This document shows, one piece after another, positions 1-64,000 of a stretch of 64,000 nucleotides of DNA. Position 1 is the first letter of the stretch; every line of letters starts with the position of its first letter. Below the pieces are notes generated by a model. That model did not search any database, was not told where the DNA came from, and worked only from the letters and a program-made list of their open reading frames with translations. A program made the position numbers and the translations under genes. Source of the stretch: an uncultured Fodinibius sp. (lineage in GTDB: Bacteria; Bacteroidota; Rhodothermia; Balneolales; Balneolaceae); assembly GCA_913056235.1 (NCBI GenBank), contig CAJXMW010000003.1:310001-374000 (forward strand), in the 5' to 3' direction.

Positions 1-2
1 GC

Positions 3-857
3 TATTACAGTCGAGCGCGACACCTCCACGATGCAGCCAAACTAGTAGTTGATGAATTTGATGGCAAGGTTCCCGATACGTGGGATAACATCACTGAGCT
101 CAAAGGTGTGGGACCATATACAGCATCGGCAATCCTGAGTATTGCTTTCCAAAAAAAGTATGCAGTGGTCGATGGCAATGTAATCCGGGTGCTAAGCCGC
201 TACCTGGGTATCGAAGATGATGTGCGCGCTACAAAGACCAAGAACGCAATTCAGGAAGCAGCCGACGAGCTGATTCCCGAAGATCGTCCCGGCGATTTTA
301 ACCAAGCGCTGATGGAGCTGGGTGCTACTATCTGTACGCCTTCAAATCCTGACTGTGAAAAATGCCCCCTACAGGGCAGCTGCGTGGCTCATAAAACAGT
401 AAAGACGGATGAAATCCCTTATAAATCCCCGAAAAAAAAGCGTCCTCATCATCAAATTGGCGTGGGCATTGTGATGAATGAAGATAAGGAGGTACTCATT
501 GCACTGCGTCCTGAGGATGCCATGCTGGGTGGTATGTGGGAGTTCCCGGGTGGCAAGCAGGAAGAAGATGAAGAGATAAAGCAGACGGTCATTAGGGAGC
601 TCAAAGAAGAACTCGGCGTTGATGTAGCCATCACAAAGCCCTTTATGAAGCTAGACCATGCCTACTCGCACTTTAAAATTACGATGCACGCCTATCTATG
701 TGAACTTGTGGATGGCAGACCCGAACCGCAGAGTAGCCAGGAAATCAAGTGGATTTCGATTGACGAGCTGGAAGATTATCCTTTCCCTAAAGCCAATCGG
801 CAACTGACTGATAAATTGATGAACTTGGATAAAGGACAGCAGGAACTGGAGATTTGA
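3..857 (+). CDS. mutY: A/G-specific adenine glycosylase MutY, 5'-truncated by window edge
   Basis: Base-excision repair enzyme that removes adenine mispaired with 8-oxoguanine. The reading frame is open from base 3, where the residues YYSRARHLH match the interior of MutY, so the true start lies outside the window. Visible are the helix-hairpin-helix ELKGVGPYTA, the VVDGNVIRVLSR segment with the family's catalytic Asp, and a 4Fe-4S loop with spacing C-x6-C-x2-C-x5-C. A C-terminal 8-oxoG-recognising MutT-like domain follows. That domain carries a complete Nudix signature (G-x5-E-x7-RE-L-x-EE-L-G-V). Identity is secure. The Met at 108 is internal and should not be taken as the start. Confidence 0.96.
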   Translation, partial: YYSRARHLHDAAKLVVDEFDGKVPDTWDNITELKGVGPYTASAILSIAFQKKYAVVDGNVIRVLSRYLGIEDDVRATKTKNAIQEAADELIPEDRPGDFNQALMELGATICTPSNPDCEKCPLQGSCVAHKTVKTDEIPYKSPKKKRPHHQIGVGIVMNEDKEVLIALRPEDAMLGGMWEFPGGKQEEDEEIKQTVIRELKEELGVDVAITKPFMKLDHAYSHFKITMHAYLCELVDGRPEPQSSQEIKWISIDELEDYPFPKANRQLTDKLMNLDKGQQELEI

Positions 858-927
858 ACTAGACCCCAGTGAATCATTGGACGATTTCACTGTTTGAAGA
901 GTGCCCCTTCAACAGCATTGGATAGGA

Positions 928-976
928 GATGCTGAAACCCCGAATAGCCGGGCCACAGCAGGTTTAGTATGACACG
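928..976. repeat. Degenerate palindromic intergenic repeat
   Basis: Arms ATGCTGAAACC (929-939) and GGTTTAGTAT (961-970) are near-complementary, followed by GACACG. The arms and the trailing GACACG resemble the palindromic repeats at 20139-20192 and 36166-36229, but here a C/G-rich insert separates the arms. It lies in the 210-bp gap between mutY and the next gene, where I see nothing else. Confidence 0.4.
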
Positions 977-1067
977 ACACGTGTTTTAAAAAATGACAAT
1001 ACATAAATGTGGCAAGTGCCCCGCTTGTGTCAATCTGTAAAATGAATTTTAATACCGTAGAGAATAG

Positions 1068-1910
1068 ATGCCAAAAGATCTAACCAAACGATCTGAAGAA
1101 GAGATCAAAAAAATGAAGCCGCTCCTGGACAAGTGGGTGGATCGCATCGAGGAGCCCGACTATATTGACTCGGATCCCATCCTGTTTATGCATGCCTTCC
1201 AAGACAAGGAAGATCAACTGCTGGCCGGATTTTTTGCCGCTACCATGGCGTGGGGTCGCCGCGACATAGTTATCCGCAAAGTGCAGGATTTCCTCGATCG
1301 TATGGACAATCGCCCTGCCGAGTTTATCGCCAATTTTACTGATCGCGATGCCAAACGCTTCGAGGGATTCAAGCATCGGACCTTCAAGCCTATCGACATG
1401 AAGTGGTTAACCAAAATTCTGCAGTCTATTTTGCTGGATTATGGCTCGTTCGAGACGTTCTGGGCCAACTGCTACGAGCAAGCTCAGGAAAATGGGCGTC
1501 CGCTGATGACGGTTTTCCACGAACAGTTTTTTGCCCAACATCCCGAAGCTCCACAACGAACACGAAAGCATGTTTCAAACGCCGATAAAAAAAGCTCGTG
1601 CAAACGTCTGTATTTATTTCTACGCTGGGCAGTGCGAAAGCAGAGTCCCGTTGATTTAGGGCTTATGGATTTTATTCCACAATCGGAGCTGATGGTGCCG
1701 TTGGATGTGCACGTAGCCCGGCAGGCGCGTGCACTGGGACTCCTTTCACGTACTTACAACGACTGGTGGGCCGTGCAAGAACTGACCGAAGCGTTGCGCC
1801 TGCTGGACCGCGAAGATCCCGCAAAATACGACTATGCCCTGTTTGGATTAGGCATTCATTCCAATAGTATTCCGGATGAAATTATCGTCAATCCAAGTGT
1901 TCTCAACTAG
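1068..1910 (+). CDS. TIGR02757 / DUF2400 family protein
   Basis: A 280-residue soluble protein of the TIGR02757 (DUF2400) family, whose function is not established. Recognisable conserved parts are the N-terminal DPILFMHAFQDKEDQ and TMAWGRR segments, the central KRLYLFLRWAVR followed by PVDLGLMDFIP, the VPLDVHVARQARALGL stretch and the terminal DYALFGLG. The length is normal for the family. The start is the ATG after TAGAGAATAG; no strong Shine-Dalgarno is seen. It stands alone, about 210 bp after mutY and 100 bp before rpsU. The helix-rich look and the LDVHVARQARALG motif recall HhH DNA-repair proteins, but that link is only an inference. Confidence 0.85.
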   Translation: MPKDLTKRSEEEIKKMKPLLDKWVDRIEEPDYIDSDPILFMHAFQDKEDQLLAGFFAATMAWGRRDIVIRKVQDFLDRMDNRPAEFIANFTDRDAKRFEGFKHRTFKPIDMKWLTKILQSILLDYGSFETFWANCYEQAQENGRPLMTVFHEQFFAQHPEAPQRTRKHVSNADKKSSCKRLYLFLRWAVRKQSPVDLGLMDFIPQSELMVPLDVHVARQARALGLLSRTYNDWWAVQELTEALRLLDREDPAKYDYALFGLGIHSNSIPDEIIVNPSVLN

Positions 1911-1949
1911 CTGTTGAAATGATGATGATTTTTTAGCTGTTAAAATATG

Positions 1950-1957
1950 TACCTTTG
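1950..1957 (+). promoter_or_regulatory. Possible -7 element of the rpsU promoter
   Basis: TACCTTTG matches the Bacteroidota housekeeping -7 consensus TAnnTTTG and lies 57 bp before the rpsU start codon, in a gap that otherwise holds AT-rich sequence. No TTG is seen at the usual -33 distance, only a T-run, so the assignment rests on the -7 element alone. Confidence 0.4.
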
Positions 1958-2013
1958 CAAAAAGATACTTATATTTGGCGTCCGAGAATTGAAATAAAAG
2001 TAATTCAAGTTAT

Positions 2014-2208
2014 ATGGTTGGAGTTAAAGTAAAAGATAACGAAAGCATTGATCGAGCTGTTAATCGTTTTAAAAAACTGGTTGCTCGTTCACGAATTCTC
2101 AATGAATACAAAGAGAATCAGCAATATACCAAGCCTTCAAAAGAGCGTCGTGAGGCTCTGAAGCGGAGCATTCGTGAACAACGCAGACGTGATCGCAACC
2201 GGTATTAA
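2014..2208 (+). CDS. rpsU: 30S ribosomal protein S21
   Basis: A 64-residue basic protein of the small ribosomal subunit. The N-terminal part (MVGVKVKDNESIDRAVNRFK) and the Arg/Lys-rich C-terminus (RREALKRSIREQRRRDRNRY) are typical of bS21, and the length is normal. It is monocistronic, with its own likely promoter upstream and a hairpin terminator shared with the convergent radA downstream. In Bacteroidota S21 is known to contact the anti-Shine-Dalgarno region. That fits the weak ribosome-binding sites seen through this window, although this is a lineage-level inference. Confidence 0.96.
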   Translation: MVGVKVKDNESIDRAVNRFKKLVARSRILNEYKENQQYTKPSKERREALKRSIREQRRRDRNRY

Positions 2209-2225
2209 AAGTATATTTCTTCTTT

Positions 2226-2259
2226 AAAAAGCTCTTTGGCTAGTCCTGAAGGGCTTTTT
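2226..2259. terminator. Bidirectional rho-independent terminator between rpsU and radA
   Basis: The stem AAAAGCTCTT / AAGGGCTTTT (one G-T wobble) closes a 12-nt loop and is followed by a T-run on the plus strand and an A-run on the other side. It serves rpsU and overlaps the last codons and TAG stop of radA (2240-2242). Confidence 0.8.
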
Positions 2260-3607
2260 TTATAGAAGATGAAATATTTGTTACGCCGTTTACTTTAATA
2301 CCGTTGGTTTGGGTTTTGTTGGCTTTGGGCACTATAGCGTGCTCAAAGCCCAGCTTTTTGATTTCACCGAGCCGGTGATCAATTTTATTCACCGTTCTGA
2401 CTTCCCCGCCCAGGCCTACCTCACCCAAAAAGGCCAATTTGTTTGATATCGGTTTGTCCAGCAGGCTCGATACCAACGCTGAAGTCACTCCCAAATCAGC
2501 TGCCGGGTCATTTACTTTAAGTCCCCCGGCAATATTGAGATATACATCCTGCCCCGAAAACTGGTAGCCGCCTCTCTTTTCAAGCACTGCCAATAATAGC
2601 GACAACCTTCGATGATCAAAGCCATTTGCCGTGCGTTGCGGCGTGCCATAATTGCTTGGCGTAACCAATGCCTGCACCTCCACCAACAGCGGACGAGAGC
2701 CCTCGATAGAGCAAATCACAGCATTACCGCTAACATCATCGTTGTATTCAGATAAGAATAACTGCGAAGGGTTAAGCACATCAATCAGCCCTTCTTCCTT
2801 CATCTCAAAAACGCCTACCTCTTGTGCAGGACCAAAGCGGTTCTTGAGACTACGCAGCATCCGGTAGTTATAGTTGCTGTCGCCCTCAAACTGGAGCACC
2901 GTATCCACCATGTGCTCCAATACGCGCGGACCGGCAATATCGCCATCCTTGGTAACATGGCCAATCACAAGCGTAGTGATATCCTGTTTTTTAGCCAACT
3001 GCTGCAGCAATGCCGCACACTCCTTAACCTGCTGCACGCTGCCAGCCATGCTTGTCAGCTCAGTACGATAGACTGTTTGAATGGAATCTACAATCAGCAG
3101 ATCGGGATTTAGCTTCTGCGCCTCGCTCATCACTTTACTGATGTCGGTTTCAGTAAAGATATAAAAATTATCAGACTCAACTCCCAGCCGTTTTGCCCGC
3201 TGCTTAATTTGACCTGCTGATTCTTCGCCTGCACAGTAAAGAATACCGAGATCCGGCCGTGATTTAGCAATCTGAAGGGTGAGCGTACTTTTTCCAATGC
3301 CGGGATCCCCTCCAATTAATACGAACGAGCCGGGCATAAAGCCACCGCCAAGTACACGATCGAGTTCCTGGATCTTGCTTAAAAAACGATCCTCAGACTC
3401 AGATTTAATTTCCTGGAGCTTCTGGGGCCCTTCCGACTCTTTCAGTCCCTCAACTTTTCCCTTATGCTCTTTCTCAGATTTTGTTTTGCGCTCAACTTTA
3501 AACTCTTTGAAGGTATGCCAACTTCCACAATTGGGACAATTTCCCAGCCATTTAGTAGAAGAATGGCCACATTCTCCACACACATATTTTATTCTATCTT
3601 TGGGCAT
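2240..3607 (-). CDS. radA: DNA repair protein RadA (Sms)
   Basis: RecA-like ATPase that drives branch migration of recombination intermediates. At 455 residues the length is normal. An N-terminal C4 zinc finger (Cys 10, 13, 24, 27) is followed by the Walker A loop GGDPGIGKST near residue 100, the RadA-specific KNRFG motif, and a C-terminal Lon-protease-like domain with the segment GLGGEVRTV. It starts 3 bp after the stop of the upstream membrane-protein gene, so the two are probably co-transcribed. It converges on rpsU. Confidence 0.97.
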   Translation of the reverse strand: MPKDRIKYVCGECGHSSTKWLGNCPNCGSWHTFKEFKVERKTKSEKEHKGKVEGLKESEGPQKLQEIKSESEDRFLSKIQELDRVLGGGFMPGSFVLIGGDPGIGKSTLTLQIAKSRPDLGILYCAGEESAGQIKQRAKRLGVESDNFYIFTETDISKVMSEAQKLNPDLLIVDSIQTVYRTELTSMAGSVQQVKECAALLQQLAKKQDITTLVIGHVTKDGDIAGPRVLEHMVDTVLQFEGDSNYNYRMLRSLKNRFGPAQEVGVFEMKEEGLIDVLNPSQLFLSEYNDDVSGNAVICSIEGSRPLLVEVQALVTPSNYGTPQRTANGFDHRRLSLLLAVLEKRGGYQFSGQDVYLNIAGGLKVNDPAADLGVTSALVSSLLDKPISNKLAFLGEVGLGGEVRTVNKIDHRLGEIKKLGFEHAIVPKANKTQTNGIKVNGVTNISSSIKKALQD

Positions 3608-3610
3608 ATC

Positions 3611-4711
3611 TTAAAGGGATTGAGAAGATGATAAATCGCTTTCAACGGACTTTTCTTGTGGGTCATCGGATTCCTTTAAATTCTCCACCATCGACTGGTT
3701 GATATACCAGGTTGTTGCCATCATACCAAGGCCTACACTGATATAGTAACTGATGACCCGCCATGCAAATACGGCCAGCCCGATAAATGCTTTGCGTTCC
3801 ATTAACGGCCCTTGGAAAATGGCAAAAAGTCCTTCTACACCGCCACTGCCGCCCGGTGTGGGCATTATCAAGAAGGCCAGATTCATAGCCAAACTGCGAA
3901 GTACAGATAAAATTACATCCGCAGGTAGTAAACTCAACACGACAATGGTTGGAAGGGCAATTCGACATAGCCACGACATGGTGGACAAGAAGAACGCTTT
4001 AAAGAGAAAACTTTTGGGCTTCTTACGAAGCTCATGTGAATATTCAACCAGGTTGTCGGTCTCCTCGTCAACCTTATCCTTCCAGCGTCGCAGAAAAGGG
4101 AGTTTGAAAAGATAATTGACCACCTTCTTTATGGCATCAGGATTTTTCAATACCCCGTAGGCCATCAACCCGGCATAACTGAGCAGACCAACGTAGAGCA
4201 AAATCATCGAAGCATGGCCGACCATCCCAATATTGTTGGGCACAACCTCAAAGAAAAAGCCACAAACAACCAAAATTGGAACTGCCAACGCAAACCAAAG
4301 CTGGTCAAGTAGTACGCTGTAAAGAATAATGGCTGTAGACTGTCCCAGCGCAAATTTTTCTTTGGTAAGTGCATAGGTTGCCATAGGCGCACCGCCGATT
4401 GTCGATGGCGTCACTGAGGAGGTAAAATCCCAGCTCAACATTACGCGAAAAGAAGCCAACCAACCCAACTTTTTTTCGGAAAGGTAGCGGATTTTAGCCG
4501 CGGCAAACCACAATCGCAGAAATGAAACGGCAATAGCAATAAAAATTCCGGGCAGTCGCTTGGGTTTCAAATGTTCAAGCACGCCGGGCGTATAGGTCAA
4601 CCAGATGACAAACGCCATCGTGGCCACACTGAGACCAATCGAAATGAAGAGGTATTTTTTTGAAAAAAACCTCCTGGGATCATTTTGTATGTTCTCTTGG
4701 CTATTTGACAA
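3611..4711 (-). CDS. Lysylphosphatidylglycerol synthase TM-region / UPF0104 family membrane protein
   Basis: A 366-residue integral membrane protein with about eight hydrophobic segments, beginning with a TM at residues 20-40. The segment SSVTPSTIGGAPMATYAL corresponds to the conserved P-S-x-x-G-G-x-P block of the flippase-like domain found in MprF and in free-standing UPF0104 / YbhN proteins. No lysyl-transferase domain is present, so aminoacyl-lipid synthesis is not expected. A role in lipid or polyprenyl-lipid translocation is the family-level guess. It lies 3 bp upstream of radA, with no obvious functional link. Confidence 0.8.
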   Translation of the reverse strand: MSNSQENIQNDPRRFFSKKYLFISIGLSVATMAFVIWLTYTPGVLEHLKPKRLPGIFIAIAVSFLRLWFAAAKIRYLSEKKLGWLASFRVMLSWDFTSSVTPSTIGGAPMATYALTKEKFALGQSTAIILYSVLLDQLWFALAVPILVVCGFFFEVVPNNIGMVGHASMILLYVGLLSYAGLMAYGVLKNPDAIKKVVNYLFKLPFLRRWKDKVDEETDNLVEYSHELRKKPKSFLFKAFFLSTMSWLCRIALPTIVVLSLLPADVILSVLRSLAMNLAFLIMPTPGGSGGVEGLFAIFQGPLMERKAFIGLAVFAWRVISYYISVGLGMMATTWYINQSMVENLKESDDPQEKSVESDLSSSQSL

Positions 4712-4825
4712 CTAACGTTAGGCTAAAGTTATTTTTGCAGACAGTTATGTAATAATACCAAAAATAAGAGATAAATAAGGCACCGGCTTTTTACAACGGA
4801 TAAGCAAATCAACTGTTTCATAAAA

Positions 4826-4856
4826 AAGGCCTTATGGATAAATTCCATAAGGCCTT
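4826..4856 (-). terminator. Rho-independent terminator of fbaB
   Basis: A perfect 12-bp stem (4826-4837 with 4845-4856) closes a 7-nt loop and is followed on the minus strand by T6. It lies 19 bp past the fbaB stop codon. Confidence 0.88.
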
Positions 4857-4874
4857 ACTATTCAACCGATTACC

Positions 4875-5951
4875 TTACGCAACGGTAATATCGTCATCAA
4901 GATATACATCCTGAATAAAGTTGAGGATCCGCACGCCTTCGTCCATTGGGCGTTGGAAAGCCTTGCGCCCAGTAATAAGTCCCATACCGCCTGCTCGCTT
5001 ATTGATAACTGCAGTGCGTACGGCCTGGGCAAAATCGTTCTTGCCAGAAGCGCCGCCCGAGTTGATAAGACCGGCACGCCCCATGTAGTTATTGGCCACC
5101 TGATAGCGCGTTAAGTCAATGGGATGCTCAGACGACAGCTTATCATAAATATCTTCATCCAACTTACCGTAGGACGAATCACCCATATTCAGTGCTTTGT
5201 AACCTCCATTCAGCGTCGGCTGTTTCTGTTTGATGATATCCGCCTGAATGGTTGCACCAAGATGGTTAGCCTGCCCGGTAAGATCGGCAGCAGAATGGTA
5301 ATCTTTGGCGTCAACCTTAAAAGCAGAGTTTCGGGTATAGCACCACAGTATGGTTGCCATGCCCAGCTCATGCGCCCGTTCAAAGGCTTTGGAAACTTCC
5401 TGTATCTGACGGCTGGATTCTTCAGAACCAAAATAAATCGTGGCGCCCACGGCCACTGCTCCCATATCAAAAGCTCGTTCGACCGACCCAAACATAATCT
5501 GATCGTAGGTGTTGGGATAGGTCATCAGCTCGTTATGATTAATCTTAACGATAAAGGGAATCTTGTGAGCATATTTCCGGGCCACAGATCCAAGTACGCC
5601 AAATGTCGATGCTACGCCGTTGCAGCCCCCTTCAATGGCCAGCTCAATAATTTTCTCCGGATCGAAATAATCGGGATTAGGCGCAAAAGAAGCACCTGCC
5701 GAGTGCTCAACGCCCTGATCAACAGGTAGAATATTCACATAACCTGTTCCACCCAATCGACCGTGATCCAACAATGTTTGCAAATTGCGCAATACATTGG
5801 GACTACGATCAGAATCTTTCAAAATATCATCCACATAAGATCCGCTGGGAATATATAGTCGATCTTTCGAAATGGTCTCACACTTGTGAGTCAGCAAATC
5901 TTCAGCCTCATCACCAAGCAGTTCTTCTATACTTTTTGTAGCTAAAGCCAT
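4875..5951 (-). CDS. fbaB: Class I fructose-bisphosphate aldolase (FbaB/DhnA type)
   Basis: Glycolytic and gluconeogenic aldolase splitting fructose-1,6-bisphosphate by a Schiff-base mechanism. At 358 residues it is close to E. coli FbaB in length. The C-terminal third resembles it strongly: [54 protein letters not shown]. The N-terminal part has [10 protein letters not shown] and [11 protein letters not shown], typical of the DhnA fold. It is a single gene with a strong hairpin terminator and a candidate promoter at 5973-6002, divergent from dusB. Confidence 0.95.
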
Positions 5952-5972
5952 AGCGTAGCACCCGGTTTTTTA

Positions 5973-6002
5973 TAAAGTTATCCTGAATTTTAAGAACATC
6001 AA
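5973..6002 (-). promoter_or_regulatory. Candidate fbaB promoter, TTG-N19-TAACTTTA
   Basis: On the minus strand TTG (6002-6000) is followed after 19 nt by TAACTTTA (5980-5973), a close match to the Bacteroidota -33 / -7 arrangement. It ends 21 bp before the fbaB ATG. The same TTG-N19-TAACTTTA layout occurs in front of pspA (45352-45381). Confidence 0.45.
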
Positions 6003-6141
6003 TATAAGTGATTCAAAATGAAATGACTAGTATACATTCCCAACAATCAGCTAACAGAATTACAGAATCTCTATACATCGATAATCAGCAAAAAAATCAA
6101 TAACTTTAGACGCTTTATTAATTTTGAAATATAATTGCATT

Positions 6142-7131
6142 ATGAAAATAGGCGACCTTGACCTTGGCGATAAACCCATTCTTCTTGCTCCCATGGAGGA
6201 TGTCACCGACTCTCCTTTTCGAACGATCTGTCGGCGACGCGGAGCCAGTATAGTTTATACTGAATTTATTAGTTCTGAAGCCTTGGTCCGTGACCAAGAC
6301 ACTGCCATGCATAAGATGGATTTTAGCGAAGACGAACGTCCCTTTGGCGTGCAGATTTTTGGAGGACGCGAGGAAGCCATGGAAGGAGCCGCACAAGTGG
6401 CCGAGGAGCAGAATCCCAATGTAGTGGATATCAATTTTGGCTGTCCTGTTTACAACATTGCCAAAAAAGGAGCAGGTGCCGGCTGTCTTCGCGACCTTGA
6501 CATGATGCAGCGCATGGCAGAAACCGTTGTTAATGCGGTCGACGGCATCCCTGTTACAGCTAAAACCCGGCTGGGATGGGATGAACAGACCATAAAAATT
6601 CGTGAGGTGGCATTGCGATTACAGTCTGTTGGTATTAAGGCACTTGCTATCCATGCCCGAACCCGCAGCCAGAAGTATAAAGGTGATGCCCGCTGGGATT
6701 ACCTGAAATATGTAAAAGAAACTCCAGGCCTTGAGATCCCCATTATCGGTAACGGAGATGTTACTTCACCGGAAGATGCAAAACGCATGTTCGATGAAAC
6801 CGGCGTTGACGGCGTGATGATTGGACGGGGTGCCATCGGAAATCCCTGGATCTTCGAACGAACGCGTCACTATATTGAGACGGGTGAACTGCTGCCCAAA
6901 CCAACCATTGAAGATCGCATCGAACTTTGTGCTGAACAACTTCGCCGATCGGTAGAACACCACGGCGAACGTTACGGCGTCATCATCATGAAAAAACACT
7001 ATGGGCAATACCTGAAGGGGATCCGCAATAGCCGACAGCTAAGGGCTGAAATTATGGAAGAAAAGGAGATGCAACCCATTCTTGATCTGCTATATAAATT
7101 TTTGGACCAAGAAATGTATGTAGCAGCATAA
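6142..7131 (+). CDS. dusB: tRNA-dihydrouridine synthase (DusB/Nifr3 type)
   Basis: FMN- and NADPH-dependent enzyme reducing uridines in the tRNA D-loop. The opening ILLAPMEDVTDSPFR, the VDINFGCPV segment, the Gly-rich GAGAGCLRD with the likely catalytic Cys, the phosphate-binding IIGNGDVTSPEDA and GVMIGRGAIGNPW are all family hallmarks. I chose the ATG at 6142 (MKIGDLDLGDKPI, 329 aa). An in-frame TTG at 6124 would add six atypical residues. A -7-like TAACTTTA lies 34 nt upstream, without a clear -33 partner. Monocistronic and divergent from fbaB. Confidence 0.95.
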   Translation: MKIGDLDLGDKPILLAPMEDVTDSPFRTICRRRGASIVYTEFISSEALVRDQDTAMHKMDFSEDERPFGVQIFGGREEAMEGAAQVAEEQNPNVVDINFGCPVYNIAKKGAGAGCLRDLDMMQRMAETVVNAVDGIPVTAKTRLGWDEQTIKIREVALRLQSVGIKALAIHARTRSQKYKGDARWDYLKYVKETPGLEIPIIGNGDVTSPEDAKRMFDETGVDGVMIGRGAIGNPWIFERTRHYIETGELLPKPTIEDRIELCAEQLRRSVEHHGERYGVIIMKKHYGQYLKGIRNSRQLRAEIMEEKEMQPILDLLYKFLDQEMYVAA

Positions 7132-7146
7132 AAACGACGATCCTGA

Positions 7147-7863
7147 TCAAGTAAGCATATCTCTCAGCATACGTGCACTTTCGGCGGCATTGCCTCCGGC
7201 ATTATTGAAATATACCTGGGCATCTCTTCCTTCATCCAGTTGTTGTTCTATTATTTCTGCCCAGGACTCCAAATCTGATACTTTGTAGTCATACTTATAT
7301 CCGGTCAAACCGTGAAACCGAATGTAGATAAAATCGGCGGTTGGGGTACAGTCATCGGGAAACTTGCCGGAGCTTTGCCATACAATAGCATAGTTGTTGT
7401 CCCGCAGCAGGTCATACACTTCCTTATCCAGCCAAGAGGTATGGCGAAACTCGAAAGCAAATTGCTGGTCTTCGGGCAGGAGCTGAATAAACTGTTGCAG
7501 TTTTTCGAGATCTTTGCCAAAGCTGGGTGGAAATTGCCAAAATACCGTCTTTAGCGCATCTCCAAGCTGCCGAACGCGGCTCAGATACTTGTTTAGATGG
7601 TCATCAATATCTGAAAGCTTGTTGTAATGCGTGATGCGCCGATGACCTTTAACCGAATACCGAAAATCGTCGGGCGCTTTATCCTTCCATCCCTTGACCA
7701 TATTCTCAAACGGCACGCGATAAAAGGTGGCATTCACTTCTACCGAATTAAACTGCTGTACATAGTAATCCAGATAATCACTCTTGCTCGTCCCTTTTGG
7801 ATAAAAGTCACCGGTCCAACCATCATACGACCAGCCGCTGGTTCCAATCATTAAATCGGCCAT
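7147..7863 (-). CDS. DUF72 domain protein (YecE family)
   Basis: A 238-residue TIM-barrel-like protein of unknown biochemical role. The diagnostic start IGTSGWSYDGWTGDFYP, the FNSVEVNATFYRVP block, the FWQFPPSF segment and FAFEFRHTSW are characteristic of DUF72/YecE. The full family length is present. The ATG at 7863 lies 14 bp after the stop of the upstream lipoprotein gene (7878), so the two may be co-transcribed. No partner suggests a substrate. Confidence 0.9.
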   Translation of the reverse strand: MADLMIGTSGWSYDGWTGDFYPKGTSKSDYLDYYVQQFNSVEVNATFYRVPFENMVKGWKDKAPDDFRYSVKGHRRITHYNKLSDIDDHLNKYLSRVRQLGDALKTVFWQFPPSFGKDLEKLQQFIQLLPEDQQFAFEFRHTSWLDKEVYDLLRDNNYAIVWQSSGKFPDDCTPTADFIYIRFHGLTGYKYDYKVSDLESWAEIIEQQLDEGRDAQVYFNNAGGNAAESARMLRDMLT

Positions 7864-7877
7864 AAACGTTTTGTAAG

Positions 7878-8591
7878 CTATTTTTGTGTATCCAGTTGAA
7901 AGTGGATCCCTACCGAAAAGAAAAGTGATTCATAATCAAAAGCGACCTCGTCCTGTAGCAATGCTGCTACCCCCAACTGGGATTCCAGCTTGATATTCTG
8001 CAAACCCAATCGAGCGAAAATAGCCGGTTCGAAAAAAGTGCCGCTTTCTGACTCTTGTAAACTGGTATTGGACGTTTCAAACTCAGTAAAAGTGACCTGT
8101 CCCAACCGCAGTGCCAATCCTGTCTCAAACGGATCGGTCTCCAGGCCAATATTTGCCTGCGTAAAATACTTGTTGTACCGTCCGGTAGCTCTCACTTGCT
8201 GCGGACCAAATACCTCGTATTGATCTACAGCTTCGGCCTGTCCAAATCCAAGTCCCGCCAGTGCTTCAAAACGACCGATCTTTCCGAAAGGTCGATAGTA
8301 TAAAACCCCCAATTCCCCATATCGATGCTTATGAAAATCACCATCAGAATTGCCAGAACCTTCATCAGATTTAAAGGAAGCTGAGCTAAACAGCCCAAAT
8401 TTATCGGACACTGCATAGGCAACCTGCAGATCACCGCCATTGGTTCCAGCCTGTGCCGAAGCATGGAGCTCCCCTTTTTTGCTCATCATGTTAGTCTGAC
8501 GTGCATTGGGTACATACACCGGAGCGCAGGATGAACCAATAAGCAGAAAGACCAAAAATAATATCGGTAATATTTTTTTACACTGCATCAC
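7878..8591 (-). CDS. Putative outer-membrane lipoprotein with beta-rich domain
   Basis: A 237-residue exported protein. Residues 1-21 form a signal sequence ending in LLIGSSC, a plausible though imperfect lipobox, followed by APVYVPNARQTNM, a start seen in a Bacteroidota family of uncharacterised lipoproteins. The rest is rich in alternating hydrophobic and aromatic residues with repeated Gly turns, typical of an eight- to ten-strand outer-membrane barrel or beta-sandwich, and it ends in a short beta-strand tail. No enzymatic motif is visible. Function unknown. Confidence 0.7.
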   Translation of the reverse strand: MMQCKKILPILFLVFLLIGSSCAPVYVPNARQTNMMSKKGELHASAQAGTNGGDLQVAYAVSDKFGLFSSASFKSDEGSGNSDGDFHKHRYGELGVLYYRPFGKIGRFEALAGLGFGQAEAVDQYEVFGPQQVRATGRYNKYFTQANIGLETDPFETGLALRLGQVTFTEFETSNTSLQESESGTFFEPAIFARLGLQNIKLESQLGVAALLQDEVAFDYESLFFSVGIHFQLDTQK

Positions 8592-8728
8592 AATTCATTT
8601 TCATGAAGTTTATAAATCAAAATAAGGGTGGCATTTAAGGAATACAATTGGTGATAATCCAGTTTAGTGAATCAAATTCACTTGCAAGCCGTAAGATGAT
8701 TAGTAATCTCAAATTACAAGAAAAGAAT

Positions 8729-8956
8729 ATGTTTAGTCGAATTTTACGCTTACTCGGCACAGCGCTCAATGCCTACAGTTTTTACTCCAATCCTATTCGC
8801 TTTTTAGCAACCCTTTTTGCAGTCTTAATTATTCCCTACCTGGCCTATATTTTCTGGGGCGCTGTTGTAATTATCGTACTTGCGGTATTCGGTATTTACT
8901 TCATCTATGAAGCTATCAGACCAACCATATCGAACAAAGGGTCACACCATCATTAA
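8729..8956 (+). CDS. Small two-TM membrane protein
   Basis: A 75-residue protein starting MFSRILRLLGTALNAY. Two adjacent hydrophobic stretches (about residues 28-45 and 47-66) form a helical hairpin, and a His/Ser-rich tail follows. I do not recognise the family. The ATG at 8729 is preferred over TTG or ATG codons at 8648 and 8696, because residues before it are polar and unlike a membrane-protein start. Its TAA stop overlaps the TAA of the convergent mechanosensitive-channel gene at the palindrome TTAA (8953-8956). Confidence 0.55.
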   Translation: MFSRILRLLGTALNAYSFYSNPIRFLATLFAVLIIPYLAYIFWGAVVIIVLAVFGIYFIYEAIRPTISNKGSHHH

Positions 8957-9843
8957 TTAGCCTTTTTGTTAAATTGATCAGACCCTTTGACAAGCTCAAT
9001 TGGTAGCGGCTTTGATTCGGAGCCGGTATAGAACGAAACATGTGGAAATGGTATTTCAATACCCTCTTGATCGAACCGCTTTTTAATATCTTCCTGTATT
9101 GTATTCTTCAAGAAAATCCATTCATCAACGGGTGCCCAAATCCTAAAATCAAGATCGATAGACGAGGTACCAAAAGCTTCAAAAATTATTTGCGGCTCGG
9201 GTTCGCTGAGCGAATGCTCATTCTTTTCGGCCACATCCAACAAAATCTCTCGCACCTTCTCGATATCTTCTTTATAGGCTACCGATACCTTCGCATTAAA
9301 GCGACGGATAGGAAATCGGGTTAAATTGGTAACTTGTGTTTTAATGATCGTCTCATTGGGAATTCGTACAAACATATTATCAAATGTCCGCAGCTTCACC
9401 GACAGCACATCAATCGACATAACAATTCCAATAGTGCCGCCAACATTTATAATATCATCCACCTTAAACGGGCCTTCGGCAATTAAAAACAATCCGCTGA
9501 TGATATTTGAAACACTCGTTTGGGATGCAAAACCGAGAGCTACCCCAACAATACCTGCCCCGGCAAGCAATGGTGCCAGGCTTATGCCCAGTTGCCCCAT
9601 TATGGTAATAATCATCAAAATAATACCGGTATAAAAGACTACCTTACCAGCCAACATGCCGTAGTGCGGGGCATACTTTTTGGTAAAGAAGCGACGTGCC
9701 CATCCCCGCAGTATAAGTAGCAACGGTAACGTAATGGCGACGATCACCACCAACTTAAGCATAAGTTGTAAGTGTTCTTCAGAAATGTAGTTGTAAATAT
9801 TGAATATTGAATTCTGGAAAAATTCCACCCCTATACCCTCCAA
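8953..9843 (-). CDS. MscS-family mechanosensitive ion channel
   Basis: A 296-residue inner-membrane channel that opens under membrane tension to release solutes. Three N-terminal TM segments are followed by the pore helix with its Gly/Ala pattern (LLAGAGIVGVALGFASQ), the MscS beta domain (FKVDDIINVGGTIGIV, IPNETIIKTQVTN) and the alpha/beta cytosolic vestibule. The length matches small MscS. Its start overlaps the DUF432 gene end by 13 bp, implying translational coupling. The C-terminus extends about 20 residues past the usual fold. Confidence 0.95.
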   Translation of the reverse strand: MEGIGVEFFQNSIFNIYNYISEEHLQLMLKLVVIVAITLPLLLILRGWARRFFTKKYAPHYGMLAGKVVFYTGIILMIITIMGQLGISLAPLLAGAGIVGVALGFASQTSVSNIISGLFLIAEGPFKVDDIINVGGTIGIVMSIDVLSVKLRTFDNMFVRIPNETIIKTQVTNLTRFPIRRFNAKVSVAYKEDIEKVREILLDVAEKNEHSLSEPEPQIIFEAFGTSSIDLDFRIWAPVDEWIFLKNTIQEDIKKRFDQEGIEIPFPHVSFYTGSESKPLPIELVKGSDQFNKKAN

Positions 9844-10613
9844 TCCATTGTATCTTGAAAAATTCGCTTAAATGTTCGCGTAGCCAAACTTTTGTGGATC
9901 TGCTTTCGTGGCTTCGACAGTAATTTACTTTTATCAATACCCTCTGGTAGTTTGCCAGTCATAATAATATCGCTATTCAAGTCCTCACCGTGGTAAACTA
10001 TCTGTGTTTCGTCGGCCCAAAAATCGCCATCATGCTGATACATGCTAAGTCGTTCAACACGTAAGCAGAAATGCTCGAAATCAAGTTCAGTATCAGATTT
10101 GTTATGAATCAAAATGGGACAACTAACCACATAAGGCTTTTTATCAACAAGGGATAAATCGCGGCGGGCCTTGGTGGTAGCATGATAACAGAGTTCGCCC
10201 TCTATTGGACTCCCAAACCAAGTTCGGGATAGCTTCACCGTTGGAAGCTCAATAAGCTGATATTCACTTTCGGGAATTGAGATACGCACCCAAACCGGGA
10301 TACGAGAATAGATCTGAATTTTAGTACCGGCATTCACTTTCAAAGGATACTCGGAGTGCACAATAAGCGGTTTGTCGGGATAAACAGGCAATATATTCAC
10401 TTCTTCGGCGGCGGACTTGTCAGCCCATCGTCCCCAGGTAATCTCTTTTGGCGGTCCGTCTGTTTTGGGACGCCCCTTGAATTCATCGGTATACCCATGG
10501 GCAATCCAGACTTCTTCATTCTGGGTCTTCAGCCAGATATGCAGATCGCCAATGGTAGCATATTGAACCTTCTGATCCGTCAGTGATACGTTGCCCCAAG
10601 GCTGCTCACTCAT
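9831..10613 (-). CDS. DUF432-like protein coupled to MscS
   Basis: A soluble, beta-rich protein of 260 residues (ATG at 10613, MSEQPWGNVSL; an in-frame TTG lies at 10637). There is no signal peptide or TM. The Trp- and acid-rich composition, with segments such as EVWIAHGY and RIPVWVRISIP, is what I associate with DUF432 (COG2430), a family often found next to small mechanosensitive channels; the assignment is tentative. It lies between serS (26 bp upstream) and mscS (13-bp overlap). A role as regulatory or accessory subunit of the channel is an inference from this coupling. Confidence 0.6.
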   Translation of the reverse strand: MSEQPWGNVSLTDQKVQYATIGDLHIWLKTQNEEVWIAHGYTDEFKGRPKTDGPPKEITWGRWADKSAAEEVNILPVYPDKPLIVHSEYPLKVNAGTKIQIYSRIPVWVRISIPESEYQLIELPTVKLSRTWFGSPIEGELCYHATTKARRDLSLVDKKPYVVSCPILIHNKSDTELDFEHFCLRVERLSMYQHDGDFWADETQIVYHGEDLNSDIIMTGKLPEGIDKSKLLSKPRKQIHKSLATRTFKRIFQDTMDWRV

Positions 10614-10639
10614 AATTGGTATCTTTTGTTGTATCAATA

Positions 10640-11914
10640 TTACGGTTTGATCACATCAGTTCCCATAAACGGCTGCAGCACCTCTGGAACTTTGATACTG
10701 CCATCTTGCTGCTGATTGATCTCCAGGATAGCTGCCACAACTCGTGGCAGCGCCAGCCCTGATCCGTTCAAGGTGTGCACGATTTCGGTATCCCCATTCT
10801 CTTTGCGGCGACGCAACATCATTCGTCGTGCCTGAAAGCTCCCAAAGTTGGAACAGGAACTGACCTCAAGCCAGCGTTGTTGCCCCGGACTCCAAACCTC
10901 AAGATCATACTTTTTGGTCTGTGTAAAACCCATGTCACCGGTACACATCAGTAGCGTACGATACGGAATATTGAGCTCTTCAAGCAACGACTCAGCATAT
11001 TCTCGCAGGCTTTCCAGTTCATCATAGGCCATATCCGGATGCACAATCTTGACCAACTCCACTTTATCGAACTGGTGCAACCTGTTAAGCCCTCGTACAT
11101 CCTTTCCATATGATCCAGCTTCGCGTCGCCAACATGGTGTGTAGGCCGTATAATAGATCGGCAACTCATCGCTGTCAAGAATCTCATCGCGATGAAAGTT
11201 TGTAACAGGTACTTCAGCCGTGGGAATCAGGAAAAAATCGTCACGCGGCACTTCGTACATCATATCTTCCTTGTCTGGAATCTGTCCCGTGCCACGTGCT
11301 GAATCTTCATTCACAAAATAGGGTACCTGTATCTCGGTATATCCTTCTTCAGATGCCTTATTCAGAAAGTAATTGATCAGAGCACGCTGTAACTTTGCCA
11401 TAGCGCCAACATAAAACGGAAATCCTGCTCCGGTCACCTTGGCACCCCGTTCGAAATCCAGCAGACCCTGCTCTTCAACAAGTTCCCAGTGCGGTTTTCG
11501 CCAGTCTTCCTCGTTCGGCTCACCCCAAGTTTTGAATACCTCATTATCGTCCTCGGTCTTCCCAACTGGAACAGACTTGTGCGGTACATTCGGGATCTGT
11601 AACAAAAGTTCTTCGCGGGCTTTTTTCAGGGAACGAAGCCGATCTTCTTTTTCCTGTATATCTTCCTTCAACTTACTGGTGTAATCAATAATATCCTGGG
11701 CTTCCTCCTTTTTGCCCTGTCCCATCAGCTGACCAATTTTCTTGGCCTTCGTATTACTTTCACTGCGTAACTTATCCGTCTCCTCAACCATTGAACGCCA
11801 CTGTTCATCTACATTCAGCAGCTCATTAACCACTTCTACATTATCTTCTCCCTTGTTACGCATTGCTTGTTTTACCTCTTCGGGATTTTCCCGGATAAAC
11901 GTGACGTCTAGCAT
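10640..11914 (-). CDS. serS: Seryl-tRNA synthetase
   Basis: Class II aminoacyl-tRNA synthetase charging tRNA-Ser. The N-terminal antiparallel coiled-coil arm (residues 30-100, Lys/Glu-rich) is followed by the class II core. Motif 2 is TPCWRREAGSYGKDVRGLNR and motif 3 is GSGLALPRVVAAILE. At 424 residues it is full length. It is the first gene of a probable serS-DUF432-mscS transcript. The upstream region carries a -7-like TATCTTTA on the minus strand and an AAGG close to the ATG. Confidence 0.97.
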   Translation of the reverse strand: MLDVTFIRENPEEVKQAMRNKGEDNVEVVNELLNVDEQWRSMVEETDKLRSESNTKAKKIGQLMGQGKKEEAQDIIDYTSKLKEDIQEKEDRLRSLKKAREELLLQIPNVPHKSVPVGKTEDDNEVFKTWGEPNEEDWRKPHWELVEEQGLLDFERGAKVTGAGFPFYVGAMAKLQRALINYFLNKASEEGYTEIQVPYFVNEDSARGTGQIPDKEDMMYEVPRDDFFLIPTAEVPVTNFHRDEILDSDELPIYYTAYTPCWRREAGSYGKDVRGLNRLHQFDKVELVKIVHPDMAYDELESLREYAESLLEELNIPYRTLLMCTGDMGFTQTKKYDLEVWSPGQQRWLEVSSCSNFGSFQARRMMLRRRKENGDTEIVHTLNGSGLALPRVVAAILEINQQQDGSIKVPEVLQPFMGTDVIKP

Positions 11915-12107
11915 CGAATAAAATACCTTAAAATTTGTGGATTAGCTTTGGCTAAAGATAATAGAGTTTTACGAAAGGTTTGAAACGAAAATCTCGCTTT
12001 GCCACTCTTTTAAACAAACAGTTAAGATCGCCCCAAAGGGGTTGAACTCCTAATTTATTTAGGCTATTTTTTAAAATTAATAGAAAATTAAGGAATATAA
12101 TCGTGTC

Positions 12108-12584
12108 ATGGCTCAAGGATTAGATGAAATTGATATTAAAATTCTAAAACATCTGCAAAAAGATGGGCGCTCTCAGCGCAACAAACTAGCTGACATCGTT
12201 CACCTTTCGGTACCGTCCGTCTCAGAAAGGATGCGCAAGCTTGAAGAAAAAGAACTCATCCAGGGATACCACGCCATCCTCGATGCCAAACGTTTTAAAT
12301 TCGATATTACCGCTTTTGTATTTGTGGAAGTTGATGGCTCTGATAACTATCCCAAATTTGTCGAAAAAACCGTTAATGAGCCAGAAATCCTCGAATGTCA
12401 TTCAATTACCGGCGATGGCTCACATATACTGAAAATACGGACTGAAAACACGGCTTCATTTGAGAAACTACTCTCTCGTATTCAATCGTGGGATGGGGTC
12501 AGCAAAAGCCGATCGAATGTTGTGCTAAGCAGTTTCAAAGAGACCACTGAACTACCCATCGAAAAAACTGTAGATCCCAAATAA
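12108..12584 (+). CDS. Lrp/AsnC family transcriptional regulator
   Basis: A 158-residue regulator with an N-terminal winged helix (LDEIDIKILKHLQKDGRSQ, then VHLSVPSVSERMRKLEEK as recognition helix) and a C-terminal RAM ligand-binding domain containing ITGDGSHILKI. Family members bind amino acids and often control their own gene and neighbours. The 190-bp AT-rich upstream region is the natural place for its binding sites, but I could not pick a convincing operator. The next gene starts 22 bp downstream on the same strand and may be co-transcribed. Confidence 0.92.
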   Translation: MAQGLDEIDIKILKHLQKDGRSQRNKLADIVHLSVPSVSERMRKLEEKELIQGYHAILDAKRFKFDITAFVFVEVDGSDNYPKFVEKTVNEPEILECHSITGDGSHILKIRTENTASFEKLLSRIQSWDGVSKSRSNVVLSSFKETTELPIEKTVDPK

Positions 12585-12606
12585 ACGAGTATACGACCTA
12601 CGTACT

Positions 12607-14112
12607 TTGGCCAATTATCGATTTCGTTTTTTATTTCTGATTCCACTATTGCTTACACTCTCGTATACGTCGGTATATGGACAGCGGACGCTTGGAGTAA
12701 GCTGGGATATCCCGGAACACCAACAACAGGCCATCGCTGAGTTACAGACATTTCATGAACTGGGCATCTCTATCATCGAGGTACAACGTTCGCCCAATGC
12801 AGCCGTCTGGCAGCAAATAGACAGTTTAGGATTTGAAGTGTACGGAAGCCTGGGCATTCGATTCCCCACCAGTTCTACCTTCCGAAAACCAGACTCCACC
12901 CTAATCAACGATATCGAAGCCAAGGCTTCGGAGTACCTTGCTAAATCATCCGTTTCTGCAATAGGTTTATTTGAATATGGGGCTGTCGAGGAACCTTCAT
13001 TCTGGAACGCCTTAATTCCCCTCGCAAAACAGCTAAAGACCGACCGGCAACTGCCTTTCTATTTTACCGGCCAAAGAACTACCCAGGTAGATTCTCTGTC
13101 CAACTATTTTATCATCCTTGAGACTCCCGTTACTGCTTCCACTGTTGACAGCTTAACTGTCCCACAGGATACTCTCATCGGTGGATACCGGTACGCTCCC
13201 TCAGATAGACTAAAAACTTTTATCACACCTTTTAAACAGTTTCTGGAAAAAACTTCTACGGAAGCTCAAAACCCAATTTTTATCAACTCAAGCTGGTTGC
13301 TTTCCATGGAACAACAGCATCCCCAGTTTGCCCAAACCTTACAAACGCTAACAACGGAAGAAAATGCTGTATTCCCGCTCCCCAAAGAGACTGTGCCCAC
13401 TCCCCAATCCTCATCATTGCCCATCATTGTACTATTGGTAGTATGGGGAACAATTGCCTTTCACTATCATTCAAGCCCGCTGTACCGTAAATCTATATTC
13501 CGATATTTCACGGCTCACAAATTCTTTATCAATGATATTTTTCAACGACAAATTCGCTCTCCTTTACCGAGCATTATCATCATCTTACAACATGCTCTTC
13601 TATTGGGGGCTGCTGTTTTTATTACGGCTATTTCGATACTGAGTCCCCTAGGACAAACGGCTTTCTTTTACCATCTGCCACAGCTAGCCATTTTAGGAAA
13701 CAATCCTTATTCCTTTTTGGGATTGGCATTCATCGCATCAGTCATAGTGTCATTTTTCTCTGCAATCTGGCTCTATCTCGGTCATAAGTCAATAAACTCC
13801 TTCACTCAAATTGCGACAATTTACGCCTGGCCGTTGCAAGTCAATTTTATTCTAACAACAACCGCTATCACCCTGTATGCAAGTGGTACTACTACTGTTT
13901 CGATCGTGATACTGACAAGTCTGGCGTTACTACTATTCCTGCTGACCTTTTTTGTAGCCGCTATTGATGCGACGCGACGTTCCCGGTCTATCGCCCAATT
14001 TCAGTTCAAGACAACAATACCATATACCCTAATTCTGGTAGGCCTGTTAACGTGGATAACATTACAGGAACAATTGCTGGAAGCGATCAGCTTGGCGCTG
14101 ACTCTTAAATAA
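12607..14112 (+). CDS. Unknown 501-aa exported protein: periplasmic domain plus six TM segments
   Basis: I do not recognise this gene's family with certainty. Residues 1-25 are a signal sequence ending at VYGQ. Residues 26-265 form a soluble domain opening RTLGVSWDIPEHQQQAIAEL, with alternating strands and helices (GISIIEV, GFEVYGSLGIRF, SAIGLFEYGAV, LPFYFTGQ) that suggest a (beta/alpha)-barrel like glycosidase-type folds. No clear catalytic acid pair is evident. From about residue 273 there are about six hydrophobic segments. The start is a TTG; no better in-frame start is seen that would keep the signal peptide. It follows the Lrp gene by 22 bp and overlaps the convergent rpoN end by 8 bp. 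Confidence 0.7.
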   Translation: MANYRFRFLFLIPLLLTLSYTSVYGQRTLGVSWDIPEHQQQAIAELQTFHELGISIIEVQRSPNAAVWQQIDSLGFEVYGSLGIRFPTSSTFRKPDSTLINDIEAKASEYLAKSSVSAIGLFEYGAVEEPSFWNALIPLAKQLKTDRQLPFYFTGQRTTQVDSLSNYFIILETPVTASTVDSLTVPQDTLIGGYRYAPSDRLKTFITPFKQFLEKTSTEAQNPIFINSSWLLSMEQQHPQFAQTLQTLTTEENAVFPLPKETVPTPQSSSLPIIVLLVVWGTIAFHYHSSPLYRKSIFRYFTAHKFFINDIFQRQIRSPLPSIIIILQHALLLGAAVFITAISILSPLGQTAFFYHLPQLAILGNNPYSFLGLAFIASVIVSFFSAIWLYLGHKSINSFTQIATIYAWPLQVNFILTTTAITLYASGTTTVSIVILTSLALLLFLLTFFVAAIDATRRSRSIAQFQFKTTIPYTLILVGLLTWITLQEQLLEAISLALTLK

Positions 14113-15628
14113 TCTGCTTGCGGAGGCGAGCAACAGGAATATTCAGCTTCTTGCGGTATTTACTGACTGTTCTGCGAGCAACTTTGTAGCCTTTATCTTT
14201 GAGCTTTTTCACAATTTCCTGGTCGCTCAGCGGCTTCTTTTTGTTCTCGTTATCAACAATGTCCTGTACCGCATTTTTTACTTCGCGGCTGGATACCTCT
14301 TCACCACTGTCGGTTTCAATGCCCTCGCTGAAAAAGTACTTCAGCTCATAAACCCCAAAATGCGTCTGCACGTATTTACCATTGACAACACGTGAGATAG
14401 TCGAAATGTCGAGATTGACCCGTTCGGCAATGTCTTTCAGGATCATCGGTTTGAGTCCTTCGCCATGCTTAAAGAAATCCTCCTGCAGCGCCACAATCGT
14501 CTTCATCGTGTTCATCAGGGTATTCTGTCGCTGACGAATGGAATCAATAAACCACTGCGCCGACTCAATTTTATTCTTGATAAAACTTTTGGTCTCTTTG
14601 GTCTGCTTGCTCTTTTTTTTCTTCTTTTTCAGATCGTCCCACATTTCCTTGTAGTGCGGTGAAATCCGAAGGGGGGGGACATTACCGTTATTGAGGCTAA
14701 TCACAAAATCGCCCTCTTTCTCCTGACCTTCTTCATCTTTCTCAGCCGGCTGGTAATACACCTCAAAGTCGGGCTCGATATAATTTTTCGTATCATCTAC
14801 CGCATTACCCACAGCACCTGGTTTGGGATCCAATCCTTTTATGCAATCAAAAGCCGCTTTTAGCTCATCATTGTCGATATCCAATTTCTTCTTGAGCTTA
14901 CTGAAATGCTTTTTTTCAAACAGCTTCCAGTGATTGCGGAGCATCTTGATGGCCATCTCTTTACCTTCCGGCTCATCTTCCATCATCTCCAGCTGTACCA
15001 GCAAACAATCACGTAGGTCTCGAGAAGCAATGCCCGGAGGATCCAACCGCTGGATCTGCTTTCTGACCTTTTCAACTTCCTCTTCATTCGTTAACGTACC
15101 CTGATTGAAGGCAATGTTGTCGACTACAGCTTCGATCTCACGGCGAAAATATCCGTCATGATCCAGCGAGCCCAGAATCTGATCGGCAATCAGTTTCTGC
15201 TCCTCATCCAGATTTAACAAACTCACCTGTTGTTCTAGTTCTTCAAGCAACGATTCATGATAGGGATTGGGGAGATCGCGCCAGCTATCATTACCACCAT
15301 AGCTTCCACCGCCGCCACCACCATAATTTTCGCTGTCATATTCGGTGTTTTGCATAAATTCATCCCAGTCGATCTCCTCATTCTGATCAACTGGATCCAG
15401 CTCGTCATCATTTTTTGTCTCAGTTTCCCACTCAGAGTTTTCTAACTCTTCAAGAGATTCTTCCTGCTTGCCTTCTTCCAACACAGGGTTCTCTTCCAGT
15501 TCTTCCTTTATACGTTGCTCCAGAGCTATAGTAGGAAGCTGCAGCAACTTGATGTACTGTATCTGCTGTGGAGACAGCCGCTGTTGTTGCGACTGTTTCT
15601 GGTTCATCTGTTGGCCGGTTTTAATCAT
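14105..15628 (-). CDS. rpoN: RNA polymerase sigma-54 factor
   Basis: Sigma factor requiring enhancer-binding ATPases. The Gln-rich region I (QQRLSPQQIQYIKLLQLPT) binds activator and core. A long acidic linker follows, with a Gly-rich run (YGGGGGGSYGG, about residues 102-112). Then come the core-binding domain, the HTH region (LDISTISRVVNGKYVQT) and the C-terminal RpoN box ARRTVSKYRKKLNIP. At 507 residues it is full length. A run of eight C (plus-strand G8 at 14671-14678) lies in the coding sequence. No sigma-54 activator is encoded in the window. Confidence 0.96.
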   Translation of the reverse strand: MIKTGQQMNQKQSQQQRLSPQQIQYIKLLQLPTIALEQRIKEELEENPVLEEGKQEESLEELENSEWETETKNDDELDPVDQNEEIDWDEFMQNTEYDSENYGGGGGGSYGGNDSWRDLPNPYHESLLEELEQQVSLLNLDEEQKLIADQILGSLDHDGYFRREIEAVVDNIAFNQGTLTNEEEVEKVRKQIQRLDPPGIASRDLRDCLLVQLEMMEDEPEGKEMAIKMLRNHWKLFEKKHFSKLKKKLDIDNDELKAAFDCIKGLDPKPGAVGNAVDDTKNYIEPDFEVYYQPAEKDEEGQEKEGDFVISLNNGNVPPLRISPHYKEMWDDLKKKKKKSKQTKETKSFIKNKIESAQWFIDSIRQRQNTLMNTMKTIVALQEDFFKHGEGLKPMILKDIAERVNLDISTISRVVNGKYVQTHFGVYELKYFFSEGIETDSGEEVSSREVKNAVQDIVDNENKKKPLSDQEIVKKLKDKGYKVARRTVSKYRKKLNIPVARLRKQII

Positions 15629-15790
15629 AACCTGACGGCCTCGCTGGTATTTTTATTTAGAATTCTATAATCAAGATAGTCTTTCTATTCCCTAATATAA
15701 ATGTTGAATCGTAATTTTTGGCATTAATTTTGTGTAATGCCGTTAGGAGACTCTAATACTTGTTAACACCCGCGGAACAGGTTTTCCCTG

Positions 15791-17915
<2,125 letters not shown>

Positions 17916-20102
17916 CTATAAATTTTCTAGAATAAAATTGTTCAACTTTTCAAATAAATGCTGCCGGGTATTTCCCCCGTATATACCGTGTGTACGGTTG
18001 GGATAAAACATCGTCTCAAACTGAAAATCTTCTTCTATCAGCTTATTTACAAACCGCACCGTATTTTGAAAGTGCACATTGTCGTCGCCCGTTCCATGCA
18101 CCAGCAAATAATTTCCTTCCATCTGATCGGCATAGGTAATGGGCGATCCTTTTTCATATCCCCCGGGATTCATTTGCGGGGTCTGCATAAATCGCTCGGT
18201 ATAGATAGTATCATAAAACCGCCAATTGGTTACGGGGGCAACCGCTATAGCTGTATTAAAAATATCGCTCTTGGCCAGCACCAGGCTCGACATAAAGCCG
18301 CCGTAGCTCCATCCCCAGATACCAAACCGTTCGGCATCCAAATAATCGTAGTTCTGAATCAAGTATTTGGCCGCATCAATTTGATCTTCAACTTCGTACT
18401 GTCCCAGCTTTTTGTATACCTGCTTCTCAAAATCACGTCCCCGTCCACCGGTGCCGCGATTATCCACGCTCACAACGATGTAGCCTTGCTCGGTGAGATA
18501 ACGGTGCCAGATAGGTCGCTGACCCGTGCCAAATTGCTTTGTTACCGTCTGGCTACCGGGACCGCCATACACATAAAACAGCACCGGATATTTCTTATCG
18601 GGATCAAAATCATGCGGCTTCATGATATAGCCATTGAGTGTAGCCTGCTCGAGTGGAATTTTAATAAATTCCTTCGAGGGCATCTGGTAGGCCGAAAGCG
18701 TATCCTGCAGGGCGCGATTATCTTCAAGCATGCGAAGCTGATCGCCGTTTCGTTCGTGCAGCGAATACTTCGGCGGCATAGTCGGCGTCGATGTGGTTTC
18801 AATATAATATTTGTAATCGCGGCTCATGTTGATGCTGTTCCAGCTATCGCCGTCAGTCATCTTTTGCTTGCCGGTTCCATCAATATTGATGCTATATAAG
18901 TGTCGCTCCAGTGGCGAATCCTCGGTACTCATATAGTAAATACGATCAGTTTTATCATCATAACCCACATAATGAGTGACCTCCCAATCGCCGTTGGTGA
19001 TCTGACGGATCATCTCGCCATCCATATTGTAGAGGTATATATGATTATAGCCCGATTCTTCGCTTGTATAAATAAACTGATTCCCGTTATCTAAAAACCT
19101 GAGATCGTTACTCACATCAACCCAGGCGTCGCTGGTCTCTGTCTTAATGATTTCAGTCTTCCCGGTATTCACATCGGCCAGCATCAAGTCCTGCTTGTTC
19201 TGCAGCTGGTTCATCCGCCTGATTGCCAGCTTGTTCGGATCTCTGGTCCAGTTGATACGGGGAATATATTGGTCGTTCTCCGACCCCACATCCATCCAGG
19301 TAGTTTTGCCACTGCTCAAATCATAGACTCCAATTTTGACAATGGAGTTCTTTTCGCCAGCCTTGGGATATTTGTATCGCGTCTGTCCGGGATAGAGGTT
19401 CCCCCATTCCGTAAGAAAGAACTCCTTGACACGCCTCTCATCGAAACGATAAAACGCAATCTTTTCGCCGTTGGGCGACCAATACCACGCTTTGGCAATG
19501 CCAAACTCTTCTTCATATACCCAGTCAGTAGCCCCATTGATAATGTGGTTGTGCTTGCCATCGGTGGTGATTGCCTTTTCTTTGCCCGTCTCCAGGTTCA
19601 CCAAGTACAAGTTATTATTCTGAACAAAAGCTGCCTTATCACCAGAGGGAGAAAGCTGGGCATACTGCTGCTTCTGATCAGATTTGGTTAACTTGGTTGT
19701 TTCACCGGTCTCAATATTGTAGATATAGTAGTTTTCGCGGGTGCTGCGCCGCCAAATTCTTTCGATATCCGTTTTTATCAGGATTTTCTGCTCATCGGCC
19801 GAAAACTGGTAGCCCTGAATTATGATTGGCTCTTCCCGACCTTCCACCCGCAGGTCCGTCGTGGCTACAATCACCTCATAGTCACCGGTTAGAATGTTGT
19901 ATTTGCGGAGCTCGATATCATTTCTCGTGCGTTCGAGCGTCGTATAATACTGCCCATCATCCATCCAGTTGACGCTGCGAATACCCTCCGGCGAAAAAGT
20001 GTCGCTGAAAATATGCTCAAAAGAGATGGGCTTCTTTTGCTGGGCTGAGATAGGTTGAACGACCCAGCCGATAAGCAGGACGAGAAGCAATAACTTTCTC
20101 AT
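17916..20102 (-). CDS. S9 family peptidase (dipeptidyl peptidase IV-like)
   Basis: An exported prolyl-type serine peptidase of 728 residues. The signal peptide is MRKLLLLVLLIGWVVQPISA. A seven- or eight-bladed beta-propeller (residues about 30-480) carries the DPP-IV segment NGATDWVYEEEF, whose Glu pair binds the substrate N-terminus. The alpha/beta-hydrolase domain has the nucleophile in GWSYGGF, the Asp in HGTGDDNVHF and the His in NRTHGIYGG. It is likely periplasmic and supplies dipeptides. First gene of a transcript with obgE. Confidence 0.94.
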   Translation of the reverse strand: MRKLLLLVLLIGWVVQPISAQQKKPISFEHIFSDTFSPEGIRSVNWMDDGQYYTTLERTRNDIELRKYNILTGDYEVIVATTDLRVEGREEPIIIQGYQFSADEQKILIKTDIERIWRRSTRENYYIYNIETGETTKLTKSDQKQQYAQLSPSGDKAAFVQNNNLYLVNLETGKEKAITTDGKHNHIINGATDWVYEEEFGIAKAWYWSPNGEKIAFYRFDERRVKEFFLTEWGNLYPGQTRYKYPKAGEKNSIVKIGVYDLSSGKTTWMDVGSENDQYIPRINWTRDPNKLAIRRMNQLQNKQDLMLADVNTGKTEIIKTETSDAWVDVSNDLRFLDNGNQFIYTSEESGYNHIYLYNMDGEMIRQITNGDWEVTHYVGYDDKTDRIYYMSTEDSPLERHLYSINIDGTGKQKMTDGDSWNSINMSRDYKYYIETTSTPTMPPKYSLHERNGDQLRMLEDNRALQDTLSAYQMPSKEFIKIPLEQATLNGYIMKPHDFDPDKKYPVLFYVYGGPGSQTVTKQFGTGQRPIWHRYLTEQGYIVVSVDNRGTGGRGRDFEKQVYKKLGQYEVEDQIDAAKYLIQNYDYLDAERFGIWGWSYGGFMSSLVLAKSDIFNTAIAVAPVTNWRFYDTIYTERFMQTPQMNPGGYEKGSPITYADQMEGNYLLVHGTGDDNVHFQNTVRFVNKLIEEDFQFETMFYPNRTHGIYGGNTRQHLFEKLNNFILENL

Positions 20103-20138
20103 AAATCGTAAATATTTGATAGCATATAGCAGGTATTA

Positions 20139-20192
20139 TTGTTTCAGAATCGGTTTTGTAAAATCCTGAAACAAGTTCAGAATGACACGGCC
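20139..20192. repeat. Palindromic intergenic repeat (CCTGAAACAAGTTCAG family)
   Basis: Contains a 9-bp inverted repeat, TTGTTTCAG (20139-20147) with CTGAAACAA (20166-20174), followed by GTTCAGAATGACACGG. The segment ATCCTGAAACAAGTTCAG-ATGACA matches the minus-strand copy at 36166-36192 with one mismatch. It fills most of the gap between accD and the S9 peptidase gene and may act as a terminator-like stem for accD. Confidence 0.65.
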
Positions 20193-20202
20193 AACTGCGA
20201 GC

Positions 20203-21054
20203 TTACTTTTCGTATTTATGCAACAGAATCTTAATCAGCTTGGTAAGCTTGCTTTTGATTTGTGGACGGGGCGTGATAAAGTCCAGGAAACCATGCTCAA
20301 GCAAATACTCAGAGCGCTGGAATCCTTCAGGCAGATCGCGGCCAATAGTCTGTCGAATTACTCGTGGCCCTGCAAAACCAATTAGTGCTTCAGGTTCAGC
20401 TATGTTGAAATCGCCCAGCATTGCAAAACTAGCTGTTACGCCGCCCGTTGTGGGATTCGTCATTAGTGATATGTATGGAACCCCGGCTTCTTCGAGCTGC
20501 GCCAACTTGGCTGAGGTCTTGGCCATCTGCATCAAACTTAAGACACTTTCCATCATGCGCGCGCCGCCCGATTGCGAAATAATAATCAGGGGGATTCCAT
20601 TTTCCCGGGCATGATCAATAGCCATACCAATGCGTTCGCCGACGACTGAGCCCATACTACCGCCAATGAAATCAAAATCCATACAGGTGATAACTACATC
20701 CACATCGTTCATCTTGCCAACGCCCACGCGAACAGCATCACTGTGACCAGTTTTTTCCTGATACTCTTCCAGTCGATCGGAATACTTCTTGCGATCCTCA
20801 AAGTCGAGTGGATCAGTAGGCTGAATTTCCTGGCCAATCTCTTCGAACTCACCTTTATCAAACAGGAAAGAGAAATATTCTTCACTGCCAATGCGGAAGT
20901 GATATCCACTCAGGGGATCAACCCAGAGATTGTCTTCCAGTTCGCGCCGGTGAACCGTTTCACCAGTTTTCGGAACCTTTACCCAGACGCCTTCCGGCAT
21001 CTCTTTGCGCTGATCTGTTTGTATATTTTTGTCTTTACGCTTAAACCAAGCCAT
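20203..21054 (-). CDS. accD: Acetyl-CoA carboxylase carboxyltransferase subunit beta
   Basis: Beta subunit transferring carboxyl from biotin to acetyl-CoA in the first step of fatty-acid synthesis. The crotonase-like core is clear (DFIGGSMGSVVGERIG, SQSGGARMMESVLSLMQMAK, NPTTGGVTASFAMLGD, ALIGFAGPRVI). The N-terminal zinc ribbon of E. coli AccD has lost all four cysteines here: the segment KVPKTGETVHRRELEDNLWV continues to DPLSGYHF, giving Val, Thr, Asp and Ser at those positions. Bacteroidota AccD proteins share this pattern as far as I recall. I chose the ATG at 21054 (MAWFKRKDK). Single gene. Confidence 0.95.
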   Translation of the reverse strand: MAWFKRKDKNIQTDQRKEMPEGVWVKVPKTGETVHRRELEDNLWVDPLSGYHFRIGSEEYFSFLFDKGEFEEIGQEIQPTDPLDFEDRKKYSDRLEEYQEKTGHSDAVRVGVGKMNDVDVVITCMDFDFIGGSMGSVVGERIGMAIDHARENGIPLIIISQSGGARMMESVLSLMQMAKTSAKLAQLEEAGVPYISLMTNPTTGGVTASFAMLGDFNIAEPEALIGFAGPRVIRQTIGRDLPEGFQRSEYLLEHGFLDFITPRPQIKSKLTKLIKILLHKYEK

Positions 21055-21224
21055 AGAAAGCAAAATTTCATTGTTGATAAATGGAACCCAAAAATAACGA
21101 TTATGGCTTGAAGCTAAAATATTTTATTTGTTGAAAACAATCCTAGCAGGTTGGGGCTTCAATACTTTCCAAGTTCGGATTTCCTCTATCCTATCAAAAA
21201 ATAGCAAATTGCAAAGAAACCCAG

Positions 21225-22169
21225 TTAAAAGCGATAATTAATACTGATGCCCATATTGCCATTGAAACGAGAACTCGGAACCGGAGCAACAGTCAGATTA
21301 TTGGAAGACGATTTTTTGTTGAAAATGGAATACATCGCCCAGCTTCCCACAGCCACTGACAATCCACCTGTGATGAAATCGGCCGTGGAGTAGCGTGTTT
21401 TGTCGGTTAATCCCATAGTAATAGTTGAGGCCCCCAAAGCGATACCAGCAGTAGCCGGTATCACACTGCCAGATTTTTTTATTCCGAGGTAACCATTCAC
21501 AGCAGAAAGACCAACATTTACTCCAAGGATACCATATTCGATAGTTCGGCTCATCTTGTTTTTATTCTCTTCAGGACCAACACCCCAGCCATCATCACCA
21601 TAGGAAGGTTGAATCATCGCCAGCTCACGGGTAGTAAAACCGTTTTCTGTTGCCCATTTTCGAAGTTTAGGGCTTTCCATCTCCAAGACATATTCGTACT
21701 GAAATTTCTCGTTAAGAGCTTCGGCGGCCCGACGACCCAAACTCTGTTCAACCAAATAACCCACAGCACAAATACGCCCCTTGCTATCGATAAAGTTTGG
21801 CCGTCGGTTGGAAAAGGCTTTGTTTTTCGGGAATTCACCACGCTGAATATAATCCTTAAGCCGGTTAAGGTTCTTGCGACGTAATTGGCGCTTTCGTTTC
21901 GAGAGATACCCCACATCCCGATGAAGTAACTTCTTGCGAACATATTTGAGATGTGTAACAATTCGCTTTTGCTCTGAAGTAGCTGCCGTAGGTTCTTTGT
22001 CGTAAACAGCTCGAAAACTTTCATCTCCAATAACCGCGTTAACGGCATTGGGCTTTACCGTTTCCGACCATTTCTTTTGGTGATCATCCTCCGAATGAAA
22101 CACCCAGAATCCAGAAAAAATGATTAAGAATACAAGCGATGCAACAGAAATCCATACTCCTTTTTTCAT
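21225..22169 (-). CDS. Conserved unknown protein with N-terminal anchor
   Basis: A 314-residue protein (ATG at 22169, MKKGVWISVASL). Residues 5-22 form one hydrophobic anchor or signal. The middle is basic and helical, then comes a distinctive block: PNFIDSKGRICAVGYLVEQS, followed by ALNEKFQYEYVLEMESPKLRKW and ELAMIQPSY. I recall this block from uncharacterised Bacteroidota proteins without known function. Residues about 210-285 contain Gly/Ala-rich hydrophobic stretches, possibly two or three TM segments, and the end GISINYRF resembles an outer-membrane terminal strand. The single Cys in RICAVGY is conserved in my memory of the family. Confidence 0.65.
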   Translation of the reverse strand: MKKGVWISVASLVFLIIFSGFWVFHSEDDHQKKWSETVKPNAVNAVIGDESFRAVYDKEPTAATSEQKRIVTHLKYVRKKLLHRDVGYLSKRKRQLRRKNLNRLKDYIQRGEFPKNKAFSNRRPNFIDSKGRICAVGYLVEQSLGRRAAEALNEKFQYEYVLEMESPKLRKWATENGFTTRELAMIQPSYGDDGWGVGPEENKNKMSRTIEYGILGVNVGLSAVNGYLGIKKSGSVIPATAGIALGASTITMGLTDKTRYSTADFITGGLSVAVGSWAMYSIFNKKSSSNNLTVAPVPSSRFNGNMGISINYRF

Positions 22170-22270
22170 CTTATTAGCTATCTTGATTAGCAATACTGTT
22201 TCGTCCAGTTATTACATAGGAGTACACAACAAAGATCGCCAATAACTACACAATCAGCTTACAAAAACAG

Positions 22271-22933
22271 CTAGTTTACTTGGTTCGATGTGTAGTACTT
22301 GGGCTCAAACGCTTCAGGATCAACTTCGTTGACAAACTTCGTTAATCCAGCTTGGTAAAGTTTAATTAATGAAGTGGCGGAAATAGCTTCAGGACCAAAT
22401 GTTCGTCGTGCTTTCTCGCGAGCTAGCTTGTCGATTCGCTGCAGGCCTGTGCCAACAATCACATCATCGCTGTGTACCATCGACTCAAGCGCTTTTATAG
22501 GGATGACCTCAACCTCATCATCGGTATGGATCTGTTTATCGCTGACGCTAAATTTCTGATGATACACGTGCACTCGTCGGGCATCGATAATGCTGTGAAT
22601 CGTATTTACCGACGACTCTTCTTTTAATGCCTGCATCGCAAAGGAAGCCAGCGTGTTTATCCCGTAGAGCGGTACTTCAGATTGAAACAGCAGCCCCTTG
22701 ACGGCACTAGCGCTTATCCGAAGCCCGGTGTACGAACCCGGTCCCTCGCTAACCAGTACGGCATCCAGATCAGAAAGGACAAAATGGTGCTCTTCCTGCA
22801 GCTCTTCGATAAACAGAAACAGCTGCTCGGAATGCGTGCCGCGCTGCTCAATTCTCTTTTCGGAAATGGTGCCTTCACCATCATAAAAAGCCACCGAACA
22901 TACTTTCGTTGCCGTTTCGAGCGCTAAAATCAT
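22271..22933 (-). CDS. tsaB: tRNA threonylcarbamoyladenosine biosynthesis protein TsaB
   Basis: Scaffold partner of TsaD in making t6A37 of ANN-decoding tRNAs. The ASKHA-type start ILALETATKVCSVAF, the H-S-x-Q motif in RGTHSEQLF, and VLVSEGPGSYTGLRI are diagnostic. At 220 residues it has the usual length. It lies 13 bp after the stop of the DUF3857 gene, so transcription is probably shared, but there is no functional link to that neighbour. Confidence 0.95.
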   Translation of the reverse strand: MILALETATKVCSVAFYDGEGTISEKRIEQRGTHSEQLFLFIEELQEEHHFVLSDLDAVLVSEGPGSYTGLRISASAVKGLLFQSEVPLYGINTLASFAMQALKEESSVNTIHSIIDARRVHVYHQKFSVSDKQIHTDDEVEVIPIKALESMVHSDDVIVGTGLQRIDKLAREKARRTFGPEAISATSLIKLYQAGLTKFVNEVDPEAFEPKYYTSNQVN

Positions 22934-22946
22934 AAGTAGGTTTATT

Positions 22947-24929
22947 CTAGTTTTCGATCAGCCATGCCGTATTGCTAAGCTGTACCCATCGCTCATACAA
23001 CTTATACAACTGAGAGAAAAAATCAGTTGAAAAATTCTTCTGGCTGATATCGATCTGATATTCATATTTGAGAGCACCGGAGCTGGTATCATATGTCTCT
23101 CGAAATTCAGCTCCCGGAAACCTCAAAATCTTATTCTGCCTACTCTCGGGAGCACGAAATCCAGAAGGCAGGTCAATCTCATACAACAAGTCAAGGTGCT
23201 CGGGGGCATCCAGGGTAATGGGATGCTGGCGGCTCTTATCTTTAAAAGGATTTTCGCGTTGGTATCCCACAATCATTGGCCGAAATTTGAGTCCGTCGGT
23301 GAAGCTGGTGGCATAGTTTTCAATCTCAAATTGAGCTGCAATGGCAATGGGTTCGTTATAACTATCTATATTCGAAATTTGAACACTGTCAACCGACATC
23401 TGCGGATAACCATCAAACAGCACCCGCTTCAGGATGTCCGCATCGCTATTTCCATCAGCCCGCTGCTGACGAATAAACTGCGCGGGATAGCCCCCCTGCT
23501 GGGCATTTACTTTGCCAACCAGCGTACCGTTGGATTGCAACTGTGCATCGATAGCTACCTGTATATCAAAGTTACTTTTTTCAGGCTTCAAATCTATCCA
23601 CTCAAATGAATCTTGCCCCATAACTAATCCGCGCCCATTAAAAGCATCCACGCGAATGAGTCCCGGCTGGCTGTGTGCAAAACTGGCATCCATAAGGTGT
23701 GTTTCGCCATTAATTTTCGATTGCACCAGCTGACTGTCAAACTGGTAAAAAGAAGGAAAATCCATATTGATCTGTCCCGATGGACGCGTTGAAACCAAAA
23801 CGGGATTTGCGTCGATACCGGCCCCGTGGAGCATCGAAATCAACGTTTGATTGATGGCTGCCTGATCGGACGGTTGGCCCGCAATAACGCCTCTATCGCG
23901 ACTCAGGCTGTAAGGCCTGTGCTCACCCGAATAGTTCACCTTTTGATTTACAAATTTAAAAATACTGTCCTGGATGGCTTCAGGCGGCTGGGCCTCCATC
24001 GCGGATGCAATAGAATCGCCCCTAGCCTCGGCTACATTGTTACTCCGGATAGCCCACCAGGGATTGGTTTTTTCCCTGATACGCGCCACGACAACCTCCC
24101 AGCTATTCTCCAGCTGCTGGCGCGGAATCCCAAATTCACTAAGTAAAAATTTTATTTTTGCCCGGTAGTCATCCATTGATGACATGAATGCCTCGTCCTC
24201 AACCGCCGGAATATTATAGGCCATCCACCGTTCAGTAACAATGGGTTTGGGCTGCGGAATAGTAAATACCTTGGGCACTGAACTGGTATCAGTGTACACA
24301 AAATCGTGATCAATCTTACCGTTATAATCTTCAACAAACGGTTGGTAGCGCAGGTACTCAGGATATGTAATGGTAAGTTTGGTAGCAGCCGTGGGCACCT
24401 GATGCCCAAGGAAAAAGTCAGGTAGCTCCTCGATATACCGGCGCTGAATAACATACCGATATTCCAGAATGGCCCCCTCCTGAACCTGTGGCATGGTAAA
24501 TTCCTTGACATTGTACCGCGAATTAATGTTGATAGTTCGGATGTCACCATCCTCAACGGGAATCCGTTCTCCCGACGGCAGGTGCGTGTAGGCCTGGATG
24601 TTCACAACATGCTCCATGTTGTTATCAAAATAGTATGGAATAGCCACGACAGACGCTTCCCGAACCGAATCCTCAAAAACCTTCTTGCGGACGTGATGCT
24701 CGAGCACCGCCACAATCGACTGCTCGGTCTCACGAAAAGAAACATCCAGTTCTTTGTTAGTAATGATATAGGGCGCATCAGGATTGTCGGCCGGGGACTG
24801 CATACTATATAGTGAGTCGGGAATGGATCCAAAACGGGCATCTAACGAATCCTGGGCAAAGAGACCAGCCACAGGCATCCACAAAATAGCGGCAATAAGA
24901 GCGGTAATTCGAAGCAAAGAAATTGACAT
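22947..24929 (-). CDS. DUF3857 / transglutaminase-like domain protein
   Basis: An exported protein of 660 residues (ATG at 24929, MSISLLRIT; signal peptide ending GLFAQ). The N-terminal half is a DUF3857 beta domain (VVAIPYYFDNNMEHVVNIQA, EGAILEYRYVIQ). The middle is a transglutaminase-like core, but the usual G-x-C-x-D-K-A nucleophile site reads AGQPSDQAAINQTLIS, without Cys, and the His-bearing strand is FYQFDSQLVQ. Only the Asp site LMDASF looks kept. It is therefore probably not a peptidase. A periplasmic binding or scaffold role is inferred. It precedes tsaB by 13 bp. Confidence 0.8.
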   Translation of the reverse strand: MSISLLRITALIAAILWMPVAGLFAQDSLDARFGSIPDSLYSMQSPADNPDAPYIITNKELDVSFRETEQSIVAVLEHHVRKKVFEDSVREASVVAIPYYFDNNMEHVVNIQAYTHLPSGERIPVEDGDIRTININSRYNVKEFTMPQVQEGAILEYRYVIQRRYIEELPDFFLGHQVPTAATKLTITYPEYLRYQPFVEDYNGKIDHDFVYTDTSSVPKVFTIPQPKPIVTERWMAYNIPAVEDEAFMSSMDDYRAKIKFLLSEFGIPRQQLENSWEVVVARIREKTNPWWAIRSNNVAEARGDSIASAMEAQPPEAIQDSIFKFVNQKVNYSGEHRPYSLSRDRGVIAGQPSDQAAINQTLISMLHGAGIDANPVLVSTRPSGQINMDFPSFYQFDSQLVQSKINGETHLMDASFAHSQPGLIRVDAFNGRGLVMGQDSFEWIDLKPEKSNFDIQVAIDAQLQSNGTLVGKVNAQQGGYPAQFIRQQRADGNSDADILKRVLFDGYPQMSVDSVQISNIDSYNEPIAIAAQFEIENYATSFTDGLKFRPMIVGYQRENPFKDKSRQHPITLDAPEHLDLLYEIDLPSGFRAPESRQNKILRFPGAEFRETYDTSSGALKYEYQIDISQKNFSTDFFSQLYKLYERWVQLSNTAWLIEN

Positions 24930-25006
24930 GAATTGGAATTTAGATCTCAATAACGCTCGATCTGTTATTTCATTCTATAGTAATTCGTGCGTCTCTCAAA
25001 CCAATG

Positions 25007-25693
25007 CTATTGATCATATAATTTTTCTAACTCCGGTCTTAGCAGACGATTCCAGATCGCATATCCCTGCTCGTTGAGATGCAGATGATCATCCCGAAAA
25101 AGGGCATCATTAGGCTTTCCCTCAGAATTCAGCACCGGTGTTGCAAGATCCACATAGTACAGATGGCTGTTCTGCTTGCTGTAAGTTTTGATCTGCCGGT
25201 TAGCTTGCTCCATCTCCGGCCAGAATTGCCAGCGGCTCGAGCTCGGCTTGATGGGCACATAAATCAACTTAAGATCGGAAAACTGTTGAACAATGCGATC
25301 AGTCAGCTCTTTGTAGTCACCCACCACCTGCTCGACCGGCTTTCCAGCAGCTATGTCATTATCCCCCGCATAAAATACGATCACCGAAGGATCATACTTT
25401 CCAATAACCTGCTCGTAAAAATACTGAACATCGGAGATATGCGCCCCACCAAATCCGCGATTGATTACCGGATAATCTGGGAAGGCTTTGTGTGATTTCC
25501 AGAATCGGATGCTCGAACTCCCTACAAACAGGATCGCTTCTCTGGGAAAGCTGTTTTTGGCATCCCATTGTGCAAACGCATCAATCTCCTGCTGAAATCG
25601 CTGGGGATCCGGATCCTCAACCTTCTGGGCATTTGAGAGGCCTTGAAGAAACAAAAACAATAATACGATCGACAACCACTGTTTTATCGGCAT
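25007..25693 (-). CDS. SGNH/GDSL-type hydrolase (exported esterase)
   Basis: A 228-residue exported hydrolase with signal peptide MPIKQWLSIVLLFLFLQGLSNA. SGNH blocks are all present: block I FVGSSSIRFW with the nucleophile Ser, the Gly block NRGFGGAHISD, the Asn block FYAGDNDIA, and the C-terminal DDHLHLNEQGY with Asp and His. This arrangement is typical of lysophospholipase L1-like or acetyl-esterase families. The substrate cannot be told. It stands between the DUF3857 gene and pyrC on the same strand, with 27-77 bp gaps. Confidence 0.9.
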   Translation of the reverse strand: MPIKQWLSIVLLFLFLQGLSNAQKVEDPDPQRFQQEIDAFAQWDAKNSFPREAILFVGSSSIRFWKSHKAFPDYPVINRGFGGAHISDVQYFYEQVIGKYDPSVIVFYAGDNDIAAGKPVEQVVGDYKELTDRIVQQFSDLKLIYVPIKPSSSRWQFWPEMEQANRQIKTYSKQNSHLYYVDLATPVLNSEGKPNDALFRDDHLHLNEQGYAIWNRLLRPELEKLYDQ

Positions 25694-25720
25694 AATTTAA
25701 AATATTTAAAGTATTGAGTA

Positions 25721-27016
25721 CTAAACTTCGTTTATTACAAAACGTCCTTTGTTATAAATAGCCTCGGCCCGCCCTTCCAAAGTCTTCCCCAGGTAGGGAG
25801 AATTTGTGGACTTCGATTTGATCAGCTCTTCGTCGTAGGTCCACTCTTCGTCGGTATTAAAGAGCGTTAGATTAGCGGTAGCTCCTTCTTCTATTTTGGG
25901 GATATCGAGGTTTAAAATTTTGCGGGGATTGACGACCAATTTTTTTAGTAACGTATCCAAATCCAAGACCCCAGTTTTCAGCAGCTGGCGTACGCTTACC
26001 GGCCACGCCGTTTCCAGGCCGATAATACCGTTGGGCGCATAAATGAATTCGACTTCTTTTTCTTCAATTGCATGGGGCGCGTGATCGGTACAAATAGCAT
26101 CAATGGTGCCGTCGGCCAGCCCTTCGATCATCGCATCCACATCTTCCTGGGTGCGCAGTGGGGGATGCATTTTTACGTTGGTGTCGAAGTTTCGGCGCTC
26201 AATTTCTTCATCCGTTAAGTCGAAATGGTGCGGGCACACCTCTGTGGTGATATTAATGCCGTCGGCCTTCGCCTGACGTACCATATCCACCGCTTTGGCT
26301 GTGCTGATATGTGCCACATGAATATGCCCACCGGTAAACTCAGCCAGTAGAATATCACGGGCAATCATCACCTCTTCGGCAATGCCCGGCGTACCGTCTA
26401 GGCCCAGTCGCGCCGACACTTTGCCTTCGTGCATGTAACCGGGACGCGAGAGCTTCAAATCCTCTTCATGATTGATAATCGGCATCTCCAACATCGACGA
26501 ATATTCGAGGGCCACGCGCATCAACTGCGAGTTAAACACCGGGTCACCATCATCACTGAACGCCACGGCACCACCCTCTTTCATGTCGCCCATCTCGGCA
26601 ATAGAGTCACCTTCCCGCTCCTTGGATACGCATCCAATGGGATATACTTCAACGGGTAAAGACTCTGCCTCCTTTTTAATAAATTCAACGACATCTCGTG
26701 TATGGATCGGCGGATTCGTATTGGGCATACAGGCAACTTCGGTAAAGCCGCCAAAGGCTGCCGACGCACAACCCGTCTTGATCGTTTCCTTGTGCTCATA
26801 TCCCGGCTCCCGCAAGTGTACATGCATGTCCATCCACCCGCCAGACAAATACGCCCCGATGGCATCATGTGATTCTTCATTTTCCTTAGGATTCAACTCG
26901 TTGCCAATCTCAGCAATTGTACCTTCGACAATCCGTACATCCAACTGTTCTGAACCGTCAAAATCATTACCGACGGGTCGAACATTTTTAAGTAATAAAT
27001 TGGGAGTATGAGACAT
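25721..27016 (-). CDS. pyrC: Dihydroorotase
   Basis: Third step of de novo pyrimidine synthesis, cyclising carbamoyl-aspartate. Zinc-ligand motif GGWMDMHVHLREPGYEHKE marks a class I enzyme. Further metal and substrate segments are CMPNTNPP, HVAHISTAKAV, EVCPHHFDLT and AICTDHAPHAIEEK. At 431 residues it is full length. The gene name could be pyrC or allantoinase-like, but the cluster of motifs favours dihydroorotase. Divergent from xseA. Confidence 0.93.
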   Translation of the reverse strand: MSHTPNLLLKNVRPVGNDFDGSEQLDVRIVEGTIAEIGNELNPKENEESHDAIGAYLSGGWMDMHVHLREPGYEHKETIKTGCASAAFGGFTEVACMPNTNPPIHTRDVVEFIKKEAESLPVEVYPIGCVSKEREGDSIAEMGDMKEGGAVAFSDDGDPVFNSQLMRVALEYSSMLEMPIINHEEDLKLSRPGYMHEGKVSARLGLDGTPGIAEEVMIARDILLAEFTGGHIHVAHISTAKAVDMVRQAKADGINITTEVCPHHFDLTDEEIERRNFDTNVKMHPPLRTQEDVDAMIEGLADGTIDAICTDHAPHAIEEKEVEFIYAPNGIIGLETAWPVSVRQLLKTGVLDLDTLLKKLVVNPRKILNLDIPKIEEGATANLTLFNTDEEWTYDEELIKSKSTNSPYLGKTLEGRAEAIYNKGRFVINEV

Positions 27017-27083
27017 AAAAACTTTCCATTATTTTTGATTGCAAATATACGTGTTTTAATCAGAATTCAATAACTAGGCTCAT

Positions 27084-27138
27084 AGCTGTCAGCTATCAGT
27101 CATCAGCTCTCAGAAAAGAGGACTATCGGCTGAAAGCT
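27084..27138. repeat. AGCTATCAGC-type palindromic repeat
   Basis: Reiterated AGCT-x-TCAGC units (AGCTGTCAGC 27084-27093; AGCTCTCAG 27105-27113) face GCTGAAAGCT (27129-27138), giving a hairpin. It ends 21 bp before the xseA ATG. The same family occurs at 32775-32842. Confidence 0.55.
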
Positions 27139-27159
27139 AACCCTTGAAAGCTTTTCCAA

Positions 27160-28356
27160 ATGTCTCAATCAGATCTTTTTACGCCATCGACGCTCACGGT
27201 ATCAGAACTAACGGGCGAAATAAAATCATTGCTCGAAGGCAACTTCCTCGATATCAAAGTGGAGGGCGAAGTAAGCAATGCCTCCACCAGCCGCAGCGGA
27301 CACACCTACTTTACACTCAAGGACGAAGACGCACAGCTCTCTTGTGTGATCTGGAGCAGCACCTCACGCCGTTTAAAAACTGAACTCGTTGACGGGCAAC
27401 ACATCATTGCCGGTGGCGACATCCAGGTATATCCGCCACATGGAAAATACCAACTCATCGTGCAATCCGTAAAACAGGCCGGCAAAGGGGCGCTGCAGGA
27501 AGCATTCGAAAAACTTAAAGCTGAGCTCAAAGATGAAGGGCTTTTTGATGATGAGCACAAGAAAGCACTGCCCAAGTTCCCTTTCAAAATTGGGGTAATA
27601 ACCTCGGCCACCGGGGCTGCTTTTCATGACATCCGCGATACTTTGGAACGGCGTTGGCCCTCGGCCGAAGTACTGTTGCATCATGCAAGTGTGCAGGGCG
27701 TCAATGCCGCACCGGAATTGGTCAAAGCAATCAACTGGTTTTCAGAGAAAAATCATGTTGATCTGCTTATTGTAGGTCGTGGCGGTGGCTCGCTAGAAGA
27801 TCTATGGCCGTTTAACGAGGAGGCGGTAGCCCGGGCCCTCTTCGATTGCCAGGTACCAACCATCAGCGCAGTGGGACACGAGGTGGATTTCAGTATCTCG
27901 GATTTCGTGGCCGATGCACGCGCCGCTACGCCAACACAAGCAGCGATATTAGCTACACCCGACGTTAACGAAGTACTGATGTATACTGATGATCTGACCT
28001 CGCGGCTGCATGATATTATGAACCAACGCGTGACGAAGCAGAAAGATCGGATTGAACAGCTAGTGCAATCCCATGCGCTGAAAGCCGTAAAGCAAAAGGT
28101 CGCCAGCAATCACGATAAGGTTGATCACCTGACCGAACGGCTCGAACATCAGCGGGAAGTCTTTTTTATGCAGAAGTTTGAGCAGATAAATAACCTGCGG
28201 CACCGGCTGGAACTTCAAAATCCTAATACGGCCCTGGAACAGGGATACAGCCGCATCTGGCAGGATGACGAGTGGGTACGATCCCAAAAAGATTTTGATG
28301 ATGAGCAATCTTTGGTGATAGAATGGAATGAAGGAAAAACAAAAGTTAACACTTAA
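27160..28356 (+). CDS. xseA: Exodeoxyribonuclease VII large subunit
   Basis: Catalytic subunit of a single-strand-specific exonuclease. The N-terminal OB fold (VSELTGEIKSLLEGNF, IKVEGEVSN, GHTYFTLKDEDAQLSCVIW) is followed by the ExoVII core with IGVITSATGAAFHDI, VGRGGGSLEDLWPFNEE and AVGHEVDFSISDFVAD. A coiled-coil region and a short barrel-like tail ending in GYSRIW complete it. At 398 residues it is somewhat shorter than E. coli XseA (456). The small-subunit gene xseB is not adjacent: the next gene, 99 bp on, is a malic enzyme. Confidence 0.95.
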   Translation: MSQSDLFTPSTLTVSELTGEIKSLLEGNFLDIKVEGEVSNASTSRSGHTYFTLKDEDAQLSCVIWSSTSRRLKTELVDGQHIIAGGDIQVYPPHGKYQLIVQSVKQAGKGALQEAFEKLKAELKDEGLFDDEHKKALPKFPFKIGVITSATGAAFHDIRDTLERRWPSAEVLLHHASVQGVNAAPELVKAINWFSEKNHVDLLIVGRGGGSLEDLWPFNEEAVARALFDCQVPTISAVGHEVDFSISDFVADARAATPTQAAILATPDVNEVLMYTDDLTSRLHDIMNQRVTKQKDRIEQLVQSHALKAVKQKVASNHDKVDHLTERLEHQREVFFMQKFEQINNLRHRLELQNPNTALEQGYSRIWQDDEWVRSQKDFDDEQSLVIEWNEGKTKVNT

Positions 28357-28455
28357 CCCATTAATTAAGTTTTTTACTCCTCTTTAGTTCAATAATTTTA
28401 ATACCTTTCACGTCCTTTACAGTTAACATTCTCCAATTAGCATCTTACGTATTTT

Positions 28456-29883
28456 ATGAGTGATATCCAGCCTAGTGTTAGTTATAGTTTTACCATGCGC
28501 CTTTACATCGAAAACAAGCCCGGAATGTTGGCAAAGGTTCTGGAGGCTATTGCCCAACAAAAAGCAGACCCCGGCGCAGTAGATGTCGTCCGCGTTGAGG
28601 GAGAGTATAAAGTTCGTGATCTAACGGTAAGTGCCCGCGATGAAGATCATTCCAAGTCAATTGTAAAAGCCGTAAAACAAATTGATGGGGTAAAAGTCCG
28701 CAATGTTTCTGATCGCGTATTTTTACTGCATCTTGGCGGGAAAATCAGCATTGAAAACAAAGTGCCGGTCGACACACGAGACTCCCTTTCCATGGCTTAC
28801 ACTCCGGGTGTGGGACGCGTTTGCGAAGCCATTGCAGAAAAAAAAGAGAAGGTTCACACGCTTACGATCAAGAAAAATTCCGTAGCTGTTGTCAGTGACG
28901 GTTCTGCCGTACTTGGGTTGGGAAATATCGGTCCCGAAGCAGGCATGCCCGTTATGGAGGGCAAAGCTATGCTCTTTAAAGAATTTGCTAACATTGATGC
29001 CTATCCCATCTCTCTGGACACCCAGGAAGTAGATGAGATTGTATCGGCAGTAAAATGGATGTCCCCAGGTTTTGGCGGTATTAACCTTGAGGATATTGGC
29101 GCTCCCAGATGTTTTGAAATAGAAGAACGTTTGAAAGAAGAACTGGATATCCCCGTTTTCCATGACGATCAGCACGGAACAGCGGTTGTAACCTTAGCTG
29201 CGACGATCAATGCCTTGAAAGTAACCGGCAAAAACCTCGAGGACCTGCGCATTGTGATTGTGGGAGCCGGTGCAGCGGGCATGGCCATCACCCGAATTTT
29301 ACTGGAAGCCGGGGCCGAGGAAATATTGGTTTGTGATCGCGAGGGGATTATTAACCAAGATCGTTTTGATGATCTCAATAACAGCAAACAATGGCTGGCT
29401 GAACACACCAATCCGGCAAATGAATCCGGATCGCTGCGCGATGCTACCTCGGGAGCCGATTTACTTATTGGAGTCAGCGGTCCGGGCATTGTACCTAAGA
29501 AAGCGGTAGAAGATATGGCTGATGATCCCATTATCTTTGCCTTGGCTAATCCTGTGCCAGAAATACGACCGGAAGAAATAAATTCTATAGCCAAGATTAT
29601 TGCCACCGGTCGAAGTGATTACCCAAACCAAATTAACAATGTTCTTGCATTTCCTGGATTATTCCGTGGAGCATTGGATGCCAGAGCCACAGATATCAAT
29701 GAGGAGATGAAACTGGCCGCTGCCTATGCCATTGCAAATTCTATTGATGAAAATGATCTTGCAGAATCGTATATCATTCCCAGTGTATTTAACAAAGATA
29801 TCGTCCCCAAAGTAGCGAAAAGCGTGGAAAAAGCAGCGTACGAAAGCGGTGTTGCCAGTCATTCGGATCCGTTGGAAGATTAA
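28456..29883 (+). CDS. Malic enzyme with N-terminal ACT domain
   Basis: Oxidative decarboxylation of malate to pyruvate. Residues about 10-90 form an ACT regulatory domain ([31 protein letters not shown]). The malic-enzyme part follows: [63 protein letters not shown] for metal binding, then the nucleotide fold [16 protein letters not shown]. At 475 residues it equals the small malic enzyme plus ACT. Amino-acid control is inferred from the ACT domain. Coenzyme preference cannot be fixed by eye. TACCTTTC at 28402 may be part of its promoter. Confidence 0.93.
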
Positions 29884-29939
29884 CCGAGCAAGTTAAGCAA
29901 CGCACTATTCCTAAATAAAATGATAGAGTAGGAAGTCAT

Positions 29940-30062
29940 CATCCCCTAACCCCCTTCGGCTTTCATCTAAAGCCATTTAACAAGGGAACTCCTTACGTGA
30001 CGACGCAGAGCATCGTCAGGACATAAAAACCATTAAGCAAATACCGCCAAAGGGGGGGGATC
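29940..30062. repeat. Intergenic element with C-rich / G-rich inverted ends
   Basis: Left end ATCCCCTAACCCCCTTCGGC and right end GCCAAAGGGGGGGGAT are approximate inverted repeats about 105 bp apart. The interior has no coding potential. It resembles decayed miniature repeats common in this bacterial group. It lies in the 502-bp gap between the malic enzyme and pheA genes. Confidence 0.45.
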
Positions 30063-30087
30063 TTGCCAACTTTACGGTTTTAAAAGC

Positions 30088-30227
30088 GGCCTTGGATTCT
30101 GAACGAAGTGAAAGCGGATAAAAAGGATAATTCTGCACCGGTATCACATCACGAATATATTTCAAGATGTTATGGACCATCAGAATTATCCCATCCGTCG
30201 AGCGAAGTGGATTCAGAATCCACAGCC
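30088..30227. repeat. 140-nt long imperfect hairpin (MITE-like or structured RNA)
   Basis: Outer arms 30088-30103 and 30212-30227 (containing the perfect pair TGGATTCTGAA / TTCAGAATCCA) enclose inner arms 30125-30135 and 30181-30191 (GGATAATTCTG / CAGAATTATCC, perfect). Segments between also pair partly (GCGGAT with ATCCGTC; GGTATCACATC with GATGTTATGGACC). The whole stretch folds on itself around a small loop. No ORF in it is credible. Confidence 0.7.
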
Positions 30228-30313
30228 TTGATCTTTTCGTCCCTTTTGCATCAAGGTAAAAGGGACATTACCACCATGTTTCTGCTCATTCTAAAACAGA
30301 GCCAAAGATCAAG
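30227..30313. repeat. Second nested inverted-repeat element
   Basis: Ends CTTGATCTTT (30227-30236) and AAAGATCAAG (30304-30313) are perfectly inverted. Inside, GTCCCTTTT (30239-30247) pairs with AAAAGGGAC (30258-30266). It directly abuts the 140-nt hairpin. The remaining 70 bp to pheA show nothing. Confidence 0.6.
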
Positions 30314-30385
30314 ACTGAAATGGTCATCTCCCCCATAACCACTATACCTGCAAAAATTGCGCGTTCCTAAACTAAAGCTCAAAAG

Positions 30386-31540
30386 CTATTCATTATCCCC
30401 ATTACCCACTTGCGCGGGGTAGCAGCCCAGCACCTTTAGCGCGCTGGCCTCCTGCTCCAATTCTTCGAGTGCTACCTGCGTATCCGGATTGGCAATGTTA
30501 CCCTCAATATCCAGATAAAACTGGTATTTCCAGGGCTCGTTGGGCTTTGGGCGCGATTCCAGCTTTGTCATACGGATGTCGTGATCATCAATCACATTCA
30601 GACACTGGATAAGCGCTCCCTTATCGTGCGAGGTCACCATCAGCAAAGACGTCTTGCATGGAATCTGCAAATCCACCTCCACCGGGTTACGACTCACCAC
30701 CACAAAGCGCGTAAAATTTTCGGATTGATTGGCAAGATCGCGTTCCAAAATTTCCAGATCGTAAATATCTGCGGCATAACTTCCCGCAATAGCGGCCTGC
30801 GACAGATCGCCATCCTCGAGCACCTTCTTAGCCGACATTGCGGTATCAATATACGATTCGACCTTGCAATCATGGAGCTTAGCCAGATAATTGCTGCACT
30901 GCGCAATAGCCTGTGGATGCGACATAATACGTCGAATGCGATCCAGCGGCACTTGCTCAAGCGCCAGCAGACAGTGAATCACCCGAATGGCCTCTTCGCC
31001 CACAATGTGCAGTTTACTGTCACCTAAAATATCATAGGTCTCATTGATGGATCCCGCCGTCGTATTTTCGATGGGCAAGATAGTATAATCGACTTCTTGT
31101 TCTTCTACTGCTTGGGCAGCCTGCCGAAAAGTATCATAGCCAAAGCAGTGCACCTCGGTATACCGCTCTTCAAAATGGCGCTGGGCAGCCTGATGGCTAA
31201 AAGCCCCATCGGTGCCCTGGTAGGCTACTTCAACGAGATCAGTATCCCTTTGGGCATTTTCGTGATCAACGAGTTTATGCTTTTGAAAACGAACAGAGTG
31301 GTGAATAATATCCTTGAAAAGCTGCTCGGCAAAATAGCGGTCAAGCCCTGCCTCTCGTGCTAGCTTATTAATCTTGCTCAATAGCTGTTCTTCGCGCTCT
31401 TGATCACGGATATCCCGATCCTCATCCAGTTTTAGCGACGATATTTCGCGCACCAACCGCTGACGCTGGGCCAGAGCATCCACAATTTTTTTATCTGTCT
31501 GATCGAGAAGTTTACGTATCGAATCCAGTTTGTCTGCCAT
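30386..31540 (-). CDS. pheA: Bifunctional chorismate mutase / prephenate dehydratase
   Basis: Phenylalanine synthesis from chorismate through prephenate to phenylpyruvate. An AroQ chorismate mutase domain (residues 1-90, IRKLLDQTDKKIVDALAQR) is followed by the dehydratase (VAYQGTDGAFSHQAA, ILPIENTTAGSINETYD, MSHPQAIAQCSNYL, and NFTRFVVV with the TRF motif). A C-terminal ACT domain follows (TSLLMVTSHDKGALIQCLNV, TKLESRPKPNEPWKYQFYLD), which would give Phe feedback. I chose the ATG at 31540 (MADKLDSIR) over an in-frame TTG at 31573. It follows the efflux operon by 68 bp on the same strand. Confidence 0.96.
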   Translation of the reverse strand: MADKLDSIRKLLDQTDKKIVDALAQRQRLVREISSLKLDEDRDIRDQEREEQLLSKINKLAREAGLDRYFAEQLFKDIIHHSVRFQKHKLVDHENAQRDTDLVEVAYQGTDGAFSHQAAQRHFEERYTEVHCFGYDTFRQAAQAVEEQEVDYTILPIENTTAGSINETYDILGDSKLHIVGEEAIRVIHCLLALEQVPLDRIRRIMSHPQAIAQCSNYLAKLHDCKVESYIDTAMSAKKVLEDGDLSQAAIAGSYAADIYDLEILERDLANQSENFTRFVVVSRNPVEVDLQIPCKTSLLMVTSHDKGALIQCLNVIDDHDIRMTKLESRPKPNEPWKYQFYLDIEGNIANPDTQVALEELEQEASALKVLGCYPAQVGNGDNE

Positions 31541-31608
31541 AAAATTGGTATCAGTTAACCAAAATGAATTCAAAGGATATCATATTACGGTAACTTATGA
31601 AAGCGAAA

Positions 31609-32733
31609 CTAAGTTGTCGATTTGCGATATCTGAAAATGGCTGCCGGCAGGATAAGCGCTGCCATAAGGGTTAGCCCACCCACCAGGTGTTGCACTTCCG
31701 CCCAGCCGGCTCCTTTCAAGAGAACCATGCGCATTATTTTGATAAAGTATGATATTGGATTTACGAGCGTAAGATCTTGAGCCCAGGGGGGCATGCTTTC
31801 AATCGGGGTAAAGAGCCCACCCATCAGAATAAAAACTACCATGATAAACCAAGCGATAAACATGGCCTGTTGCTGTGTATTGGTAATTGTAGAAATGAAC
31901 AGACCAATACCTTCAACTACAAGCAGATAGATACCCGCGATTGCAAAAAGCAGCCATACACTACCCACGAACGGGATATTAAAACCGAATCGGGCTATCG
32001 CCAATCCCAGCCCAAGCTCAAATAGTCCAATAATCCAAAAAGGAAGCAGCTTGCCCGTGATGAATTGATACCGCTTGATAGGCGTCACATTCAACTGCTC
32101 GATGGTACCGATCTCCCGCTCACGAACGATATTCATCCCCGACAAGAACATCCCGATCATAGACACCAATACTACCAAAATGCCCGGCACCATGTAGTTG
32201 ATATAATCCAGGTTGGGATTGTACCAGCTGGCAGGCGTTATCTCGATTCCTTGCTGGCTTTGACTCGATAACTGTATGTTGGAGACCGTCGGCTGAACTT
32301 CGGAACTAAAATCCTGAATAATAGATCGGCCATATCCCTGGATCAGTCCTGCTGTTACTCCATCTACCGCATCGATATTCATCTGTACCGAGGTCCCACG
32401 GCCGGAAGAAAGCTGCTGCTCAAAATCCTGGGGAATAACCATCACCATGCGCACATTGTTGGCACGTATCTTTTGGAGACCTTCATCTACATCAGATGAA
32501 CGGCTTTTCAGCTTAAAATAACCCGAGGCCTGGAATTTGTTGACGAGTTGTTGTGAAGCAGTGGACTGATCATAGTCAACAAGATGGAAATCAACTTCGC
32601 GTAACTCGTAGGTAGCAGCAAAAGAGAGCACTACCAGCTGCACAACCGGCATCAAGAATATAATCGGCAGCATCCCCTTGTTACGGAAAATCTGCAGAAA
32701 CTCTTTTTGTAGTAAAAATTTAATTATTCTCAT
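31609..32733 (-). CDS. ABC-2 type transporter permease (YbhR/YhhJ-like)
   Basis: A 374-residue inner-membrane permease. One TM at residues 22-42 is followed by a large periplasmic domain (residues 45-170) and five C-terminal TM segments, the ABC-2 export layout. The segment GMNIVREREIGTIEQLNVTPI is the conserved coupling-helix region. Paired with the 374-residue permease at 32841-33965, it would form the membrane part of a HlyD-dependent exporter like E. coli YbhFSR. It is the last gene of the efflux operon before pheA. Confidence 0.93.
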   Translation of the reverse strand: MRIIKFLLQKEFLQIFRNKGMLPIIFLMPVVQLVVLSFAATYELREVDFHLVDYDQSTASQQLVNKFQASGYFKLKSRSSDVDEGLQKIRANNVRMVMVIPQDFEQQLSSGRGTSVQMNIDAVDGVTAGLIQGYGRSIIQDFSSEVQPTVSNIQLSSQSQQGIEITPASWYNPNLDYINYMVPGILVVLVSMIGMFLSGMNIVREREIGTIEQLNVTPIKRYQFITGKLLPFWIIGLFELGLGLAIARFGFNIPFVGSVWLLFAIAGIYLLVVEGIGLFISTITNTQQQAMFIAWFIMVVFILMGGLFTPIESMPPWAQDLTLVNPISYFIKIMRMVLLKGAGWAEVQHLVGGLTLMAALILPAAIFRYRKSTT

Positions 32734-32774
32734 TAGTGTCTAATTATATCATTCATAAACTCTTTTCCGCATTC

Positions 32775-32842
32775 AGCTATCAGCAGTCAGTTGCTAATTC
32801 TACTTTTGGTAACTGATTCCTAAAAGCTGAGCGCTGATAGCT
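32775..32842. repeat. AGCTATCAGC palindromic repeat inside the efflux operon
   Basis: Perfect 10-bp arms AGCTATCAGC (32775-32784) and GCTGATAGCT (32833-32842) with inner pairing CAGTT / AACTG. It fills the gap between the two permease genes and overlaps the stop codon of the upstream one. It belongs to the same family as 27084-27138. Confidence 0.65.
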
Positions 32843-33965
32843 ACTCAAGTCTCACTTTAAAACTTCTCACGCTCAGAGCGATAAAACCGATGGTCATTAC
32901 TGCAAGAATGAGCGTTTCTTTCCAGACGAGTAACAAGCCCGAATCCTTGAGCATGATGCTCCGCACAATGATCAGGAACCAACGCGCAGGAATAATGTTA
33001 CTTATCCACTGCAGTATTACCGGCATGCTTGAAATAGGAAAGATGAATCCCGACAACAGTACTGTAGGCAACAAAAGTCCCGCCAGTGAAACCATCATGG
33101 CCGTCTGCTGATCACTGGCACGTGTTGAGATAAAGACACCCAGCGCCAGCGCAGTAAAAATGAACAACAGCGACTCGGCCAGAAACAGACCATAAGACCC
33201 TCGAAACGGTACTTCAAAAACCCATCGGGCCAAGGCTAGAACAGTGAGTACATTGACAAAAGCCAGCACCAAATACGGCAATACTTTGCCGATGATGATC
33301 TGCCCCGGCCGTAAGGGCGAAACGAGCAAAATTTCCATGTTGCCCATCTCCTTTTCGCGGGTGATAGAGATGGAGGTCATCAACGCAGATATAAGCATCA
33401 ATATTACGGCGATAAGTCCTGGTACAAACAGGTTTACGCTCTCCAGCTTTGGATTGAAGAGCATATTCACATTCGTCGTGATCCCTCCCCTTTGCAGTTT
33501 ACTATTGTCGGCCAGCCGCTGCTGAAAATCCACAATGATCGAGGAAGAATACTGCTGGATGAGTTGTGCCAAGTTGGGATTCGAGGCATCCGTAATAATA
33601 TTTACCGTAGGCTTCTCGCCGCGATTCAGCTTTCGAGCAAAGTCGGATTCAAATACCAGTACTTCGTCGATCTCACCCTGCTGAAACAGCTCCTCGATTT
33701 GATCATACCACTGAATTTCACCTTCAATGGCAAAGTAATTTGATGCATCAATCTTGCTAATCAGTTGGCGCGTAACCTGATCATGCGAGGCATCCAGTAC
33801 CATCACCTTGGCATTCTCTACTTCGTTTCGGATGGCAAAGCCAAATAGCAGCATTTGGATGATAGGCATCCCAAACAGCACCAGCAGCGTTCGCTTATCG
33901 CGATAAATCTGCTTGAACTCTTTTATGACAAATCCTTTAAATGCTTGCATTTCTTCAGTGATCAA
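32841..33965 (-). CDS. ABC-2 type transporter permease (YbhS-like)
   Basis: A 374-residue permease with the same plan as its neighbour: an N-terminal cytosolic and TM start (IYRDKRTLLVLFGMPIIQML), a periplasmic domain to about residue 170, and five TM segments. TSISITREKEMGNMEILLVSPL is the coupling region. The Asp/Asn-rich ITDASNPNLAQLIQQYSSSI segment is typical of YbhS. The two permeases are the same length but clearly diverged, consistent with a heterodimer. The upstream ATPase gene is 515 bp away because an antisense S23 gene lies between. Confidence 0.94.
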   Translation of the reverse strand: MITEEMQAFKGFVIKEFKQIYRDKRTLLVLFGMPIIQMLLFGFAIRNEVENAKVMVLDASHDQVTRQLISKIDASNYFAIEGEIQWYDQIEELFQQGEIDEVLVFESDFARKLNRGEKPTVNIITDASNPNLAQLIQQYSSSIIVDFQQRLADNSKLQRGGITTNVNMLFNPKLESVNLFVPGLIAVILMLISALMTSISITREKEMGNMEILLVSPLRPGQIIIGKVLPYLVLAFVNVLTVLALARWVFEVPFRGSYGLFLAESLLFIFTALALGVFISTRASDQQTAMMVSLAGLLLPTVLLSGFIFPISSMPVILQWISNIIPARWFLIIVRSIMLKDSGLLLVWKETLILAVMTIGFIALSVRSFKVRLE

Positions 33966-34068
33966 TGTGTCAGTTAACAGTATTTCAGATTCCTTTGTAA
34001 GGAGTCTGTTTCCAGCAGCTCTTACTTATGTAATTGAAATATTAGTTGAACCTATCTCCGAGTTTGTT

Positions 34069-34416
34069 ATGGATAATAATCTATACCAAAAAGCCTATGC
34101 TTTTGCTATTCGTGTGGTCAATGCATACAAATTTTTGAGCAAAGAAAAACAGGAATAGACATTGTCCAAGCAACTTCTCCGAAGCGGAACAAGTATTGGT
34201 GCCAATATTGCTGAAGCCAATGGTGCCATTTCAAAAGCTGACTTCTCTGCCAAACTCTCTATCTCATATAAAGAATGTTTGGAAACCAAGTATTGGTTAT
34301 CACTTTTACATGACACAGATTTCATCAATGACAAATTATTTGAAAGCATGCATGAAGATGCTGACGAACTAGCTAAAATTTTGTTTACCATCATCAAAAA
34401 ATCACACATCGCTTGA
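34069..34416 (+). pseudogene. Four-helix-bundle (S23 / 23S rRNA-intervening-sequence) protein, interrupted by TAG
   Basis: Translation from ATG 34069 gives MDNNLYQKAYAFAIRVV and KFLSKEKQE, then TAG at 34156-34158. In the same frame it continues with TLSKQLLRSGTSIGANIAEA, KADFSAKLSISYKECLETKY and more, to TGA-class stop at 34414. Together these make one complete S23 family protein of about 115 residues. Family members usually read E-Y-x-L-S-K-Q here, so a Tyr codon has probably become TAG. Other genes in the window (radA, the S9 peptidase) end in TAG, so it is a real stop. The second half could restart at TTG 34162. The gene is antisense inside the ABC efflux operon. Confidence 0.85.
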
Positions 34417-34480
34417 ACCTTGTATTTTAATTAAACCCTGAATTCTAACGGTACACTGACACACTGTTCACTGTAAACTG

Positions 34481-35221
34481 TCATTCCCTTCTTTTTGCTC
34501 CTCTTGCGAGGGTGATAAAAACTTCTTCAATATCTTCAGCGTTATACCTTTCTTTCAATTCGGCCGGGGTATCCATCGCGTCAATACGTCCATCAACCAT
34601 GATGGAAACGCGATCGCAATATTCTGCTTCATCCATATAATGTGTCGTTACAAATACCGTGGTCCCCTCATCGGCCACTTTATAAATCTGCTCCCAGAAC
34701 TGCCGACGCGTGATAGGATCTACACCACCAGTAGGCTCATCCAAAAACACGATCTGGGGCTCGTGGATCAGGGCTACCGAAAACGCCAGTTTCTGTTTCC
34801 ATCCCAGCGGAAGCGAGCCGATCTTTTGATTCTGCAGGTCCTGCATATTAAGCATGCTGATCAGATCATCCGACTTCTGCTTAATCTGCTGATCAGCCAG
34901 CCCATAAATACCACCATAAAGACGAATATTTTCGCGCACCGTGAGATCTTCGTACAACGAAAACTTTTGACTCATATAGCCAATCTGCTTCTTGATCTGT
35001 TCGGCTTGAGAATACACGTCAAAACCGGCTACCGTCGCTTCACCTTCGGTGGGAACAAGCAAACCCGTCAGCATTCGCATGGCCGTGGTCTTGCCTGCAC
35101 CATTGGCCCCGAGGAATCCAAATATTTCACCGCGTCCCACTTCAAAAGAGATATGATCCACGGCTGTAAAATCACCAAACATACGGGTCAGGTTTTCCGC
35201 TTTTATCATTGGTTCAGCCAT
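34481..35221 (-). CDS. ABC transporter ATP-binding protein (second ATPase of pair)
   Basis: A 246-residue nucleotide-binding subunit. Walker A is GANGAGKTTAM, Walker B is IVFLDEPTGGVD and the H-loop is in VTTHYMDEA. The signature motif is atypical, LPLGWKQKLAFS instead of LSGGQ, as I recall for the second half of E. coli YbhF. It overlaps the upstream ATPase gene by 8 bp, so the two are translated together and probably form a heterodimer equivalent to the fused YbhF. It drives the two ABC-2 permeases. Confidence 0.95.
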   Translation of the reverse strand: MAEPMIKAENLTRMFGDFTAVDHISFEVGRGEIFGFLGANGAGKTTAMRMLTGLLVPTEGEATVAGFDVYSQAEQIKKQIGYMSQKFSLYEDLTVRENIRLYGGIYGLADQQIKQKSDDLISMLNMQDLQNQKIGSLPLGWKQKLAFSVALIHEPQIVFLDEPTGGVDPITRRQFWEQIYKVADEGTTVFVTTHYMDEAEYCDRVSIMVDGRIDAMDTPAELKERYNAEDIEEVFITLARGAKRRE

Positions 35222-36158
35222 GAGACACCTCCTGCTCCATCAGCCGGATAAACGTATCCTCAATGTCTGGCGCGATTTTCTTTATTTCTGGATGACTGAT
35301 TCCCTTCGAGGTCAGGTATTTGCGTAGCTCTGCAGAATCCGCATCCGGACGTTGATCGGTATAATGCACATATTCACCAAAAGGTTGCACCGAATCCACG
35401 TAGTCATAATCGCGAAGTAGGTTTATCAGGCGATATTTATTTGACGCCTTGATAGCCCAAAGATTGCTTTCGAATTGGTTATTCACTTCACCGGGCGTAT
35501 CAATGGACAATATTTTACCCTCCTGCATAAGCGCAATGCGATCACACTGCTCGGCTTCGTCCATATAAGGAGTAGATACCAGGATGGTAATGCCTTCTTT
35601 CCTCAATCGATGCAACATCTGCCAGAACTCTTTGCGAGATACCGCATCAACGCCGGTGGTGGGTTCATCCAAAAAGAGTACTTCTGGTTTGTGGATGAGC
35701 GCACAGCTGAGGGCAAGCTTCTGTTTCATTCCCCCGGAAAGATCGCCCGCCAGTCGGCTTTTAAACGGCTCCAGCTGGCTATAAATAGGCTTGATAAGAT
35801 CGTAATTAGCCTCGATAGTTGTCCCAAACACGGAAGCAAAAAATGACAGATTTTCTTCTACCGAGAGATCCTGGTAAAGTGAAAAACGTCCGGGCATATA
35901 TCCCACCCGTGGGCGAATTTCACGGTAATCATCCACTACATCCAACCCTAGCACTGAGGCTGTCCCGGCATCCGGTTTCAGCAGTGTTGTCAGAATGCGA
36001 AAAATGGTGGTTTTACCAGCGCCGTCGGGACCAATAAGGCCGAAGAGTTCTCCCTTCTCAACTTCAAATGAGATCTCCCTGACCGCCTCTAGGGAGCCGT
36101 ATCGCTTGACAATATGTTGAACGCTAATTGGTTTCATAGTTTTGGTATTTGATATCAA
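35214..36158 (-). CDS. ABC transporter ATP-binding protein (first ATPase of pair)
   Basis: A 314-residue ATPase. Walker A is GPDGAGKTTI, the signature LSGGMKQKLAL is canonical, Walker B is VLFLDEPTTGVD and the H-loop segment is STPYMDEA, with Pro-Tyr where His is usual. A C-terminal extension of about 90 residues ends in DIEDTFIRLMEQE, typical of drug-export ATPases. It overlaps the next ATPase by 8 bp. A 77-bp gap holding a palindromic repeat separates it from the HlyD gene. Confidence 0.95.
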   Translation of the reverse strand: MISNTKTMKPISVQHIVKRYGSLEAVREISFEVEKGELFGLIGPDGAGKTTIFRILTTLLKPDAGTASVLGLDVVDDYREIRPRVGYMPGRFSLYQDLSVEENLSFFASVFGTTIEANYDLIKPIYSQLEPFKSRLAGDLSGGMKQKLALSCALIHKPEVLFLDEPTTGVDAVSRKEFWQMLHRLRKEGITILVSTPYMDEAEQCDRIALMQEGKILSIDTPGEVNNQFESNLWAIKASNKYRLINLLRDYDYVDSVQPFGEYVHYTDQRPDADSAELRKYLTSKGISHPEIKKIAPDIEDTFIRLMEQEVSHG

Positions 36159-36165
36159 GCAAACA

Positions 36166-36229
36166 TGTCATCCTGAACTTGTTTCAGGATCTTAAATTAC
36201 AGATGCTGAAATAAATTCAGCATGACACG
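36166..36229. repeat. Facing pair of palindromic repeats (CCTGAA / GCTGAA arms)
   Basis: Two related units face each other: TGTCATCCTGAACTTGTTTC followed by AGGATCT (36166-36192), and GATGCTGAAATAAATTCAGC followed by ATGACACG (36202-36229). Each has its own stem (CCTGAA/TTCAGG and GCTGAA/TTCAGC). The C-to-G change in one arm is matched in the other arm, which keeps the stem. The pair also folds as one large hairpin between HlyD and ATPase genes. Confidence 0.75.
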
Positions 36230-36235
36230 AAAAAC

Positions 36236-37135
36236 TTAAAAGTTCACCTCTCCAGGCATGCCAATCTTTAGGACACCATCGGGATTGGGCACTTTCACCT
36301 TCACGGCATACACCTGCGTTACACGCTCCTCTTTGGTTTGAATCATCTTGGGAGTAAATTCAGCTTCGGATGCAATCCAACTGACTCGTCCATTGAACTG
36401 CTGGTTCTGCTCGGCATTTTTGTCCACAAGCACTTCCACATCTTGCCCCAGCGAAACCGACGGTAACTGGGCACCACTGATATACACCCGCAATTCCAGT
36501 GTATCCAAGTTTGCAATCTGATAAAGGGGCTGCCCTCGTTGAACCAGCTCATGGGGTTCCACAAAGGTGGTCAACACCCTGCCCTTGATCGGATTAACGA
36601 TTTGTGCATCCTCAATTTGATCTTGAAGCTGTGCAAGCTGGGCTTCGGTAGCAGCAACTTCTGCGCGAACAGACAGCTTTTGCGTCTGTAGTGCATCAAT
36701 CTGCCGGCGGGTCGTACGGACGTGGGCCTCCGCATCATCGAGCTGCTTCTGAGTGGCCGCTCCATCCTTCATTAACGACTGGATTCGATTCAGATCATTT
36801 TGAGCACGTTCCAGCTCGCTTTTTTGCACCTCCACCTGTGCATTAATATTGTCGATTTTTGAACCAATGGATTTTAACCGGGCCTGCAGTTCATCTCTTT
36901 GCAATACAAGTTTACTTGTATCAATCAATCCCACCTGCATTCCGGCTTGCAGCTGACTCCCCTCGCTAGCACCAAACTTGATCAACTTGCCGGAGGCTTC
37001 ACTGGATATGGTCGTTTCGGTAGCCTCAAACTGGCCATACGCATCAGACTTTTCGTTGCCCGAGCAAGCGTTCAAAAACAGCACCAGAATGATTGGTAGA
37101 ATGAGACGGTACTTCTCAATTTTTACTTCGTACAT
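36236..37135 (-). CDS. HlyD-family periplasmic adaptor, lipoprotein
   Basis: A 299-residue membrane-fusion protein linking the inner-membrane ABC exporter to the TolC-like channel. The signal sequence ends in the lipobox LNAC (Cys near residue 24). The lipoyl half ETTISSEASGKLIKFGASEG is followed by a long alpha-hairpin coiled coil (residues about 70-180), the second lipoyl half PIKGRVLTTFVEPHEL and a beta-barrel domain. The layout resembles YbhG. Starts 2 bp after the TolC-like gene stop. Confidence 0.93.
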   Translation of the reverse strand: MYEVKIEKYRLILPIILVLFLNACSGNEKSDAYGQFEATETTISSEASGKLIKFGASEGSQLQAGMQVGLIDTSKLVLQRDELQARLKSIGSKIDNINAQVEVQKSELERAQNDLNRIQSLMKDGAATQKQLDDAEAHVRTTRRQIDALQTQKLSVRAEVAATEAQLAQLQDQIEDAQIVNPIKGRVLTTFVEPHELVQRGQPLYQIANLDTLELRVYISGAQLPSVSLGQDVEVLVDKNAEQNQQFNGRVSWIASEAEFTPKMIQTKEERVTQVYAVKVKVPNPDGVLKIGMPGEVNF

Positions 37136-37137
37136 GG

Positions 37138-38427
37138 CTATTCCGTTGAGTTGTTTGAAAGTCCAAGTGTTGTGTGATAGTCTACTTTAGCACGAATGAG
37201 TTCAGTCTTGTGCATCTGCATTGACAATCGCGCCTGCGTAGCTTTATTGAGCTCAGTGATATATTCAGTAGCCGTAGCAGCTCCGTTTTTCATCTGACTG
37301 GATACGGACTTCACGACCTTCTGCCGCAAATCAATAACCTGCTGATCACGTGTAATTTGATCCTCAAGCGATTTCATACGCTGGCGTATTTTAATGAGCG
37401 ATGCACGTAACTGCCGCTCAAAAGCCCGCTCTTCCTGTTGGATATTCTTCTGCTGCATCGAGAATACTTTCTGCTGAATAGCTGCATTTTTAGCTCCCCA
37501 CAAATTCCACTTTACCTGCAGACCCACGATGTAATACGGATGCAGATCGTTCTCAAAAACATTAAATCCCGGACGACCATAGGCAGCCGTACCAAAAGCT
37601 GATAGCGACGGCCACTTATTTGTTTGAGCCAGCTCTTTCTGGTAATCCAGCGCCCTGCGATTCGTTTTATACAGCGAAAACTCGGGCCGCAGCTGTACCA
37701 ATGAATCCTGTTGGTTAGCAGGAACCTGATAATCAGGGAGTGCCAGCGAAGTCCCAGAACTAACCTGCTCATCAATCAGTTCTCCCAGCACCTCATAGCC
37801 CGACTGTATATTAGAGTTGATTTCTGCAGAGTCTTGCTGTGCCTTCACCAGTTCGGCTTCTAGAATATGTTGTTGATCAGCCAACAGCACTCCATTCTTC
37901 ACCTTAGAGTGCACACTTTTAAGTTGAGCGCGCAGACTTTTCAACATTGTTCCTACGATCTGGAGCTGTTGTTGAGCAAGCAATATCCCGAAATAAACCT
38001 CATTAACCTGCTCTTTAATCTTATGCAACTGAATCTGGGTAGATTTCTGCTGTGCTTGTCCCTCAATATCTTTCAATTTCTTTTTGATGCCCACCGCTCC
38101 TCCATTATAGATCGACTGGCTAACTTCCATCGTCGCCTTATATTGATCCTTGCTCAAATCCGGGCCACTAAAAGGCATGTTCGATGGAAACTGTAGCTCG
38201 GCTACTTCCGATTGGTAGGAAGCCGAAACTCCAAAATTGAGCTGTGGATAAGAGGCGGTATTTGCAATTCTTTTGTTGAGGTCGGTAATCTGTTGCTGCA
38301 GATCAATTTGTCTGGCCAATGGATATTCACTTTCAATCTGTGAATAACAGTATTCCAGACTTAATGAATCTGGAGGGGTAGGCTGTAAACTTCCGAATAG
38401 AATTGTAAAAACAACAGCAACTAGCAT
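37138..38427 (-). CDS. TolC-family outer-membrane efflux protein
   Basis: A 429-residue outer-membrane channel subunit. A short signal sequence is followed by two repeated coiled-coil and beta units with the TolC-family start YCYSQIESEYPLARQIDLQQ, the NLWG segment around residue 310 and long amphipathic helices rich in Gln. It would complete a tripartite path with the HlyD adaptor and ABC-2 permeases. It lies 7 bp downstream of the TetR gene and 2 bp before the adaptor. Confidence 0.93.
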   Translation of the reverse strand: MLVAVVFTILFGSLQPTPPDSLSLEYCYSQIESEYPLARQIDLQQQITDLNKRIANTASYPQLNFGVSASYQSEVAELQFPSNMPFSGPDLSKDQYKATMEVSQSIYNGGAVGIKKKLKDIEGQAQQKSTQIQLHKIKEQVNEVYFGILLAQQQLQIVGTMLKSLRAQLKSVHSKVKNGVLLADQQHILEAELVKAQQDSAEINSNIQSGYEVLGELIDEQVSSGTSLALPDYQVPANQQDSLVQLRPEFSLYKTNRRALDYQKELAQTNKWPSLSAFGTAAYGRPGFNVFENDLHPYYIVGLQVKWNLWGAKNAAIQQKVFSMQQKNIQQEERAFERQLRASLIKIRQRMKSLEDQITRDQQVIDLRQKVVKSVSSQMKNGAATATEYITELNKATQARLSMQMHKTELIRAKVDYHTTLGLSNNSTE

Positions 38428-38434
38428 AACGAAC

Positions 38435-39040
38435 TCATTTCTTTACGGCATTTAGGATAAACTTTGGCAACTCCTTCTTCCGCGCTTCCAAAAATTGATG
38501 ATACTGCTCCTCATTCATCTGGAAAACAGTTTTAATCATGGGCTGCGCAAGCACCGGAAACACGCAAAGTCCAATGGTGTTGATGATAAATTCCTGTGGC
38601 TGGATGGACTTCATTTCGCCGGCTTCAATCTCAGCCTCAATCTGCTTGACAAATTTTTCAGGCACCTCTACGCCCATCCCCTCAACAAATTCTTTAAAAC
38701 GGTCGGGATGCTGATTCATCTCGTGAATCACAAATCGTGGGAGATGCGGCTGTTGCCTGAACATATCATAATAGGTTTCCACCAGCTTCTCGATCTTGGG
38801 AACGAGCGCTAAATCAGAATTTAATACTTTAAAAATGACCGGAAAAAATTGACGCACGCTCTCCTGAAACACTTTCTGGAACAGCTTGTCCTTACTGCGG
38901 AAATAGTAATGCAGCATTGATTTATTTATACCTGCCTCATCGGCAATTTCCTGCATCCGGGCCCCAGAAAATCCCTGCTCCTGGAAAACCCTTTTAGCAG
39001 CTTCCAGAATTTGTTCTTCTGTTTCCAATTCTTCGGGCAT
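38435..39040 (-). CDS. TetR/AcrR family regulator of the efflux operon (CecR-like)
   Basis: A 201-residue repressor. The N-terminal HTH reads EEQILEAAKRVFQEQGFSGA, MQEIADEAGINKSMLHYYF and RSKDKLFQKVF. The ligand-binding half is all helical with a hydrophobic pocket. It is the first gene of the TolC-HlyD-ATPase-ATPase-permease-permease transcript, so autoregulation is likely. The gene order parallels E. coli cecR-ybhGFSR, with an added TolC. The ligand is unknown. Confidence 0.94.
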   Translation of the reverse strand: MPEELETEEQILEAAKRVFQEQGFSGARMQEIADEAGINKSMLHYYFRSKDKLFQKVFQESVRQFFPVIFKVLNSDLALVPKIEKLVETYYDMFRQQPHLPRFVIHEMNQHPDRFKEFVEGMGVEVPEKFVKQIEAEIEAGEMKSIQPQEFIINTIGLCVFPVLAQPMIKTVFQMNEEQYHQFLEARKKELPKFILNAVKK

Positions 39041-39081
39041 AGCAGTTATTCACTTTTGATTTAAAGATAAACTACATATTC

Positions 39082-39121
39082 TAACCATACGTTTCAACCA
39101 TTTAGTTAAAATTTATGGTTA
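39082..39121 (-). promoter_or_regulatory. Candidate TetR operator region (AACCAT half-sites)
   Basis: Three AACCAT half-sites lie 42-80 bp upstream of the TetR ATG: AACCAT (39083-39088), AACCAT (39096-39101) and the inverted ATGGTT (39115-39120). A -7-like TATCTTTA occurs between them and the gene on the minus strand. The spacing is not that of a textbook TetR palindrome, so this is only a candidate. Confidence 0.3.
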
Positions 39122-39151
39122 ATAATTAATCTATTATTGTATCAAAATAGA

Positions 39152-39184
39152 AAAACCCCTTCAGAAACATCCTGAAGAGGTTTT
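39152..39184 (-). terminator. Rho-independent terminator of the AAA+ ATPase gene
   Basis: A 13-bp stem with one mismatch (39152-39164 with 39172-39184) and a 7-nt loop is followed on the minus strand by T-rich sequence. It lies 23 bp past the stop of the ATPase gene and isolates it from the TetR operon. Confidence 0.85.
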
Positions 39185-39207
39185 AGAATCTTTAATTTGC
39201 TATAATT

Positions 39208-40920
39208 TTATCCGATACGCAGCTTCAAATTCTCGATTTTTTCGAGAATTTCACCGCGGTCCATTTCCTGATATCGTTCGGGTAGAAGCTCCTTGGAGGT
39301 ACATTCAATGACAGCACTGAGTGTTTGCAACTCGATTTCTTCGGGATAAGTTGGGGGGAGAAAATCATTGAGTGCCACATCCAAAATCTCAGGTGTAACT
39401 TTTTGCTTGTCATTAGCCGCTGCCCTGAACTTAGCGCGGGTCAGCGCCGCCTCCATATCCGCACCCGAAAACGTTTTGAGTCCCTGTTCAATGAGCTTTG
39501 GAACATAGTCTTCGGTGAGCTTTAGCCCTGTTTTCTTTTTCATGGCTTCAAACAACTCCACCCGCTCTTCCTGGGTATGGGGAGGAAATAAAGCAAGGTG
39601 TTCTTCTGCCCGTCCCTGCCGCTTCAAATCCACCGGCATCAGGTCGGGACGCGCCGTCATTAAAAACCAGATAATTTCACCCCGATTGCTTGTATCGCTC
39701 ATAAATGAGGCAATTTGGGAGAATACCCGACTTGATACCCCACTGTCACCACTGGCATCACGATCGCCCAGATAGGCATCGGCCTCATCTATCATCACCG
39801 CCACCGGTGCCATAGCCTTGAGCAATCCCAGAATCTTTTCCAGATTACCTTCGGTAACACCCTGCCACTGACTGCGGAAATTTTTCAGTTTCACCATCGG
39901 GATTCCCACTTCACTCGCAAAGCAAGTAACCATAAACGTTTTTCCGGTTCCTACCGGACCACAGACCAAATAACCCATGGGCAGCACATCCTGGTTGCCG
40001 TTTTTAAGGGCCTTTACGGCATGACGCAGATGTTCTTTCACCTTCGTATGACCAGCAACATTATCAAGGTTGTACTCTGTCTCCACGAATTCCAACAGTC
40101 CATAGGCCTCGGCTTCAATAAGCTCTTTCTTGGCCTCGGAGAGACGATTGTGAGTAATCGTTTCATTATTTTCTCGGGCATTAGACAGGATCCCACGCAA
40201 GTTAATAAAGTTCAAACCCGCCGTCTGCTGAGCCATCACCCGTTCGTTCACCTCGGATATCTGTTTAAACTCATCGCCCGGAGACTGATGCTTTATAAAT
40301 TTAATCCGCTGTTCCTGGTTGGGAATATTGATTTTGATTTCACTTGTGTACGGGTTTTGCACCAACGTTTTGTTGAGGTCGGCCAGATTTTCGGTGATTA
40401 ACACCGTCGTAAAGTCTGCCGCCAAAAACATCGGATCGTGCGCCCAGCGTGAAAGGTAAACCAGCGAGGTCCGATCTTCCGATCCTGTCGACCCAGCCTC
40501 ATTCATCGGCACGATGGTATCGGCATAATCGACAATCAGGGCGATACTTTTCTTATTATCGATGCGTACACGAAAATACTGCTCAAGCAGCGAAAACACC
40601 CGCACAGGATCTTTGGGTAGATTATTGGCATAATCGGTGCCCATCAGCGAATCGCGTCCAGATAACGCCTGGTTAAAATCTTTTTGGCTCTCCTGGTCAC
40701 GAAAATAAATACCTGAAGACCGGTCATAGAAAATGACGTAATCACGTGCCCCGAAAAACTCCTCTGATAAAAATGATTTCAACCGTACGAAATCGGTCCC
40801 CTCTTTGCGCTCTAGGGGTACCAAGTCGTGCACGTTGCCATGCAAGATAAATTGATTGATCGTACGACTTAAATACTTCTGGGCAAATTCAACGGCCCAT
40901 TTGGGATAATGATCAAACAT
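39208..40920 (-). CDS. AAA+ ATPase with degenerate N-terminal AAA-like domain
   Basis: A 570-residue cytosolic ATPase. Residues 1-270 look like an AAA fold without a P-loop: NQFILHGNVHDL replaces Walker A and SIALIVDYADTI resembles Walker B. The active domain has Walker A GPVGTGKT (321-328), Walker B VAVMIDEAD (373-381), sensor-1-like FLMTARPD, and the arginine-rich RQGRAEEHLALFPPHTQEE. This two-part plan recalls Ycf46-type ATPases, though that match is by eye. It is the last gene of a same-strand run from pspA. A link to PspA remodelling is inferred only. Confidence 0.88.
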   Translation of the reverse strand: MFDHYPKWAVEFAQKYLSRTINQFILHGNVHDLVPLERKEGTDFVRLKSFLSEEFFGARDYVIFYDRSSGIYFRDQESQKDFNQALSGRDSLMGTDYANNLPKDPVRVFSLLEQYFRVRIDNKKSIALIVDYADTIVPMNEAGSTGSEDRTSLVYLSRWAHDPMFLAADFTTVLITENLADLNKTLVQNPYTSEIKINIPNQEQRIKFIKHQSPGDEFKQISEVNERVMAQQTAGLNFINLRGILSNARENNETITHNRLSEAKKELIEAEAYGLLEFVETEYNLDNVAGHTKVKEHLRHAVKALKNGNQDVLPMGYLVCGPVGTGKTFMVTCFASEVGIPMVKLKNFRSQWQGVTEGNLEKILGLLKAMAPVAVMIDEADAYLGDRDASGDSGVSSRVFSQIASFMSDTSNRGEIIWFLMTARPDLMPVDLKRQGRAEEHLALFPPHTQEERVELFEAMKKKTGLKLTEDYVPKLIEQGLKTFSGADMEAALTRAKFRAAANDKQKVTPEILDVALNDFLPPTYPEEIELQTLSAVIECTSKELLPERYQEMDRGEILEKIENLKLRIG

Positions 40921-40973
40921 TAGCAGTTAGCAGACTAATTATCGTTAGGTTGTCAGAAAATTGTGACGGTTAA

Positions 40974-42248
40974 TCAATCCATAATGACAAGCTTCACCGT
41001 CTCGATGCGGCTTGGCGTAGCCTTGCTGATAATCACCTTGTTGCCATCTATCAGCAGCTCTTCGTTGACCTTTGGAATACGCCCCAGGGTATTAATGATA
41101 TAACCGGCTACTGTCTCATATTCACTGGATTCGGCCGGCAACTTAATCTCCGGATATTCTTGTTGCAGATCTTCAATTTCTACACCGCCACTCACGATAT
41201 AAGTATTACCTGAGAGTTTCTTAATAAAATGGTCTTCGGTATCGTACTCGTCCTGGATATCTCCCACAACTTCTTCCAAAAGATCTTCGATCGTTACCAT
41301 ACCGGCCGTGCCGCCATATTCATCAATAACGACAGCAACCGAGATGTTTGAGCTGCGAAATTCCGAAAGCAAATCCTTCGACTTCTGTGTAGCAGGCACC
41401 AGCTTGATGGGACGCATAATCTCGGTCAAATTGTCCGGATTACTGAACAGATCATAAGCAAAAATCACCCCAATGATATCGTCAATGCTTTCTTGGTAAA
41501 CAGGTAGCTTCGAAAAGCCGGAAGAGATAAACAACTTCAGTGTCTCGTCTAGGCTCGTATTCTTTTCTACAGCCACAATATCTGTCCGGGGAATCATCGA
41601 CTCTTTGACACGCTTGTTGGAAAGCTCCAACACATTATGCAAAATTTCAGAGTCTTCTTTATCCAAGTCCTGCCCGCCGGAGTCTCTTAGTTCTTGGAAA
41701 ATTAGTTCCACATCCTGACGGCGAAATACACGACCTGAGCGATCAATATCCGGATTAATAAGTTTAATAATGAAATCCGAACATTTATCTGCTAAAAAAA
41801 TCAACGGACGAAATACCCAGTTACAGATTTGTTGCGGAATGGCGATCACTTTGACCCACCAGTCGGCGTGAATTCGAAACAATGCTTTGGGTATAATCTC
41901 ACCAAAAAGCATAATCACCACCGATGCAATAAAGGTCTGTATCACAAGCACAAGAGCACTGCTCGGCATCGATCCAATCCATCCTTGATACAGCTCGGTA
42001 ATCGGTCCAACCAGAAAAAGGGTCATCAACGTAGCATAAACGACATTCACAATATTATTGCCCACCAATGTCGTCGTCAGAAAAGTCTCCGGATTCTGGG
42101 CAAAATAATTTACCACCCGTCCGGTCCATGAGCTTTTGCGCGACTCAATTTCCAACTTCAACCGATTTGCACTGACAAAGGCAATCTCAGAGCCGGAAAA
42201 AAATCCGCTGAGGATAATGGTAAATACTATAAGGAAGAACTCAGTCAC
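40974..42248 (-). CDS. CNNM / HlyC-CorC family transporter (GldE-like)
   Basis: A 424-residue membrane protein. The N-terminal DUF21/CNNM domain has four hydrophobic segments (start FFLIVFTIILSGFFSGSEIA, with conserved S-G-S-E), followed by a CBS pair (MIPRTDIVAVEKNTSL and SNISVAVVIDEYGGTAGMVT) and a C-terminal CorC_HlyC domain with AGYIINTLGRIPKVNE. Relatives handle Mg/Co efflux, or in Bacteroidota are called GldE. It starts 106 bp after the enoyl-CoA hydratase gene and is followed by the AAA+ ATPase after 53 bp. Confidence 0.94.
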   Translation of the reverse strand: MTEFFLIVFTIILSGFFSGSEIAFVSANRLKLEIESRKSSWTGRVVNYFAQNPETFLTTTLVGNNIVNVVYATLMTLFLVGPITELYQGWIGSMPSSALVLVIQTFIASVVIMLFGEIIPKALFRIHADWWVKVIAIPQQICNWVFRPLIFLADKCSDFIIKLINPDIDRSGRVFRRQDVELIFQELRDSGGQDLDKEDSEILHNVLELSNKRVKESMIPRTDIVAVEKNTSLDETLKLFISSGFSKLPVYQESIDDIIGVIFAYDLFSNPDNLTEIMRPIKLVPATQKSKDLLSEFRSSNISVAVVIDEYGGTAGMVTIEDLLEEVVGDIQDEYDTEDHFIKKLSGNTYIVSGGVEIEDLQQEYPEIKLPAESSEYETVAGYIINTLGRIPKVNEELLIDGNKVIISKATPSRIETVKLVIMD

Positions 42249-42354
42249 TTGATATATTTAATAATTACTTGGTAAATCTTTGTGATTTCTACGAGCTACT
42301 TTGTGTAACAACTGTTTCACAGAGAACCACAGAGCAGCACACACTTTCACAAAG

Positions 42355-43134
42355 TTATTTGCCCTTAAAGTCGGGTTTGCGTTTTTCGAGGAATGCCGAT
42401 GTTCCTTCCATCACATCTTCAGTTTCGCATAGCTGCCCAAACAGATCCGCCTCAACCTGGTATCCTGATTGATGATCTGCGTGGTAAACCGCTTTGATAG
42501 CATTGCGAATGGCAATAGGCCCATTTTTCAGAATCTTTTTAATTAATGATCGTGCCGCTTCGGCGGCATCTTCTTTGGTCACATCATTAACCAGCCCCAT
42601 CTGCTGGGCTTCATCGGCTTTCACTTGCTTGCCGGTTAAAATCATTTCGAGCGCACGCGATCGTCCAACGAGTTGTGTAAGTCGTTGCGTTCCACCATAA
42701 CCGGGAATAAGTCCCAGCCCCACTTCCGGCAACCCAAAAGCCGCATTATCGCTGGCAATACGCAAGTGGCAAGCCATCGCTAATTCGGCCCCACCTCCAA
42801 GTGCGTACCCATTCACTGCGGCCACAACGGGTTTCCGGGTATCCTCGATGAGTTGAAAAATCTGCTGCCCTTTCTGTGAAGCCATGCGTCCCGACCGATT
42901 GTCGAGCTCTCGCAGCTCGCTGATATCAGCGCCGGCCACAAAGGCCTTATCTCCGGCCCCCGTCACGATGACGGCTTCGATATCTTCATTTACCTGTATA
43001 GCTTTAAAAACATCAGCTAATTCGTTCAGTAGGTTGTCATTCAGTGCATTGAGTTTATCAGGACGATTAATCGTAACTGTAGCAATGCCATGATCATCCG
43101 TTTCAAAGAGGATCGACTGGTAAGACTGGCTCAT
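42355..43134 (-). CDS. Enoyl-CoA hydratase / crotonase
   Basis: A 259-residue crotonase hydrating 2-enoyl-CoA in beta-oxidation. The oxyanion-hole segment is KAFVAGADISEL. Both catalytic Glu sites are present (GGGAELAMACHLRIA and GLPEVGLGLIPGYGGTQRL), so it is a true hydratase and not an isomerase relative. The C-terminal part FLEKRKPDFKGK is typical. It stands 9 bp downstream of the 297-residue membrane coiled-coil gene, within the pspA run. Confidence 0.95.
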   Translation of the reverse strand: MSQSYQSILFETDDHGIATVTINRPDKLNALNDNLLNELADVFKAIQVNEDIEAVIVTGAGDKAFVAGADISELRELDNRSGRMASQKGQQIFQLIEDTRKPVVAAVNGYALGGGAELAMACHLRIASDNAAFGLPEVGLGLIPGYGGTQRLTQLVGRSRALEMILTGKQVKADEAQQMGLVNDVTKEDAAEAARSLIKKILKNGPIAIRNAIKAVYHADHQSGYQVEADLFGQLCETEDVMEGTSAFLEKRKPDFKGK

Positions 43135-43143
43135 AAGATTGAA

Positions 43144-44037
43144 TTATTCTTTAACGCGATTCGGAGTGTCAATTGTATCCGATTCGGATTCTTGTTCCTG
43201 TTCTTTTTCGATTTCCAAAAAATCCGAATCTAAGTCAATATCATCAAGGTCGGAATGTATGGGTAGAATATCGCTGTCCAGATCATCGATAATTTTTGAC
43301 GTCTCTTCTACTTCTTCAAGCAGATTATCAAGCTGAAAGCCAATTTCTTCGGGATTACTCATCGTCATGGACTGTTCATAAATATATCGAATAGCGTCTT
43401 CGATGGTTTCCAGGTGCGTTTCACAGATCAAATACTTTTCTTTGGCTATCTCAAATTTTTTGAGCCGCTTCTTGAGAATTCCCACTCGCCGCGCCTTGGT
43501 ACGTTTCAAGCGATCCGATTTCATGTTTTCAATCTTACGCTCTTCTTCCTGTACTTCACGTTTCAGGCTCTCTTCGACCGACGTATTCATATACAGTTGA
43601 TAACGCTTGTGCAGATCTAGCAGCGTTAAATAGTTGGAAATAAGCTCTTCAACCTTTTTGCGGATATTTTCAAGCAGGCCTTGTGAGCTATAGGGCAATT
43701 TGTCGAAGTTCTCTTTGATTAGCTTGGCAAGATGTTTAAGCACCAAAAATCGTTTTTTACTTTTTTGGTCCAGCTCCTGGAAGGTCGACTTTTCTTCGGC
43801 CGCCGGATTTCGCTCGCGCAACTTTCGGAGCTTCACATTCTTGCGGAACCGAGGCAACCGCGGCACAATACCAAGATACATCAGCTCTACGCCAAATGTC
43901 ATTGTTAAAATGAGATTAGAAACCAGTCCCATTCCACTCAGGGCAAATGCTGAGATAGTGGACACCAGCAGCACCCCCATATTCAGCGGGTGCAAAAAGG
44001 CTTCTCGTGTAAAGTTTATGGATTTGTCTTCACTCAT
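43144..44037 (-). CDS. Unknown membrane-anchored coiled-coil protein of the pspA cluster
   Basis: A 297-residue protein. Residues about 17-60 form two closely spaced TM helices (MGVLLVSTISAFALSGMGLV and ILTMTFGVELMYLGIV). The remaining 235 residues are highly charged and helical, with long predicted coiled coil, and end in an acidic tail (SDLDDIDLDSDFLEIEKEQE). I know no family name. Gaps to neighbours are 6 bp upstream and 9 bp downstream, so it is co-transcribed with the 153-residue coiled-coil gene and pspA. A membrane-proximal partner for PspA is inferred. Confidence 0.7.
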   Translation of the reverse strand: MSEDKSINFTREAFLHPLNMGVLLVSTISAFALSGMGLVSNLILTMTFGVELMYLGIVPRLPRFRKNVKLRKLRERNPAAEEKSTFQELDQKSKKRFLVLKHLAKLIKENFDKLPYSSQGLLENIRKKVEELISNYLTLLDLHKRYQLYMNTSVEESLKREVQEEERKIENMKSDRLKRTKARRVGILKKRLKKFEIAKEKYLICETHLETIEDAIRYIYEQSMTMSNPEEIGFQLDNLLEEVEETSKIIDDLDSDILPIHSDLDDIDLDSDFLEIEKEQEQESESDTIDTPNRVKE

Positions 44038-44043
44038 AATCTG

Positions 44044-44505
44044 CTAATGATCTTCCTTGGATTCTGTACCGGCCGACTCATCCTCTGGTAGTTCGGGAGA
44101 ACCTCTTCCGATCGTTTTATTCATGTTCATCGAATCAGCCTGCCGTTCGATTTCCTCGTATAGCAACCCCATCTCCATTTTTACCTGGCGCAGAGTATCT
44201 TTGGCCTTGGCTTTAGTCATTTCTTCGTCCAGCTGTTCCTCCGATTTCGTCGGGGTCTCATCAGACAAGTTGTCCATAGCAACGTCCAGCCGTGCTTCAA
44301 CGGATGCCAGTTTATGCTTCACGGAATACAGGAAACTATCGAAAGACTCCAGCATCTGGCTCTTATCCATATTTTTCAGGGCCTGCGTGATATTCTGGGT
44401 CTTCTTGGCGCGGGAATGCTTCTCCTTTATCTCACGCATCTTACGATAGTGCGTCTTGTACTCTTCCTTTAATCGTTCCCGTTCGCTGCGACTGTCGCTG
44501 GCCAT
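44044..44505 (-). CDS. Unknown soluble coiled-coil protein of the pspA cluster
   Basis: A 153-residue, highly charged all-helical protein without TM or signal sequence. Segments such as RERLKEEYKTHYRKMREIKE and SFLYSVKHKLASVEARLDVA show heptad patterns. The C-terminus is acidic and probably disordered. The middle RLDVAMDNL resembles the region of PspA reading ARMEMALDSV, so it might be a divergent, shortened PspA-like partner; this is a by-eye impression. It lies 12 bp after pspA and 6 bp before the membrane coiled-coil gene. Confidence 0.65.
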   Translation of the reverse strand: MASDSRSERERLKEEYKTHYRKMREIKEKHSRAKKTQNITQALKNMDKSQMLESFDSFLYSVKHKLASVEARLDVAMDNLSDETPTKSEEQLDEEMTKAKAKDTLRQVKMEMGLLYEEIERQADSMNMNKTIGRGSPELPEDESAGTESKEDH

Positions 44506-44517
44506 ATCTGTTCCTGC

Positions 44518-45306
44518 CTATGATTTAGACCGTTCCTTATTACCGATTGTCTTGTTGGATTCCTTCTCTTTCTCAGAAGCTTCCTCTTCGATCTCGATCT
44601 CTCCGTCAGAAGATCCAACACTTTTCTCTTTGTCCGGAGCTTCTACCTTGCCCATATCAGTCTTAAACTGCTTGACCAATTCCTGGGCACGTAACTTTTC
44701 GGCATTAGCTTCAATCTCCATGGTTTCGGTATCTACGCTGTCGAGCGCCATTTCCATGCGGGCTTCGTTCTTGGCGGTCTTTTCATTCAAGCGGTTGAGC
44801 ATCTCATCGTGCGTCTGATCCAATCCGCCGGTTTCGAACTGTTCAAGCGCATCAGCCACCTTGCCCTGCCATTCGGCCCGCTCGCTGGCACGCAGTGCTT
44901 CCTTGGCTTCCTGTATCTTGCGATCTTTCTCACGGACAAACGCCTTCTTCACCTTCAGCGCTTTCTCGTAAGCCTGCTCGGCAAATTCGAGCTGCTCCTT
45001 CGACGTCGACAAATTCTCTTTTGCCTGCTCGAGTTGCATAGCATATCCCTCGGCAATATCGTCCCGGTCAGCATTAATAGCCGACTTAATTTTTGCCGTC
45101 AGATCTTCGATCCGTTTTTCATACTTCTTTACTTCTTTCTGAAGCATGATCATATTCGCCTTAACCGTAGCGATATTTTCGTTCATCTGGGGAATCTGAT
45201 CGTTGAGATCCCGGATATTTTGCTCCAGAATAAGCTTTGGATCTTCCATTGAGCTTATAAATCCACCAAATAGCGACTTGATTGCACGAATAAATCGTTT
45301 AAACAT
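44518..45306 (-). CDS. pspA: Phage-shock protein A / IM30 family (bacterial ESCRT-III)
   Basis: A peripheral inner-membrane protein that polymerises on damaged membranes. At 262 residues it has the amphipathic N-terminal helix MFKRFIRAIKSLFGGFIS, the family segment EDPKLILEQNIRDLNDQIPQ, the long alpha1-alpha2 hairpin and the later ARMEMALDSVDTE helix. An extra acidic, Lys/Ser-rich tail of about 45 residues extends beyond the usual PspA end. AAAGGA lies about 10 bp before the ATG. A candidate promoter sits at 45352-45381. It begins the run with two coiled-coil genes. Confidence 0.93.
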   Translation of the reverse strand: MFKRFIRAIKSLFGGFISSMEDPKLILEQNIRDLNDQIPQMNENIATVKANMIMLQKEVKKYEKRIEDLTAKIKSAINADRDDIAEGYAMQLEQAKENLSTSKEQLEFAEQAYEKALKVKKAFVREKDRKIQEAKEALRASERAEWQGKVADALEQFETGGLDQTHDEMLNRLNEKTAKNEARMEMALDSVDTETMEIEANAEKLRAQELVKQFKTDMGKVEAPDKEKSVGSSDGEIEIEEEASEKEKESNKTIGNKERSKS

Positions 45307-45351
45307 GGTATTATTCCTTTTAATTAACTTTGCCCTGCCCTAACAGTACTT

Positions 45352-45381
45352 TAAAGTTATGTTAATTTAGTGATATTGCAA
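45352..45381 (-). promoter_or_regulatory. Candidate pspA promoter, TTG-N19-TAACTTTA
   Basis: Minus-strand TTG (45381-45379) and TAACTTTA (45359-45352) are 19 nt apart, the same sequence and spacing as at fbaB. The -33 end overlaps an 18-bp palindrome GATATT-N6-AATATC (45372-45389) that could be an operator. It lies 46 bp before the pspA ATG. Confidence 0.45.
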
Positions 45382-45400
45382 TTAATATCAGGGGCTGAAC

Positions 45401-46753
45401 TTATATTTCATGGATGCCTTGGCTATCAACACGATGTGTTATCATTGCCGTTTGATCTATTGCATCCGTTTTAATTGAAAACGCATCATCTAATACCTCT
45501 ACTGCAGCTTCAATTAACTCCTTGTTGTTCGTAAAACCAGTAGCCAATGTTTCACCTTTTTTTACCTTGGCGCCAGTTTTGCGTTTAAGCTCAATACCTG
45601 CCGAGGGATCAACATCATCCTCCTTCGTTTTGCGTCCCGCGCCCAGCTCAAGCGAAGCAATACCAATTTTGTAAGCATCAATTTTCGCTATATATCCGCT
45701 GGCCGGGGCTTCAACAGTAAAACTATATTTGGCATGCTCATATTTTTGGGGATTCCGGAGCACTTCCGTATCACCGCCCTGCTCGGCCGTAAGCTGCAAC
45801 CATTTATCAAATGCCTGTCCATTCGCTACCGCTTCTCTGCTCATGGCAACGCCTTGCTCTATGGATTGGGCCTTGCCTCCCATAGTAATCATCGTGCCCG
45901 CAAGCATGTGAGTCACCTCCATCACATCATCAGGACCGTTACCCTGCAGGGCAGCCATCGCCTCTTCAACTTCCAACCAGTTACCAACTTTATTACCAAT
46001 AGGCTGTTCCATATTAGTCAGATAAGCTATCGTCTGTTTGCCAAAGTCTTCTCCGATAGCCACAAGTGTTTGCGCCAGCTCTTTGGCATCCTGCTGCGTT
46101 TTCATAAAAGCACCAGATCCAAATTTTACATCCAGGACCAGCGCGTCAATGCCCTCGGCCAATTTTTTACTCATGATGCTTCCTGCAATCAGCGGGATGG
46201 ATTCGACGGTAGCTGTTACATCGCGCAAGGCATACAATCGTTTATCAGCCGGGGCAATGTCTTCGGTCTGTCCAGCCATTACCATTTTGCACTTTGATAG
46301 AATCTGTCGATACCGATCCAGAGAGATATCCACCGTAAAACCGGGAATAGACTCCATTTTGTCGAGGGTTCCACCGGTATGTCCAAGGCCACGTCCCGAA
46401 ATCATCGGTACCGGCACGTCGTAGCTGGCCACGATGGGCGCCAGAATGAGCGACAGTTTATCACCCACCCCGCCGGTAGAATGTTTATCCACTTTTTTTC
46501 CGGGAATATCGCCCAGATCGAGCACCCGACCGGAATGCAACATAGCATGCGTGAGTGCCGCTGCCTCATCTTCGTTCAGATCTCTCAGAAAAGCAGCCAT
46601 CAAAAAGGCACTCACCTGATAATCAGGCAGCTTGTCCTTGGTATACTGTTCTATCAGATAACTAATTTCTTCTCTTGAAAGAACCTCACCATCTCTCTTT
46701 TTTCTGATTAGTGATACCGCGTTAAAGGATTTTGAAGCCATAGAAAAAAACAT
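45401..46753 (-). CDS. deoA: Thymidine / pyrimidine-nucleoside phosphorylase
   Basis: Cleaves thymidine (or uridine) with phosphate to free base and pentose-1-phosphate. The signature SGRGLGHTGGTLDKMESIPG is complete. VDKHSTGGVGDKLSL carries the phosphate-binding site and LVLDVKFGSGAFMKT the conserved catalytic loop. A C-terminal barrel-sandwich domain follows (EAPASGYIAKIDAYKIG). At 450 residues the length is normal. A second ATG at 46741 (MASKSFNAV) is an equally good start. Divergent from pdxB; 94 bp upstream of pspA. Confidence 0.94.
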   Translation of the reverse strand: MFFSMASKSFNAVSLIRKKRDGEVLSREEISYLIEQYTKDKLPDYQVSAFLMAAFLRDLNEDEAAALTHAMLHSGRVLDLGDIPGKKVDKHSTGGVGDKLSLILAPIVASYDVPVPMISGRGLGHTGGTLDKMESIPGFTVDISLDRYRQILSKCKMVMAGQTEDIAPADKRLYALRDVTATVESIPLIAGSIMSKKLAEGIDALVLDVKFGSGAFMKTQQDAKELAQTLVAIGEDFGKQTIAYLTNMEQPIGNKVGNWLEVEEAMAALQGNGPDDVMEVTHMLAGTMITMGGKAQSIEQGVAMSREAVANGQAFDKWLQLTAEQGGDTEVLRNPQKYEHAKYSFTVEAPASGYIAKIDAYKIGIASLELGAGRKTKEDDVDPSAGIELKRKTGAKVKKGETLATGFTNNKELIEAAVEVLDDAFSIKTDAIDQTAMITHRVDSQGIHEI

Positions 46754-46816
46754 CTACATTAGGTTTGACCTTTAATAACGTGGTTTTTTAAAAAAATTGA
46801 TAGCAGAAAGTCCCTG

Positions 46817-47944
46817 ATGTTAAACGTTTTAGCTGATCAGTACCTTTATAATCTTCGAGCTCATATTCCTGATAACATCAACCTTAAGCTATATGATCCC
46901 GCTGAGGGATTACCACCGGACCTTAGCGACACCCATGCACTATTGGTCCGCACCGTTAATGAACTCAACCCAAAAACACTGTCCCCAATCCCCCCTTCGC
47001 TTACCTTTGTAGGTACCGCTTCGGCTGGCAGCGACCATGTGGATATCGAATACCTGGAAAAGTATGGCATTACCTTCACCAACGCGGCCGGATGCAATGC
47101 CCGATCGGTGGCCGAATATGTAGTTACTGCTACATTGCTCTGGGCAGAGGCGCGGAACGTAGATCTCACTAACGTAACAGTTGGCATTATAGGAGTAGGA
47201 CACGTTGGTACCCAGGTAGAACAAATACTCAACAAATTGGGAATCAATTTCGTCAGTTACGATCCGCCGCGAGAAAATCAGGAATCAGATTTTAGTTCAG
47301 CTTCTCTTGAAGAGGTACTTGCTTGTAATATATTGACTTTTCACACGCCGCTCTCCCGCAGTGGGGATTATCCAACTCATCATTGGCTGGATGAAGACAA
47401 ACTTGCCGGGCGACCTTATGAACTTATCCTCAATACCTCACGCGGTGGTGTCATCGATGAAAGTGCACTATTAAAGGCCATAGATGACGACAGGATCGGC
47501 GACACCATCATTGACACCTGGGAACACGAACCACAGTTTAGCCTTAATACGGCCCAAAAAGCATTTCTCAAAACCCCGCATATTGCCGGCTACTCAGAAC
47601 AAGCCAAGAACAACGCCACGAAAATAGTAGTGCATGCCATGCTCAACCATTTTGATATCCCAATAGACCAAAACGGGACTGGACAGAATGCCCGGATGAT
47701 TAAGGAGGATATCAACAATTTCGATTCGCTCTCTGAAGTGCTAACGAAGCTTCATCCCATCAAAGAATATGAAACTGAACTGGAAAAAATCATCGCTGAT
47801 TATCCCGATGAGCGCGGGAAACACTTCAACAAGCTACGGGCGCAGTTTCCCCTTCGACAGGAGTTTGCCCAAACCTTCTTACCAACATCATATTTCGAGC
47901 GATTTCCGGTACTACGTAAGCTGGGTTTCTCTGAGCTAACATAG
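46817..47944 (+). CDS. pdxB: Erythronate-4-phosphate dehydrogenase
   Basis: Second step of the DXP-dependent pyridoxal-phosphate route. At 375 residues it matches PdxB rather than generic D-2-hydroxyacid dehydrogenases. Key parts are VGTASAGSDHVDIEYL, NAAGCNARSVAEYV, the NAD loop GIIGVGHVG, ILTFHTPLSRSGDYPT, NTSRGGVIDE with catalytic Arg, the WEHEP Glu, and HIAGYSEQAK with catalytic His. A PdxB-type C-terminal dimerisation domain follows. Shares a 63-bp divergent promoter region with deoA. Confidence 0.94.
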   Translation: MLNVLADQYLYNLRAHIPDNINLKLYDPAEGLPPDLSDTHALLVRTVNELNPKTLSPIPPSLTFVGTASAGSDHVDIEYLEKYGITFTNAAGCNARSVAEYVVTATLLWAEARNVDLTNVTVGIIGVGHVGTQVEQILNKLGINFVSYDPPRENQESDFSSASLEEVLACNILTFHTPLSRSGDYPTHHWLDEDKLAGRPYELILNTSRGGVIDESALLKAIDDDRIGDTIIDTWEHEPQFSLNTAQKAFLKTPHIAGYSEQAKNNATKIVVHAMLNHFDIPIDQNGTGQNARMIKEDINNFDSLSEVLTKLHPIKEYETELEKIIADYPDERGKHFNKLRAQFPLRQEFAQTFLPTSYFERFPVLRKLGFSELT

Positions 47945-47981
47945 ATTTTAAACCGCAGAGGAGACAAAGTCATAACAGAAC

Positions 47982-48044
47982 TTTAGCCTGACGATGAGTC
48001 ATCAGGCTAAAATAAAAACTCAAGTCCGTTTTAACCGGACTTTT
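47982..48044 (+). terminator. Two tandem hairpins between pdxB and tatD
   Basis: First stem TTTAGCCTGA / TCAGGCTAAA (47982-47991 with 48002-48011). Second stem AAGTCCG / CGGACTT (48022-48028 with 48036-48042), followed by T4 on the plus strand. Together they probably end pdxB transcription ahead of the convergent tatD. Confidence 0.6.
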
Positions 48045-48080
48045 AGAAAGTTAGCCTTCTAATTTATTAGTAGACTGTAA

Positions 48081-48848
48081 TCAAGAAGAGGTTACCCCAA
48101 AAAGTTCAAGAGCATTTTTGTCGGTAGTTGCTATTATCTCATCCAGATCAAGCTCCTGAACATCTGCCAATCGCTGAGCAACATGTTTAACAAATGAGGG
48201 CTCGTTGCGCTTACCACGTTTGGGCTCTGGCGCCAGATATGGAGCATCAGTTTCTAGCATCATATTATCAATAGGCAACTGTGCCACCGAATCATCTACA
48301 TCGGCATTTTTGAAGGTCATAACACCACCAATGCCGAGCTCCAATCCCAAGTCAATAGCACGCTTGCCCTCTTCGACCGAACCATTAAAACAGTGCCAAA
48401 TACCCTTTAGGCTGCCATTCTGCTCTTCTTTAATAATCTGCAGCAGATCTTCAGTGCTTTCCCGATTATGCAGAATAACAGGCTTTTGAACCTGCTTAGC
48501 CACTCGGCAATGTAGGCGCAGACTCTTCTGCTGTTCGGATTTGTAGTCATCACTCCAGTAATAATCCAACCCCGTTTCACCCACACCTACGATGTCATCC
48601 TGTTGGCAATAATCTAGCAGTTCCTCCTCTGTGGTGGTTGTGCCCTCATTAATATCGGTCGGATGAATACCGGCCAGTTTATGCAGTTCAATATCGGGAT
48701 GGCTCAGCCTGTCCATCTTGGGCAGAGAATCATAGTTAATGGCCGGCATAAAAATATGCGACACTCCGGCTTTCGCGGCCCGATCTAATACTTGGTGGAT
48801 ATCTTTTTCAAATTGCTCGGCGTAGAGATGACAATGGGTATCAATCAC
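48081..48848 (-). CDS. tatD: TatD family metal-dependent deoxyribonuclease
   Basis: A 255-residue TIM-barrel hydrolase. Metal ligands are in IDTHCHLYAEQF, VGETGLDYYW (Glu), VILHNRES (His), GIWHCFNGS (His) and LETDAPYLAPEP (Asp). The LAGIHPTDIN segment is typical of the YcfH/TatD group. 3'-to-5' exonuclease activity is known for relatives. It starts 33 bp after the stop of the BadF-type kinase gene and may share its transcript. Confidence 0.94.
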   Translation of the reverse strand: MIDTHCHLYAEQFEKDIHQVLDRAAKAGVSHIFMPAINYDSLPKMDRLSHPDIELHKLAGIHPTDINEGTTTTEEELLDYCQQDDIVGVGETGLDYYWSDDYKSEQQKSLRLHCRVAKQVQKPVILHNRESTEDLLQIIKEEQNGSLKGIWHCFNGSVEEGKRAIDLGLELGIGGVMTFKNADVDDSVAQLPIDNMMLETDAPYLAPEPKRGKRNEPSFVKHVAQRLADVQELDLDEIIATTDKNALELFGVTSS

Positions 48849-48881
48849 AATGACAAAAATTTTACGCTTATTATGCTACTT

Positions 48882-49715
48882 CTAGGTATGATACTCAACC
48901 AGACGTTCCATCGGATTTTTGACGAAAAGTCCCGGTTTGAGATCGTGCTTTTTCAGGATATCCTTAATCATCTCTTGATGAGCAAATGCTACCGACCCGA
49001 TAAAACGCACCTCGTACTCGGTGGCATTGGTATATTTAAGGATGATCCGGGTGATAAAATTTTCAAATCCTTCGTAAAGAATATCTTTAATGAACGGATG
49101 GTCGGCATGTTCGCCCAAAAAGGCACCATAAGAGGCAACAAATCGACTTTTTTGGGATCCGTCGTAGAGACCTTTGGTGATATGATCAAGCGACATGTTG
49201 TAATCTCGTTCTAGGGGCTCTTTCAAATCATCGGGAATTTCATAACGGAAGTACTTATTGATCAGCTTCTTACCAAAATACCCGGCACTTCCCTCATCCC
49301 CCAAAATAAACGCTAGTGAAGGGACGTGCTCGATAATCTCGGAGCCGTCATACAGACACGAATTGGACCCCGTTCCCAGAATACAGGCTATTCCCGCTTC
49401 ACGTAAAAAACAGGCACGAGCCGCTCCCAACAAATCATGATAAATGTACACGCTGGCATCTGTAAATATGCGGTCCAAAGCATCATGTACAAGCTCATTT
49501 TTTTCTTCACTATCACAACCGGCCCCATAAAAGAAAAGCTCATCTATTTCCTCATCCAGTTCCGGTACCAGGTTGTATTCAACCACTTCTTTGATACTTT
49601 CAGTGGTGTGGTAGTAGGGGTTTAATCCCTCTGTAAAAAATGTTTTGCTATCTGTGCCATTAGTCAAGCACCATTCTGTTTTTGTCGCACCACTGTCAGC
49701 TATTAAAATACCCAT
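48882..49715 (-). CDS. BadF/BadG/BcrA/BcrD-type ATPase, N-acetylglucosamine-kinase-like
   Basis: A 277-residue ASKHA-fold kinase. The phosphate-1 loop is LIADSGATKTEWCL, phosphate-2 lies in YIYHDLLGAARACFL, CILGTGSNSCLYDG carries the glycine-rich nucleotide site, and ILGDEGSAGYFGKKLI is the family marker. The sequence fits Bacteroidota N-acetylglucosamine kinase homologues better than benzoyl-CoA reductase activators, which need a Cys-ligated FeS cluster not seen here. A role in amino-sugar recycling is therefore likely but unproven. Confidence 0.87.
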   Translation of the reverse strand: MGILIADSGATKTEWCLTNGTDSKTFFTEGLNPYYHTTESIKEVVEYNLVPELDEEIDELFFYGAGCDSEEKNELVHDALDRIFTDASVYIYHDLLGAARACFLREAGIACILGTGSNSCLYDGSEIIEHVPSLAFILGDEGSAGYFGKKLINKYFRYEIPDDLKEPLERDYNMSLDHITKGLYDGSQKSRFVASYGAFLGEHADHPFIKDILYEGFENFITRIILKYTNATEYEVRFIGSVAFAHQEMIKDILKKHDLKPGLFVKNPMERLVEYHT

Positions 49716-49855
49716 AAATGCTTTTCTGTTATTAATTCTGCGCCAAATCTAATCAATTTGCAGGAAAAGCCGCAAAGATTAATCTGGGATAGAGACTATG
49801 CTAAAATCTAACTATTATTTAACGGTTTAATAATGTATAAAAATACTTCCAGCGG

Positions 49856-50638
49856 ATGAAACTTACCTACAGTAATTACCTGAAAATTGATGAACTGCTT
49901 GATTTGCAAGAGCTCCGGTCAGAACCCGAAGAGCATGATGAAATGCTCTTTATCATCATTCACCAAACCTATGAGCTCTGGTTTAAACAAATTTTACATG
50001 AAATGGATAAACTGCGCGATGATCTGAAAGACGGCAAAACATGGGCGGCCGTAAAAACGATGAAGCGCATTCTCACTATCCTGAAAACCATGGTGGCTCA
50101 GATCGATATCCTGGAAACGATGACACCGCTTGAGTTCGAGAGTTTTCGCGGCTTTTTGGATGAGGCTAGCGGATTTCAGTCGGTGCAATTCCGCGAAGTT
50201 GAAATGGTATGCGGGCACCGGTCTACTCATATTCTCAAAGTCCACGAGGACCAGCCCCAGTATGTGGAACGGATGAAGCAGCGCATGGCCGAACCCACGA
50301 TCTGGGAGCGCTTTTGTGAGTTTCTACAGCAAGAAGGGTACGACATTGAAATGCCAGAGCGTGAAAACGAAAATGGACTGCTGTATGAACCTTCGGAACA
50401 TAACCAGAACATCCTGCTGGATATCATGCAAAACAACCAAGAGCTGGCTATGCTCTGCGAACTGCTGGTCGATTTTGACGAGGGTATGCAGGAATGGCGT
50501 TACCGCCATGTAAAGATGGTGGAACGCACCATTGGCAACAAGATGGGTACTGGCGGATCCAGCGGCGTTGATTATTTGCGTGGCACTCTCCACCAACGCA
50601 TCTTTCCCGATCTTTGGGAGATTCGTTCGGACATTTAA
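49856..50638 (+). CDS. kynA: Tryptophan 2,3-dioxygenase
   Basis: Heme enzyme opening the indole ring of tryptophan to N-formylkynurenine. The N-terminal HDEMLFIIIHQTYELWFKQI contains the substrate-site His. LDEASGFQSVQFREVEM, the heme-proximal segment YRHVKMVERTIG and the substrate loop GTGGSSGVDYLRGTL are all conserved. At 260 residues it is slightly shorter than typical bacterial TDO. The kynureninase gene follows after 65 bp, so the two form a tryptophan-degradation unit. No kynurenine formamidase gene lies nearby. Confidence 0.96.
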   Translation: MKLTYSNYLKIDELLDLQELRSEPEEHDEMLFIIIHQTYELWFKQILHEMDKLRDDLKDGKTWAAVKTMKRILTILKTMVAQIDILETMTPLEFESFRGFLDEASGFQSVQFREVEMVCGHRSTHILKVHEDQPQYVERMKQRMAEPTIWERFCEFLQQEGYDIEMPERENENGLLYEPSEHNQNILLDIMQNNQELAMLCELLVDFDEGMQEWRYRHVKMVERTIGNKMGTGGSSGVDYLRGTLHQRIFPDLWEIRSDI

Positions 50639-50703
50639 TTTTCATTTAAAACATTAAGCTTGCCTCGGTATCCGAAAGCAAACATTCTGCATCAAATATT
50701 CCT

Positions 50704-51894
50704 ATGATGGAAAACATTGACAACTTAGCAAACAGACTAGCACCTCACTATTCGCATTTCGATGTAAAAAATCGCTTACTTTTCACTGGACATTCTCACC
50801 AGGCATGGCCTGATGTAGCTCTTGAAGGACTGAAGGAATCCTTCACCGTCGCCGCTTCAGAAGTCGACAATAAATGGGAGCCAGCCTTCGAAAAAACCGA
50901 GATTCTTCGCAACTACCTGCGCAATTTTTATGGTGATCCTGACGGGCTGTACTGCCTTGCCGAGAATACGCACCTGCTGTTGGTTTCATGGCTTTCTAGC
51001 TTTGATCTCAAAAACAAGCCGAAGATCATCACTACTGACAGCGAATTCCATTCGATGGACCGTCAGCTATACCGGCTACAGGAAGAAGGTCTTGAGGTAA
51101 CTGCCGTCGATGGCCATTCTGATAACATTGTCGATGAAATCGATCAAGAAATCGACGGACGCACTTCGGCAGTCATGTTGTCCCGCGTTTATTTTGAGAG
51201 CGGAATCGTCAATCAGCATATCTCAGAGATTGCATCGCTTGCTCGAAAGAACGATATCCCCTTTCTGATTGATGATTATCACGGCACTAATGTAGTTCCA
51301 CTTTCTATCCAAGAAGCTAACCTGGAAGATTGTTACCTCCTTGTGGGGGGATACAAATATCTGCAATGGGGCGAAGGCAACTGCTTTCTGCGTTATCCTT
51401 CTGATTGTGATTTGCGTCCCGCCGTTACCGGTTGGTTTGCTTCGTTCAGCTCGCTGGATGAACCACGCGATGGCGGACCAGTCACCTATGACGATGGCAA
51501 CCAGCGTTTTGCTTCGGGCACTTACGATCCGGCCTCCCAATTTCGGGCAGCAAAAGTTGTGGAATTTTTCGAGGATCAGGAGCTTACACCCAAGGTACTC
51601 CGCCAGCAGTACTTAAAGCAGGTGGGATTACTTAAAAAACTGTTCTTAGAGCAGGACTTTGACCCAGAAATTATTAAGCTACGTCATAAGCGCCCATTAG
51701 AAGAAAATGGCGGCTTCTTGGCACTGCGATCTCCATTTGCCCGAACGATTCGCGCCCAGCTGATGGAAAAGGGCGTCTATACCGATGCCCGGGGCGACGT
51801 CCTTCGATTTGGACCAGCGCCCTACATCACCTCTGGTCAAATCAAAAAAGCCATGGCTGAACTAGCAAAGATCGTTAGCAGCCTTAATCCATAA
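50704..51894 (+). CDS. kynU: Kynureninase (class V aminotransferase fold)
   Basis: PLP enzyme cleaving kynurenine or 3-hydroxykynurenine to (hydroxy)anthranilate and alanine. The N-terminal NRLLFTGHSHQAWPDVA and the ENTHLLLVSWLSSF region bind PLP phosphate, LIDDYHGTN carries the PLP Asp, and GGYKYLQWGEGN the Schiff-base Lys. At 396 residues it is within the family range. Generic class V aminotransferase annotation is possible, but the position right after kynA supports kynureninase. Confidence 0.88.
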   Translation: MMENIDNLANRLAPHYSHFDVKNRLLFTGHSHQAWPDVALEGLKESFTVAASEVDNKWEPAFEKTEILRNYLRNFYGDPDGLYCLAENTHLLLVSWLSSFDLKNKPKIITTDSEFHSMDRQLYRLQEEGLEVTAVDGHSDNIVDEIDQEIDGRTSAVMLSRVYFESGIVNQHISEIASLARKNDIPFLIDDYHGTNVVPLSIQEANLEDCYLLVGGYKYLQWGEGNCFLRYPSDCDLRPAVTGWFASFSSLDEPRDGGPVTYDDGNQRFASGTYDPASQFRAAKVVEFFEDQELTPKVLRQQYLKQVGLLKKLFLEQDFDPEIIKLRHKRPLEENGGFLALRSPFARTIRAQLMEKGVYTDARGDVLRFGPAPYITSGQIKKAMAELAKIVSSLNP

Positions 51895-52206
51895 CTTTGT
51901 AAGGATTGGTCTTCTTATCGGTCTTACTGATAAAAAGTTAGAGTAAGTTGGTGAATATACTTTAAGAAACAAAAAGTACTGCTAAAGAAACCCTGTAGTT
52001 TACAAGCAAATTAAGTTGGATTACGGTTAAAGGCTAGATCTTGTTTTAGAAATCAGCTCGTAAACTTCCATATAGAACTACTGAACCCCGGTATCAAAAG
52101 ATTGATCAATTGACTATTTCGAGAGAAATAAGATGACACTATGTTGTCAGTATTATTTAATATATTGACGGATGAAAACTCCAAAAATCTAATTACACAC
52201 TAATTT
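51895..52206 (+). promoter_or_regulatory. 312-bp non-coding region upstream of recA with inverted repeats
   Basis: No gene is seen. Close to recA lie TATTTC-GAGA-GAAATA (52115-52130) and TGACA-N6-TGTCA (52134-52149), two consecutive dyads 58-92 bp before the ATG, which could be SOS-repressor sites. A weak hairpin (51918-51934) follows the kynU end. No lexA gene is in the window to support the assignment. Confidence 0.35.
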
Positions 52207-53274
52207 ATGTCTGATAACCAAGATCGCGAAAAGGCACTGGAAATGGCCATCGGCCAAATTGAAAAGCAGCACGGCAAAGGCACTATTATGAAGCTGGGTG
52301 ATGAGGCGACGAAAGATGTTCCCAGCATCTCTACTGGCTCTATTATGGTAGACTACGCGCTGGGCGTGGGCGGCGTGCCCCGTGGGCGTGTGACCGAAAT
52401 TTATGGCCCCGAAGCCAGTGGGAAAACGACTCTGGCCCTGCACGTGATTGCAGAAGCGCAAAAAGCCGGCGGTTATGCAGCCTTCATTGATGCTGAACAC
52501 GCCTTTGATCCCCGCTACGCAAAAAATCTTGGTATCAACACCGACGAACTGCTCGTCTCGCAGCCCGACAGTGGTGAACAGGCGCTTGAAATTACCGAAA
52601 CGCTTATCCGTTCTGCTGCCTTGGATGTCATCGTTGTAGATTCCGTTGCAGCTTTGGTCCCCCGTGCTGAGCTGGAAGGCGAAATGGGTGACTCTCACGT
52701 TGGCCTACAGGCACGACTGATGTCACAAGCCATGCGGAAAATCACCGGTATCATCAATAAAACGCGAACTTCCGTCATCTTTATTAACCAAATTCGTGAG
52801 AAGATTGGTGTGATGTTCGGTAACCCAGAGACCACATCCGGTGGACGAGCTCTTAAGTTTTATTCTTCGGTCCGAATCGACATTCGTCGTATTGGCTCGC
52901 TCAAACAAGGCGATGAGGTAGTTGGAAACCGAACCAAGGTTAAAATTGTCAAAAACAAGGTAGCCCCACCCTTTAAACAGGTCGAGTTCAATATTATGTA
53001 TGGCAAAGGGATTTCGCGAATGGCTGAGATTCTGGATATGGCTGTCGAGTTTGATATCATTGAAAAACGTGGTAGCTGGTATCGATACGGTGGCGAACCC
53101 ATTGGTCAGGGTACCGATAATGCTATTGAGTTTCTCGAGTCGGATCCTGAGACTACTGAAGAAATTGAAAAGCAGATTCGCGAGCAAATGAATCCTAAGG
53201 AAGAGGATGAAGAAGCAAGCGAAAACGGTCAGGAAGACGCTGAAGATTCCGATGACTCTGACAGCGACGATTAA
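52207..53274 (+). CDS. recA: Recombinase RecA
   Basis: ATP-dependent strand-exchange protein and SOS co-protease. The N-terminal helix is followed by [18 protein letters not shown], Walker [23 protein letters not shown], Walker [13 protein letters not shown], loop L1 [18 protein letters not shown] and loop L2 [19 protein letters not shown]. The C-terminus is strongly acidic (Glu/Asp/Ser over the last 30 residues). At 355 residues it is standard. It heads a tight recA-recX-AI-2E transcript, with recX 2 bp downstream. Confidence 0.98.
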
Positions 53275-53276
53275 TT

Positions 53277-53945
53277 ATGGATGAGGAAATCGAACACGAT
53301 CTACCCGGGGTTATTACCTCCATCAGTGTTCAAAAAAATAACAAGGAGCGCTATTCCATTTTTGTGGACGATGAATTTCTGCTTGGCATTTCTGAGCAGA
53401 CGCTCCTTGATTTTAATCTCGCGAAAGGTGATACCATAACACCTGCCCTGCTACGAAAAATGAGACGCGAAGAGGGGCGATTTGAGATAAAATCGTACTT
53501 TATGAAACTCCTTGGGAGACGCGATCATGCCCGAAAAGAGCTATTCAACAAAGCGGTACGCAAAGAGTATCCCCGGGAGGTCATCAACAATGTGCTCGAT
53601 GAGTTACAAGAAAAAGGATATCTGAATGAAGCCGGATTTGCCGAAAAGTTTGCTGAAGATAAGAGTCGGCTAAACAAATGGGGACCTGCTAAAATAAAGG
53701 CCCATTTGTATAAAAAAGGGATTTCAAAATCAATTGCCGAAAAGAGTATTAAAAAGGCATTTGAAGGCGAGGATCTGAAAGAAACGTTCCTGAATTTGGT
53801 TTTGAAACGCAAAAGACGCTTTTTGAGAGAAGACAATCTCTACAAACGCAAGAAAAAGGTATTTGACCATCTGGCACGCAAAGGATATCGACCTTCAAGT
53901 ATTTACGATCATCTGGATGAGTTAATGCAAGCAATTGAACAATGA
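53277..53945 (+). CDS. recX: RecA regulatory protein RecX
   Basis: A 222-residue all-helical modulator of RecA filaments. The repeated three-helix motifs are visible: YFMKLLGRRDHARKELFNKA, then LQEKGYLNEAGFAEKFAEDK, then WGPAKIKAHLYKKGISKSI and a final LARKGYRPSSIYDHLDEL. An N-terminal beta-like extension (ITSISVQKNNKERYSIFVDD) is usual for Bacteroidota RecX. Starts 2 bp after recA; its TGA overlaps the next ATG (ATGA). Confidence 0.94.
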   Translation: MDEEIEHDLPGVITSISVQKNNKERYSIFVDDEFLLGISEQTLLDFNLAKGDTITPALLRKMRREEGRFEIKSYFMKLLGRRDHARKELFNKAVRKEYPREVINNVLDELQEKGYLNEAGFAEKFAEDKSRLNKWGPAKIKAHLYKKGISKSIAEKSIKKAFEGEDLKETFLNLVLKRKRRFLREDNLYKRKKKVFDHLARKGYRPSSIYDHLDELMQAIEQ

Positions 53946-55021
53946 AAAACATTACCCTTGAACGCGTAGTAAAATCAGCTCTGGTGCTGGCCGGTATTAC
54001 AGTGCTGGCATATCTGATGTATTACTACGGTACTCTCTTGGGCTATGCTATTATTGCGATGATCTTTAGCTATATCCTGGATCCGCTGGTTAACCGAATG
54101 CAATCAGCTGGTATGAACAGGACCTTTGCCATCACCCTTACGCTCAGTGCCCTTATACTCATTCTGGTTTGGATCTCTACCAACATTATACCAATTATTG
54201 CAAATCAGATGGTGGAGCTGGCCAACCAGCTGAATATCGAAAATATTCAAAATATTACACGTCAAATCGAAGAACGGCTGACTCGTAACTTTACCTTCCT
54301 GCCAGAAGGATTTTTGAGCGATAACCTAACCCAGATTGTACAGAATCTTTTTGACGTTGGTGAACTGCCAACAGCCCTCAGCAATATTATTGGCGTATTC
54401 ACAAATATCTTTTATGCAGCACTTATCATCCCATTCGCTACGTTCTTCTTTTTAAAGGATGGAACCAAGATTCGGCGTGATCTGCTGCAAATCGTACCTA
54501 ACAAGTATTTTGAGACCACGCTCAGCCTTATTGACAAAATCGAGACCCGGCTCGGAATCTATTTCCGCAGCGTAATGCTGCAAAGCCTGATTGTAGCTCT
54601 CACCTCTTATATTGGGCTTTCGATTGTGGGACTCAACAACGCACTGTCGGTAGGCATTGCCGTGGGACTAGCCAACACCATCCCTTATTTTGGGCCCATT
54701 ATCGGATACATATTGTCTATCATAGTCTCGATCATTGAGGTTGGCAACTTTTCGCTGGTACTGCCCTGCATCCTTGCAATTTTGTTTGTACAGATGCTCG
54801 ACAACATTGTCCTGCAGCCGATCATATTTTCTCGCTCAGCCGATATGCACCCGGTGGCCATTCTATTCATCATCATGATTGGTGCTGAAACCGCCGGTAT
54901 CCTTGGCATGCTGGTTGCTATTCCGATTGCTACCATCATCAAAATTACCTTCAATCAGGTAAGCTGGAGCCTTAACAACTACTACGTTTTCCGATCAGGT
55001 GAAACGAGCGACGCTGGATAA
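53942..55021 (+). CDS. AI-2E family transporter (PerM/YdiK-like)
   Basis: A 359-residue polytopic membrane protein with about eight hydrophobic segments. The family pattern is clear: FSYILDPLVNRMQ after the first TM pair, a soluble insert (residues 80-150), PFATFFFLKDG, and the end part GLANTIPYFGPIIGYILS, LDNIVLQPIIFSRSADMHPV and GILGMLVAIPIATIIKI. Members export varied small molecules, and the name AI-2E does not fix a substrate. Its start overlaps the recX stop by 4 bp. Confidence 0.94.
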   Translation: MKNITLERVVKSALVLAGITVLAYLMYYYGTLLGYAIIAMIFSYILDPLVNRMQSAGMNRTFAITLTLSALILILVWISTNIIPIIANQMVELANQLNIENIQNITRQIEERLTRNFTFLPEGFLSDNLTQIVQNLFDVGELPTALSNIIGVFTNIFYAALIIPFATFFFLKDGTKIRRDLLQIVPNKYFETTLSLIDKIETRLGIYFRSVMLQSLIVALTSYIGLSIVGLNNALSVGIAVGLANTIPYFGPIIGYILSIIVSIIEVGNFSLVLPCILAILFVQMLDNIVLQPIIFSRSADMHPVAILFIIMIGAETAGILGMLVAIPIATIIKITFNQVSWSLNNYYVFRSGETSDAG

Positions 55022-55105
55022 GATGAGCAAAATCAGTACTTAATCTATACTCATTTTTACTTATCTTAGCGTTCGAACTGCTGAAAACTCATTTGCTTCT
55101 ACACA

Positions 55106-55708
55106 TTGATAAACATTGTCGTTTTTGCCTCGGGATCGGGTACAAATTTTCAAGCTATTATTGATGGTGTGGAAAGTGGCCAGATCGACGGCCAAATCCG
55201 CGGACTCATTACTAATAAATCCGGTATCCAGGCTATTGAGCGAGCCAAGAACCATGACATTCCCCAAAAACCGCTCCCTCCTTCCGATTTTTCTGATCAA
55301 GCGGCATACATTGATGCTTTACTGAGCCAGCTGGCAGACTGGAATACTGATCTCATCGCCTTGGCGGGATACATGATCAAGATACCCAAAGAAGTTATTC
55401 AAGAATTCGAAGGACGAATTGTAAATATCCATCCCTCCTTGCTCCCCAAGTACGGCGGCAAAGGATTCTACGGGATGAACGTACACCGTGCTGTAATTAA
55501 AAACGGAGAAACCGAATCCGGATGCACCGTGCACCTTGTTACCGAAAAATATGATGATGGCCCTATCCTGGCGCAAACGAAAGTGCCTGTCAAAGATTCT
55601 GATGATGCTTCCAGTCTAGCCGAACGAGTTTTGAAGGAAGAACATAAACTTTTTCCAAGTGTCATTGCCAAACTAGCAGACCAACTAACCGACAAACCTC
55701 AATCATAA
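55106..55708 (+). CDS. purN: Phosphoribosylglycinamide formyltransferase
   Basis: Transfers formyl from 10-formyl-THF to GAR in purine synthesis. The N-terminal VFASGSGTNFQAIIDGVESG binds GAR phosphate, the active-site segment IVNIHPSLLPKYGGKGFYG has the catalytic Asn-His, and SGCTVHLVTEKYDDGPILAQ carries the Asp. At 200 residues the length is normal. The start is a TTG (TTGATAAACATT), as no ATG fits. Two bases separate it from purH. Confidence 0.96.
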   Translation: MINIVVFASGSGTNFQAIIDGVESGQIDGQIRGLITNKSGIQAIERAKNHDIPQKPLPPSDFSDQAAYIDALLSQLADWNTDLIALAGYMIKIPKEVIQEFEGRIVNIHPSLLPKYGGKGFYGMNVHRAVIKNGETESGCTVHLVTEKYDDGPILAQTKVPVKDSDDASSLAERVLKEEHKLFPSVIAKLADQLTDKPQS

Positions 55709-55710
55709 CC

Positions 55711-57291
55711 GTGTCTCTACAACCTCTCTCTGAACTTCCTAAACAACCATTGAAAATTAACCGAGCTCTTCTTTCTGTCTCTGACAAACAGGGAATTGTA
55801 TCCTTGGCGAAAACCTTACACGGGGCTGGAGTAGAAATTATCTCTACCGGCGGTACGGCCCGCAAGATTCGGGATGCCCAAATCCCCGTTACAGACGTCA
55901 GCGAGTTAACGGGATTTGAAGAGTGCCTGGACGGCCGCGTGAAGACCCTCCATCCAATTATTCATGGCGGGCTTTTGGGACGCACCAGTCACCAACCGGA
56001 TGTAGCTGAAATGGAGCGACTCAATATTCAGCCAATCGAGCTGGTTGTTGGCAACCTCTATCCTTTCAAGGAAACGGTAGCAGAACCAGATTGTACGCCG
56101 GCCATCGCCACCGAAAATATTGATATCGGCGGACCAACGATGCTTCGCGCTGCAGCCAAGAATTTTGCCCACGTATGCGTGCTTACCTCTCCATCCCAAT
56201 ACGAGGATTTCAGTACAGAACTCAAAGAAAACGGCAGCATCCCCTTTGAAAAGCGTCAACAGTGGGCAAAAACGGCTTTTAATCATACGGCTAGCTATGA
56301 TACAGCTATTGCCAACTATTTCAACGAGTTAGACAATGAAAGTGATGAACTTCCCGAGCAGCTAAACATTTCACTGCCAAAATCACAAGGATTGCGATAT
56401 GGTGAGAATCCCCATCAAAAAGCAGCCGTATATGGCTATCAATCCGAATACATCGACTGCTTTCACGGTAAGCAACTCAGCTACAACAACTTTGCTGATG
56501 TGAATGCGGTGCTGAACTTGATTGCTGACTTCCAAGACGATAAACCAACCTGTGCCATTTTTAAGCATACGGTACCCTGCGGGGTTGCTATTGATGATGA
56601 ACTCAGCAAAGCCTGGGACAAAGCCTTTGCAACGGACACGATGTCACCATTCGGTGGAATTGTAGTCGTTAATCGAGAATTGGATCTGGATACAGCACAC
56701 AAAATTGATGAAATTTTCACCGAGATTGTTATTGCTCCCTCTTACAGTGATGAAGCACTAAAGTTACTGGCGCAGAAGAAAAAGCGTCGACTCATCAGCA
56801 TGAAGAAATATGTAGACGTCAAAAACACGCGTGGTTTTAAATCAATTTTTGGCGGAGCTTTGAGCCAAGATACGGATTACAAAATTACTACCCAAGATGA
56901 TCTTGAGACTGTTACTGAACGGCAGCCAACTGAAAAAGAGGTTGCAGATCTGCTGTTTGCCTGGAAAGTGGTGAAACATATTAAATCGAATGCCATTGTA
57001 TATGCAAAAGACGGCCAAACCATTGGCATCGGAACCGGGCAGACGAGTCGGGTGGAAGCTTCTGAAATTGCCATCGCCAAGGCTAAGCAAGAAGGGTTAT
57101 CCCTTGAAGGCACAGCTATTGCTTCGGATGCTTTCTTCCCTTTTCCTGACGGCGTGGAAGCGGCAGCCGAAGCAGGGGCCACGAGCGTCATTCAACCAGG
57201 GGGCAGCATTCGCGATGATGAGGTGATTGAAGCGGCCAATAAACTCGATCTGGCGATGGTATTTACCGGTAATCGCCATTTTAGGCACTAA
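55711..57291 (+). CDS. purH: Bifunctional AICAR formyltransferase / IMP cyclohydrolase
   Basis: Last two steps of IMP synthesis. The N-terminal MGS-like cyclohydrolase domain (ALLSVSDKQGIVSLAKTLH, ISTGGTARKI, GFEECLDGRVKTLHP, NIDIGGPTMLRAAAKNF) is followed by the transformylase (LRYGENPHQKAAVYG, KHTVPCGVA, SPFGGIVVVN, SDAFFPFPDGVEAAAEAGAT, QPGGSIRDDEVI). At 526 residues it is full length. The start codon is GTG, 2 bp after the purN stop. Confidence 0.97.
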   Translation: MSLQPLSELPKQPLKINRALLSVSDKQGIVSLAKTLHGAGVEIISTGGTARKIRDAQIPVTDVSELTGFEECLDGRVKTLHPIIHGGLLGRTSHQPDVAEMERLNIQPIELVVGNLYPFKETVAEPDCTPAIATENIDIGGPTMLRAAAKNFAHVCVLTSPSQYEDFSTELKENGSIPFEKRQQWAKTAFNHTASYDTAIANYFNELDNESDELPEQLNISLPKSQGLRYGENPHQKAAVYGYQSEYIDCFHGKQLSYNNFADVNAVLNLIADFQDDKPTCAIFKHTVPCGVAIDDELSKAWDKAFATDTMSPFGGIVVVNRELDLDTAHKIDEIFTEIVIAPSYSDEALKLLAQKKKRRLISMKKYVDVKNTRGFKSIFGGALSQDTDYKITTQDDLETVTERQPTEKEVADLLFAWKVVKHIKSNAIVYAKDGQTIGIGTGQTSRVEASEIAIAKAKQEGLSLEGTAIASDAFFPFPDGVEAAAEAGATSVIQPGGSIRDDEVIEAANKLDLAMVFTGNRHFRH

Positions 57292-57423
57292 ATATTGAGT
57301 TGATTTGGTTTTTACTTTTAATCCTGATTAATTCGCAAATAGACTTACAAAATTGTATTTTCAGTCTTCAAATTATTTAGGCGATTGAATTGATTACTTT
57401 CAGCTCATCTACACATACTAAAC

Positions 57424-58476
57424 ATGGACAGAAACGCACCTAAAGAGAAACAGGGCCAGCAAAACAAGGGCTGGTTCGACTGGCTTTATACAGATATAGC
57501 TATTGATCTGGGAACAGCAAACACGCTCATCTATTCACGTGGTGAAGGGATTGTACTCAACGAACCATCGATTGTAGCCCTTAACAATCAAAACGAGCCT
57601 GTAGCTACGGGTCACGAGGCCCGATTGATGCATGAGAAAACACACAAAAACATTCGCACGGTACGTCCCCTCCGTGATGGTGTTATCGCTGATTTTGAAG
57701 TAGCCGAACAGATGATTCGGGGCATGATTGACAAGGTGAAGATGAAGTGGTATTCCAGCACGCGCCAAATGGTTGTTTGTGTGCCCAGTGGCATCACTGA
57801 GGTCGAACGACGTGCGGTTCGCGACAGCGCTGAACATGCCGGTGCTAAAGAAGTCCACTTGGTTGACGAGCCCATGGCCGCCGCCATCGGTATCGGCCTG
57901 AATGTGCACGAGCCCATTGGAAATATGATCGTCGATGTCGGAGGTGGCACCACCGAGATTGCTGTTATAGCACTTTCAGGTATCGTCTATGCACAATCTG
58001 TACGATTGGGCGGTGACGAGCTTAATGATGATATCATCAACTATTTCCGCCGCAATCATAACTTGTTGATTGGGGAACGTACAGCCGAAAAGATAAAATG
58101 CGAAATTGGCTCTGCTGCTCCCTTGGACGAAGAGCTGGAGATGGAAACCAAAGGACGTGATCTTGTAAATGGCGTTCCACGCATCCGCCACGTTACGTCT
58201 AAAGATGTGCGCGAAGCAATTTCGGAATCCGTCAATACTATTGTAGAATCTATTACGAAATCGCTCGAGCAAACACCGCCTGAGCTCTCAGCCGATATTT
58301 TGGACCGTGGCATTATGCTCACCGGAGGCGGCGCCAAGCTCAAAAATCTCGACAAACTGATCATGGAAACAACTGACCTTCCGGTTCATATTGCCGAAGA
58401 CCCGCTGACGGCCGTCGTTCGCGGTACCGGGGCTATCCTCGAGGATCTCGAATATTATCGAACGGTCATCTCCTAA
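57424..58476 (+). CDS. mreB: Rod-shape-determining actin homologue MreB
   Basis: Cytoskeletal ATPase organising lateral wall synthesis. Phosphate-1 region AIDLGTANTLIYSRGEGIVL, the connect-1 and phosphate-2 region NMIVDVGGGTTEIAVIALS, and the adenosine motif LTGGGAKLKNLDKLI are conserved, along with VPSGITEVERRAV and LVDEPMAAAIG. A basic, Gln-rich N-terminal extension of about 18 residues precedes WFDWLYTDIAID, whose aromatic residues may aid membrane contact. First gene of the elongasome cluster, with 132 bp of upstream sequence. Confidence 0.97.
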   Translation: MDRNAPKEKQGQQNKGWFDWLYTDIAIDLGTANTLIYSRGEGIVLNEPSIVALNNQNEPVATGHEARLMHEKTHKNIRTVRPLRDGVIADFEVAEQMIRGMIDKVKMKWYSSTRQMVVCVPSGITEVERRAVRDSAEHAGAKEVHLVDEPMAAAIGIGLNVHEPIGNMIVDVGGGTTEIAVIALSGIVYAQSVRLGGDELNDDIINYFRRNHNLLIGERTAEKIKCEIGSAAPLDEELEMETKGRDLVNGVPRIRHVTSKDVREAISESVNTIVESITKSLEQTPPELSADILDRGIMLTGGGAKLKNLDKLIMETTDLPVHIAEDPLTAVVRGTGAILEDLEYYRTVIS

Positions 58477-58491
58477 ACCTGAAGAAAGTGA

Positions 58492-59334
58492 ATGCGGTTT
58501 CAATTCCCAAGAATAGCTGATGCTAAAGATCACATCATTACTGCACTGCTGCTCGTTACGGCCATCGGGCTGATGATCGGACGATATCAGGGTGGGCTCA
58601 ATAACCTGCGCAAAGTTTCAATCACGCTGTTCAGCTATCTTGAAGAACCCCTTTCTAACGTTCGCATATATCGGCAGGCCCTCAAGACCAACCAATACCT
58701 TCGCAAGCAAAATGTATTGCTGCAGGATGAGCTTAGCCGCCTCCGTGCTGCTGAGCAGCGCAATAAAGAACTGCGGCAACTCCTCCAGTTCGGTCGCACA
58801 AGCGACCTTAGCCTATATCCCGTTCAAATTGTCGGAAAAGAACTAAATCAGGTAACCAATTCACTCACTGTCAATGCGGGCACCGAAGAAGGCATCACAC
58901 GAGGCATGCCGATGGTCTCGGCCGAGGGATTGGTCGGCAAAGTTATTTTAACAGCTTCGGGCTATTCTCAAATTATGCCGTTTTTCAATACCCTGTTTCG
59001 CGTTAGTGCTAAGCTGCAGCAATCGAATGCCTATGGCATCATATCCTGGGATGGCAAAACTATCGAGGAGCTGCAGCTTAACTACATTCCCCAAACAGTG
59101 CAGGTAGATACCGGTGAAGTTGTTGTCACGTCGGGATATAGTAACCAGTTTCCACCCAATATTCCTATTGGCAAAGTGGTGCGTACCGAACCCCAAGAGG
59201 GAAAAGAAACCCAAAAAGTCTTCGTCGATCCCTTCGTAAATCTATTCGAAGTTGCCGAAGGTTTTATCGTGAAGTTTAAACCTGATACCACGATCCAGAA
59301 TCTGAACCAAGAATATGATAAACTGATAGAATGA
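58492..59334 (+). CDS. mreC: Cell-shape protein MreC
   Basis: Bitopic periplasmic scaffold of the elongasome, 280 residues. A single TM (about residues 15-32), a coiled-coil segment (RKQNVLLQDELSRLRAAEQR) and two beta-barrel domains (VNAGTEEGITRGMPMVSAEG, VDTGEVVVTSGYSNQFPPNI followed by PIGKV) make up the family plan. Starts 15 bp after mreB, with a GAAGAAAG upstream. Its stop overlaps mreD by 4 bp. Confidence 0.96.
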   Translation: MRFQFPRIADAKDHIITALLLVTAIGLMIGRYQGGLNNLRKVSITLFSYLEEPLSNVRIYRQALKTNQYLRKQNVLLQDELSRLRAAEQRNKELRQLLQFGRTSDLSLYPVQIVGKELNQVTNSLTVNAGTEEGITRGMPMVSAEGLVGKVILTASGYSQIMPFFNTLFRVSAKLQQSNAYGIISWDGKTIEELQLNYIPQTVQVDTGEVVVTSGYSNQFPPNIPIGKVVRTEPQEGKETQKVFVDPFVNLFEVAEGFIVKFKPDTTIQNLNQEYDKLIE

Positions 59335-59798
59335 ATCTGGAACGTCTAAAAAATATCGGTCTTGGCCTCGGATTTTTATTAATGCAACTGGTGCTTTTTC
59401 GCCACTTGAAAATTTTTCAGATGCAGCCGGATCTTGTGCTGATTTTCCTGGTCTGGTACATGGCAAAAAAAGATCGAACATCAGCCCTGCTGATGGCGGC
59501 GGCATTTGGCTTTATGCAGGATGCACTGCTGGATTTGTGGGGACTAAACATGTTCGCCAAAACGTTATTAACATTCGTCGGCTACAACTTTATCCCAAAA
59601 GGATCTAAAAAAAGATTGCTGATTGGCCAAGTATTTCTCACAATCCTGATTGCCAGCTTATTACATAATCTCATATTTTTGGGACTCAATGCCGCGATTC
59701 AAAGTTTTACGGCTGAAGTCTTTTTCTGGCGACACTTATTTGGCAATAGTTTGTATACGGCGCTTGTAGCGAGTTTTCTTCAACTCTTCAGAACGTAA
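59331..59798 (+). CDS. mreD: Rod-shape-determining protein MreD
   Basis: A 155-residue integral membrane protein with five hydrophobic segments. The segment QPDLVLIFLVWYMAKKDRTS and the FGFMQDALLDLWGLNMFAKT stretch match the conserved Asp-containing centre of MreD. Its ATG overlaps the mreC TGA (ATGA), which implies translational coupling. Confidence 0.92.
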   Translation: MNLERLKNIGLGLGFLLMQLVLFRHLKIFQMQPDLVLIFLVWYMAKKDRTSALLMAAAFGFMQDALLDLWGLNMFAKTLLTFVGYNFIPKGSKKRLLIGQVFLTILIASLLHNLIFLGLNAAIQSFTAEVFFWRHLFGNSLYTALVASFLQLFRT

Positions 59799-59813
59799 TA
59801 ATTGGCCTTTAAC

Positions 59814-61661
59814 ATGCAATACCGAAAGAAACAACGCACACAGATTTCGGTCCGCGTATTGCAGGTCTGCATTATTGTTCTGGGACTCATTATCCTGGGT
59901 AGGCTCTTCCAATTACAGATCATCGAATATGATACCTATAGTCCTCTCAGCCGTAAAAATTCCCTCCGCCAGAAGGTCATTAATCCTGCTAGGGGTCTAA
60001 TATATGATCGCAACGGCAGTTTGCTCGTAGATAACGAACCTATCTATTCTATTACCATTACGCCCGCCAGCTACGACAAAGATAACACTCCAGTTCTGGC
60101 CCGGCTGATGGATGTACCCATCAAAGAAGTCAAAAAACGAGTGCAAGAGGCACAGAATTACTCGCTGTATCGTTCTTCACGACTTTTTACTGAAGTTGAT
60201 TTCAAAACATTCTCGGTCATCCAAGAGAATATCTGGCGGTTGCCGGGCATTGGACATCAGATTGAAAGTAAGCGCCATTATCCGGTGGATAGCCTCCAGG
60301 CTTCGCACATTCTCGGCTATCTTAGGGAAGTCTCAAAAGAACAATATCTCCAAACTAAAAGCTATCACCTGGGCGATAAGGTCGGCAAGAGTGGTCTCGA
60401 GATGGCCTATGAAGAGCATTTGCGAGGAACGCTTGGCACCGAATACATCAAAATTAATGCGATGGGGCAAAATCTGGGATCTTACAGGGACGGAGCTATT
60501 GATGAGGCTCCTACCCGGGGCTCAGACCTGCTTACAACCATCGATACTGACCTACAAATGTTGGCGGAAGACCTGATGGAAGGTAAGCGTGGTGCAGTGG
60601 TAGCTATGAACCCTAATAATGGTTCTGTGCTGAGCCTCGTAAGCTCTCCGCAGTACAATATTCGACGACTCTCTGGTCGTATTGATTCGGATTATTGGCA
60701 ATCTATCAACGCTGATACCACCAATCCCCTTTACAATCGTGCGGTATCAAGCAAGCAACCACCGGGCTCAACCTTTAAGCCGATGATGGCGCTGATGGGA
60801 CTAGAGATGGGCATCATTACGCCGGAGACTACTATCGACAATCCGGGCTATTATTATCGCGGCAGGCGGTACAATGATTTAGCTGATCCCGGCAAATACA
60901 ACGTGGGGAAAGCACTGCAGGAATCCAGCAATACCTTTTTCTTTTGGTTGATGGATAAAATTGTCAACAAGGAAAGTATTGACCGATGGCACGAACTGGC
61001 CTCGACCTTTGGTTTTGGGCAGCGTACCAATATAGACCTGCCCAATGAGGTATCGGGCACGCTCCCAGACAGTACATATCTGAACCGGGTATTGGGCGAA
61101 GGCAAGTGGGGAATTGGCGATCAGCTTAGCATGGGGGTGGGCCAGGGTTTTATGTCTGCCACGCCGCTACAGATGGCTCTCTTGGCATCCGAAATTGCCA
61201 ATGGCGGCTACTATGTGCAACCTCACTTGGTTAGCTCTATCAAGAAAAGTGATGGCTCGGTACTGTTAACCAATCCCAAAAAGGAGAAAATCGATTGGGT
61301 GGATCCTGAAAATATCGAGGTTGTCAAAAATGGAATGCGCCGCGTCGTTACGGATGGTAGTGGACGATACTATGCCGATCTGGACAGCATCAAAGTAGCC
61401 GGTAAAACAGGAACGGCACAAAATCCGCACGGACAGGACCACGGATGGTTTATTTGTTTTGCCCCCCTGGATAACCCCAAGATTGCCGTGGCTGTGTTGG
61501 TGCAAAACGGAGGCTATGGATCGATATCTGCTGCTCCCATCGCGTCGTTATTGGTCGAGCAGTACCTATCCGGAGAGATCAACCGATCTTATGTGTACAA
61601 CTATGTGAAAACATTTGAACCCAAGAAACAAACCACAGACGAGGAAGAATCAGATGAATAA
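59814..61661 (+). CDS. mrdA: Penicillin-binding protein 2 (elongasome transpeptidase)
   Basis: Class B transpeptidase cross-linking lateral peptidoglycan. One N-terminal TM (CIIVLGLIILGRLFQLQ) is followed by the PBP dimer domain (NPARGLIYDRNGSLLVDNEP) and the transpeptidase with S-x-x-K in PPGSTFKPMMAL, S-x-N in ESSNTFFFW and K-T-G in VAGKTGTAQNP. I chose the ATG at 59814 (MQYRKKQRTQ, 615 aa); a TTG at 59802 would add four residues. It overlaps rodA by 8 bp and lies 15 bp after mreD. Confidence 0.97.
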   Translation: MQYRKKQRTQISVRVLQVCIIVLGLIILGRLFQLQIIEYDTYSPLSRKNSLRQKVINPARGLIYDRNGSLLVDNEPIYSITITPASYDKDNTPVLARLMDVPIKEVKKRVQEAQNYSLYRSSRLFTEVDFKTFSVIQENIWRLPGIGHQIESKRHYPVDSLQASHILGYLREVSKEQYLQTKSYHLGDKVGKSGLEMAYEEHLRGTLGTEYIKINAMGQNLGSYRDGAIDEAPTRGSDLLTTIDTDLQMLAEDLMEGKRGAVVAMNPNNGSVLSLVSSPQYNIRRLSGRIDSDYWQSINADTTNPLYNRAVSSKQPPGSTFKPMMALMGLEMGIITPETTIDNPGYYYRGRRYNDLADPGKYNVGKALQESSNTFFFWLMDKIVNKESIDRWHELASTFGFGQRTNIDLPNEVSGTLPDSTYLNRVLGEGKWGIGDQLSMGVGQGFMSATPLQMALLASEIANGGYYVQPHLVSSIKKSDGSVLLTNPKKEKIDWVDPENIEVVKNGMRRVVTDGSGRYYADLDSIKVAGKTGTAQNPHGQDHGWFICFAPLDNPKIAVAVLVQNGGYGSISAAPIASLLVEQYLSGEINRSYVYNYVKTFEPKKQTTDEEESDE

Positions 61662-62904
61662 TCTGCGGGAACTTAGCTGGTCGCTTGTCGTTTTATGGGC
61701 AAGCCTTATCGTGGTCGGTCTAGTGGCTATTTATAGTGCTACCCAGGGACCGGTAGCCGAATTTCTGCCCAGTTATATACAGGTAAACTTTTATAAACAG
61801 CTGATCTCTTTTGGGCTTGCCATAATGGTGCTCATTGGTCTTCAGTTTGTAAATCCACGGACCTTTAAAGAAGGGGCTTACGTGTTTTACGGAATCGGCA
61901 TTATTTTAATGGTGTTGACGCTCTTTGTAGGTAAAGAAGTAGGTGGTGCCAAAAGCTGGCTTGTCATCGGCCCATTCAACTTACAGGTAAGCGAGCTGAT
62001 GAAAATTGCCACTATCCTAGCCGTGGCTAACTATCTGACCAGCCGCCGTGATATTTCGGCTGAAAACCTAAAATCAGCGCTAATTGCTGTACTCCTGATT
62101 CTTATACCGGCTATTCTGGTAGTTCTCCAAAATGATACCGGAACCGCCATCATTTTCTTTGCCATGATTCCCGTGATCCTGTTTTGGTCAGGACTACCTT
62201 ATGGAATTTCCTTATTTATGATTTCCCCGGCCATCATCGGTTATCTAAGCATCATCGAATGGTACTGGGGATTGGTGGCTGCTGTCATTTTAACGCTAAT
62301 GATCTTCATGATTCAGCGTAGAACTTGGCTTACTTTTACCTCTTTTGCTACGGGCATTTTGCTTGTCATTGGTATACAGGTGGCACTTTTCCAAGTACTG
62401 CAGCCCCACCAACGGGCTCGTATTGAGGCTTTTACAAATCCCTCTTTTGATCCGCAGGGTGCTGGATGGAATGTTATTCAAGCCAAAACAGCCATCGGTT
62501 CAGGAGGACTCTACGGCAAGGGATTTATGGAGGGAACGCAAACTCAGTTGCGATTCCTGCCCGAACAATGGACCGACTTTATCTTCTGCGTAATCGGCGA
62601 AGAGTTCGGATTTCTTGGAGCAAGCCTTACTATTTTGTTATTGCTGGGACTTACGTTACGTCTACTGCAAGCCGCTGCTACTCATAAGCACCCTTTTGCC
62701 CAACTGGTCATGGTTGGGGTTATCACCATCTTTTTTACACACTTCTTTATCAATGTAGGATCAGCCACAGGATTATTGCCCGTCATCGGTATTCCCCTGC
62801 CCTTCATCAGCTACGGGGGATCCGCACTGATAACTAACACAGTGATGCTTGGGATTTGTCTGAACCTGGATTTCTATAAGCGACAGTTTAGCATTTACCG
62901 TTAG
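61654..62904 (+). CDS. rodA: Peptidoglycan polymerase RodA (SEDS family)
   Basis: Glycosyltransferase partner of PBP2. Ten hydrophobic segments are visible. Conserved SEDS parts are VGLVAIYSATQ, GAKSWLVIGPFNLQVSELMK, LQNDTGTAIIFFAMIPVILF, QAKTAIGSGGLYGKGFMEGT, LPEQWTDFIFCVIGEEFGFL and GIPLPFISYGGSALITN. The start is the ATG at 61654 (MNNLRELSW), inside the end of mrdA. A longer reading from TTG 61615 would overlap more and lacks support. 416 residues. Confidence 0.97.
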   Translation: MNNLRELSWSLVVLWASLIVVGLVAIYSATQGPVAEFLPSYIQVNFYKQLISFGLAIMVLIGLQFVNPRTFKEGAYVFYGIGIILMVLTLFVGKEVGGAKSWLVIGPFNLQVSELMKIATILAVANYLTSRRDISAENLKSALIAVLLILIPAILVVLQNDTGTAIIFFAMIPVILFWSGLPYGISLFMISPAIIGYLSIIEWYWGLVAAVILTLMIFMIQRRTWLTFTSFATGILLVIGIQVALFQVLQPHQRARIEAFTNPSFDPQGAGWNVIQAKTAIGSGGLYGKGFMEGTQTQLRFLPEQWTDFIFCVIGEEFGFLGASLTILLLLGLTLRLLQAAATHKHPFAQLVMVGVITIFFTHFFINVGSATGLLPVIGIPLPFISYGGSALITNTVMLGICLNLDFYKRQFSIYR

Positions 62905-62959
62905 AAGCATTCTTGGAACGGGCAGGATATCCGGTTCTACAAACTTATTTTTAATAGCT

Positions 62960-63607
62960 TTACTCTTCTTCGAGCATTTCATCAGTGCGTAGATTAAAAC
63001 TCTGCCGATGCCACTTTGTAGCACCGTGCTCTTCAAGTCCCGCAAAATGCTTCGCAGTGGGATATCCCACATTCGTATCCCAGCCATAATGCGGATATTT
63101 ATCGTGCAAATCGATCATCCACTCATCGCGGTACACTTTTGCGATAATGGACGCTGCTGCAATACTCATCGAGCGATCATCCCCTCCCACAATGCACTTA
63201 TGAGGACATAGTCCCGAACTAAACTTATTACCATCAACCAACAAATAATCAGGATTAGCGCTGTCTGCTTCAGCACATTTACTCATCGCTTTGATGGAGG
63301 CATGTAAAATATTTATATCGTCAATAACCTTTGGAGTACACCACTGTATAGTCCAATAGAGTGCAGTCTCCTTAATTTGCTCAGCCAGTTTTTTGCGCTC
63401 TTCCAGCTCCACGGTTTTGCTGTCTCTGATCTCTTTGACAAAAGTGCCGGGTTTAAAGATAACGCCACCTGCCACAACCGGACCCGAGAGGCAGCCGCGG
63501 CCCACTTCGTCCAGCCCCATTATACGTTGATAATCTTCATCCCAAAGACGTCGCTCAAAGTGAAGCCGATCGACCGAGTCCCCGTTTAATTTGCTAGAAT
63601 TATTCAT
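62960..63607 (-). CDS. rnhB: Ribonuclease HII
   Basis: Removes RNA from RNA/DNA hybrids and single ribonucleotides in DNA. At 215 residues, the active-site motif IMGLDEVGRGCLSGPVVAGG (Asp-Glu), YLLVDGNKF (Asp), the segment VGGDDRSMSIAAASIIAKVY and the final DLHDKYPHYGWDTNVGYPT are as expected. A 15-20 residue N-terminal extension precedes the first strand. Convergent with rodA and divergent from the VWA gene. Confidence 0.97.
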   Translation of the reverse strand: MNNSSKLNGDSVDRLHFERRLWDEDYQRIMGLDEVGRGCLSGPVVAGGVIFKPGTFVKEIRDSKTVELEERKKLAEQIKETALYWTIQWCTPKVIDDINILHASIKAMSKCAEADSANPDYLLVDGNKFSSGLCPHKCIVGGDDRSMSIAAASIIAKVYRDEWMIDLHDKYPHYGWDTNVGYPTAKHFAGLEEHGATKWHRQSFNLRTDEMLEEE

Positions 63608-63671
63608 TACTATGAATTAATGTAGTGCTCATTTCGTTACATATACTCCTGCTAAAGTCAACGTTTTTGAT

Positions 63672-64000
63672 ATGCATTTCAAGTACCAACAATGGAGCGA
63701 ACGATTCGCCAATAATCAAGGGAAATCCCCGTTTGATGCGCTTTGGGACACTTTCCAGGAACTACTTACCATAGCAAGTGGTGATGTATCGCAGTCGCTG
63801 AAATGGTTGTCTGAGCTCGACAACGAATACGGGCTTACTGATGATTTTGATGATTACGGAGTTGGAGACTTTATAGACGAACTCAAAGAACGCGGCTACA
63901 TTGAGCAGGATAATGAGCAACAAGCGTATGTGATCACGCGCAAAACCGAACGTAGTCTTCGACAACGCTCGCTTGAACAGATTTTCAAGAATCTCGAAAA
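63672..64000 (+). CDS. VWA-domain protein of the COG4867 type, 3'-truncated by window edge
   Basis: An open frame from ATG 63672 to the window end (109 codons and continuing). It opens MHFKYQQWSERFANNQGKSP, followed by FQELLTIASGDVSQSLKWLS, YGVGDFIDELKERGYIEQDN and YVITRKTERSLRQRSLEQIF. This helical start resembles that of a Bacteroidota and actinobacterial family with a C-terminal von Willebrand A domain (COG4867, ChlD-like). Those genes often sit near MoxR-type AAA ATPase or magnesium-chelatase-like genes. The VWA domain itself would lie outside the window, so the call is from the N-terminus only. Divergent from rnhB with a 64-bp gap. Confidence 0.68.
   Translation, partial: MHFKYQQWSERFANNQGKSPFDALWDTFQELLTIASGDVSQSLKWLSELDNEYGLTDDFDDYGVGDFIDELKERGYIEQDNEQQAYVITRKTERSLRQRSLEQIFKNLE

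Follow-up and report, generated by a model that had tools for sequence, protein, structure and literature searches.

A conserved pspA gene cluster of the Balneolales and Rhodothermales encodes a truncated PspA paralogue, a common tail motif and an AAA+ ATPase that may remodel the PspA polymer

The window analysed here is a stretch of 64,000 nucleotides from an uncultured Fodinibius sp. (order Balneolales), and on its minus strand lies a gene cluster that begins with pspA. The original prediction described pspA and two coiled-coil genes as closely spaced, and when we re-read the minus-strand coordinates, lengths and gaps from the sequence this description held: the three genes lie on the same strand, encode proteins of 262, 153 and 297 aa, and are separated by 12 bp (pspA and the 153-aa gene) and 6 bp (the 153-aa and 297-aa genes). 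The features of the locus, in window coordinates, are as follows:

44518-45306, minus strand: pspA, 262 aa, first gene of the cluster, encoding the sole PF04012 protein of the genome
44644-44934, minus strand: PspA residues 125-221 (late alpha3, alpha4, alpha5), homologous to the 153-aa protein by profile-profile alignment
44614-44625, minus strand: additional tail-motif copy (KSVG) further upstream in PspA, read from the sequence and present in close relatives
44542-44553, minus strand: KTIG tail motif of PspA, residues 252-255, seen in the sequence
44044-44505, minus strand: 153-aa soluble coil gene, a probable truncated PspA paralogue
44155-44457, minus strand: stretch of the 153-aa protein (residues 17-117) with homology to PspA 125-221
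44107-44118, minus strand: KTIG motif of the 153-aa protein, residues 130-133, seen in the sequence
43144-44037, minus strand: 297-aa membrane coil gene, with an N-terminal two-TM hairpin followed by long cytosolic helices
43942-43989, minus strand: first predicted TM helix, residues 17-32, from the AlphaFold model and hydrophobicity
43858-43926, minus strand: second predicted TM helix, residues 38-60, from the model and the sequence, followed by a positively charged stretch
42355-43134, minus strand: ECH (enoyl-CoA hydratase/isomerase family) gene, found in the cluster of most relatives
40974-42248, minus strand: CNNM/CorC-type membrane protein gene with CNNM, CBS and CorC_HlyC domains, a conserved cluster member
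39208-40920, minus strand: AAA+ ATPase gene, 570 aa, last gene of the cluster
39152-39184, minus strand: terminator-like hairpin of 15 pairs, then T-rich, 23 bp 3' of the AAA+ gene

The trio had been proposed to form a compact three-gene unit. The trio is indeed present, but the unit is larger, as the ECH, CNNM and AAA+ ATPase genes also belong to it: the ECH gene begins 9 bp beyond the 297-aa gene on the same strand, and the CNNM and ATPase genes come next. These three same-strand genes, together with the hairpin behind the ATPase gene, indicate that the unit extends past position 43144. The gene order of the cluster on this reading is pspA, short coil, 2-TM coil, ECH, CNNM and ATPase, with putative co-transcription. 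A terminator-like hairpin behind the ATPase gene was also present in one relative and was not found in most of the relatives checked. Plus-strand ORFs in the region of the three genes were not supported; the conserved frames are those of the minus strand. The absence of PspB, PspC and PspF applies to the locus but not to the whole genome, which has two PspC-domain genes elsewhere, unlinked to pspA (G000:C2:48964-49134 and C4:208172-208348). Behind the cluster, at window positions 31609-39040 and on the same strand, lie TetR, TolC-like and HlyD-like genes, two ABC ATPase genes and two ABC-2 permease genes (all named by eye), which are likely an efflux set.

PspA is a bacterial member of the ESCRT-III proteins, and members of its family polymerise on membranes. 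The 262-aa protein matched PF04012 over residues 2-209 with 65.6 bits (cut-off 33.9), and it is the single PspA of this 4.0-Mb genome. Neither of its two coiled-coil partners had a significant match in Pfam or NCBIfam, in agreement with their earlier description as uncharacterised. For the 153-aa protein, PF04012 gave no match at E up to 5, and over 40 members of the short-coil family it was absent from the 25 commonest families. Profile-profile comparison with hhalign gave a different picture: the short-coil profile was collinear with PspA residues 125-221, with an E value of 7e-13 when 14 sequences were used and of 2e-16 (probability 98.7, score 105) with 40 sequences. Control PspA profiles that had been reversed, column-shuffled or shuffled in heptad blocks scored only 15, 19 and 28, respectively, compared to 105 for the real profile, and coiled-coil composition was thus ruled out as the source of the match. 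The profile alignment and its controls make the 153-aa protein, which had been called a PspA-like small coil, almost certainly a partial paralogue of PspA.

In the AlphaFold prediction for the 153-aa protein, three helices (residues 2-45, 48-82 and 86-128) precede a disordered tail, with a pLDDT of 80 and a pTM of 0.36; because of the low pTM, the packing of the helices in this model is not to be trusted. The three predicted helices and an alignment that starts from PspA residue 125 leave no place for the ESCRT-III alpha1-alpha2 hairpin. With helix labels taken from the known PspA layout (PMC11746142) and from the alignment, the protein covers the last part of alpha3 together with alpha4 and alpha5, and both the membrane-binding helix alpha0 and the alpha1-alpha2 hairpin are missing. 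A fold search with the 153-aa model returned no trustworthy match; it listed no ESCRT-III chains, which proves nothing. When PDB sequences were searched with profiles of the short coil, the 2-TM protein and PspA, no useful match came up.

For the 297-aa protein, the AlphaFold model (pLDDT 83) consists of a membrane hairpin and long antiparallel helices, and so matches the two N-terminal TM helices and long coil that had been predicted from the sequence. This topology makes membrane anchoring by the 2-TM coil plausible. Its best named matches were from Fodinibius/Aliifodinibius. Kinship with PspA was not supported (profile comparison probability 2-6%), and neither was kinship with Snf7, which matched only 1 of 48 family members (E 0.011). 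A fold search with the model gave Z scores of about 11 for F-BAR and unrelated helical chains alike, and comparison with CdvB2 gave a Z score of 8.3 (rmsd 4.3, 142 residues aligned), all of which fall short of what is trusted for helical bundles. The 2-TM gene is split by a stop or frameshift in one Balneolaceae genome that consists of a single contig (G070:C1:2082558-2083438).

We then analyzed how the cluster is conserved across the Balneolales/Rhodothermales class. The 2-TM protein was present in 54 of 59 relatives and in 141 of 146 class genomes, PspA was found in 142 of the 146, and most of them had a full-length or nearly full-length ATPase. The original prediction would have fallen if homologues of the two coils lay mostly away from pspA, but both stay beside it. 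Among 60 fetched class loci, which were chosen via the 2-TM or PspA gene so that the figures describe linkage given presence, 59 carry the 2-TM gene after pspA in the same orientation, G015 alone having lost it, and in 44 the short coil lies between the two. The latter figure includes L105, where the short coil had seemed to be missing; this was rejected, as the DNA encodes one with an EKTIGR tail that the profile had overlooked. A second, independent genome scan, whose 80 listed loci partly overlap with the 60, contained PspA in 78 loci, the short coil in 72 and the ATPase in 51; the two loci without PspA stop at a contig edge, and several of those without the ATPase are likewise cut by contig ends. 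Where labelled, the 80 loci were almost all from Balneolales or Rhodothermales. The ATPase ends the cluster in most of the order. Across the class the identity of the 2-TM protein falls to about 30%, while gene order and spacing persist. It is highly probable that the pspA cluster is one functional unit. The ECH and CNNM/CorC-type genes (window 40974-43134) are persistent pspA neighbours class-wide, and CNNM is retained in lineages without ECH.

Within the sampled phylum, the 2-TM family was confined to this class, except for one marginal match and a genome outside the class, G371, in which a relative of the 2-TM coil (E 6e-25) stands directly before the ATPase gene and is followed by another coil, of 236 aa (L210:5752-9412). 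On another contig of G371 (L217), a near-copy of this 236-aa coil immediately precedes pspA, and the PspA encoded there has KEIGP near its C-terminus.

The C-terminal AAA+ cassette of the cluster's ATPase matched PF00004 with 84.6 bits, and with Walker A (GPVGTGKT) and Walker B (VMIDEAD) intact in the sequence it is active-looking. The extension after this cassette is conserved. The N-terminal region is weakly AAA-like and without Walker A. Outside the order the ATPase gene is unlinked to pspA, and in 5 of 15 such loci (L223, L224, L227, L229 and L232) it is adjoined by an orphan EutN/CcmL (microcompartment vertex) gene, e.g. L227:6915-7193 and L232:4850-5125; a further EutN/CcmL pair was found elsewhere in 3 of the 3 genomes searched from this set. 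This means that the ATPase may have other clients. We saw no convincing further tail-motif proteins beside the unlinked ATPase gene, and no annotated pspA near its homologues on Paenibacillaceae plasmids.

The tail of PspA had been described as extra and acidic. The acidic tail is real, but this description overlooked a conserved motif that PspA has in common with the short coil. In both proteins a variable, mostly acidic linker is followed by [KR][TS][IVLM]G, usually KTIG, and the next residue is most often K, R, N or P. Within the final 60 residues, 100 of 121 unique PspA tails and 104 of 104 unique short-coil tails contained the motif, whereas shuffled tails contained it in a mean of 1.7 (maximum 9) and 1.4 (maximum 6) cases, respectively; because the tail sequences are related, they are not independent observations, and the counts make the evidence look stronger than it is. 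Nevertheless, the motif stands within linkers that can otherwise hardly be aligned. The other four cluster proteins (2-TM coil, ECH, CNNM and ATPase) lacked it in all 373 of their unique tails, and other ORFs had it in 11 of 710 cases. In loci with the ATPase but a motif-free PspA, it is the short coil that has the motif, usually in two copies. We have very little doubt that the tail motif is functional.

Motif and ATPase are also lost together. The ATPase was present in 48 of the 60 class genomes, and all 48 have the motif in PspA and/or the short coil. It was clearly lost in nine, and in all nine both the motif and the short coil are absent. In a tree of the cluster proteins these nine fall into a clade of eight and G015, and the losses in the two are independent; the joint-loss argument therefore counts two independent events only, in both of which the short coil is gone as well. 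The clade of eight retains pspA, the 2-TM coil, ECH and CNNM, so the locus as a whole has not decayed. What remains of the ATPase in G015 is a 58-residue fragment (residues 511-568) behind CNNM, at the old ATPase position. Two lineages (f6 and f18) have no short coil yet retain the ATPase and the PspA motif, indicating that the short coil is dispensable for retention of the ATPase. In much of the ATPase-less clade (L110-L113, L115, L196) KTIG is gone and the PspA tail ends in about (K/N)TVHVNxxNHV, which may be a new docking site; in L071, L074, L114 and L200 of this clade the tail strings diverge further.

We judge the chances to be about even that the tail motif is read by the cluster's ATPase. 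Could something else read it? A protease or adaptor (with the motif as a degron), a Ser/Thr kinase or an unlinked protein would each be a candidate, as a motif with T or S in second place between K and a hydrophobic residue followed by G could be a site of modification or degradation, and in three incomplete genomes (G136, G151 and G160, 89-92% complete) the motif is present and the ATPase was not found. Against this, motif and ATPase are jointly absent in two lineages, and we regard a different reader as rather unlikely. It is improbable that the 2-TM coil is the reader, given that the clade devoid of the motif retains this protein.

From the observed gene order, paralogy, motif and co-loss, we infer the physical interactions and the Vps4-like action of the following model. 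PspA would build the polymer, as known from its family. The short coil would join or cap this polymer via alpha3-alpha5 without extending it and would bring in docking tails. The 2-TM coil would anchor or nucleate the polymer at the inner membrane, as its topology and the strict gene order suggest. The [KR][TS][IVLM]G motif that PspA and the short coil carry at the end of their disordered tails would recruit the AAA+ ATPase, which might then extract subunits and so disassemble or remodel the polymer in the manner of eukaryotic Vps4; co-loss, gene order and precedent point this way. Taken as a whole, this explanation, a PspA-based machine for membrane remodelling or repair with a motif-recruited ATPase, has in our view just under an even chance of being right. 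That the ATPase acts in Vps4-like disassembly is, by analogy, possible but distinctly short of probable.

The coils had originally been suggested to form an alternative anchoring and regulation set for PspA. The part of this suggestion that stands is that the coils stay with pspA, but the ATPase in the cluster and the common tail motif lost alongside it suggest ATP-driven remodelling of the polymer, beyond anchoring alone. A module purely for anchoring or signalling, in which the 2-TM coil tethers PspA, the short coil titrates it and the ATPase is functionally unrelated, would fit with the ATPase-less clade, where pspA and the 2-TM coil adjoin and the pair can thus be retained without the ATPase. 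It also has a precedent in mycobacterial PspM, a two-TM protein encoded beside pspA according to Ravi et al. 2024 (PMC11237479). Such a module does not account for the short coil and the tail motif vanishing along with the ATPase, nor for the ATPase being the closing gene in most of the order, and we consider it unlikely. A stable housekeeping gene order with no joint function is very improbable: the families of ECH and CNNM are broad ones with metabolic or transport roles, and these genes are missing from some lineages, but order and spacing hold class-wide at 2-TM identities down to the lowest seen, and partial paralogy and a common motif link PspA with the short coil.

The remodelling machine that we favour resembles ESCRT-III/Vps4 in its polymer subunits, whose flexible tails carry a short conserved motif at the end, in its AAA+ ATPase and in having more than one paralogous subunit. 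It differs in that the ATPase has no match to the MIT domain at E up to 5 and the short subunit is without alpha0-alpha2. The tail motif is also unlike the known MIMs. With MIT not found and the motif different, we do not claim the cluster as a Vps4 or MIM-MIT member. More tentatively still, it could be a counterpart of MIM-Vps4 made with other docking parts, in which KTIG tails recruit a dual-AAA ATPase, the short paralogue serves as a cap or adaptor and the 2-TM coil as a platform. The proteobacterial PspFABC system has PspA in common with the cluster, whose locus is without pspB, pspC and pspF. The mycobacterial ClgR-PspA-PspM-PspN system also has a two-TM membrane protein beside pspA, but the likeness is one of topology only: no ClgR or PspN was seen at the cluster locus, and PspM is reported to be without homologues outside Actinobacteria.

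How bacterial PspA/Vipp1 polymers are disassembled is an open question. A structural study of PspA from 2024 only suggests chaperones or PspF for this step (PMC11746142), and Ravi et al. describe the control of assembly in PspA homologues without a linked AAA ATPase as unknown (PMC11237479). With a tail motif of four residues that disappears along with a named ATPase, polymer disassembly becomes experimentally addressable, and a natural alpha3-alpha5 fragment of PspA is a tool for asking which helices build the polymer and which limit it.

The closest described loci are in Ravi et al. 2024 (PMC11237479), whose main text notes, in one sentence, that in Bacteroidetes PspA occurs next to Snf7 and a third coiled-coil gene (CBH24266.1). 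Like our cluster, this locus has pspA and further coil genes, one of them described as reminiscent of the PspA coiled coils, and judging by this description it is very likely the same type of locus. Relative to that main text, the truncated paralogy, the common motif, the class-wide conservation and the co-loss with the ATPase are new. The same text describes PspA beside a protein with two AAA+ domains, the N-terminal copy of which is inactive (AEY64321.1), and proposes ATP-dependent remodelling. By description alone this ATPase is of the same kind as ours, and the remodelling proposal is the same; here, in contrast, the ATPase closes a six-gene cluster, and the polymer subunits carry a candidate docking motif.
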